Part shown: piece after piece, positions 1-35,734 of the stretch
Position numbering within the stretch: position 1 is the first letter of the stretch
How the letters are laid out: each line of letters begins with the position of its first letter
DNA from: Sorangium cellulosum
Lineage (GTDB): Bacteria > Myxococcota_A > Polyangia > Polyangiales > Polyangiaceae
Length of the DNA stretch: 35,734 nt
Direction: 5' to 3'
NCBI GenBank assembly: GCA_020720045.1
Contig: DYPH01000056.1
Coordinates: forward strand, 1-35,734
Notes under the pieces: generated by a model
Databases searched by the model: none
What the model was told of the DNA's origin: nothing
Seen by the model: the letters and a program-made list of their open reading frames with translations, nothing else
Translations under genes and position numbers: made by a program

Positions 1-626
1 GGCTGGGTTCGCTTCGCCGGGTACAGGCTCAGCTTTAACTGAGAGCGGTCTAGCTTCTCCGATCCAGCGTCAACCACGTCGGCCCAGGGGGCTGCTTCAA
101 AGCCTGGGCTTGCAAGCTGAGAAAGCAGCCAATCGATGACGTCCACGACGTGCAGCGCCGGCAAGGGCACCCGCAATTTCGGCGAAGTGTCGAGCGTCGG
201 GCCGATGTGGCAGTGGAGCGCGGCGTGCCCGCACGCGCCCGACCCCTGTCGATCGGCGCCGCGGGCGTGGTCGCGATCGTCGGGCAAGTGGACCGCGACC
301 GCCCAGGGGGATCCATCCTCGCGGATCCCGGTCGCCATCGCCGTAAGTTGGTGGATGTACCCGGTCTTGAAGTTACTCAACACCAAGAGTTCCAGCTCCG
401 CCCCCCTCGAACCGGCGATCTTGAAGAGCGCCCTCTCTCCGGAAATCTTCCACTCTTCGAGACCGGTCTTCTGGGTCTTGTTGGAGAACCTCCGGAACAG
501 GTCGCGGCTGCAATGGCCCGCCTCGCCGAGCGCGCGGAGCCGTGTCCGAAGCTCGGAAGACCACCCCTTGCCGCTGACGCTACGAAGGCGCGTGTGCGCC
601 TCGTAGAGTTCAACCCACTGCTTCAT
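1..626 (-). CDS. Unrecognised protein, third gene of ATPase operon; 3' end cut by window edge
   Basis: An open frame of 208 codons starts at an ATG read on the minus strand at 626-624 and has no stop before the window edge, so the C-terminus lies outside. It starts 17 bases inside the end of the 183-residue gene (610-1161), which argues for translational coupling. The product begins MKQWVELYEAHTRLRSVSGK. Later it has a Cys/His-rich stretch (ACGHAALHCHIGP) followed by a Pro/Leu-rich segment (KLRVPLPALHVVDVIDWLL). I do not recognise a family, and no signal peptide or membrane segment is visible. Its place as last gene after a P-loop ATPase suggests it works with that protein, possibly as an effector, but this is inference only. 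Confidence 0.6.
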   Translation of the reverse strand, partial: MKQWVELYEAHTRLRSVSGKGWSSELRTRLRALGEAGHCSRDLFRRFSNKTQKTGLEEWKISGERALFKIAGSRGAELELLVLSNFKTGYIHQLTAMATGIREDGSPWAVAVHLPDDRDHARGADRQGSGACGHAALHCHIGPTLDTSPKLRVPLPALHVVDVIDWLLSQLASPGFEAAPWADVVDAGSEKLDRSQLKLSLYPAKRTQ

Positions 627-1161
627 CGTGCTCCACCAGCAAGGCGCGGTAGTAGTTGCGGAAATTGGCCGGGGTATGGGCGAACTCCTCGGAGCGCCAG
701 CGGCGGAGCCACTCTTCGGGGGTCTCGCCGGTCTCCGCGCGAAACGCCCCCCGCGCCTCCTCCACGTCGATGCGCGCGAGCGCTTCCGGATCGGCGCCAT
801 TCCCGTGGGCCCAGCTCGCGAGACTGGGGGCTTCGGCGAGCGCCGCCTGGCCGTCGCCACCATCGAGGAGGAACAGCACGATCGGTGCGGTTCGTGGGCG
901 CTCTTCACTGCGTAGCCGGTCGCGACTGCCGTCCAAATCGAGGACCACCTCGCGCTCGTTCCGCGGGACGAGGAGCACACACCGGTCCGGCTCGGCGATC
1001 GCCGCCTCGACGTCACTCACGCACACCGGCTCCGCGGACGTGAGGCTCGCCACTTCGCCGACGAGCCAGTCCCGCAGGCCCAAGTCGGGGCACCAGATAA
1101 TGGCGATTCCTCCGACGTCGCGCTCCAGGGCGTTGACGATGGCTTGAGCAGGTTCGCGCAT
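610..1161 (-). CDS. Hypothetical protein of ATPase operon (183 aa)
   Basis: A 183-residue protein whose ATG follows the stop of the upstream ATPase gene with no gap and whose 3' end overlaps the next gene by 17 bases. The N-terminal strand GIAIIWCPDLGLRDWLV followed by a later hydrophobic strand TAPIVLFLLDGGDG has the layout of a Rossmann or P-loop-like fold. No GxxxxGK[ST] Walker A motif is present, so if it descends from an NTPase it is inactive. The C-terminal third is helical and charged (TPEEWLRRWRSEEFAHTP). No function is recognised. The tight packing indicates that all three products are needed in fixed proportion. Confidence 0.75.
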   Translation of the reverse strand: MREPAQAIVNALERDVGGIAIIWCPDLGLRDWLVGEVASLTSAEPVCVSDVEAAIAEPDRCVLLVPRNEREVVLDLDGSRDRLRSEERPRTAPIVLFLLDGGDGQAALAEAPSLASWAHGNGADPEALARIDVEEARGAFRAETGETPEEWLRRWRSEEFAHTPANFRNYYRALLVEHDEAVG

Positions 1162-2286
1162 CTAGGCGGCTCCGGCCCCGAGCGCGATTTGGGCGAGGGG
1201 CTGGATGGTGAGGGTCGGCTGGCGACCTTGCACACGCTCCAGAAGGATCCCGTTCGCCATCAGCCGGACTTTTCGGCCGAGGTCGAGTTCGCGCCCGTCG
1301 GTCCCGTTCACCGCGAGGAGGGCGGCGGCATCCCCCGGCAGGAGCAGCCGGCGGAAGAAATCGACGGCGTCGAGTTCGGCGTCTTTGAAATCGCGGTCGG
1401 TCGGCCACCCGTCGCCTCCCCGCGCGCTGGCGTAGGTGGCGGCATCGGCCATCAGCTGGAGGAACAACCGGGGGCTCCCACCGCTTGCATTCGCCGCGTC
1501 GGCAACCACGTTGCGCCGCTCGATCAGCCGCCCCAGCTCGTGGCCGGTCGCCGACGCCACCTCGTCCAGTGCGGTCGGCGCCTGGAGGCGATTCAGCAGG
1601 ATGTCGCGCAGGAACGCGCGCCCGCCGTCGTCGCCATCGACCGCCCGAACGGAGACGAGCCGCTCGCCTTGTTGGAGAACGACGTCTGCCCGGGGACCAA
1701 ACGCGGCCGACCACGGGATCACGACCACCAAGTCGGCCTCGTCGGCGAGCGAGCCGAGGGCATCAAACAGCGTTTCCGAACGGGAAACGTCGTGAACCTT
1801 CTCCAGGCCGTCGATGAGCAGGGTCACCCGTTGCGTCGAACGCCGAGTCACCTCCCGCACGACACTCAACGCAAAGGACTTCGGTGTGCCCTGCAAATTT
1901 GCGGCAGGGTCGTAGTCCCCCGGAGGGAAGACGGCGCGTTCGTAGAGGGCGCCGAGGAGTGGCTTCGGAAGGTCGATCCCAAAGGCGTTGGCAGCCAACG
2001 AGGCCACCAGCCCCGCCACGCGGAGCAAGAGCTGGTCGGTGGTCAGGCGTCGCATATCCTCCCAACGGTCGAGGGGGACGAGACAGGCGACACGATCGCC
2101 GAGCATCGCAGCCGCGCGCGCCAACTCGGTGCTCTTCCCGATGCCCGTCGGGCCGCCAACAAGCACCGTGCGCCCCGCACGCACCCACTGCGCGATCTCA
2201 GCGCTGACGCCGTTCGGACGGGCGATGTAGGCATCCGCGTCGATGACCGGGCGGTGCGGCGTGAGTTTCTTCCAATCGAGCGTCAT
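1162..2286 (-). CDS. P-loop AAA/STAND-like ATPase, first gene of a three-gene operon
   Basis: A 374-residue ATPase. Walker A is GGPTGIGKS at residues 44-52 and Walker B is VTLLIDGLEK with Asp159. A following strand, ADLVVVIPWSAAFGP, sits where sensor 1 is expected. The remaining C-terminal part is helical, as in STAND or AAA regulatory ATPases. The open frame extends upstream to 2499 through the 43-bp repeat array, but that translation is low-complexity, so I chose the ATG at 2286 (MTLDWKKLTPHRPVID). The gene is divergent from the gene at 2687 and shares the repeat-bearing spacer with it. The next two minus-strand genes follow with no gap. Its role as the switch of a conflict-type module is inferred from architecture and is not proven. 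Confidence 0.8.
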   Translation of the reverse strand: MTLDWKKLTPHRPVIDADAYIARPNGVSAEIAQWVRAGRTVLVGGPTGIGKSTELARAAAMLGDRVACLVPLDRWEDMRRLTTDQLLLRVAGLVASLAANAFGIDLPKPLLGALYERAVFPPGDYDPAANLQGTPKSFALSVVREVTRRSTQRVTLLIDGLEKVHDVSRSETLFDALGSLADEADLVVVIPWSAAFGPRADVVLQQGERLVSVRAVDGDDGGRAFLRDILLNRLQAPTALDEVASATGHELGRLIERRNVVADAANASGGSPRLFLQLMADAATYASARGGDGWPTDRDFKDAELDAVDFFRRLLLPGDAAALLAVNGTDGRELDLGRKVRLMANGILLERVQGRQPTLTIQPLAQIALGAGAA

Positions 2287-2460
2287 AGCTGCGTCGCCTT
2301 CGAAGCCCGGATACCACGAGGGGGCGACCGACGAAGGCGGGAATACCGGGCGATCGGGGCGGAGCGCGTCATGGCGCCTGGAAGAGGGCTCCAATCGGGC
2401 GTGGCCATCCCCACGGGCTCGCTGATGCCGCGAGAGTACCGCCTTGGCGGGCCCGATCGC

Positions 2461-2632
2461 GGTCACGAATCGCAACGCGAGCTGCCTCGGCTTGACCACA
2501 TGTGGTCAAGAATCGCAACGCAAGTTGCCTCGGCGAAACCACTTGCGGTCACGAATCGCAACGTGAGCTGCCTCGGCGGGACCACTTATGGTCACGAATC
2601 GCAACGCGAGCTGCCTCGGCGGGACCACCTGC
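2461..2632. repeat. Four tandem 43-bp repeats with dyad symmetry at unit junctions
   Basis: Four direct copies with an exact period of 43 bp occupy 2461-2503, 2504-2546, 2547-2589 and 2590-2632. All share the core GAATCGCAACG followed by GCTGCCTCGGC or a close variant, and a partial fifth start (GGTC) follows. At each junction the end of one unit (GACCAC or a variant) and the start of the next (GGTC) form an inverted repeat. The array fills much of the 400-bp spacer 2287-2686 between two divergent genes. There are no unique spacers, so it is not a CRISPR array. It could be a multi-site operator or a mobile-repeat relic. The rest of the spacer shows nothing recognisable beyond a candidate promoter. 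Confidence 0.9.
2491..2510. other. Perfect 20-bp palindrome at the first repeat junction
   Basis: CTTGACCACATGTGGTCAAG is a perfect 20-bp palindrome spanning repeat units 1 and 2. The same position at the other junctions keeps only GACC or GACCA against GGTC or TGGTC, so this is the most symmetric copy. This form suits binding by a dimeric regulator, but no candidate regulator gene is adjacent. Confidence 0.8.
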
Positions 2633-2650
2633 GGTCGTGGCGTCGGTGTC

Positions 2651-2686
2651 TTGACAACCATTTTCGCCTCCGGTCTCCTCCCGCGC
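2651..2686 (+). promoter_or_regulatory. Candidate promoter with -35 TTGACA exactly 36 nt before the ATG
   Basis: TTGACA at 2651-2656 starts 36 bases upstream of the ATG at 2687. The -10 position (near TCTCCT, 2674-2679) is weak. No Shine-Dalgarno sequence is visible before the ATG, so a leaderless transcript is plausible. The same spacing recurs before 19077 and 33380. Confidence 0.4.
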
Positions 2687-3505
2687 ATGGCAAAGGCCCC
2701 CAAAACGGCGTCAAGCGTGCGCGTTCCCTTCACAAATACCGACGGACGCGCCGCCTTTCTCCACTTCCTTCCGCTTGCCCAGGCGCGAATCGCCGCCGGG
2801 AAGGTGTCACGGCCGGCCCGCGCGGTGTCGCTGCTGCGTACCAACGTCGAGCGCGGCGTCGCGGCGCTCCTCGCGCGCCAGGAGGCGGTGCTTGCCAAGG
2901 TCCCTTCCGCCGATTTTGCGCCCCTTCAGGAGCTCCCGGCCCTCGCAGCGGCCCTCGACTTTGCGACGAGCCGCGTGCCGACCGAGCTGAGCGACGGGGA
3001 GATCGCCGCGCTACTCGCCGAGGTGCGACCGGTCCGCAAGCTGACGCTCGGTCAATTGGATATCTTCGCCGAGCTCGGTCTCGTCCCCGCCGAGCGAGTG
3101 GCGACGATCCGCGCGGGGACCGGCCCCATCGACACCGCGCGAGATGCGGTCGCGATCGTCGGTCTCTTTGAGGAGTTCGCCGCATCGATCGGCACCAAAC
3201 ACCCGTTCACCGAAGAGCACTTCGCGACGCTCACGCGGGCGGGGAACGCCCTCCTCCGCCTGCTCGTCCCGGAAGCGGCGAAGGACGGGCCGGCGACGAT
3301 CGGAAGCGAAGCGGCCGTCCGCGACGCCCTCTATGGCGAAGTCCTGGAGCGCTACGAGACGGCGCGCGAGCTTGGCGTCGCCGTCTTCGGCATCAAGGGG
3401 CTCGATACCCACCTCCCGAAGGCCCATACCCGCGTCGCAGCGAAGAAGGTCTCGGATCCGGCGCTTCGCCGGGACGAGACGAGCAAGAAGAAGCCCCCGG
3501 AGTGA
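2687..3505 (+). CDS. Hypothetical helical protein (272 aa)
   Basis: A 272-residue Ala/Leu/Arg-rich protein with no signal peptide or membrane segment. The frame can be extended to 2588, inside the repeat array, but that extension reads repeat sequence. I chose the ATG at 2687 (MAKAPKTASSVRVPFTNTDG), which follows a TTGACA element. It is predicted to be mostly helical, with a C-terminal motif GVAVFGIKGLDTHLPKA and a Lys/Arg-rich tail. I recognise no domain. Its general style (N-terminal helical layer, long helical bundle, basic tail) is like the hypothetical protein at 22410, but I cannot show homology by eye. It is separated from the next gene by 62 bases containing a short GC hairpin, so it may be transcribed alone. 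Confidence 0.7.
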   Translation: MAKAPKTASSVRVPFTNTDGRAAFLHFLPLAQARIAAGKVSRPARAVSLLRTNVERGVAALLARQEAVLAKVPSADFAPLQELPALAAALDFATSRVPTELSDGEIAALLAEVRPVRKLTLGQLDIFAELGLVPAERVATIRAGTGPIDTARDAVAIVGLFEEFAASIGTKHPFTEEHFATLTRAGNALLRLLVPEAAKDGPATIGSEAAVRDALYGEVLERYETARELGVAVFGIKGLDTHLPKAHTRVAAKKVSDPALRRDETSKKKPPE

Positions 3506-3567
3506 CGGATCGTTTTGGGGGCGACCCCGTCACACGCGGGGCAAACCCGTTGCCGGGCTGCGCGTAG

Positions 3568-5595
3568 ATGTTAGACAAACGACGCATGGTGGACGGTCTT
3601 TTTGATCCTTTGAAGGCACGCATTCTCGCCGATACCATCGTCGGAGCGCTCTCGAAGGGCGGGTCGGACCAGCGCTTTTTGGTGGAGGGGGCCGGCGGTG
3701 ACGCTGTTGTAGACTTCATCGCTGAAGGACTCGAAGCAGCCGTTGTCGTGCGGGTGCCTCCGTCGAACACCGCCGACATTCCACTGCACGTGCTGCTCCA
3801 GGCCGCCAGCGGGGTGCCGCGCGCTCTCGAATCGGCCCTCGATCCCGCCCGGACCTTTGACGAACGCGTTCGTGCGGTTTTTAAAGATCTCGCAAACGCA
3901 AATCGCGCCCTCATCGTGCATCTGCCAGATGGCGCAGCCGATGGCGATGAATCATCGACTGGCTGGTTTTCGACGTTTCTAGACGGCGCCATCGAAACAG
4001 ACAGTCTCGCATTTACATTCGTGAACGAGGCCGCGCGCCTCCCGAGATGGCGTGTATCGTTCAGAACACGAGAGCAACTCCCTGCGCCCCACACGGATGC
4101 CGCCTCGCTCAAGGAGCCACGCCATTGGGGCGAACTCGCCGACGCAGCCGAACGTCTCGCCAAGCAGGTTCATTCTGCCACATCGGGACCGATCGAGCTT
4201 CGATTGAAGGTGGGGCTCGTCGCCCTCGGCATGGAACCCGCGCACGCGGCAAAGCTGGACTCCCTTCAGCAGCTCGTTGCGGAATATCAGAGAATCTTTA
4301 AGGCGCCTGATCACCACGATCTAGCCGTCGCGGTGAAACGACTCCTCTTGGCGCGAATGGCGCTTCCGAGGGACACGATGCTCGGGATTGCTGCACCTCC
4401 AGAGAGGCTTCGGGGGCTTTTTACGCACGCACTCACAAACGGCGAAGATGATGTTTCCGTTTCACCTTCGGTGCGCAGCCTCTTTCAAGGCGCCGTCCGG
4501 GAGGTGACAGCCGACGTGCAGAGCATGGCGTCCGTTCACTTGAAACTCGCCGACCATCACCGCTCTCTCGACGGTGCGTCGCAGCCCAGAGAGGCGGCTA
4601 AGACTTCGCCCACTACGCTTGTTCACTGGCTTGAGAAGGTTCACCACCTCGCCCATGCCGGGCCACTCGGGGCTTCTGAATGGAATCGGCAGGCGGTCGA
4701 AAATCGTGAATTCCTGATCGACCGCGCGCGCGCGCTGAGCATTGAGTTCAAGGACTACGACAGCGCCGCAGAGGTCTACTCACGGTGCCTCGCGTTGGAT
4801 AGCAAAGACGCTTACGCACTTCACTATCGCGCCTTTAACCTCGATAGACTCGGTCGAAATCCCAACGAGGTTGAACGCTGTTACCGAGCCGCCCTCACCG
4901 CGAATCCCGAAAACCTATTTTATCATAGCCGCCTCGTAACGTTCCTCATTGACCGCGCGCGCTACGCGGACGCGCTCACCGCCTTTCAGCTGGCGCTTGC
5001 CAGCGTTGTCGGCGCCTCACAAGACCTCGTATTTTGGCACCTGACGTTGCACGTGGTCCGGGCGTGGCTTGCCGTTGGAGAGGTCGGATATGCCCGCGAA
5101 GCGCTCAATACTGTTCACCGTTCGTGGGAACTTGAGGCGGAGCTTGAGCGCATTGAGCAACGAGTAGGAGATGCGGAAGAGGCGGAGCGCCTTGGCATCG
5201 CGGTCTACCCACCGGGGGTGCCCCTCAGCCAGCGCTGGCGTGCCCCACGCCTCGCGCAACGGGTTCACCAGCAGCGCGACCTCGTGGACTGGTTTCCCGG
5301 ACGCGTCGCGCGCGCCGACGTGGCCGATGAACTCGTTGCCACCTGGGTGGAGCGGGGGGGCTCGCCTAGCGACGCGCGCGTGCTGACCAGCACCTACACG
5401 GTCGAGGAGTGGAGGCAGTTGGGTGGTCAAGTACCATCCGACAAAGCCCTCTACATTGAGTTTGCAGACTACGGAGACGACGTCTGGGTCGTCTTTACTG
5501 ACCCGCGGCCAGTAACAGACGAAGGTGACTCCGATACTGCCGAGCGGCTCCGGTACCTTCTTGCGGAACCCCACGCCGACTCGGTGGTCGGATGA
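3568..5595 (+). CDS. TPR protein with degenerate NTPase-like N-terminal domain
   Basis: A 675-residue soluble protein. Residues 36-125 have the order expected of a P-loop NTPase: RFLVEGAGGDAVVDFI at the Walker A position (41-49), then the strand AAVVVRVP, then RALIVHLPDG at the Walker B position (113-122). The P-loop lacks the conserved GK[ST], so it should not hydrolyse NTP. This resembles the inactive STAND domains described from conflict systems (inference). Residues about 380-480 contain TPR-like helices (DYDSAAEVYSRCLALD and NPNEVERCYRAALTANP). The C-terminal 90 residues form an unrecognised domain (ALYIEFADYGDDVWVVFTDP). Its stop overlaps the start of the MBL gene as ATGA, so the two are coupled and probably form a two-component system. 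Confidence 0.8.
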   Translation: MLDKRRMVDGLFDPLKARILADTIVGALSKGGSDQRFLVEGAGGDAVVDFIAEGLEAAVVVRVPPSNTADIPLHVLLQAASGVPRALESALDPARTFDERVRAVFKDLANANRALIVHLPDGAADGDESSTGWFSTFLDGAIETDSLAFTFVNEAARLPRWRVSFRTREQLPAPHTDAASLKEPRHWGELADAAERLAKQVHSATSGPIELRLKVGLVALGMEPAHAAKLDSLQQLVAEYQRIFKAPDHHDLAVAVKRLLLARMALPRDTMLGIAAPPERLRGLFTHALTNGEDDVSVSPSVRSLFQGAVREVTADVQSMASVHLKLADHHRSLDGASQPREAAKTSPTTLVHWLEKVHHLAHAGPLGASEWNRQAVENREFLIDRARALSIEFKDYDSAAEVYSRCLALDSKDAYALHYRAFNLDRLGRNPNEVERCYRAALTANPENLFYHSRLVTFLIDRARYADALTAFQLALASVVGASQDLVFWHLTLHVVRAWLAVGEVGYAREALNTVHRSWELEAELERIEQRVGDAEEAERLGIAVYPPGVPLSQRWRAPRLAQRVHQQRDLVDWFPGRVARADVADELVATWVERGGSPSDARVLTSTYTVEEWRQLGGQVPSDKALYIEFADYGDDVWVVFTDPRPVTDEGDSDTAERLRYLLAEPHADSVVG

Positions 5596-6734
5596 TGCCT
5601 TTGCCGGACGACCTCGGCACCCTTCATGCCCTCGACCGCGACCATTTGCATGTGTTCGTTGTTGGTCCGGGCCGTGGCGAGGGAATCGCGATCGCGCTCC
5701 CGCGCAGCGGCTGGGTACTTCTCGACGGTGCAACCTCTGCCGACCGCAAATCGTGCCTCGTTGCAACGGTCGAAAAGTGGCGTGCCTCGACCGATGAGCC
5801 CGTTGAACTGTGCGTGCTGTCACACCCCCATGACGATCACATCGACGGCTTCGTGGAGATGCTCCCTGCCCTCAAACCACAGCGAATCGCCCTCGCTGGT
5901 TGCGACGGAGCCCCTAAGTACGTCGATATTCTGACAAACGCGTCGTCACCCTCGAACACAGACGACCTGCAAAAGGCGAGTAAGGTCCGCGCTGCTTTCG
6001 CCGCCATCCGACTCTGGGAAGACCAAACCACGCGCCGAGCCGAGGGAATCCATCGGTCGGCGACTGCGGTGTTCTCCAAGGACCGGGTTGCGATCGAAGT
6101 GCTTTCTCCGCCCGACGATGCGCTGAAGAGCTATCTCGATGCGTGCGTCACGACGCCAACGAAGGTGAAGAGCGAAGCGAATCGCTATTCGATCGTGCTC
6201 CGCGTCACATTCGGCACGACGACCGTCGTGCTTCCTGGCGATCTCCCAGCCACCGTGGGCGGCGTATCGGTAACGCCTGGATGGAACGAACTCGTCACCT
6301 ACGCGACGAACCTCCACGACCATACGATGATGAAAGTTGCGCACCATGGGTCGGCGGAGGCGTTTCACGCGTCCACAATGACAAGCGCGCCCCCAGACCG
6401 CGCATGGGTCGTGACTCCATTCAACAGCGCTAAACTCCCGCGCGTGGCAGACGCGGACGGGCTTCCGCAACTTGTCGCGGCGCGGCAAGAAGTCTTGATG
6501 ACTGCGATGCCAGCTTCGAAGTCTGCCCAGTCGGCGACGCAAATGCCGGGAATCGTCAAACTGGCAGATCTCAAAAGCAGCGCCGCGCGGCGACCGGGCG
6601 GCGGTGTGACGACAACGGTTACGGCGCCTGCCAAGGGGCCCCTCGACTGCGTTTGGTGCATCAAGCTCAACGACAAGGGCGATGTAGTTGCTCGCTATCG
6701 GGGCGTAGCGGCGTTAGCCGTCCGAGGACGGTGA
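5592..6734 (+). CDS. Metallo-beta-lactamase-fold protein, ComEC-like
   Basis: A 380-residue MBL-fold hydrolase. The metal motif HPHDDH (His78, His80, Asp82, His83) is followed by NRYSIVLRV (197-205), LPGD with Asp217 and KVAHHGS with His251/His252. This order is typical of ComEC/Rec2-type MBL domains, which include nucleases and phosphodiesterases. There is no transmembrane part, so it is a stand-alone cytosolic enzyme. The ATG overlaps the stop of the TPR gene by four bases. A likely reading is that the TPR protein senses a signal and the MBL protein acts on nucleic acid or a nucleotide, but the substrate is unknown. The stop lies two bases from the end of the convergent membrane-protein gene, and no terminator is visible between them. 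Confidence 0.85.
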   Translation: MMPLPDDLGTLHALDRDHLHVFVVGPGRGEGIAIALPRSGWVLLDGATSADRKSCLVATVEKWRASTDEPVELCVLSHPHDDHIDGFVEMLPALKPQRIALAGCDGAPKYVDILTNASSPSNTDDLQKASKVRAAFAAIRLWEDQTTRRAEGIHRSATAVFSKDRVAIEVLSPPDDALKSYLDACVTTPTKVKSEANRYSIVLRVTFGTTTVVLPGDLPATVGGVSVTPGWNELVTYATNLHDHTMMKVAHHGSAEAFHASTMTSAPPDRAWVVTPFNSAKLPRVADADGLPQLVAARQEVLMTAMPASKSAQSATQMPGIVKLADLKSSAARRPGGGVTTTVTAPAKGPLDCVWCIKLNDKGDVVARYRGVAALAVRGR

Positions 6735-6736
6735 CC

Positions 6737-8686
6737 CTACGGGCAGCCCCGTTGATCGGCTTCTGTGTTGTGGCGGTCGGCGTCGCCGTCGAAGCCTAGC
6801 GCGCGCTCGACGGTCGCGAGGCGGCGCGGGAGGCAGCGGGGCTCGGGGGTCGCCGGGTCGCTGGCGCTTGTGGCGAACTCCGCGCCGTCCCCCGCTTTGC
6901 GGACGGACGCGTTGGCGTGGCGGGCGAGGAGGAGGGCGCGGGCGTCGAGCCCCTTTGGCTCCCAAATGCCTACGAAATAATGGAGGGCCCCTTTTGCGTC
7001 GGTGCGGGCCGGCTCGCCTCGGAAGGAGGGGGCGAAGGCGGGGGCCGCTCCGAGCACAAAGAAGGAAGCAGCGAAGAGGATCCGAGCGACGAGCACCGGC
7101 CAACGTTCGTCGCGGTTCTTTCGGAAAATCGGGAGGATCGCGAGCAGCCCTAGCGCTCCGAGCACCAGCGCGAAGCCGACCCTCGGGAGCCCTAGCGGCT
7201 CCAGGAGCGTGTGGGGGACGAAGCCGTAACGGACGAGCGGGATCGCCAGATCGGCGACCGGGCGGGCGACGTCCTCGGGGACCGTGTTGCAGAGGACCCC
7301 GAGCAGCCCGCTCTGGAGCACCGCCGCGGCAGCGAGCCCACCGACGCTCGCGCGCACCAAAAAGCGCGATTTTCTTCGGTTCCTGGCGATGCGGGCCGCC
7401 CCCCAGGCGACCAAAAAGGCGAAAAACGGCGGGGCCGCGCCGAGGAGCCGGGGGCCGACCGTCCAGCCGCCGCGCCAGTTGTTCGCCGCCGAGAGCGCGA
7501 GGAAGAGCGCCGCCATCATGAGCGTCGCCACGAACACCGCGAGCCGACGCACACCCCGCCCGCGAAGAAGCGCCCGCGGCCGCACCAGCAGAAAGAGGAT
7601 CGCCGGGAGCGCGAGCCACATGAACGACGAGGTGCCGAAGAAGCCGTAGGTGAAGCTCGCCGAGAGCCGCCCGAAGACGTTCCAGTCGGGCGTCGCCGAG
7701 AAGCCGTAGAAGCCCTGGGCGTGTTTCTGGGCAAATTCAGGCGTTTCGCAGAACTTATGCCCCGGCGTAAACGGGCTCCCGAAGGCGCGCGCGTGGAAGA
7801 GCATCATCAAGAGCGCCGGCAGGATCCCGCCGAGGGCGAGGCCGACGAGGTGCTTTGGGCGCCAGTAGACGCAGAGCGCGTAGAGGGCGACGAGCACCGA
7901 GAGCAGAAAGCCCTGGTAGTCGGTGAGCGTGATCAGCCCGGCGAAGAGGCCGGCGAGGAGGGCGCCACGGAACGTCGGCAGGCGGCCGAGGTGGGTGCGG
8001 TCGAGGCGGGCGGCGGTGACGAGCGCGAAGGCGGTGAACGCGGTCGCCGCGAACAGGGCGTGGCTCGCGAAGAGGAGCGCGTAGGCGAGGTAGTTCGTCC
8101 CGAGGCCGCAGGCGACGACCGCCGAGTAGCGGAGCGACGGATCGGGGGCGAAGCGCCGGAGAAAACGCTCAAAGAAGAGCAAAAACAGGAAACACGGGAG
8201 CTGCACGGCGCCGATACGGAGCCACCAGACGGCCCGCCGTAAGAAATCCTCGCGGACGGCGACGGGGGCGGTCGGCGACGGGATCGCGGCGCCGCGGAGC
8301 TTCTCCGTCGCAAGAAACGCCGCGTAGGCGGGGACGCCCAAGTAGGAGACCCCCGGCGATTTTACGGAGTAAAAGGCATCGGTCTTGGGGGTGCCGTCGC
8401 TCGTGGCGCGCTGGGCCGCCGGGGGGACCTTCGCCATGTCGTTCGTCCAGCCGTGGCGGGCGACGCTTGTGTCGATGCGGAAGGTGCCGTGCTCGACGAG
8501 CGCCATCGTCATGTAGACGCGGACGTTTTCGTTCGGGTTGTTGATCGGAAGCAGGAACGGGAACGGCAGGAAATAGACGAGCGCGAGCAGCGCGAAGAAC
8601 AGGCGCCGAAAGCGGCGATCCTGCTTCGATTCCCGCGGCGGCAGACCGAGCTCTTCGGCCGCCGCAGGAACGGTCGACCGACTCAT
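6737..8686 (-). CDS. Polytopic membrane protein, GT-C-type glycosyltransferase-like
   Basis: A 649-residue protein with a cytoplasmic start, about 12 hydrophobic segments and a soluble C-terminus. After the first membrane helix comes a loop with NNPNENVRVYMT and then ALVEHGTFRIDT and FYSVKSPGVSYLGVPAY. Acidic residues in this first extracytoplasmic loop and the KSPG(x)S motif are typical of GT-C lipid-linked sugar transferases of the PMT/ArnT type. The start ATG at 8686 overlaps the TGA of the upstream TMTC-like gene (ATGA), so the two are co-translated. The longer upstream frame is a shadow. The C-terminal tail carries ASVRKAGDGAEF, encoded by a 39-bp dispersed repeat also found at 26037. 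The donor and acceptor sugars cannot be read from sequence. Confidence 0.8.
   Translation of the reverse strand: MSRSTVPAAAEELGLPPRESKQDRRFRRLFFALLALVYFLPFPFLLPINNPNENVRVYMTMALVEHGTFRIDTSVARHGWTNDMAKVPPAAQRATSDGTPKTDAFYSVKSPGVSYLGVPAYAAFLATEKLRGAAIPSPTAPVAVREDFLRRAVWWLRIGAVQLPCFLFLLFFERFLRRFAPDPSLRYSAVVACGLGTNYLAYALLFASHALFAATAFTAFALVTAARLDRTHLGRLPTFRGALLAGLFAGLITLTDYQGFLLSVLVALYALCVYWRPKHLVGLALGGILPALLMMLFHARAFGSPFTPGHKFCETPEFAQKHAQGFYGFSATPDWNVFGRLSASFTYGFFGTSSFMWLALPAILFLLVRPRALLRGRGVRRLAVFVATLMMAALFLALSAANNWRGGWTVGPRLLGAAPPFFAFLVAWGAARIARNRRKSRFLVRASVGGLAAAAVLQSGLLGVLCNTVPEDVARPVADLAIPLVRYGFVPHTLLEPLGLPRVGFALVLGALGLLAILPIFRKNRDERWPVLVARILFAASFFVLGAAPAFAPSFRGEPARTDAKGALHYFVGIWEPKGLDARALLLARHANASVRKAGDGAEFATSASDPATPEPRCLPRRLATVERALGFDGDADRHNTEADQRGCP
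6874..6912. repeat. 39-bp dispersed hairpin repeat, copy 1 (inside GT-C gene)
   Basis: This segment matches 26037-26075 at 37 of 39 positions. It contains the inverted repeat CCGTCC...GGACGG with GC-rich arms around a CTTT loop. It is translated in the gene's frame as part of ASVRKAGDGAEF. Confidence 0.75.
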
Positions 8687-10740
8687 TCCCGGGGCCCCTC
8701 GTTGTAGCTGCGGGGGCGGCTCTTCGGGTCGATGCCGTTGTTCTTCTCGCCGTTGGCCATGAGGTCGGCGACGAGCCAGTTGTACCAGCTGTTTTCCGTC
8801 GGTTTTTCCGTCTTCTTCGCCTCTTCGACGAGCGTCTCGCGGAGGGGGGCGCCGGCGACGAGCTGCTTTTCGTCCCAGAGGCACTGGAGGCCGAGGGCGA
8901 GGAGCGGTTTGTCGTTCGCGGCGAGCGGAAAGCCGCGCAAATAATGGGGGACCGCCTCGGGGGCGCGGTGCATCCGGCAGAGCGTGTCGCCCAGGTAGAC
9001 GTGGGCCATCGGCCAGGTCGGCGCGAGGGCGACGGCGACCTGGTTCTCGACGAGCCGCTCCTCGGGGCGGCTCCGGGCGCCGAGCATGACCGAGTAATTC
9101 AGGTGCGCTTTCGCGCTGTTGGGGACCGCCTTGCGGGCGGAGTCCCAGAAGGCGAGGTCGTCCGAGTAGTCGTTCGCGTGGCGGCGCGCGCAGATCCCCT
9201 GGAAGAGCACGAACACGATCAAGAGGCCGCGGGCCGCCAGGAGCGCGGGGCGCTTCGCCGGGAGGCCGGGGTCGATCCCTTCGTCGGCGGGCGGCTTCGC
9301 GGCGTGGCGCAGGAGGAGCGCCCCCCAGGCGGCGAGGAGCACGCTCGTGCCGAGGAGGCACGGGTAGAGGAAACGCTCGGCGCGGACCGTCGGCAGCGGG
9401 ATCGGGATGTTCGAGACGGGGAAGTAAAAGAGGACGATCGTCAGCCAGGCGAGCGCCAGCATCGGGCGGAGATCGCGGGTCTGGAAGCGCTCGACGGTCC
9501 AGAGGGTCTGCGCGCCGACGGCATGGCGCTTCGGGAGGGTGACCGGCGCGAGGAAGTGGCGGGCGCGGAGGCGGGCCTGAATGGCGAGGCCGATGGCGAA
9601 GATCGGCGGCCCGATCATCGCGAGGGTGCCGAGGACGCTCTCCGGGAAGACCAACGCGCTCGGCGCCGGCTCCTGGGGGGCCGAGTAGTCGCCGGAGAGG
9701 GTCCACGGGAAGAGGATCTGGGTGAGCCCGCGCACGTACACGCGGAGGGCGCCGGCGATGCGGTGGGGGGCGTCGGTGAAGGCGAGCGGGTTGTTGAGGG
9801 CGTCCTTCGGGAGGGCCGGCTGCCCGTACCAACGCATGATCGCTGCGTAATTCTGGGCCGCCTTGCTCTTCTCCGCGACGGCGGCGACGGTGAACTCGGC
9901 GGGGACCGGCACCGGGAACAGGCGGCGACGCCCCTCGACGTACAGCACGAAGGCGCCGACCGCCCCGACGGCGACCATCGCCGCCCGGAGCCACACATAG
10001 GGGGCGCGCGGGTGGAGGCCGCGGGCGAGGAGCAGCGCGGCGAGCGGCAGGAGCGGCACCAGCGAGAGGCCGCTCTCTTTGGCGAGGAGGCTCATCATCG
10101 TGCTGGCGAAGATGGCGAGCGGCAGGAGCGGCAGGAGCTTCCCGCGGAGGCGGAGGGCGTGGAGGGCGGCGAGGAAGCCGGTGACCGAGAGGACGTCGGC
10201 GAGCCCAACCACGCCGGCGATGCACTCGGTGGCGACGCCGGCGGTGCAGAAGAACAGGCCGGAGAGCCACGCGACGTCCCGTCGCCGCGAGTAGCGCCAG
10301 AGGAGCGCCGAGAGCAGGGCGGCGTTCAGCCCGTGGCCGAGGACGTTGAGCCAGTGGTGAAAGAACGGCGACTGTTCCCGGGCGCCGAGCCACCAGAGGG
10401 CGCGCCAGAGCAAGTTCGGGAGGGGGCGGTAGCTGCCGATCGTCCCTTCCGGCTTTCGCCCCCAGAAGTCGGTCGTGAAGGCGTCGATCCACCGGTATTT
10501 GTGCGGCGAGACGGCCGCATCGCGGACGTAGGGGTTCGCGAGGAGCGCCTCCTGCTCATCAAAGATGAAGTTCGTCCGCGGCGAGCGGGTGAACAGGAAG
10601 ACCGAGAGGAACGCGAACGGCACGAGCGTCACGAGGACGTCGACCGGTTCCCGCAAGAAATTGCGGAAAAAACGGCGGACCGACGCGACAAAGCGGAGGG
10701 TCCAAGGGTCGCGTGGGAGGGGGCGCGGTTCGACGGTCAC
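8683..10740 (-). CDS. TMTC-like polytopic membrane protein with C-terminal TPR
   Basis: A 685-residue protein with a GTG start at 10740 (VTVEPRPLPRDPWTLRF), chosen because upstream in-frame sequence is low-complexity. A first membrane helix is followed by the acidic loop FIFDEQEALLANPYVRD and then GSYRPLPNLLWRALWWL, which fits the TMTC/GT-C family of protein O-mannosyltransferase-like enzymes. The central DNNPLA-type motif appears as ALNNPLAFTDAPHRIAGALR, followed by RGLTQILFPWTLSGDYS. About ten membrane segments precede a C-terminal TPR-like region (AKAHLNYSVMLGARSR and WPMAHVYLGDTLCRM). The end overlaps the next membrane gene by four bases. The pair probably glycosylates exported proteins or envelope lipids; this role is inferred from family. 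Confidence 0.82.
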   Translation of the reverse strand: MTVEPRPLPRDPWTLRFVASVRRFFRNFLREPVDVLVTLVPFAFLSVFLFTRSPRTNFIFDEQEALLANPYVRDAAVSPHKYRWIDAFTTDFWGRKPEGTIGSYRPLPNLLWRALWWLGAREQSPFFHHWLNVLGHGLNAALLSALLWRYSRRRDVAWLSGLFFCTAGVATECIAGVVGLADVLSVTGFLAALHALRLRGKLLPLLPLAIFASTMMSLLAKESGLSLVPLLPLAALLLARGLHPRAPYVWLRAAMVAVGAVGAFVLYVEGRRRLFPVPVPAEFTVAAVAEKSKAAQNYAAIMRWYGQPALPKDALNNPLAFTDAPHRIAGALRVYVRGLTQILFPWTLSGDYSAPQEPAPSALVFPESVLGTLAMIGPPIFAIGLAIQARLRARHFLAPVTLPKRHAVGAQTLWTVERFQTRDLRPMLALAWLTIVLFYFPVSNIPIPLPTVRAERFLYPCLLGTSVLLAAWGALLLRHAAKPPADEGIDPGLPAKRPALLAARGLLIVFVLFQGICARRHANDYSDDLAFWDSARKAVPNSAKAHLNYSVMLGARSRPEERLVENQVAVALAPTWPMAHVYLGDTLCRMHRAPEAVPHYLRGFPLAANDKPLLALGLQCLWDEKQLVAGAPLRETLVEEAKKTEKPTENSWYNWLVADLMANGEKNNGIDPKSRPRSYNEGPRE

Positions 10741-10915
10741 GGCGAAGGGGAACGGGGAGCTCCATGCCGGCCCCGTGTGGGCGCGCAACGTACACGAGGG
10801 GCCCTCGCCCGTTCGGCGAAAATCGAGAAATCTACCGTGCGAAGCTAGAGAGGCCGTCGACGGCGCCTGCGCCTGCGCATTGCGGAACGCGAGCTTCTTG
10901 GGGACCTGTTTGGGC

Positions 10916-11065
10916 CGCTCCGCCCGCGAGGCACGCCGCTCCGCCCGCGAGGCACGCCGCTCCCGATGGGAGGGAGACCTCTCCCGACGGCAGGGAGACC
11001 TCTCCCGACGCGTCGGGACTGGACCTCCCCGGCGTCGGGACCGACCTCCCCGGCGTCGGGAACGC
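10916..11065. repeat. Intergenic palindromic and tandem repeat cluster
   Basis: The 377-bp spacer 10741-11117 has no gene. It holds a 21-bp direct repeat (10916-10936 and 10937-10957), then several units of about 21 bp built from CTCCCGACG and GTCGGGA, including the perfect palindrome TCCCGACGCGTCGGGA at 11003-11018. The 21-nt stretch 10999-11019 recurs exactly at 22257-22277, so this is a dispersed intergenic repeat family. Confidence 0.85.
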
Positions 11066-11117
11066 TCTCCGTCGCGAAAAAATCGACGGGGTGGCGCGGC
11101 GGAGTCGCCTCGGTCGC

Positions 11118-12128
11118 CTAGCGGCCGGCGTCGCGCGCGCTCGGAGGGGGCGCGGCGGTTGGCGGAGCGCCGGCGTCTTCCGCGGGGAGCTCGACGGGGG
11201 TCCGCTCGCCGAGGCAGACGGCGCGGATCTTCGGGCTCGTCTCGCGGACGCTTAGTTCCGGCGGTCTCCCAAGCGCCGCAGCCCACTTGCCGCAGGCGAT
11301 CCGTGCCTGGCCGAGGGAGCCTTCGGCGACGTAGGCCTCGGTGAGCTTCTCGTAGATGCGCGCGAGCTGCACGCTTGAAAGATCGGCCCCTTGGGCGCGG
11401 CCGAGGAGCCGGTTTCCGCGGACGATCACGTCCAAATACCGGCCGCGGGCGGCGTCGAGGAGGAAGCCGGGGAGCTCGGCTTCGACGCGGCGCTGGGCCC
11501 GGTAATCGTCGGCGGTCGCCTCCTTGGGGCTCCCGTCCTCTTTTTCCCGTTCGCGGACGGCGCTCACGAGCTCGAGCTCGGGGAGCGGGATCAGGAGCAC
11601 CTCGCCGGGGGTGACCTTCGTCCCCTCGCGGAAATTGTAGCCGTTGAGGCGCCAGCTCCAGGCGGCGTCGCTGAAGTAGCGGCGGGCGATGGCGACCATG
11701 TCGTCCCCCTCTTTGCCGATGTAGTTGAGCACGGCAAAGACGCGAATTTCTTGCCCCGGCGTCGGCGGGACCCAGGCCGTCGCGTGGTTCTCGCGGGCGA
11801 GCCAATCGGCGCGGCGGGGGTCGCCGAGGTAGGTCTTGGCGAGGGTCGCCCAGGTGTCTTGGGGGCGCGCGCGGACGTAGGTCGGCGCCGGTACCTCGAT
11901 GCGCATCCCGGCCACAATGGAGGCGCCACCGGCGCTGTCGAGGGCGTTCTGGCCGGCGAGGACCGCCTCTTTCGCCGGGTCTCCGTAGGCTTCGTCGGCG
12001 ATCTCGGCGAGCGACTCCCCAGGCCCGGCGACGTGCACGTAGGACGCCGCGTCGCCGATCGGCGCGAGCACCAAGAGCGGCACCGCGACGGCGAAGAACC
12101 CGAAATGCCCGAAGGAAAACCGGTTCAT
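11118..12128 (-). CDS. Secreted LysM-repeat protein
   Basis: A 336-residue protein with an N-terminal signal peptide or anchor (residues 5-27, FSFGHFGFFAVAVPLLVLAP) followed by two or three LysM-like units: YVHVAGPGESLAEIADEAYG, TYVRARPQDTWATLAKTYLG, and EGDDMVAIARRYFSDAAWSW with its NGYNFREGTKVTPGEVLLIP half. LysM modules bind N-acetylglucosamine-containing glycans such as peptidoglycan, so an envelope location is likely. A helical segment and a Pro/Ala-rich tail (APPTAAPPPSARDAGR) follow. Its ATG overlaps the stop of the kinase gene as ATGA. Its job is probably structural or sensory beside that kinase. Confidence 0.85.
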   Translation of the reverse strand: MNRFSFGHFGFFAVAVPLLVLAPIGDAASYVHVAGPGESLAEIADEAYGDPAKEAVLAGQNALDSAGGASIVAGMRIEVPAPTYVRARPQDTWATLAKTYLGDPRRADWLARENHATAWVPPTPGQEIRVFAVLNYIGKEGDDMVAIARRYFSDAAWSWRLNGYNFREGTKVTPGEVLLIPLPELELVSAVREREKEDGSPKEATADDYRAQRRVEAELPGFLLDAARGRYLDVIVRGNRLLGRAQGADLSSVQLARIYEKLTEAYVAEGSLGQARIACGKWAAALGRPPELSVRETSPKIRAVCLGERTPVELPAEDAGAPPTAAPPPSARDAGR

Positions 12129-13540
12129 GGCGCCCCCGCTTCCGAAGAGCCGCCATCCGGTCCGTCGAAGCGCTTCGGCGGGGCAGTCGCCGCCGTCGGC
12201 AGCGGGAGGAGCGCCTCGAGGGAGAGCGTCTGCCCGGCGGTGATCTCAATGGGGCGCTCCACGGGCGGCGCCTCCGGGTGCTTCAACGTCACGAAATGCG
12301 GGCCTTTTGCGAGGGGGATCGGGCGCGAAAACGGCGTCGTCTCGACGAGCACCCCATCGACCCAGACCTCCGCCCACGGGTGGGCGATCACGCGGAGACC
12401 GCCGGCGTCCCGGGGGAGGAGCGGAAGCGTCGCTTCGCTGGTGAGCGTTGTGGTGCGCGGGCGGCCGCCGGAGAGCGCCTGGATGGTGGCGGCGCCGGCC
12501 AAAAAGAGGGCGCCGAGGGCGAGGAAGCCGAGGCCACCAGCTCCGCCTAACCCGCCGGAAAAGCTGCGAGGTTCCGTGAGGAGCGGCGCGATGGGGCGGC
12601 CGGCGAGGGAGGCCTCGATGAGGGTCGTCGGCGGCGGGTCCCCCAGCTCGGCGAGGCAGGCGCGGAGCTCACGGGCGACCGCTTCGGCGGTGCGCGGGCG
12701 GGCCGCCGGGTGGCGCTCCAAGAGGGCGCCGACGAGGCGAACGAGCGTGTGGGAGAGGCCGCGGACCCGCAAATCGATGCGTGGCGCCGGATCCCGGGTC
12801 GCCGCGACCGCTTCGCCGAAGGGGCGGACGCCCGCGATCATTTGGTAAAGGACGACGCCGAGCGCGAAGAGGTCGGCCCGGCCGTCGACGACGTCGCCGA
12901 GGATCGCCTCCGGGGCGAGGTAGGCGGGCGCGCCACCGAGGTCGTTCGGGCGGACGACGCCGGAGAGCGTCCGCTGGGCCGATCGCGCATCGCGCGGGAC
13001 GGGGCGCGGTTCGTTGCCGGGGCGGAGAATGCGCCGTGCAGCGCCGAAATCGCAGAGTTTTACGGCGCCACGCGTGCCGAGCAGGATGTTGTCCGGCTTG
13101 AGGTCGCCGTGGACGAAGCCGCGCTCATGGACGTGGGCGAGCCCCTCGACGACGGCGAGCGCCACCGCGATCGCGACCGCCGGCTCTAACGTCCGCCGTT
13201 GGGAGAGGTGGGCCCCGAGGCTCTTCCCGACGACCTCCTCAAGCACCAGGACCGGGCGCCCCGGCTCGGAAATCTCTTCATTTACGGCAGTTTCGCCGGT
13301 GCGGTCTTCGCGGAGCGAGAACGAGTCGAGGAGGTAGACGATGCGCGGGTGGGTCAGCTCGGCGAGGATTTCCCCTTCGTCGCGGAGGCGCTCGGCGAGG
13401 GGCGAGGCGCGATCGAAGGTCTCCCGGAGCACTTTGAGCGCGACGGCGCGCCCACGGCGATCGGTCGCCGCATAGACTTCCGCGAGAGCCCCTCTCCCGA
13501 GGGGGGCGCGGATCTCGTAGCCGGGGATGCTCGGGGGCAC
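12125..13540 (-). CDS. Membrane Ser/Thr protein kinase with PEGA domain
   Basis: A 471-residue Hanks-type kinase with a GTG start. It shows the Gly-rich loop LGRGALAEV (14-22), Lys36 in VALKVL, the catalytic loop HGDLKPDN with Asp146, DFG at 164-166, YLAPEAI at the P+1/APE position and the RADLFALGVVLY helix. The catalytic loop reads HGD instead of HRD, so it is a non-RD kinase and may not depend on activation-loop phosphorylation. One membrane helix (about 334-356) is followed by a PEGA domain (about 380-445, with GGLRVIAHPWAEVWVDGVLV). It lies 14 bases after RNase HI and overlaps the LysM gene by four bases. A role in envelope signalling is likely. Confidence 0.92.
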   Translation of the reverse strand: MPPSIPGYEIRAPLGRGALAEVYAATDRRGRAVALKVLRETFDRASPLAERLRDEGEILAELTHPRIVYLLDSFSLREDRTGETAVNEEISEPGRPVLVLEEVVGKSLGAHLSQRRTLEPAVAIAVALAVVEGLAHVHERGFVHGDLKPDNILLGTRGAVKLCDFGAARRILRPGNEPRPVPRDARSAQRTLSGVVRPNDLGGAPAYLAPEAILGDVVDGRADLFALGVVLYQMIAGVRPFGEAVAATRDPAPRIDLRVRGLSHTLVRLVGALLERHPAARPRTAEAVARELRACLAELGDPPPTTLIEASLAGRPIAPLLTEPRSFSGGLGGAGGLGFLALGALFLAGAATIQALSGGRPRTTTLTSEATLPLLPRDAGGLRVIAHPWAEVWVDGVLVETTPFSRPIPLAKGPHFVTLKHPEAPPVERPIEITAGQTLSLEALLPLPTAATAPPKRFDGPDGGSSEAGAP

Positions 13541-13554
13541 GGCGCGTGCGTCTA

Positions 13555-14304
13555 CTACGGAAGTTCCGTCGGTTCGCCGGCGGATGCAGGCTTGCTCTCG
13601 CGGGCGCCGCTCTTCCGGGTGGAGACCGCCTCACGGGCGAGCTGATCGGCGCGCTCGTTGCCGGAAATTCCAGCGTGTCCGGCGACGTAGAGCAGCTTGA
13701 AGTGGTCCCGCCGGGCGATCGCCGCCTTCACGGAGACGATGAGCTCCTGGTTCGCCTTCGCCTTCCAGCCCTTCACGAGCACGCCGATCGAGTACTGGCT
13801 GTCGGTGTGGATCACGAGGGGGATGTCGTCGTCGACGGCGTCACAAGCCTTCAAAATCGCCGTAAGTTCCGCGATGTTGTTGGTACCGACGCCCAGGTAG
13901 ACGAACTCCTCCCGGCGCGATCCATCGGGGCGCAGCAAATAGACGCCGGAACCGGCCGGCCCCGGGTTCCCCGAGCAGGCGCCGTCCGCGTACGCCACGA
14001 CCGCCCCGGCCCACTCGGAGCCGGTCGGCGTCGCTTGCGGGCCGCTTTTTCCCGGCTTGGCCCCTTTGGCCGCTTTCGCCTCTTCCGGGCTCTTCGGCGC
14101 GACGAACTCGCCGGCCGGGAACGCGTCGTCGGCCAGGAGCTGGCCGGGCTTCAGCGTGAGGTTCTTTGCGAGCGCTTTGTAGGCGCGCGGACCGTTCTTT
14201 TTGTAACGAATCTCGACGCGACCGTCGTCGGTCACAAAGGCGCCGTCGGCCCCCACGCGGGCGTAGACGGTCTGTTCGCGGAGCAGCGCTTGGGCCCAGG
14301 GCAT
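13555..14304 (-). CDS. rnhA: Ribonuclease HI with N-terminal extension
   Basis: A 249-residue protein whose residues about 100-230 are an RNase H fold with the full catalytic set: Asp107 in YADGACSGNPGPAG, Glu146 in NNIAELTAI, Asp168 in HTDSQYSIG, His210 in GHAGISGNERAD and Asp220. It cleaves RNA in RNA-DNA hybrids. About 95 residues precede the domain, containing a basic segment (EIRYKKNGPRAYKALAKNL) and a Lys/Ala-rich linker. Canonical RNase HI is about 155 residues, so this extension could be a nucleic-acid-binding module, though it is not the usual hybrid-binding domain by eye. It is the first gene of the minus-strand group ending with the kinase and LysM genes, and is divergent from the ATPase at 14420. 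Confidence 0.93.
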   Translation of the reverse strand: MPWAQALLREQTVYARVGADGAFVTDDGRVEIRYKKNGPRAYKALAKNLTLKPGQLLADDAFPAGEFVAPKSPEEAKAAKGAKPGKSGPQATPTGSEWAGAVVAYADGACSGNPGPAGSGVYLLRPDGSRREEFVYLGVGTNNIAELTAILKACDAVDDDIPLVIHTDSQYSIGVLVKGWKAKANQELIVSVKAAIARRDHFKLLYVAGHAGISGNERADQLAREAVSTRKSGARESKPASAGEPTELP

Positions 14305-14419
14305 GGGCGGGCCCTTACCGCGCTTTCCCGGCGGGCGGGAAGCACTCGCCGCCCGTGCCCCCTTTCGTGCCCGTGGGCCGCGGCTTTACCGGGAATGAAC
14401 GATCTGTTACCCCATCCGC

Positions 14420-15525
14420 ATGCTTGAGCGTCTCTATGTGAACAATTTTCGGACGTTCCAGAACTTTGAGCTCCGCCCAGCAGCGCTTCACTCCGCCCTT
14501 TTTTGCGGAAAGAATGGCACCGGAAAGACGGCCCTCGGAGGCGTCTTCGCCCTCTTTCAGCAAATCGGCGCCGGCAAGAGTCGTGTGGGAGAACTTGTGA
14601 AGCCCGATGATTTTTGGCTCCGGCAGACGAACCTCCCGATGCGCTTCGAATTGGAAGTGCGCCTCGATGGTCGGCTCTTCGCCTACACCCTTGTCCTTGA
14701 ACTTCCTGAACGCTTTCGGGAACTCCGTGTCCTTGAGGAGAGCCTTACCGTCGATGGGACGTCGATTTACCGGCGGCGTCAGGGGGCCGTCGAGGTCGTC
14801 AAGGGCACGGGGCCGGTTACCTTTACGATCGACTGGCATTTCGTAGCGCTCCCGCTCATTCAAGTCGCCGACGCCAACGATTTTGAAACGTGGAAAACGT
14901 GGCTTCAACGCATGCTCGTTCTCGCCCCCGTTCCAGCATTGATGAGCGGTGTTTCGCTCGGAGAAGCATCCTCCTTGGAGTTGAACGCTCGGAATTTCTC
15001 CGGCTGGCTGACCGGCCTGTTGGCACAGGAGCCCAGCGCGATCGCGACAATCCTGGGGGCGCTCCAGCAGATGATGCCGGACCTATCGACCCTCCGAAAT
15101 CTTCCGGGCGGGCGAGATAGCAAGTCGCTATTTGTTGTCTTCAAAGACGATAATGCGAGTTTTGAAGTCTCTTTTGATGCACTTTCGAACGGCGAGAAAT
15201 GCATGTTTCTCGCGTCGGCCATTGTCGCAGCCAACGAGAATGCAGGCCCCTTCTTCGTGTTTTGGGACGAAATCGATAACCATGTAAGTCTCGACGAAAT
15301 CGACTTCTTTGTCCGTTTGCTAAGGCGTGGCTTCCATGCGGGGGGCAGATCTTCGTCACCTCCCACAACGCGTCCGCCATTCGAGCATTCTCGCGGGAGA
15401 ACACCTTCTTCGTCGCTCGGAAGAGCCACATGGAACCGTCGATGCTTCGGTCGTTCGCCGACTCCCCCCCACCGAAGGGGGAAGACGTTGCCACGGCGTT
15501 CTTGGAAGGGGACCTCAACCTGTGA
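14420..15525 (+). CDS. ABC/OLD-type AAA ATPase of an ATPase-TOPRIM pair (frameshifted)
   Basis: The start MLERLYVNNFRTFQNFELRP is typical of AAA15/AAA21 (OLD/RecF-like) ATPases. Walker A is GKNGTGKT (30-37), an ABC-type signature LSNGEK lies near 256, and Walker B FFVFWDEIDNH near 280. After a G6 run at 15340-15345 the uncorrected frame becomes Arg/Ser/Pro-rich and runs to 15667. Adding one base gives GQIFVTSHNASAIRAF and a normal end at TGA 15523-15525, for about 368 residues. The corrected stop overlaps the next gene's GTG by four bases, which supports the correction. The layout resembles PARIS (AriA/AriB) and related ATPase-TOPRIM defence pairs. The indel may be sequencing error, decay or slippage. 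Confidence 0.75.
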
Positions 15526-16083
15526 GCGTAAACGTCTTTCAGCGCCACCTCCTCATCCTCCCCGAGGATCAGGCGAACGCCGAATTTGCGAAGGGATTTC
15601 TCCTCGAAGTGCCGATGCGGCGCCAGCGGCAGATTCAGGTCAAGAGCCCGGCAGGGGGGTGGCGTAAGCTGCTCGACGGGGTCGAAGCGCAAATTCCCGA
15701 GCTGCAAAAGATCCCGAATCGCCACCTGGTTCTCTTGATGGATTTCGACGGCTACGCCGCCGAGCGCCGCGCCGAGTTTGAAGAACGAATGGCGGCGGTT
15801 CGCGGCCAAGTCTTTCTCCTCGGCAGCGCCTACAACCCGGAAAAACTGAGGGCGGCCTTAGGGAAAACCGTTCGAAACGGTAGGCTGTGAAGCAGGCCGG
15901 GCATGCGCGCGCGCGTTAGCTCCAGTTGTGCACGCCGTTTCCTCACCGCCGTTGGCGGTTCCGGGCGGACGCGCAGCTGCATCCGCTTCGACCCTGTGGG
16001 ACCACGAGCATCTGCAGAACAATCGAGCGGAGCTGGAACGTCTCGCGGTAGTCCGCCCCATCCTGTTCGACGACGCTCAGTAG
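15522..16083 (+). CDS. Small TOPRIM-like effector partner of the ATPase (frameshifted)
   Basis: A GTG start at 15522 overlaps the corrected stop of the ATPase gene. The product VSVNVFQRHLLILPEDQANA has a Glu15 motif and a later LVLLMDFDG motif (about residues 70-77), matching the conserved Glu and DxD of TOPRIM nucleases. The uncorrected frame stops at 15890 after 122 residues. Removing one A from the AAAA run at 15864-15867 extends it through LWDHEHLQNNRAELERL and VVRPILFDDAQ to TAG at 16081-16083, for about 186 residues. That tail has clear protein character, so I treat the early stop as an indel. The probable role is the nuclease effector of the pair, by analogy with AriB/OLD TOPRIM proteins. 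Its end overlaps the convergent CAP gene. Confidence 0.6.
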
Positions 16084-16702
16084 AAGTTGTGAACGACCCA
16101 GAGCTTGCCGTCCGGCGACGGCGCAAGGCCGCAGAAGACGTGCGTATACTTGGGGCTCGACATGTTCAGGTAGTGGCCGTGCGCTTGGAAATCGGCGCCG
16201 GGCCCTTCGTTCCACATCGACTGGATGCAGCCGTCGAGGGTGCTCTTCGGGTCGTTCGGCCAGCCGGGGCATTCGTTCTGGGCGAACTCGCCGCAGGCCC
16301 CGAAGGCGCCGTGCGCATTGCCGCTGACGCCGTCTTTTTGGGCCTCGCCGGCGGCGCAGCTCTCGTCGAAGACGCCCTCGTCTTCGCTCGGGACCGGCTC
16401 GCGTCCCGCTGGAGGGGCGGCAGGTTTTGCGTCGCCCGGTAACGGTTGATGACGTCGACGCAGTAGCCGCCCGCATCGAAGCCGCCCGGTCCGAAGTCGC
16501 CCGGTCCGCCGGTCGGAGGACGGGACGCTTGCTGCAGCTGCCCGAAGTCACGATGGCCAGCGTTGGGGGCCGGCGGCGCCATTTGCATGCCGGGGTCGGC
16601 CGGGGGCGGGCTCGGCATCGCCGGCTCCGGGGGACCGCCACAGGCGGCGAGTAGAGGGACGGCGGCGGCGAGGGCGATCGCAAACGGGGACCGGTTCTTC
16701 AT
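16077..16702 (-). CDS. CAP/SCP-domain lipoprotein (frameshifted)
   Basis: The start MKNRSPFAIALAAAVPLLAAC is a lipoprotein signal peptide with Cys21. A Pro/Gly-rich linker and the CAP domain opening YCVDVINRYRATQNLPPLQR follow. The first frame then degrades into Arg/Ser/Pro sequence. One base missing near 16397-16405 restores EGVFDESCAAGEAQKDGVSG, then GNAHGAFGACGEFAQNECPG, SMWNEGPGADFQAHGHYLNM and HVFCGLAPSPDGKLWVVHNF to the stop at 16077-16079. The total of 626 bases is one short of a multiple of three, consistent with one deletion. CAP proteins are secreted and of varied function. The conserved Cys residues suit an exported fold. It is convergent with the TOPRIM-like gene. Confidence 0.7.
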
Positions 16703-16826
16703 CGCGTGCAACCCTCGCACACCTGCTTGGCCATGCTCGCCGTTTCCTCACCGGTTCGTGCTCGCCGTCCCCTCAAGCAGCTCCATCCGCTCGCGTTCCT
16801 TGGAAACTCGCGGTAGGGCGGCAGCC

Positions 16827-17954
16827 ATGGTGCGCGTTCAGACGATCCTCCCCGGCCAGAACCTCAAATCGTTCCTCGACTGCGTCGACGGCATCTACCA
16901 GGGCGATCCCCACTACGTCCGCTCCCTCAACCAGGACTTGGAAGATCGCTTCGCGCCGACGAAGAACCCCTTCTTCCACCACGGCGAAGCGGTCGCCTTC
17001 GTTGCCGAAAAGAACGGCAAGATCGTCGGGCGTATCGCGGCGAGCATCGACCGCAGCCACCTCGCGAAGTTCAACGACGCGACCGGCTTCTTCGGCTTCC
17101 TCGACACCGTCGACGACGCCGAGGTCGCCAAGGCGCTCCTCGAAGCGGCGGAAGGCTGGCTCCGCGAGCGGGGGATGAAGCGGATCCTCGGCCCGTTTTC
17201 TCTGAATATCAATGAGGAAACCGGCATGCTCGTCGAAGGCTTCGACACGCCCCCCTACCTGATGATGCCCCACCACCGCCCCTACCAGGCGGGGCTCGTC
17301 GAGGCGGCCGGCTACACGCGCGCGAAGGACTTCTTCGCCTGGCGCTACGAGGTCGGCTCGATCAACACGCGCACTGCGAAGGCCCACGCCGAAATCGCCG
17401 CGCTCCCCAATGTGAAGAGCCGCCCGCTCAACATGAAGGCGCTCGACAAGGACATCCAAGCCTGCGTCGAAATCTTCAATGACGCCTGGGGCGAAAACTG
17501 GGGTGCCGTCCCGATCACCAAGGCCGAGGGCGAGAAGATGGCCCAGGATTTCAAGCTCATTCTGATGCCTGAAATCACGCGCATCGTCGAGATCGACGGC
17601 GAGCCGGCCGCCTTCGCGATCGCCGTCCCGAACCTCAACGAGCTCATCCCCGATCTCGACGGCAAGCTGTTCCCCTTCGGCATCTTGAAGCTCCTCTACC
17701 GCCTCAAGATCGAGAAGCCGAAGACGGCCCGCCTCATGCTCCTCGGCATCCGGAAGAAGTTCCAGAAGCACCGCAAGTACGCCGGTTTGTCCCACTTCAT
17801 GTACACGGAGATGGACGCCGCCGGGAAGAAGCTCGGGATGACCGGGGGCGAGCTCTCGTGGACGCTCGAAGACAACCACGGCATCAACATCGCGATCAAA
17901 TCGCTCGGCGCGAAGGCCTACAAGCGCTACCGGGTTTGGGACAAGGTCCTCTGA
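16827..17954 (+). CDS. GNAT-fold acyltransferase, probable bacterial ceramide synthase (bCerS)
   Basis: A 375-residue cytosolic protein with a GNAT-like fold. It has an N-terminal GDPHYVRSL and KNPFFHHGEAVAFVAEKNG, then GKIVGRIAASIDR, GFFGFLDTVDDAEVAKALLE, GMKRILGPFSLNINEETGML and PPYLMMPHHRPYQAGLVEAA. This family is often labelled GNAT acetyltransferase or dATP pyrophosphohydrolase-like. The Caulobacter ceramide synthase is also described as GNAT-like, and the next gene is an extended SDR, as for the CerS/CerR pair. I therefore infer acylation of 3-ketosphinganine in sphingolipid synthesis. The pairing is suggestive, but no serine palmitoyltransferase gene is present in the window. The start at 16827 follows the in-frame shadow and gives the expected family N-terminus. 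Confidence 0.6.
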   Translation: MVRVQTILPGQNLKSFLDCVDGIYQGDPHYVRSLNQDLEDRFAPTKNPFFHHGEAVAFVAEKNGKIVGRIAASIDRSHLAKFNDATGFFGFLDTVDDAEVAKALLEAAEGWLRERGMKRILGPFSLNINEETGMLVEGFDTPPYLMMPHHRPYQAGLVEAAGYTRAKDFFAWRYEVGSINTRTAKAHAEIAALPNVKSRPLNMKALDKDIQACVEIFNDAWGENWGAVPITKAEGEKMAQDFKLILMPEITRIVEIDGEPAAFAIAVPNLNELIPDLDGKLFPFGILKLLYRLKIEKPKTARLMLLGIRKKFQKHRKYAGLSHFMYTEMDAAGKKLGMTGGELSWTLEDNHGINIAIKSLGAKAYKRYRVWDKVL

Positions 17955-18021
17955 TCGTTTCGCCGCGCTCTTTCGCGCCGCTCCGCCGCTTCGCACGCCC
18001 CTTTTTCAAACGAGATTCTCC

Positions 18022-19008
18022 ATGCGCGTTCTCCTCTCTGGTGGTTCCGGTTTCTTGGGCAGTCACATCGCCGAGCAGCTCACGAAGAGCGGCCACACGG
18101 TGCGCACCCTCGTCCGTCGCAGCTCGAATAAGAAGTTCCTCGAGGGGCTCTCGAACATCGAGTTCGCGAACGGAACCATCGAGGATCGCGGGAGCATCGA
18201 AGCGGCCCTCGACGACGTCGACGCGGTGATCCACTCGGCGGGGCTCGTGAAGGCGCGGAGCCAGGCCGAGTTCGAAGCGACGAACGTGCAAGGCACGCGG
18301 AACATGCTCGAGGCGACCCTCGCCAAAGCGCCGAAGATCAAGCGCTTTGTGCACGTCTCTTCGCTGGCCGCCGTCGGCGCCTCCGAGGACGGCACGCCGG
18401 TCACCACGGCGACGGTCCCCCACCCGGTCACCTCCTACGGCCGCTCGAAGCTCGCCGCCGAGCAGGCGGTCCTCGCGATGAAGGGGCAGCTCCCGGTCAC
18501 GGTGATCCGTCCGCCGGCGATTTACGGCCCCCGCGATCAGGAAATTTTCGCGTTTTTCCAGAGCGTTCAGCGCGGCATCCTGCCGACGGTCGGCAAAGGG
18601 GGGAGCACGATGAGCCTCATCCACGGCGCCGACTGCGCCGCCGCCTGCATCCGCGCCATCGACGCCGACGTCCCGAGCGGCAGCGTCTATTTCGTGGAGG
18701 ACGGGAAGGTCCACCCGCTCACCGCGCTCCTTGAGGAGATCGAGCGCGGCATGGGGAAGAAGGCGCTCCTGCGCATCGCGCTGCCGATGCCGGTGATCAC
18801 GGCGGCGGCGCTCGCGAGCGAAGTCTACGGGAGGCTCGCGAAGAAGGCGGTCATGCTGAACCGCGAGAAAATCAACGAGATCCGCCAGCCCCACTGGGTC
18901 TGCGACGCCTCCGACACGCGCCGCGATCTCGGCTGGGAGCCGAAGGTCCCCCTGGCCGAGGGCGTCCGCGAGACGGCCCGCTGGTACAAAGAGAACGGCT
19001 GGCTCTGA
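18022..19008 (+). CDS. NAD(P)-dependent extended SDR, probable ceramide reductase (CerR)
   Basis: A 328-residue extended short-chain dehydrogenase/epimerase. It shows the dinucleotide-binding motif GGSGFLG (7-13), HSAGLVKARS, the catalytic Ser pair HVSSLAAVGA (about 113-114) and the YxxxK motif as Tyr139 and Lys143. The C-terminal part has NREKINEIRQPHWVCD and TARWYKENGWL, as in 3-beta-HSD-like and HpnA-like SDRs. It lies 67 bases after the GNAT-like gene on the same strand. If that gene is bCerS, this would reduce the 3-keto group of the ceramide precursor. Other epimerase or dehydratase roles remain possible. Confidence 0.75.
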   Translation: MRVLLSGGSGFLGSHIAEQLTKSGHTVRTLVRRSSNKKFLEGLSNIEFANGTIEDRGSIEAALDDVDAVIHSAGLVKARSQAEFEATNVQGTRNMLEATLAKAPKIKRFVHVSSLAAVGASEDGTPVTTATVPHPVTSYGRSKLAAEQAVLAMKGQLPVTVIRPPAIYGPRDQEIFAFFQSVQRGILPTVGKGGSTMSLIHGADCAAACIRAIDADVPSGSVYFVEDGKVHPLTALLEEIERGMGKKALLRIALPMPVITAAALASEVYGRLAKKAVMLNREKINEIRQPHWVCDASDTRRDLGWEPKVPLAEGVRETARWYKENGWL

Positions 19009-19040
19009 CGGGCGGGCGCCCACACACGGGGCGCGTCCGC

Positions 19041-19076
19041 TTGACAAGTTTGCCCTGCGTCGCCACGGTCGCCGCC
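19041..19076 (+). promoter_or_regulatory. Candidate promoter, TTGACA 36 nt before the ATG
   Basis: TTGACA at 19041-19046 starts 36 bases upstream of the ATG at 19077, the same spacing as at 2651 and 33344. The -10 region (CACGGT, 19064-19069) is weak, and no Shine-Dalgarno sequence is seen. Confidence 0.4.
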
Positions 19077-19544
19077 ATGACTGTCATGGACGTTGCCGCA
19101 TCGATCCTCAGCAAGCGCGGCCCGATGACCGCGATGAAGCTTCAGAAGCTCGTCTACTACGCGCAGGCGTGGTCGCTCGTGTGGGATGACCGCCCCCTCT
19201 TCGCGGAGCCGATTCAAGCGTGGGCGAATGGGCCGGTGTGCCCGGCCCTCTATGCGGCGCACAAGGGGCGGTTTCAGCTGAAGGCTGGGGATCTGAACGG
19301 GGACCCGACGGCGCTCGACGGCCAAGCGCTCGAGACCGTCGACGCCGTGCTTGATGCCTACGGGGACCGAACGTCGCAATGGTTAAGCGATCTCACCCAC
19401 ATGGAGGCCCCATGGAAGGACGCACGGCAGGGGACCCCTGAGGGGGCCTCGTCGAACGCGGAGATCAGTCACGCAGCGATGGCCGAGTACTACGGCGGGC
19501 TCGACGCCTCCGCGGTTCGCCTCGATGCCAACGTCGATGGCTAA
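19077..19544 (+). CDS. Panacea-domain (DUF4065) antitoxin
   Basis: A 155-residue protein of the SocA/GepA (DUF4065, Panacea) type. Diagnostic parts are MTAMKLQKLVYYAQAWSLVW (residues about 17-36), LFAEPIQAWANGPVCPALY (41-59) and a C-terminal AEISHAAMAEYYGGL. Panacea proteins are antitoxins that neutralise many unrelated toxins encoded beside them. An upstream in-frame start at 19041 would put the promoter element inside the gene, so I chose 19077. The stop overlaps the ATG of the next gene by eight bases, as in toxin-antitoxin operons. The domain assignment is strong. That it neutralises the neighbouring protein is inferred from context. Confidence 0.88.
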   Translation: MTVMDVAASILSKRGPMTAMKLQKLVYYAQAWSLVWDDRPLFAEPIQAWANGPVCPALYAAHKGRFQLKAGDLNGDPTALDGQALETVDAVLDAYGDRTSQWLSDLTHMEAPWKDARQGTPEGASSNAEISHAAMAEYYGGLDASAVRLDANVDG

Positions 19545-19983
19545 GGGGGCCAAACACGCGCGCGCCGCCCACTCGCCGGTCGCCGGGAAGCACGCGCGCG
19601 CCGCCGCGGTTCCGCCGCCCGAGCACGACGGGAAACCGGTTTGGCGCTTCGGACAAATGGACTTCGGCGGCCCTTTCTCGTGGGCTCAGGCCGACATCGA
19701 GACCCTTGCGAAGGTGTTCAAGAAGCTTGGGAACTTCGAAACGATGACCTGGAGCGAGATCGCCATTGAGGGGAAGAAGTCCCATCACTCGATTTCGTTG
19801 GAGGCCTGTTCGACCGACGCCCAAAACCGCGCCAACGAGCTGAACCTCGCGGTCGACCAGGTCTTTTCCTTTCGTCTCGAAGGCAAGGTCCGTGTGTTCG
19901 GGATTCGTGATCGGTGGATCTGTTCGCTCCTCTGGTACGACCCCGAGCACGCCGTCTGCCCATCGACGCTCAAGCACACGTGA
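19537..19983 (+). CDS. Probable toxin partner of the Panacea antitoxin
   Basis: A 148-residue protein starting at the ATG at 19537 that overlaps the antitoxin stop. The N-terminus is basic and Ala-rich (MAKGAKHARAAHSPVAGKHA). The conserved-looking core runs from KLGNFETMTWSEI to SFRLEGKVRVFGIRDRW and CSLLWYDPEHAVCPS. I recall this core from small proteins found beside DUF4065 genes, but I know no demonstrated activity for it. It has no signal peptide or membrane segment, so a cytosolic target is likely. The frame at 19525 offers another possible start. The assignment as toxin rests on gene order and overlap. Confidence 0.65.
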   Translation: MAKGAKHARAAHSPVAGKHARAAAVPPPEHDGKPVWRFGQMDFGGPFSWAQADIETLAKVFKKLGNFETMTWSEIAIEGKKSHHSISLEACSTDAQNRANELNLAVDQVFSFRLEGKVRVFGIRDRWICSLLWYDPEHAVCPSTLKHT

Positions 19984-20083
19984 CGCGCGTCCGGCGGTCA
20001 CGGCGCGACCGTTCGCCGGCAAAATGCGACCCTTGGTGCCGTTCCCTCTCGGCATCACGCGATGCGCCAGCTAAGCGGACGGG

Positions 20084-21271
20084 ATGCGCGTTGGTATCGA
20101 TGCACTCGCCTTGGCGGTCCCCCCGCTCGCCCTTGAACTCCGCACCCTCGCCGAGGCGCGTGGGGTCCCGCCGGCGAAGTTCGTCGATGGGATCGGCGTC
20201 GAGCGGATGGCGATCGCCCCCCTCGACGAAGACACCGTCACCCTCGCCGCGCGAGCCGGCGCCGCGGCCCTCGCGCAAGCAGGGATTTCTGCCAGCGAAA
20301 TTGGCTATTTGGTCGTAGGGACCGAGACCGCCGTCGATCACTCGAAGCCGGTCGCTTCCTACGTCCAGGGGCTCCTCGGCATCGGCGCCGCCTGCCGGGT
20401 CTACGAAACCAAGCACGCCTGCTTTGGCGCCACCGCCGGGGTGCTCGGCGCCCTCGAGTGGATCCGCGCCGGCGGCGGGAAGCGCCCGCGGATCGCCCTG
20501 GTGATCGCCGCCGACATCGCCCGCTACGGCCTCCAGACGCCCGGCGAGCCGACGCAGGGCGGTGCCGGTGTGGCGCTGATCCTGCGGGAAGACCCGCGCC
20601 TTGTCGAAATCGACGCGACGATCGGCCACTACGCGAGCGACGTCCACGATTTCTGGCGGCCGCTCCCCTCGAAGGACGCCCTCGTCGACGGCGCCTTCTC
20701 CGTCGAGTGCTACCTGAACGCGGTCACGGGCGCCTACCGGAACTTCCAGGAGGAGCGGGAAGAAACCGAGCGGTTTTCGGTGCTTGCCCTCGATCGCCTC
20801 GTCTATCACGTCCCCTACGGCAAGATGGCGATCAAGGCCCACCGCCAGCTCCTCGCCGAGGAGGGGCTCGACGCCGCCGCTGCCGACGCGACGTTCGCCG
20901 AGAAGGTGGGCCCCTCGCTGACGCTCCCGCGGCGCATCGGCAACAGCTACACCGGCTCCCTTTACGCCGCCCTAGGGAGCCTCCTCGCCACCGATCCGGC
21001 CCCCCTCGACGGCGCCCGTCTCGGCCTTTTTTCCTACGGGAGCGGCTCGGCGGCCGCCTTCTTCACGGGGACGGTCGTCGCCGGCGCCCAGAAGCGCGTC
21101 GCCGGCCTCGGGGACGCCCTCGAGCGCCAACGGATCCTCGCCATCGACGAATACGAGGCGCTCTTTCACGCCCGCAACGATCTCGACACGCGCCCCTACG
21201 CCGCCCCAGAAGGCCCCGCCACAAGCCCCCGCTACCTGGGCGTCGACGGCGGAAAGCGCCGCTACGGGTGA
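20084..21271 (+). CDS. mvaS: Hydroxymethylglutaryl-CoA synthase
   Basis: A 395-residue thiolase-fold enzyme that condenses acetyl-CoA with acetoacetyl-CoA to give HMG-CoA in the mevalonate pathway. The catalytic triad is visible: Glu81 in GTETAVDHSKP, Cys113 in ETKHACFGATAG and His242 in YHVPYGKMAI. IGNSYTGSLYAALGS and FSYGSGSAAAFF are also characteristic. The length is near the bacterial norm. The gene stands alone, 100 bases after the toxin-antitoxin pair, and is convergent with the Rpn gene 23 bases away. The mevalonate route for isoprenoids is known in myxobacteria, which supports the taxon guess. Confidence 0.95.
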   Translation: MRVGIDALALAVPPLALELRTLAEARGVPPAKFVDGIGVERMAIAPLDEDTVTLAARAGAAALAQAGISASEIGYLVVGTETAVDHSKPVASYVQGLLGIGAACRVYETKHACFGATAGVLGALEWIRAGGGKRPRIALVIAADIARYGLQTPGEPTQGGAGVALILREDPRLVEIDATIGHYASDVHDFWRPLPSKDALVDGAFSVECYLNAVTGAYRNFQEEREETERFSVLALDRLVYHVPYGKMAIKAHRQLLAEEGLDAAAADATFAEKVGPSLTLPRRIGNSYTGSLYAALGSLLATDPAPLDGARLGLFSYGSGSAAAFFTGTVVAGAQKRVAGLGDALERQRILAIDEYEALFHARNDLDTRPYAAPEGPATSPRYLGVDGGKRRYG

Positions 21272-21294
21272 CGAAGCCCCTTCGCGAGCGGGCG

Positions 21295-22155
21295 TCAGCG
21301 TTTCAGTGCTTCGGGGAGTTCCCCGTCGAAGAGCTGATCGGTCCAGCGGTCGAGGGTCGCCTCGTCGGCGGCCTCTACGCGCGCGCGCTGCTCCGCCGAT
21401 AGGGGGCCGACTTTCTTCGCGAGTTGGCGCGCGAGCGTCGCCGCCTTGCCGGTGCGCTGGCCCTCTTGATGCGCGCTCCCCATCATGTGCCTCCAGCCGC
21501 GCTCGTTGCGGTCCCGTTCCCAGGCAATTCGCTGGGCTTCCGGATCGAGGGACAAGTTCGTGAGGGCGTCGACGGCGGTCTTCATGATCGGGCTCCGGTC
21601 TGCCAGAACTCTTCTCTCTTCATCCGTAGCAGTCAAGAAGCGGCCCCAGTCGACGTCCGCGTCCTGATTGCTCGCTGGCAGTTGCGCGACCTTCTTCAGC
21701 TCCAGGGTGTGGATTTGAAGGTTGTCGCTAAAGAGGCGGCCCTTTGTGTGTTCGGCGACCCGGTAGCGGGAATGAAAGGGCGTATCTTCGTGAAGGTTGT
21801 CGCCGAGCCAGAGCACCGAATAGACGGGATGCAGGGTTGTGTAGCTGTCCCCGGCCGTGAGCTGGTTCGCGTACTCACGGGCCCAATAATAGAGAAATCG
21901 AGAGGTTGTGCCGGGGAGCATCCGCGTCTGCATCTCGATGTCGACGACGCCGTGGCCGGCCATGGTGACGCGAACATCGAGAACGACGCTCTTGTCGTCC
22001 ATCTGTTCCTTGGGCAGTTCCGGGTTCAAGACCTGCAGGCTCGTGATCGGCCCCGGGAGCGTGAGCACCGCTTCAATCATGGCGCGGAGCAGCGGCTCGT
22101 TGCGGGTGAGGAGCATTTTAAAGACAACGTCGAGCTTCGGGTCGAGGGTTTCCAT
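21295..22155 (-). CDS. Rpn-family PD-(D/E)XK nuclease (COG5464-type)
   Basis: A 286-residue protein starting METLDPKLDVVFKMLLTRN, the typical N-terminus of Rpn/PDDEXK transposase-like nucleases. The active-site region is VVLDVRVTMAGHGVVDIEMQ, with Asp60 and the DIEMQ motif (Asp72, Glu74, Gln76). FLYYWAREYANQLTAGDSYTTL follows, as is typical. The C-terminal region contains the Gln/Lys-rich helix GSAHQEGQRTGKAATLARQL. Relatives act in recombination-promoting DNA cleavage or phage defence. I chose the ATG at 22155. The gene is divergent from that at 22410 across a spacer carrying palindromic repeats. Confidence 0.85.
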   Translation of the reverse strand: METLDPKLDVVFKMLLTRNEPLLRAMIEAVLTLPGPITSLQVLNPELPKEQMDDKSVVLDVRVTMAGHGVVDIEMQTRMLPGTTSRFLYYWAREYANQLTAGDSYTTLHPVYSVLWLGDNLHEDTPFHSRYRVAEHTKGRLFSDNLQIHTLELKKVAQLPASNQDADVDWGRFLTATDEERRVLADRSPIMKTAVDALTNLSLDPEAQRIAWERDRNERGWRHMMGSAHQEGQRTGKAATLARQLAKKVGPLSAEQRARVEAADEATLDRWTDQLFDGELPEALKR

Positions 22156-22237
22156 GGCGCCCCCGGTCGGCCGCTCCGCGCGTTTGTTGCGTGAAAAACT
22201 TCGTGCTCCTCCGGCTCTCCCGAGGCCCCCGAGCCCT

Positions 22238-22297
22238 TTCCCGACGTGGGGGGGCGCCTCTCCCGACGCGTCGGGACGGGCCTCCCCACCATCGGGA
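22238..22297. repeat. Palindromic intergenic repeat, second locus
   Basis: The spacer 22156-22409 (254 bp) contains TCCCGACGCGTCGGGA at 22261-22276. The 21-nt segment 22257-22277 is identical to 10999-11019, and CCTCCCC follows closely in both. It lies upstream of the minus-strand Rpn gene, as the first locus lies upstream of the TMTC-like gene. Confidence 0.85.
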
Positions 22298-22409
22298 GCG
22301 GCGTTCCGTGGAAGAAAATCCTTTTGCCCCGCCTCCGGAGTCTCAGGTCTCCTCCGCGGCGTCACCCCGGCTTCCTTCGGGGTGCTCTTGCGGAACCCCG
22401 GAGGCGACG

Positions 22410-23156
22410 ATGACGAAGAAACTCAAGAACACAGAGACCGAAGCGGCGCTTCCGTCGGCAGCGATTTTGGCAGCGTTTGGCGTGGTGGAGGTCGAGGGGC
22501 CGACGGAGAAGATCGACACGCTGCTCGCCGCGGTGGGGCGCGCCGTCCCGACCTACCAGGCCCATCGCGCGCGGTTTCTGGCGCTCCCCGGTTTCGATGC
22601 CGCCTCCTGCGACGCGCTCCCGGCGCTGACCACCGAGCTCGCCGCCGCCGAAAAGGCGTGGCGTCTCTGCCGGCAGGCGAAGATGGAGAGCGATCGCACG
22701 AGCCTTCGCAAGGAGGCCGAAGCGCTGCGGGGCGCGGTGCTGACCGCTGGTCGTTTTCTGTTTCGGCGCCCCGCCGATGCGGCCCACCTGGCGAAGGTGA
22801 ACTACATCGCCGAAGGGGACGATCTCCCCGACTTGATTCAGGACAGGACCGACTGCGCCGAGCTCATCGACGCCCACCCGGAGCTCGGACCACTCCTTGC
22901 GAGCGCCCTCAAGGGGACCCCCGATGCGGCGGCCCGCGCCCGTGAACTCCACGATCTTCTGCTGACGCGGAGCGAGCCGGTCGACGCCGACGCCAAGAAG
23001 CGCGCCCGCGACCAAGCGGCGAAGGCGCTCGTCCTTGTGCTCACGGAGCTCCGTGCGGCGGCCCAGTTCGTCTTCCGCGACGAACCGACGAACCTCCGCG
23101 ACTTCCGCCACCCGACGACCGTCGCCAAGACCCGCAAACCGAAGACGCCCGCGTGA
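22410..23156 (+). CDS. Hypothetical helical protein (248 aa)
   Basis: A 248-residue Ala/Leu-rich protein starting MTKKLKNTETEAALPSAAIL, with GGAGG eight bases before the ATG as a good ribosome-binding site. It is predicted to be mainly helical with no membrane segment. Parts such as AGRFLFRRPADAAHLAKVNY and ALVLVLTELRAAAQFVF suggest a four-helix layout, and the tail is basic (TVAKTRKPKTPA). I recognise no domain. The protein at 2687 has a similar overall design but no clear sequence identity by eye. It ends at a strong two-way terminator shared with the convergent surface-protein gene. Confidence 0.75.
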   Translation: MTKKLKNTETEAALPSAAILAAFGVVEVEGPTEKIDTLLAAVGRAVPTYQAHRARFLALPGFDAASCDALPALTTELAAAEKAWRLCRQAKMESDRTSLRKEAEALRGAVLTAGRFLFRRPADAAHLAKVNYIAEGDDLPDLIQDRTDCAELIDAHPELGPLLASALKGTPDAAARARELHDLLLTRSEPVDADAKKRARDQAAKALVLVLTELRAAAQFVFRDEPTNLRDFRHPTTVAKTRKPKTPA

Positions 23157-23186
23157 AGAAAGCGGTCCAAGAGGCCGCGTCACACA

Positions 23187-23226
23187 AACAAACGCCCGAA
23201 GATCGCGAGATCCTCGGGCGTTTGTT
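23187..23226. terminator. Bidirectional intrinsic terminator hairpin
   Basis: AACAAACGCCCGA (23187-23199) pairs perfectly with TCGGGCGTTTGTT (23214-23226). The inner GATC-GCGA-GATC gives a second stem. It lies between convergent genes ending at 23156 and 23262 and carries A/T-rich outer ends on both strands. Confidence 0.85.
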
Positions 23227-23261
23227 CGTCGATTCTCTTCCAAGAACCGCCGAAACCGCGC

Positions 23262-25535
23262 TCAGTTCTTCTTGCGCGTGCGGCCGAAGATCGCAGCGAC
23301 GGCCAGGCCGACCATGGCGAACAGACCGGTCGCTCCCGAGGTTGCCGGGGTCACCGCGCAGCTGCCACCTTCGAGGGTCGCACCGTCATCGACGCCCGCT
23401 CCGGCATCGGCGCCCGCTCCGGCATCGGCGCCCGCATCGCCGGTTCCGCCGTCGGGGAGGGGAGTGTTCGCCTTTTCCAAGTAGTCCTTCGCGCCGTTTC
23501 CGTTCGCGTCGGTCTTCTCGTTGCCGTCCGTGATGCCGTCGCCGTCGGCGTCGGTATCGAGGTAGTTCTTCTTTCCATCGCCATCGACGTCGTCAGACAC
23601 CTTGGCCGCCTTGGCGTCGGCGATTTCGTCCTTCGTGAGGATACTATCGCCGTCGTCGTCGGTATCGAGGGCGTCGATTTTGCCGTCGGCGTCGGTGTCG
23701 ATCGCCTTCGCGGCATCGGAGCCGACTTCGACGCCATCCTTGATGCCGTCGCCGTCGCTATCGGCATTGTTTGGGTCGGTCCCGAAGGTCTTTTCCTGGG
23801 AGTCGGCGAGCCCGTCGCTGTCGCTATCGCTGTCGCAAACCTTCGACGTCGCGTTGCAGGCGAGCGCGCCGCGGCAGGGGTCGTTCGCCGGGTTCGCCGT
23901 GCAGGATTCCCCCAAAACGAGCCCACACTTCTTGTCCGAGCCGCAGGCGTTCATTCGGCATTCCGCGTTGCTCGCGCAGCCGACGCCTTCGTTGAGGCCG
24001 CATTTGCTATCGGTTTTCTCACAGACGCCGCTCTCGCAGGTCGTTGCCGCGACGCGCGGATCTGCGCCGGCCGACGTACAGGCTTCGCCGTTGAGCGTCG
24101 CCTCGCCGTTCTTCGCCTTCACCGAGCAGGAGCCGGCGCTGCCGCCAACCTTGAGGCAAATGGGCGCCGCCGCCGAACAGCTCGGTGCCGTCGCGCCGCC
24201 AAAATCGCTGGCGCAACCGGTGCACACGCCGGCAGCCGCCACGACCGTGCAGAACGATTTGTTGGGGTCGCCGCAATGCGCGGTCGCCGGAAGGGCGGCG
24301 TTGATGCGCGCGGCACCCGCCTCGGCAGCGGCACTGTCGGCGAGACAGTCGTTGTCCGAGTCGACGTCGAGGTAGTCGGGGAGGCCATCGTTGTCGGTGT
24401 CGACGACGCAGTTGCCTTCGGCGACGTCGAGGACGCCATCACCGTCAGAATCGCCGGCAGCAACCTTGGCGGTCGCCTGGAAGACGAGCGTGTGAAGAGC
24501 CTCGTTTCCGTTGCCGGTAAAGGCGTAGGTCGCGCTTACGGCATCGTCCGCAATGACGGACGTCATCGAATAGAGTTCGTCATCGAGGCGCCCATCACCG
24601 GGGGCAACGTTCGAGATTTTGTCCCCTTTCAGACCGATCGCTTTGAACGCCGCATCGGCACCGAAGGAGCCGCCGGTCCACAGCTCATCGAGAGTGTCCT
24701 TGCTCCCATCGTCGGAGCCGCCTGCCGAGGTGCTGAGGTTCGTCCCGTTGATGGTGACGGTGCTGTTCTGCTCCCCCTCGGAATACTCCCAGGCAACGGT
24801 CGCGCTCATCGGGAACGGATCGGCCCGAACGTCGTTGACGGGGCAGTTGTTCGCAATCGGCTTGGGGAAGTTGATCGTGCCGCCGGCCGCACCGGAACTC
24901 CCATTGACCGTCCCGGTTTGCACCGTCACGTTGCGGAGCGGCGCCGCCGCAAGTTCGTAAACGACAATGAGCGTGTGCCCAAGAAGCTTCGGATAAACGA
25001 AGTTATCTGCCGGGGACGTATCTCCGCGCTCATGAATCGGAATATCGACGATATTTCCCGTCGCCGTTGCGCCGGCCGCCGTTTCGACGAGCGGCTTTAC
25101 GACCGCCGTAGCGTCGTTGACGTAGTTCCAAAAGGTGTCATCGCGGTGTGCCACCTCGCCGATAAGCGGGAAGGTGAGGGGCGCATTTACGGCGCTCCCG
25201 AGGATGACACCGCGCGGCGTCGCTGCGATCGGGGAGAGCACACCAGCTGCGTTCAGGCCGCCGATGCCGCCAGAGACCAGGAAGGCTTTCTTGACCTTGG
25301 CCCCTTTGGGGATCTGGACCTTGACGACACCACTCGCAAAGGTCGTTTCGCTGCTCGTACCGGCCCAGCTGTCGGCGACGACGCCGCCACGGAGCGCTTC
25401 CACGAAGGTCGGATCAAGCGCGGCGGTAGGGGCGGCGGCGGCGACCTTTGCCAGCGAAAGCCCTCCGCAAAGCGCGACGAGTCCGAGTGATTTCAAGAGG
25501 CGGCGGCGGCGAGCGCCAAAAAGATAGGACGTCAT
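23262..25535 (-). CDS. Secreted Ca2+-binding TSP3-repeat protein with MYXO-CTERM-like tail
   Basis: A 757-residue exported protein. A basic N-terminus and hydrophobic segment (LLKSLGLVALCGGLSLAKVA) form a signal peptide. A roughly 350-residue beta-rich domain follows, then Cys-rich modules (GVCTGCASDFGG, CRMNACGSDKKCGLVLGESC) and Asp-rich thrombospondin type-3 repeats such as DSDSDGLADSQEKTFGTDPN, which bind calcium. A Gly/Ala/Asp linker precedes a Cys, a hydrophobic helix and a basic end (GLFAMVGLAVAAIFGRTRKK). That tail fits the MYXO-CTERM sorting signal, which is anchored and cleaved at the cell surface. It is transcribed alone and convergent with the gene at 22410. Confidence 0.9.
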   Translation of the reverse strand: MTSYLFGARRRRLLKSLGLVALCGGLSLAKVAAAAPTAALDPTFVEALRGGVVADSWAGTSSETTFASGVVKVQIPKGAKVKKAFLVSGGIGGLNAAGVLSPIAATPRGVILGSAVNAPLTFPLIGEVAHRDDTFWNYVNDATAVVKPLVETAAGATATGNIVDIPIHERGDTSPADNFVYPKLLGHTLIVVYELAAAPLRNVTVQTGTVNGSSGAAGGTINFPKPIANNCPVNDVRADPFPMSATVAWEYSEGEQNSTVTINGTNLSTSAGGSDDGSKDTLDELWTGGSFGADAAFKAIGLKGDKISNVAPGDGRLDDELYSMTSVIADDAVSATYAFTGNGNEALHTLVFQATAKVAAGDSDGDGVLDVAEGNCVVDTDNDGLPDYLDVDSDNDCLADSAAAEAGAARINAALPATAHCGDPNKSFCTVVAAAGVCTGCASDFGGATAPSCSAAAPICLKVGGSAGSCSVKAKNGEATLNGEACTSAGADPRVAATTCESGVCEKTDSKCGLNEGVGCASNAECRMNACGSDKKCGLVLGESCTANPANDPCRGALACNATSKVCDSDSDSDGLADSQEKTFGTDPNNADSDGDGIKDGVEVGSDAAKAIDTDADGKIDALDTDDDGDSILTKDEIADAKAAKVSDDVDGDGKKNYLDTDADGDGITDGNEKTDANGNGAKDYLEKANTPLPDGGTGDAGADAGAGADAGAGVDDGATLEGGSCAVTPATSGATGLFAMVGLAVAAIFGRTRKKN
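23393..23441. repeat. 18-bp in-gene tandem repeat encoding the Asp/Ala/Gly linker
   Basis: Two full 18-bp copies of CGCCCGCTCCGGCATCGG and a partial third encode the DAGADAGAGADAGAG linker of the surface protein. The unit is a multiple of three, so copy changes would keep the frame. Confidence 0.7.
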
Positions 25536-25695
25536 GGTGAACCCTCAAGCGGAATCCCGTCACGATGGCGGGCCCAGATAATTCGCAGGAAAGCGCGCCT
25601 GCGCGTCCACCTCTGACGGAAGTGCGCTGCCATGTCGAAAGAACTGTTGAGAATGCAGGCTTGGGGCGAAACTTGTAGCTTCAAGACGACACCCC

Positions 25696-25718
25696 CCGTC
25701 CCGCGAAGCGGGGGACGG
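25696..25718. repeat. Hairpin after small membrane protein gene, related to the dispersed repeat
   Basis: CCGTCCCGC and GCGGGGGACGG pair around a GAA loop. The minus-strand reading GCGCCGTCCCCCGCTTCGCGG matches the hairpin core of the repeats at 6874 and 26037. It begins just after the stop at 25722 and may end transcription, although no T-run follows. Confidence 0.55.
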
Positions 25719-25721
25719 CGC

Positions 25722-26156
25722 TCAGCGCCGCGCTTTCAACGCGAAGTAGGCTGCGCCGCCGCCGAAGAGGTGGATGGCGACCTTGATCCCCTGGAGCAGG
25801 ATCCAGACGCCTTCGCCCCCCTTCATCATTTGAAAGACGGTCATCGCGGCGCCGACGCCGTGGAGCCAGAGCAGGCGCTGGGCGGCGGCGGTGTCCCGAA
25901 TAGACCTGAAAGCCCCGGTAGGCGTAGAGGCCGACGAGCACGAACGGCATGATCATCTGGATGCCGGAGCTCTCCCCGAGGCCGATCAGGAGCGTGAGCC
26001 CCGCCCAGTAGAGGCTCGCCGCAAAGGCGCCTACATCGAACTCCGCGCCGTCTCCCGCTTCGCGGACGGACGCGTGGGGGCAGCAAGGACGAAGGGCGTC
26101 TTCGACGCAGGTCCTTGCGGGGAGAAGCCGGGCGGTTCGTAGGGATTGGAATTCAC
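25722..26156 (-). CDS. Small membrane protein with two compensating frameshifts
   Basis: No single frame reads the whole gene. From a GTG at 26156, one frame gives VNSNPYEPPGFSPQGPASKT and then stops. A second frame gives GAFAASLYWAGLTLLIGLGE and IMPFVLVGLYAYRGFQVYS. The first frame resumes with TAAAQRLLWLHGVGAAMTVF, HLFGGGAAYFALKARR and the stop at 25722-25724. Adding a base in the G5 run at 26076-26080 and removing one G near 25895-25910 joins them into about 144 residues. The product has an N-terminal Pro-rich cytosolic stretch and three or four membrane helices. The function is unknown. It is divergent from recD2. Confidence 0.65.
26037..26075. repeat. 39-bp dispersed hairpin repeat, copy 2 (inside small membrane protein gene)
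   Basis: It matches 6874-6912 at 37 of 39 bases and is read in the same frame, giving ASVREAGDGAEF against ASVRKAGDGAEF in the unrelated GT-C gene. It lies where the Pro-rich N-terminus meets the membrane domain. Confidence 0.75.
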
Positions 26157-26241
26157 GGCTGTTCCGGTACCGCGGTCGGCGCCGCCGTGCGGGAAAAAAA
26201 CGGCCCTCCCGAGCGTCTTCCTCGCTAGGTTCGTCGGCGCC

Positions 26242-28566
26242 ATGGCGTCTCCCCCGGCTCGCCCGTCCCCTTCGTTGCCTATGGTGGCTGGGGCTTCCAC
26301 AGGCAGGCTCTTTGCGCGGAAAGAAGCGGGGCGCGAGCGGGCCGTCGAGGGGGAAGTCCTTCGAATCACCTTCGAAAACGAAGAGACCGGCTTCCGCGTC
26401 CTCAAGCTTGGCATCGAGATCGAAGGGGTCACCCAGGAGCTCGTCGTCGTCGGTTCGCTCCCGAAGGTCGCCCCAGGGACGCGCGTCCGGGTCGCCGGCA
26501 CCCGCCACGTCGACCCGAAGTTTGGCGAGCAGCTCCGCGCGGAGACCCTCGTCGAGCTCGCCCCAGACACCCTCCGGGGCCTTGAGAAATTCCTCGGGAG
26601 CGGCCGGATCCCCGGCGTCGGCCCGGCGACGGCGAAGCTCCTCGTGAAGCACTTCGGCCAGAAGATCCTCCAGATCCTCGACGACGCCCCCGAGCGCCTC
26701 CGCGAGATCCCCGGGCTCGGCAAACGGAAGGCGGGCGCCATCGCCGAGGCCTGGGCCGCCCAGGCAGGACTCCGCGAGATCTTTATGTTTCTCCAGGCCC
26801 ACGGCGCCTCCCCCCAGCTCGCCGCGCGGATCCACCGCCGCTGGGGGCGCGACGCCGTGCGGATTGTCCAGCAGGACCCCTACCGGCTCGCCCTCGAGGT
26901 CTGGGGGGTCGGCTTCCGGACCGCCGACAAGATCGCCCAGTCGCTCGGCGTCCAGGCGAGCTCGCCGCGCCGCCTCCAGGCCGGCATCCTCCACGTCCTC
27001 CACGAGCGCTCCCTCCAGGGGCACGTCTGCGTGACCGACGAGTCGCTCCGCGCCGCCGCGCGCACCCTCCTGTTTTCCCAGGAAACGCAGGGGGATGGCC
27101 CCGGTGACCTCGACGACGCTACCCTCGATTTCGCCGTCGACGCCCTCGTCCTCGCCAAGCTCGCCGTCCGCCACCGGGACGCCGCCGCCACCTGGATCTA
27201 CGACGCCCGCCTCTGGGCCGAGGAGGGGGCGCTTGTGGTGCGCGTCCACCGGCTCTTGGAGCGCGAGCTCGCGCCGATCCCCCTCGACGACGACGCCCTC
27301 GGAACCCTCGAAGAAGACCTCGGAATTTCCCTGGCCGACGCGCAACGGGACGCCGTCCGCCTCGCCGCCACGGCGCCGTTTTTGATCATCACCGGCGGCC
27401 CCGGCGTCGGGAAGACGACCGTCGTCCGCGCGCTCCTCGCCCTCTACAAAAGCGCCGGCCTCACCGTCGCCCTCGCCGCACCGACCGGCCGCGCCGCCAA
27501 GCGCATGAGCGAAGCGACCGGCGCCGAAGCGAGCACCCTCCACCGGCTCCTCGAATTCGATCCAAAAGGGGCCAAAGAGACGGAAGGGGGCGGCGCCAAC
27601 CGCTTCAAGCGGGGTCTCGACAAGCCGATCGACGCCGACGTGGTCATCGTCGACGAGAGCTCGATGATGGACGTACCGCTCGCCCGCGCCGTCCTCGAAG
27701 CGATCCCAATGCACGCGCGGGTGCTGCTTGTCGGCGACGTCGATCAGCTCCCGAGCGTCGGCCCCGGCGCCGTGCTTGAAGACCTCCTCGCCTCGAAGCT
27801 CGTCCCCTCGGTGCGCCTGACGCGGATTTTTCGCCAAGGATCATCGAGTCTTATCGTCGAGAACGCCCACCGCATCAACGACGGCGAACTCCCGATCGCG
27901 CCGCCGAAGGGGGAGCTCGCCGACTTCTTCCTCGTCGAGCGCAAAGAGCCGGAGGCGCTCCTCGCCGCCGTCCTTGAGCTCGTCACGAACCGGATCCCGA
28001 GCCGCTTCGGCTACGACCCGATCCGCGACGTCCAGGTCCTCGTCCCGATGCGGAGCGGCGTCCTCGGGACCGAGCGCCTCAACCGGGAGCTCCAGCAGGC
28101 GCTCAACGGCGGCCCAACCTTCACCGGCCCGCAAGTCGTGCGCCCGCGCGGGAATTTCCGCGTTGGCGACAAGGTGATGCAGCTCCGCAACGACTACGAG
28201 CGGAGCGTCTGGAACGGCGATATCGGCTTCGTCGCGAGCGTCCAACCGGACGACGACCGCCTCACCGTCCTCTTCGACGACCAGCGGGAGGTCGCCTACG
28301 ACCCGTCGACCCTCGACGAGCTCGTGCTCGCCTACGCGACGACGATCCACAAGAGCCAGGGGAGCGAGTACCCGGTCGTCGTCCTCCCGCTGGCGGCCGC
28401 CCACTTTGTGCTGCTGTCAAAAAACCTGGTTTATACGGCAGTTACCCGCGGCAAGAAGCTCGTCGTCGTCGTCACCGACGGCCGCGCCCTCAAGACCGCC
28501 CTCAGCCGCCAACGCACCGAACCGCGAGGAACCCGCCTCCGCGAACGGCTCCTCGTGGTCGAGTAG
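26242..28566 (+). CDS. recD2: RecD2-type SF1B DNA helicase
   Basis: A 774-residue 5'-3' DNA helicase. The N-terminal OB-like region (GEVLRITFENEETGFRVLKL) is followed by helix-hairpin-helix motifs (IPGVGPATAKLLV and IPGLGKRKAGAI), the RecD2 pattern. Walker A GGPGVGKTT is near 384-392, motif Ia AAPTGRAAKRM, Walker B DVVIVDESSMMD, motif III LLVGDVDQLPSVGPG, motif IV LTRIFRQ and motifs V/VI YATTIHKSQGSEYPVVV and LVYTAVTRGKK are all present. RecD2 acts outside RecBCD in repair and replication-fork processing. I chose the ATG at 26242 because upstream codons overlap the divergent membrane gene's promoter region. It converges with the restriction gene 12 bases away, with no terminator. Confidence 0.95.
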   Translation: MASPPARPSPSLPMVAGASTGRLFARKEAGRERAVEGEVLRITFENEETGFRVLKLGIEIEGVTQELVVVGSLPKVAPGTRVRVAGTRHVDPKFGEQLRAETLVELAPDTLRGLEKFLGSGRIPGVGPATAKLLVKHFGQKILQILDDAPERLREIPGLGKRKAGAIAEAWAAQAGLREIFMFLQAHGASPQLAARIHRRWGRDAVRIVQQDPYRLALEVWGVGFRTADKIAQSLGVQASSPRRLQAGILHVLHERSLQGHVCVTDESLRAAARTLLFSQETQGDGPGDLDDATLDFAVDALVLAKLAVRHRDAAATWIYDARLWAEEGALVVRVHRLLERELAPIPLDDDALGTLEEDLGISLADAQRDAVRLAATAPFLIITGGPGVGKTTVVRALLALYKSAGLTVALAAPTGRAAKRMSEATGAEASTLHRLLEFDPKGAKETEGGGANRFKRGLDKPIDADVVIVDESSMMDVPLARAVLEAIPMHARVLLVGDVDQLPSVGPGAVLEDLLASKLVPSVRLTRIFRQGSSSLIVENAHRINDGELPIAPPKGELADFFLVERKEPEALLAAVLELVTNRIPSRFGYDPIRDVQVLVPMRSGVLGTERLNRELQQALNGGPTFTGPQVVRPRGNFRVGDKVMQLRNDYERSVWNGDIGFVASVQPDDDRLTVLFDDQREVAYDPSTLDELVLAYATTIHKSQGSEYPVVVLPLAAAHFVLLSKNLVYTAVTRGKKLVVVVTDGRALKTALSRQRTEPRGTRLRERLLVVE

Positions 28567-28578
28567 CTCGTTTGTGCT

Positions 28579-30270
28579 CTAGCGAAAGTCGACCCGCCAC
28601 AGGGCGACCGCCAATCGGGCGAGCCGCTCCTGGCGGGCATCGATCTGCGCAAGGCCCCACTCTTCCGGCGCTCTCTCGGCCAACTCGCGCGTCACGGCGT
28701 ACGTGCTCGCCAGGAAGCGCTCCCGCTTTTCTGGGAACGGCGCGTTGCCAGCGTCCTTGTTGGCTCCGCGCTCCAGGAGCGTGAGATTTCCGAGCCGGAA
28801 GAGCGCATCTCGGTGGCGTTCCGCCGGAAGGGCCCAACCGCCCCCAGGATTCTCGGGGAGGACGTGCTCAATCGTCGCCGGGTCGTCCTCGGCGAACTCT
28901 CGTTCACTGAGCGACCCTTCGATTTTTCCAAGGATGTACTTCGCGAGCTTCTTGTTCGCCCCGTTCGTCACGATCCGATGGAAGGTGAAGTCCCGTTCAA
29001 ACTTCGCGTCTTCCACATAGATCCCCTGGAGGAGGTCGAAGACGCCCTTCGCGCTACGGACTTTCCCGGCGAGCAACGCCTGCGCCGCCTCCGAGTACGC
29101 GACGCCGAGGTCGTTCGGGTTGAGACCGCCGACCACGCTCCACCGGAACGTGATCACCACGAGGATCTCCAACACGCGCGCAAATGCGGCCTCGTCGAGC
29201 TTTTCAAACGCCGCAAAGACCAGCGGCGTGATCTGGGTCGCGCGAAAGAGGAGCAAGGTCCGCACGTGGGGGACGCAGGGGCGGCGGTCGATCCACAACG
29301 AATGGCTCGCATCGCCGAGGGCGCCGAAGAGCTCCGCGCGATCATGGAGCGCATCGATCAGGGCGAGCGCGTCTTCACCACTCCGGACCCGCGCTCGAAG
29401 CTTTTTGAAGAGCTGCTGGGCTCGAATTCGCGGCTCCTCGCAGAGCAAGTGGAAGCGCAAAAACTCGGGGAAACGCTCCTGCTTGACGACGCCAATGAGT
29501 GTTTGCCACCGGCGCTCAAGGACCTGAAAGTCCGAGGGGACCTTGACCAAAGAGAATAGGTAATTCTTCAGTAGGTCGGTGGTGGAGAGCTCAAGGCCAC
29601 GCGCATTGAGAGTTTCAAAGACCGTGTATGCGCTCAGCGAATCGTCGACCGCAATGACGATGAATTGAAGCCCGCGACCGGCGATATTCGATACGAGGGA
29701 GGCGAGCGCCTGTCCGTCTTTGAGGAGCGCGTCCTTTTCGAGGATCTTGCAAAAGTAGCGGAAGCAATCCCAGAGAAGACGATTCGAGCGCGAGAGGCCA
29801 CGAAGGTTCTTCGGGGGCTTTCGGCGCGCGACGTTATCCTGAAAGAATGCGTCATCATTGCTGTTCAGGCTGAGTTTGGGACGTTCGACGAGCGACGCGG
29901 CGTCTTTGTCGCCAATAAACCGTGCGCGTAGTTCCTTGGAGCGCTCGAGATTCTCGGAGCCCCCAAGTATTTCCAAGCGATCGATGACGGCGAGCACGAA
30001 GATGCTCAGCGTCGCGAGGCGCTGCTGGCCATCAATGATTTTCGACTCTTCTTCCGAGGAACTCTCGAGGACGATCGACCCCATGTAGTGCTTTTCTGCG
30101 CTACCGGGGCGCCCCGCAGCGGCGCGCAGTTCGTTCAAATCGGCCCAGAGATCTTCCCATTGTTCCTCCTCCCACGCGTAGTCGCGCTGAAAAGGGGGCA
30201 CGCGGAACCGATGCCCGTTGCCGAGGAGCGCGAGGAAGGTGGACGTCTTCGTGTCGAGGAGATGCGCCAT
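28579..30270 (-). CDS. DUF262/DUF1524 GmrSD-like type IV restriction protein
   Basis: A 563-residue fused protein. The N-terminal DUF262 domain has FRVPPFQRDYAWEEEQWEDL and the nucleotide-handling motif IIDGQQRLATL with DGQQR at 80-84. The middle shows AYTVFETLNARGLELSTTDL, also typical. The C-terminal DUF1524 HNH nuclease has TIEHVLPENPGG with His469 and LGNLTLLERGANKDAGNAPF. GmrSD-type enzymes cut DNA carrying modified cytosines and so act against phages with modified genomes. The same architecture is used in BrxU and SspE-like defence. A strong ribosome-binding site (AGGAGG) precedes the ATG at 30270. No other restriction-modification gene adjoins it. Confidence 0.9.
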   Translation of the reverse strand: MAHLLDTKTSTFLALLGNGHRFRVPPFQRDYAWEEEQWEDLWADLNELRAAAGRPGSAEKHYMGSIVLESSSEEESKIIDGQQRLATLSIFVLAVIDRLEILGGSENLERSKELRARFIGDKDAASLVERPKLSLNSNDDAFFQDNVARRKPPKNLRGLSRSNRLLWDCFRYFCKILEKDALLKDGQALASLVSNIAGRGLQFIVIAVDDSLSAYTVFETLNARGLELSTTDLLKNYLFSLVKVPSDFQVLERRWQTLIGVVKQERFPEFLRFHLLCEEPRIRAQQLFKKLRARVRSGEDALALIDALHDRAELFGALGDASHSLWIDRRPCVPHVRTLLLFRATQITPLVFAAFEKLDEAAFARVLEILVVITFRWSVVGGLNPNDLGVAYSEAAQALLAGKVRSAKGVFDLLQGIYVEDAKFERDFTFHRIVTNGANKKLAKYILGKIEGSLSEREFAEDDPATIEHVLPENPGGGWALPAERHRDALFRLGNLTLLERGANKDAGNAPFPEKRERFLASTYAVTRELAERAPEEWGLAQIDARQERLARLAVALWRVDFR

Positions 30271-30310
30271 GGGACCCCCCCTCCTCTAGCGCAGCTTCGC
30301 CGGGCTGCAC

Positions 30311-30331
30311 GGGCCCTACGAAACAGGGCCC
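30311..30331 (-). terminator. Hairpin after the 241-aa membrane protein gene
   Basis: GGGCCCT (30311-30317) and AGGGCCC (30325-30331) form a perfect seven-bp stem with a seven-base loop, directly abutting the minus-strand stop at 30332. There is no clear T-run, so it is a weak intrinsic terminator at best. Confidence 0.5.
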
Positions 30332-31057
30332 CTACACCTTCGCGATCCACTCCTCGAGGCGGGCGAAGGGGACCTGCTTCGTCGCCGCCGCTTCGACGAC
30401 GTCGGCGATCGCCCCCTCCGAGGCCGATCGCGGGGAAATATGGGTGCGGAGCTGGAGGATGCAGCCGTCGCGGAGCAGGGAAGGGAGGCGCTTCTTGAGG
30501 CGCCGTCGCGGCTGAACCTCGAAGACGTAGCGGGGGAGGAGCGCGACGAGCCCGAGCTTGGCCACGGCGCGCCCGAGGGCCGGCGTCGCGAGGGGTGGGA
30601 GGACCGCTTCCAGAGGGATTTCCGCAGCTTCCGCGCGGGTGAGGATCGGTTCGAGCGCTTCACGGACGGCGGTCGGCCCCTGGAAGAGGCCGAGGCGATC
30701 TCGGGGGCCGATGCCGATCGCCAGGGAAAAGCCGCGGTCACGAAGGGCCTTGAGGTGCTCGGTGGTCGCGTCCGACGCGACGAGGACCGTCGCCGGGAGT
30801 GTGCGCGCCTCGGCAGCGGCGAGGAGGCTCGGGTCGTCTTCGAGGACGAGGAGCAGGCCGCGCGCGCCGGCGGGGCCGGAGACCCACCCGTCGGCGAAGA
30901 TGTCGCGGCGGACGAAGAGGGCGAAGTAAACGAGCGCTAGGTAGGCGAAAAAGCCGAGCGTCGCGACCGGGAGCGGCGGCGGCTCGGCAAGCAGGCTCCA
31001 GGCGGCGAGGGCGAGGGCGAAGAGGGTGGCGAGGAAAAAGAGCGCCCGAAAGATCAC
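30332..31057 (-). CDS. Membrane-anchored protein of unknown function (241 aa)
   Basis: A 241-residue protein with two N-terminal membrane helices (LFFLATLFALALAAWSLLA and VATLGFFAYLALVYFALFV) and a soluble domain of about 180 residues. The soluble part alternates strands and helices (GLLLVLEDDPSLLAAA, ATVLVASDATTEHLKALRDR, FSLAIGIGPRDRLGL, TPALGRAVAKLGLVALLPRY). This looks like a degenerate TIM-barrel or polysaccharide-deacetylase-like fold, but no catalytic His or Asp set is recognisable, so I make no functional call. Its ATG overlaps the stop of the 172-residue membrane protein gene as ATGA, so the two are co-translated. Confidence 0.75.
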   Translation of the reverse strand: MIFRALFFLATLFALALAAWSLLAEPPPLPVATLGFFAYLALVYFALFVRRDIFADGWVSGPAGARGLLLVLEDDPSLLAAAEARTLPATVLVASDATTEHLKALRDRGFSLAIGIGPRDRLGLFQGPTAVREALEPILTRAEAAEIPLEAVLPPLATPALGRAVAKLGLVALLPRYVFEVQPRRRLKKRLPSLLRDGCILQLRTHISPRSASEGAIADVVEAAATKQVPFARLEEWIAKV

Positions 31058-31572
31058 TTTCCGCGTTTCTGCTTCGCCGGCTCTTCTTCGTCGTCGAGAT
31101 CTTCCTCGCTCGCGGCGGCTTTGCTGCCCGGCGCAACGCGGACCTTCGCCGAAGCCTTCCCGTCCCCTTCGGCCTCCGGCGTGTTGTCGAGCTCAAAGAA
31201 GCCGCCAAGGAGCCCCGAGACCGCCGGAAGTGCCGTGTAGGCGAGATCGCCAAGGGAACCCTTGCCGGCGCCGACCGTGGAGAGGTCGAGGTTCAGGTGG
31301 ACGAACTTCCGCAGCACAAACAGGAGCCCCATCGCGAGGAGCGACCCGAAGAAGGCCTTGAGTCCCGCCTCGATTTTCCCCGTCTGGTGCCAGATCGGCT
31401 TCCCGGTGACGAGGCCAGTCAGCGTCCCGGTCACGGCAGCCCCCAGGTAGGCAAAAATCGCCCCCGGCGGGCCGGCGAAGGGGAGCGAGAGCCCCCGGGT
31501 CGCTGCGACGGCGACGCCCAAGCCGACCACGGTACCTACGAGCAAGCCAAGGAGAAGACGCTTCAAAAACAT
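31054..31572 (-). CDS. Small integral membrane protein (172 aa)
   Basis: A 172-residue protein with four hydrophobic segments: LLLGLLVGTVVGLGVAVAA, AIFAYLGAAVTGTLTGLVTG, FFGSLLAMGLLFVLRKFV and a shorter one near LPAVSGLLGGFFEL. An acidic then Lys-rich cytoplasmic tail (EEDLDDEEEPAKQKRGK) follows. There is no recognisable domain. It is the first gene of a two-gene unit with the 241-residue membrane protein. The spacer upstream holds a long inverted repeat, and the divergent lipoprotein gene lies beyond it. Confidence 0.75.
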   Translation of the reverse strand: MFLKRLLLGLLVGTVVGLGVAVAATRGLSLPFAGPPGAIFAYLGAAVTGTLTGLVTGKPIWHQTGKIEAGLKAFFGSLLAMGLLFVLRKFVHLNLDLSTVGAGKGSLGDLAYTALPAVSGLLGGFFELDNTPEAEGDGKASAKVRVAPGSKAAASEEDLDDEEEPAKQKRGK

Positions 31573-31626
31573 GCCACCTCCGACCTTACCCCGCGGCGGC
31601 GCTACTTACGACCTTTCCAAGCGCTG

Positions 31627-31689
31627 GGGCCCGTCCGTTCGCGACCGCCCACAGAAACGCTGGTAGCGGTCGCGAGAGACGGCGGGCCC
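31627..31689. repeat. 63-bp imperfect inverted repeat in divergent spacer
   Basis: GGGCCC outer arms and a perfect 10-bp inner stem (TCGCGACCGC at 31639-31648, GCGGTCGCGA at 31666-31675) enclose a 17-base loop. It lies in the 253-bp spacer between the minus-strand membrane gene and the plus-strand lipoprotein gene. Nothing else is recognised in this spacer. Confidence 0.7.
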
Positions 31690-31825
31690 ACTTCCACGGC
31701 CTTGTGGGGGATCTTCGCACCACCCATGCCGTTGGCCTCCGCGGTTAAAAGAGGGCGAATTCGTCGGCTCGGCTCCGATTTTGGCCCCGGTTTGCGCTGG
31801 CACGATCGCTGCGTCTCCGACCGAC

Positions 31826-33214
31826 ATGCTCCGCTCCCCGCTCTCGCTGGTCGTCGCCCTCTCCTTCGTCTCTCTGGCCGCCTGCGCGACGGAGGCTCGC
31901 ACGGGAGGGGCCGAGGGGCCGACCGGCACTCCCGGCGTCGATGAAGGTGCCGAAGCGAACGTCTCCCAGGAAGAAATGGATATTCTTCAGGCTTCCGACG
32001 GCGAACCGACGGAGGCTGCGAGCGACCCGACGCTCGTCTGCCCCGCGGGGGCGACCGTCGACCCTGCAAGCCGGCTCTGCGTCGACGGAGCGGGAAACGC
32101 CGTCGGACCGTTCCCGCCCGGCATGGTCGACGCCTGCAAAGCGGCCGGTGGTGGCGCCGTCTGCAGCACCGATCGTTGGCCGGTTGGCCTCGCGTCAAAG
32201 GCCCGTGAGGCAGGCTCCGTCGCCGATCCCCACGACGTCGACGACGACGGCCGCGCCCTCTGCCCCGCCGGAACCGCCATCGACCTCCGCTCGGGGATCT
32301 GCACCGACGGGACCTTCGTCTACGGCCCGTTTTTTCCGTTTGAAATCGAGCACTGCAAGGCGGTCGGCGGTGGCGCCGCCTGTGGCCAATCGCGCTTTCC
32401 GATCGCCCACACCGTCGACATCCAGGCCCTCCTCGAAGGGGAACGGCTCGCCGCCCTCGCCGCGCTAAACGGCGGAGACGTCGCCACCAAGGCGGTCCAG
32501 AAGGTCTCCGATTCCTGCGGCAAGGCTGCGGAACTCCATAATAAATACAAAGACAACTACGCGCAGATCAAGCGCGATGGCGATCGCTTTGGGCGCAAGG
32601 TCGGGACGACGATGCTCTGCGCCACCTACGCCTCCAAGGCGATGCAGCGCATCGACCCGAGCTTCCCGTTGCGCCCCCGCGTCGACCGCGTCGACAACGG
32701 TGGAAAGGTCACCAAAGACCCCGGCTTCCGCGAGGCGCTCGTCGAGCGCCAGTGGACGACAATCCCCCGCGACAAGTGCCAGCCGGGCGACTTCGCGTTC
32801 ACCACCGAAGGCGGCGAATACGGCAGCAAGTCGAAGCCGAAAAATCCGAAGGTTACCGCCACGAACCCGACCGGCGCCCACTCGGCCCACGGGTTCATGG
32901 TCACCGACCGCGCCGGCGGCACCTTCACCGGCATCGACAACCGCGGCTTTGGCTACGACCGGAAATCGGGCCAGCTCGACGTCGCCTACTGCATGCGTGC
33001 GCCGGGCGTGCCCCAGGGCTGCAACGACTTCGTCTGCACCGACAAGGCCGACGGCAACTACTGCGGCCTCGTAGGCAGCGTTTACAACGTCATCACGTGC
33101 ACCGGGGAGACCCGCAAGGCGACGTTGCAGTGCGCGACGAACAAGCGCTGCACGAAAGGGGCGAGCGCCCCCGCCGGCGACCTCACCAAGGCGGCCGAAG
33201 CGACCTGCAAGTGA
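31826..33214 (+). CDS. Exported lipoprotein with papain-like C-terminal domain
   Basis: A 462-residue protein with lipobox SLAAC (Cys20). Two Cys-rich repeats follow: LVCPAGATVDPASRLCVDGA and ALCPAGTAIDLRSGICTDGT, each ending in a VGPF or YGPF motif and a CKAxGGGAxC stretch. A C-terminal domain (about 230-400) has TTMLCATYASKAMQRIDPSF, CQPGDFAFTTEGG, SAHGFMVTDRAGG and FTGIDNRGFG. The order Cys, then PGDFAF, then His, then DN matches NlpC/P60 or CHAP-type cysteine peptidases/amidases, so a cell-wall hydrolase role is inferred. A final Cys-rich tail follows. The ATG at 31826 begins the signal peptide; the longer frame to 31781 is not needed. It ends at a strong terminator. Confidence 0.75.
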   Translation: MLRSPLSLVVALSFVSLAACATEARTGGAEGPTGTPGVDEGAEANVSQEEMDILQASDGEPTEAASDPTLVCPAGATVDPASRLCVDGAGNAVGPFPPGMVDACKAAGGGAVCSTDRWPVGLASKAREAGSVADPHDVDDDGRALCPAGTAIDLRSGICTDGTFVYGPFFPFEIEHCKAVGGGAACGQSRFPIAHTVDIQALLEGERLAALAALNGGDVATKAVQKVSDSCGKAAELHNKYKDNYAQIKRDGDRFGRKVGTTMLCATYASKAMQRIDPSFPLRPRVDRVDNGGKVTKDPGFREALVERQWTTIPRDKCQPGDFAFTTEGGEYGSKSKPKNPKVTATNPTGAHSAHGFMVTDRAGGTFTGIDNRGFGYDRKSGQLDVAYCMRAPGVPQGCNDFVCTDKADGNYCGLVGSVYNVITCTGETRKATLQCATNKRCTKGASAPAGDLTKAAEATCK

Positions 33215-33235
33215 CGCTATTTTTGCCCCGATCGA

Positions 33236-33265
33236 CGCCGCGCTCCGAGGGGGCGCGGCGTTTTT
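33236..33265 (+). terminator. Rho-independent terminator after lipoprotein gene
   Basis: CGCCGCGC (33236-33243) pairs with GCGCGGCG (33253-33260), followed by TTTTT at 33261-33265. It lies 21 bases after the stop at 33214. Confidence 0.92.
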
Positions 33266-33343
33266 CGTCAGCAACCGCGACGAACTCAGGCTTTCCCAGT
33301 CTTTTAGGGTGGATCACGAATGCCTCACCTGCTGCCGCAAGCG

Positions 33344-33379
33344 TTGACATTGGACCCCTGCATCCGTCAGATACGCGTT
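33344..33379 (+). promoter_or_regulatory. Candidate leaderless promoter of PP2C gene
   Basis: TTGACA at 33344-33349 starts 36 bases before the GTG at 33380, with TCAGAT near -13 to -8. This is the third case of the same spacing in the window and supports the GTG over the earlier ATG at 33320. Confidence 0.45.
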
Positions 33380-34147
33380 GTGAGCCTTCGGATTGAAGTC
33401 GCCGGCGAGACCAACGTCGGCATGAAGCGTAACCATAACGAGGACAACTTCTCGATTATCGAGGAGGCCGGCCTGTATATCGTCGCCGACGGTATGGGCG
33501 GACATGCGTCCGGGGAGGTTGCGTCGAAGATGGCCGTCGACTCGCTCCGCGAGTTTTTCCAGGCGACGGCCCAAGATCCCGAGCGGACGTGGCCCTACAA
33601 GATGGACCGCTCGAAGGGCTACGAGGAGAACCGGCTCATCACCGGCATCAAGCTCGCGAACCTTCGCATCTACGAGACGGCCCAGAACGACGCCCGCAAG
33701 CGCGGCATGGGCACCACGCTCGTGACGCTCTTCGCCGTGGAAGACGGCGTCTACGTCGCCCACGTCGGCGATTCCCGCGTGTACCGGGTCCGCGACGGCA
33801 AGATCGAGCAGCTCACCGAGGACCACTCGCTCCTCAACGACTACATCAAGATGAAGCGGCTCACCCCCGAGGAGATCGCCAGCTTCCCGCACAAGAACGT
33901 CATCGTGCGCGCCCTAGGCATGAAGGACGTCGTCAAGGTCGACACCCGCTTCGAGACGCCCAAAGAAGGGGACATCTACCTCCTCTGCTCGGACGGTCTC
34001 TCCGGCCCGGTGACCGATCCCGATATCCTCAAGATCGCTACGGAAACCAGCGATTTGAAGGCGATGGCCTCCGCGCTGATCGCCCGGGCGAACGAAAACG
34101 GCGGCCCGGACAACGTCACCGTCGTCCTCGCCCGCTGGATCGCCTGA
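33380..34147 (+). CDS. PP2C-type Ser/Thr protein phosphatase
   Basis: A 255-residue PPM/PP2C phosphatase. It has the usual bacterial start VSLRIEVAGETNVGMKRNHN with the GxxxxxNxD motif, VADGMGGHASGEVAS with the metal Asp, GMGTTLVTLF, HVGDSRVYRVRDG, LTEDHSLLNDYI, LLCSDGLSGPVTD and GGPDNVTVVLA. These supply the metal-binding aspartates. The frame opens earlier with an ATG at 33320, but homologues start at the SLRIEVAG stretch, and the promoter spacing supports the GTG at 33380. It probably dephosphorylates Hanks-type kinase substrates. The kinase at 13540 is far away and need not be its partner. Confidence 0.93.
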   Translation: MSLRIEVAGETNVGMKRNHNEDNFSIIEEAGLYIVADGMGGHASGEVASKMAVDSLREFFQATAQDPERTWPYKMDRSKGYEENRLITGIKLANLRIYETAQNDARKRGMGTTLVTLFAVEDGVYVAHVGDSRVYRVRDGKIEQLTEDHSLLNDYIKMKRLTPEEIASFPHKNVIVRALGMKDVVKVDTRFETPKEGDIYLLCSDGLSGPVTDPDILKIATETSDLKAMASALIARANENGGPDNVTVVLARWIA

Positions 34148-34303
34148 ACCGTTCGGTCGGCGAAGATCCCTGAAAGCTCGCGCTCTTGCGCGAGCTGAAC
34201 GAGGCGCAGCACCGTCCGATGACGCGTTGCGCCTCGGTGACGTTTGTGTCAAGCACAGGACTCATCATTCCCACGCAATCGAAGTTGCCTCATGTGGGTG
34301 TTC

Positions 34304-34321
34304 GTGTCACACCTGTGACAC
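34304..34321. promoter_or_regulatory. 18-bp palindromic operator-like site before vWA lipoprotein
   Basis: GTGTCACA, CC, TGTGACAC forms a near-perfect dyad 21 bases before the ATG at 34343. The half-sites are TCACA and TGTGA in the order opposite to a CRP site. A bound regulator here would block transcription or translation start of the downstream gene. Confidence 0.55.
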
Positions 34322-34342
34322 ACGCCCGTCGCCGGAGAATCC

Positions 34343-35539
34343 ATGCGCCTTCCCACTCTGCTCGCCTTCGTCGCTATCCCCACGCTCGTTGCCGCAGCCG
34401 CCTGCAGCAGCCCCACGGAAACCTCCGGGTTTACGACGAAAGATGGTGGCAGCACGCCTAGCGACGACAGCGGCGTTGTGATCCCGCCAACCGACGGCGA
34501 CGGCGGGGGCATCGGCACCCAAGACGCCGGTCTCGAGGCCTGCGCGAAGGGCAAGACCGGCACGCGTCGCGTCCCGGCCTATCTCCAGCTCGTTTTGGAT
34601 GGCTCGGGCAGCATGGGCTTCCTTGAGGGCAAGCCGTGGGCAGCAATGGTCCAGGCGGTCACGAAGGTCGTTGGAAAGTGGCAAACGCCGTACGACCCCA
34701 CGCTCGGCGTCGGAATCAGCGTTTTCGAAGACAAGCTCGACGTCACCGGTGGTGACGGTCCCTATCCCGCGATCAGTCCCGGGGTGAGCGGTGGACGGGA
34801 CCTCAAAATCCAGGTGGTAACCTCCAGCCATGCGACCGCGCTCAAGAAGCGCGTCATCGACTCCGGGCCGAGCGGACTAACCCCGTCCTACGAGGCGCTG
34901 AGCGGAAACTACCCCTATGTGAAGGCGTTTGCACCTCCCGCCGGGGGCCCGCTCCCGTCGGGAGGAAAGAAGATTGTCGTCTTCATGAGCGACGGCGCGC
35001 CGAGCGATTGCGGTAGCACCCCCTATACCAAGTGCACCAATCTCGCGGCCCAGTATGCGGCGGACGGGGTCACCACCTTCGCGGTGCTGTTTACGGACGG
35101 CTCAAGTGACACGCTTCGTAGCTTCATGAACAACATGGCCTACAAAGGCAAAGGGTTCGCGAAGCCGAACTGCGATCCGACCTCGTCTTCGGCGACCAAA
35201 TACTGCCACTTCGAAGTCAACATCAACCAGAACGTCGATGCGATCGCGAACGCCTTTGTCGCAGCGATCGAGCAGGCCCGGAACAGCATCGACCCCTGCA
35301 CGCTCGCCATCGAGAAGCAGGCCGGCCAGGACTTCGACCCGACGCTCGTCAACGTCACCGTCACCGACGGCAACGGGAACAAGACGACGGTCCCCCAGGA
35401 TCCGGCGAACGGTTGGACCTTCGACGACCCGGCGAACCCGCAGAACGTCATCGTCCACGGCACGACCTGCGACACGGTAAAGACGGACAAGAACGCTTCC
35501 GTCGAACTGATCCTCGGCTGCCCGACGATTACGCGCTGA
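34343..35539 (+). CDS. vWA-domain lipoprotein
   Basis: A 398-residue exported protein. The signal peptide ends VAAAAC with Cys21, followed by an Asp/Gly/Ser-rich linker. A von Willebrand factor A domain starts near residue 78. The MIDAS metal site is DGSGSM (Asp86, Ser88, Ser90), the Thr loop is SGLTPSYEAL and the third loop is FMSDGAP. The C-terminal region (NSIDPCTLAIEKQAGQDF onward) is beta-rich with a pair of cysteines and may be a second domain. A GGAG ribosome-binding site precedes the ATG. vWA domains bind protein ligands through a divalent metal, and a surface adhesive role is inferred. It ends at an intrinsic terminator. Confidence 0.9.
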   Translation: MRLPTLLAFVAIPTLVAAAACSSPTETSGFTTKDGGSTPSDDSGVVIPPTDGDGGGIGTQDAGLEACAKGKTGTRRVPAYLQLVLDGSGSMGFLEGKPWAAMVQAVTKVVGKWQTPYDPTLGVGISVFEDKLDVTGGDGPYPAISPGVSGGRDLKIQVVTSSHATALKKRVIDSGPSGLTPSYEALSGNYPYVKAFAPPAGGPLPSGGKKIVVFMSDGAPSDCGSTPYTKCTNLAAQYAADGVTTFAVLFTDGSSDTLRSFMNNMAYKGKGFAKPNCDPTSSSATKYCHFEVNINQNVDAIANAFVAAIEQARNSIDPCTLAIEKQAGQDFDPTLVNVTVTDGNGNKTTVPQDPANGWTFDDPANPQNVIVHGTTCDTVKTDKNASVELILGCPTITR

Positions 35540-35562
35540 TCTCCTCGGACTCCCATCGTCGG

Positions 35563-35598
35563 CGCCGCCCCCATCAACTGGGGCGGCGTCTTTCGTTT
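35563..35598 (+). terminator. Rho-independent terminator after vWA gene
   Basis: CGCCGCCCC (35563-35571) pairs with GGGGCGGCG (35580-35588) around an eight-base loop, followed by TCTTTCGTTTT. The 135 bases after it, to the window edge, show no gene I can support. Confidence 0.9.
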
Positions 35599-35734
35599 TG
35601 GGGGGGCCAGGAGCAATTTCTCGCGGAGAGTACGGCGAGTTCCAGTACCTTCCGCCGACGATGGCAGCACGCACCGGGGAAGCCCGGTGATCGGCGTGCC
35701 GTTGGCCACGCCCCGTACCGCCACGATGGCGGCG

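Follow-up and report, generated by a model that had tools for sequence, protein, structure and literature searches.

The window analysed here, a stretch of 35,734 nucleotides from Sorangium cellulosum, contains two neighbouring genes for a 675-residue protein with an eroded NTPase site and a 380-residue MBL-fold enzyme, which raises the question of whether these proteins work together and, if so, to what end. Both open reading frames lie where the initial annotation had placed them, and the stop codon of the first overlaps the start codon of the second in an ATGA at 5592–5595 (Table 1). The first frame may start at either 3568 or 3586, which is without consequence here. Pfam gives weak TPR matches at residues 390–450 of the larger protein and weak MBL matches in the smaller one. 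The latter is also matched by the PADLOC models RTasMBL (3.5e-11) and LmuA, a Lamassu-associated model (2.8e-10), and by NCBIfam models that stay below threshold: ComEC, matched only through the C-terminal part of the models, 6A-MBL (NF058524; 22 bits, cut-off 220), and Avs1a (17.4 bits, cut-off 420).

Table 1. Features of the gene pair in the window (residue numbers refer to the respective protein).
Feature	Position	Strand	Basis
STAND-TPR protein, degenerate NTPase (pseudo-STAND), 675 aa	3568–5595	+	ORF; model pLDDT 84.8; matches to 6mfv, MalT 8bob, Apaf-1
Nucleotide-binding-domain fold without working Walker motifs, residues 14–175	3607–4092	+	Model strands and helices; comparison with relatives whose motifs are intact
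Walker A remnant GAGGDAVV, residues 41–48	3688–3711	+	Alignment
Walker B remnant ALIVHLP, residues 114–120	3907–3927	+	Alignment; other clade reads hhhhDE/DD/DG/DV
Helical and winged-helix-like region of STAND core, residues 176–315, boundaries approximate	4093–4512	+	Model; STAND matches spanning the region
TPR arm, residues ~317–545, predicted sensor	4516–5202	+	Model helices; weak Pfam TPR; TPR structures among fold matches
C-terminal small β domain, residues ~563–650 (strands 574–644)	5254–5517	+	Model; comparison of homologues with (24/24) and without (0/4) the domain
ComEC-like MBL-fold enzyme, 380 aa, predicted DNase effector	5592–6734	+	ORF; model pLDDT 80.4; 9ic4 Z 24.3
HPHDDH metal-binding motif, residues 78–83	5823–5840	+	H78, H80, D82, H83 invariant in 19 relatives
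Low-confidence insertion ~100–120, candidate gate near active site	5889–5951	+	pLDDT <50 at 107–109 and 118–120; poorly conserved
D217, bridging-metal ligand position	6240–6242	+	Invariant in 19 relatives
KVAHHGS motif, residues 248–254	6333–6353	+	K248, H251, H252, S254 invariant in 19 relatives

Based on the structure model (17 sequences, pTM 0.83), the 675-residue protein is a STAND protein, with an NTPase core like those of MalT and Apaf-1, a winged helix, a TPR arm and a C-terminal β domain. A Foldseek search of the PDB returned 6mfv, a STAND protein with a TPR sensor, as the best match (E 2e-7), with the Dark apoptosome next. VIA-align places MalT at the top (8bob; Z 15.8, 334 residues, rmsd 5.8) next to 6mfv (Z 15.7, 397 residues), where the rmsd of 18.8 indicates that the domain orientations differ, and then Apaf-1 (Z 13.4) and the plant proteins NRC1 and NRC2. 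Because arrangement alone can lift TPR and helical arrays to Z 11–13, weight was put on matches that span both the NTPase core and the winged helix. Model and fold matches together reproduce the order typical of the STAND superfamily, i.e., an NTPase core, a helical and winged-helix region, and a repeat arm. The P-loop NTPase strand order and the TPR-like helices that had been read from the sequence are thus borne out, and what had been described as a TPR protein with an NTPase can be specified as a STAND protein; its C-terminal part, previously a domain of unknown type, is indeed distinct and is modelled as a small β domain. Pfam, NCBIfam and the model give no match to a protease domain, the NTPase core being at the very start of the protein, and no MalT-type C-terminal DNA-binding domain is recognised by the same means.

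The Walker A lysine had been noted as missing, and the alignment agrees, with GAGGDAVV in the window protein facing GxxGxGKS/T in relatives. The Walker B acid is missing as well, in columns where relatives read hhhhDE/DD, and with both motifs entirely gone the protein is, as judged from the alignment, a degenerate (pseudo-)STAND and not an active NTPase. This does not apply to the family as a whole, one half of which combines GxxGxGKS/T with hhhhDE/DD/DG/DV, whereas the other half reads GSGR... and ...RLPxSW in the aligned columns. One clade, to which the window protein belongs, lacks Walker B and mostly has GR in place of GK, while its sister clade retains both motifs; the loss of the P-loop proposed in the initial annotation therefore holds for the window's clade only. 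All Walker-B-less members fall on one side of a single branch (support 100/99; 200 of 200 bootstrap trees; 26 STAND rows), which in this tree gives the loss of Walker B a single origin. Since L041, L042 and L004 in this clade still carry the Walker A lysine, decay of the P-loop seems to have been gradual.

As for the 380-residue protein, the closest structure is the MBL nuclease domain of ComEC (9ic4; 256 residues, rmsd 2.9), followed by the phosphorylcholine esterase Pce (Z 20.1) and RNase J (Z 15.7). None of the seven ligand positions (78, 80, 82, 83, 217, 251 and 252) varies across the 19 intact relatives, and the reading of this protein as ComEC-like with an intact HPHDDH site stands, extended by D217, K248, the histidine pair 251–252 and S254. 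Based on the model, the protein is a ComEC-like MBL enzyme, with DNA as its probable substrate by analogy. Besides the insertion at ~100–120, a second low-confidence stretch is found at residues 335–347. The alignment of relatives reveals no conserved gate or cleavage residue in the insertion.

Homologues were sought in 377 genomes of the phylum and 317 of the class, and in a genome collection. Homologues are found in Myxococcota, Planctomycetota (L050, L054 and, as a second copy, L139), Actinomycetota (L053), Bdellovibrionota (L055) and UBP9 (L056). In 19 loci an intact MBL gene lies directly 3' of the STAND gene, mostly overlapping it, with full-length homologues of both, and five further loci hold an MBL remnant: L004 at a contig end, L135 in two frames, and L051, L054 and L055. 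The two overlapping frames in L135 likely reflect a frameshift and not a natural split. Among the 377 genomes, every MBL of the subfamily above E 1e-100 adjoins a STAND gene; the MBLs that follow in the ranking (1e-39 and weaker) stand beside different partners. The pairwise distances of the two proteins are correlated (r 0.936), with none of 10000 permutations reaching as high a value, and their trees mirror each other. In both genes dN/dS is 0.23–0.34 (three pairs). A chance overlap of unrelated genes is ruled out by the recurrence, the congruent trees and the purifying selection, and co-occurrence, which had been named as the check on the pairing, holds for almost all homologous loci, spread over several phyla.

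In L051, L054 and L055 the MBL gene is deleted or truncated next to an intact STAND frame, as one would expect were the MBL the harmful member of the pair. In two of these loci, which come from distant genomes (L051:2378–2689 and L054:11485–11877), an internal deletion leaves mainly the C-terminal part of the MBL. Presence of the MBL also follows presence of the β domain. All 24 STAND homologues with the domain have an MBL or a remnant directly 3', as opposed to none of the four without it (L034, L044, L046 and L138), a difference that gives p ~5e-5 if the rows are taken as independent, although they are related and may represent only one or two losses. Three of the loci without the β domain (L044:8336–10766, L046:6364–8725 and L138:6332–8705) form a sister operon type, where the degenerate STAND-TPR gene is followed by a gene for a 150–168-residue protein with the conserved pattern PGxxxLPxxxxLPLPxWxxP...GLSVWD and no family match.

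Clustering of 256 neighbouring genes from 26 loci gave no recurrent third partner, proteases included, and a universal third gene was rejected on this ground. No STAND homologue was found on viral contigs, which hold distant MBLs only, nor on plasmids, which hold four distant MBLs. In the window, the upstream frame of 262–305 residues (2588/2717–3505) has no family match and is absent at other copies of the pair, and was discarded as a component. Further upstream, at 610–2289 on the minus strand and divergent from the pair, a 375-residue P-loop NTPase starts at 2289; it is AAA_16/nSTAND1-like with an intact GPTGIGKS, and adjoins a gene for 183 residues without family match. These two genes may be another conflict pair. 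They were rejected as part of the present one, as across 78 other genomes only one relative turned up (39% identity; E 1e-20), and no other copy of the pair has one beside it. Upstream of the pair, 43-bp tandem repeats are present both in the window (2441–2636, 4.6 copies) and in L037 (7865–8286, 9.8 copies), with different unit sequences.

In three DISARM loci the pair lies between DrmMI and DrmA: as DrmD-DrmMI-[pair]-DrmA-DrmB-DrmC in L043, after DrmMI and an opposite-strand gene and before DrmA-DrmB-DrmC in L048, and inverted in L134, where it is on the opposite strand with DrmMI on one side and DrmA-B-C on the other. These copies occupy different branches of the tree, and L037, the nearest relative of L048 (69% identical), lies outside DISARM, which makes the three placements look like separate insertions. 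DrmMI is present in 88 of the 317 class genomes, and the probability that a random gene falls within ~8 kb of it can be roughly estimated as near 0.001; by the same rough measure, it is unlikely (~1e-4 or less) that two of the ~14 class loci would be found beside DrmMI by chance. Among the clustered neighbours, no defence families recur other than the five DISARM genes. Single copies adjoin PglZ (L050), a DruE-like helicase and a UvrD-like gene (L133), a type IV restriction enzyme (L132) and, in the fragmentary L039, OloA/OloB, and L054 is near cas2-, cas4-cas1- and csb-like genes as read from translations alone. Proximity to defence genes, anticipated earlier as a form of support, is thus found in three DISARM operons and five other contexts, against ~14 copies without a recognised one. 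As a control, 20 unrelated TPR loci with 53 genes yielded only isolated PADLOC matches at 1e-15. Because the 118 neighbours of 14 other loci gave mainly kinase-type matches, the defence association is carried by about eight loci and not by all. Apart from common Ser/Thr kinases, nothing recognised as a defence gene lies within 6 kb in some 14 of 20 loci, among them that of the window, and the neighbours there are mostly kinases and housekeeping genes; in the genome of the window, DrmMI is on another contig, and no Drm genes flank the pair.

The placement in DISARM and beside other defence genes, together with the recurrence across phyla, points to a defence module that operates without a protease. 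We consider it probable that the pair is such an operon-coupled conflict module, with a STAND sensor predicted to control a ComEC-like DNase. The conflict-system reading of the initial annotation thereby gains support from recurrence, fold and defence contexts, but most copies, including that in the window, are not beside a recognised defence gene. In the proposed mechanism, the TPR arm would sense an infection signal, and the NTPase and winged-helix core would serve as switch or scaffold. Because the usual ATP binding and hydrolysis appear lost in the window's clade, its members would act as pseudo-STAND scaffolds. The β domain is the best candidate for contact with the MBL, since its presence and that of the MBL coincide exactly, and may dock or hold the enzyme directly. 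The nuclease would be kept inactive and, once the STAND protein has sensed infection, be released or opened to cut DNA, probably including that of the host, upon which the infected cell would arrest or die. As neither a protease nor a conserved loop residue was found, gating would be either direct or dependent on an outside protease, the protease-free mode being the one that we propose. A more specific model, which we put forward tentatively and at somewhat under even odds, is that of a mobile module in which a STAND protein, dead in one large clade, directly controls the DNase through the β domain without proteolysis, and which has repeatedly entered DISARM to serve as a suicide effector in reserve.

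The assignment of the MBL as a DNase effector has precedent in the pro-nucleases of Hachiman, AVAST and Canu, where a protease of the trypsin or caspase type cleaves gating loops that carry a conserved Ile or Gly (PMC12799240). The MBL of the pair could by analogy be a gated pro-nuclease of the HamM/CanC kind, cut by a protease that is encoded elsewhere or recruited from the host (e.g., a housekeeping protease). Its likeness to defence MBLs in PADLOC and NCBIfam, the disordered insertion together with the 335–347 stretch, and the subtilisin-like protease beside the MBL of L151, a relative from the same class, are in line with this. The 256 neighbouring genes hold no recurrent protease, however, and the insertion lacks a counterpart to the Ile/Gly that is conserved in HamM/CanC (PMC12799240), which makes cleavage by such a protease unlikely.

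Somewhat less probable still is a toxin–antitoxin-like or stress-response pair, where a degenerate STAND protein merely inhibits the MBL and senses no phage. Tight gene coupling, survival of the STAND frame when the MBL decays, and the missing NTPase motifs of the window's clade would fit, but a STAND-TPR sensor of 675 residues would make a large antitoxin, Walker A and B persist in the sister clade, and insertion into DISARM is repeated. That MalT is the top VIA match of one protein and Pce the second of the other, and that many loci lie amid housekeeping genes, could also suggest a MalT-like regulator paired with a hydrolase for a small molecule or a teichoic-acid-like substrate. We regard such a non-defence role as quite improbable: a MalT-type DNA-binding domain is not recognised, metabolic neighbours do not recur, ComEC is clearly a better match than Pce (Z 24.3 versus 20.1), and the placement in DISARM speaks against it.

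Returning to the defence module, a close relative in plan is AVAST type 1, which likewise combines a STAND NTPase and an MBL nuclease in one operon. In AVAST type 1, however, the STAND protein is fused to a trypsin-like protease and the MBL gene (Avs1a) lies 5', whereas in the pair there is no protease domain, the MBL gene is 3' of the STAND gene, and the window's clade has lost its NTPase motifs. HamM of Hachiman, the MBLs of Lamassu and DRT systems, and CanABC are described as nuclease–protease pairs in PMC12799240. Compared with HamM/CanC as described there, the pair shares an exchangeable ComEC-like nuclease with intact metal site and tightly coupled partner that moves between defence systems, but the partner is a STAND-TPR protein, the operon has no protease, and the hosts are DISARM and others instead of Hachiman, Lamassu or DRT. 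HamM/CanC carry two disordered gating insertions, each with a conserved cleavage residue; candidate counterparts in the MBL of the pair would be the low-confidence stretches at ~100–120 and 335–347, in which no conserved residue was seen. As an MBL domain, the enzyme resembles that of ComEC/Rec2 in fold and active site, but is a separate protein with a C-terminal extension and no membrane domain. For the eroded Walker motifs, iSTAND and iSTAND2 (PMC7159879, PMC8195603) and BrxB (PMC12839542) offer precedents of inactive STAND proteins as sensors or scaffolds in defence-type settings; these belong to MoxR-vWA ternary systems or BREX, and the available texts describe no MBL partner. Nor is the pair a core part of DISARM: within the class it is missing from the majority of DISARM loci, and the majority of pairs lie outside DISARM.

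The initial annotation recognised no named system with this pair, and no description of it was found in the available parts of the open-access sources consulted (PMC12799240, PMC12458937, PMC12839542, PMC7159879, PMC8195603, PMC10853773); searches for literature on the 6A-MBL system and on DISARM accessory genes returned nothing. A STAND sensor with an MBL nuclease and no protease, including one clade with a naturally dead NTPase, thus appears not to have been described before. The MBL nucleases of bacterial immunity known so far are pro-enzymes opened by a protease, and a recurrent protease-free STAND–MBL pair would, if true, constitute a second switch for the same DNase. The clades with and without working Walker motifs provide a natural experiment on the role of ATP in STAND immune receptors, and the placement in DISARM suggests layered defence, with restriction first and cell suicide as back-up.

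The searches also uncovered other operons with MBL genes. An apparent three-gene system (L091:4335–6755, L093:7143–9485, L095:1175–3535, L097:1077–3407 and L154:4381–7032), which ranges from Myxococcota to a conjugative Pantoea plasmid, encodes a protein of ~220–256 residues with the pattern FNPAxFxPxWF, a 133–269-residue protein whose C-terminus looks rich in β structure, and a ComEC-like MBL. In L092, L094 and L099 the operon consists of genes for a ~440–610-residue protein, a ParA-like ATPase of ~350 residues, a ~150-residue protein and an MBL. Homology between the β domain of the STAND protein and the small proteins encoded 5' of such defence-type MBLs (L091–L099, L154) was considered because of a suggestive pattern, and rejected as the profile comparison was not significant (P 0.08 and 0.005, probability <7%). 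Finally, in L151:1776–5124 an Avs1a-like MBL directly follows a gene with a C-terminal subtilisin-like protease domain, which would represent a further protease type for MBL pro-nucleases.
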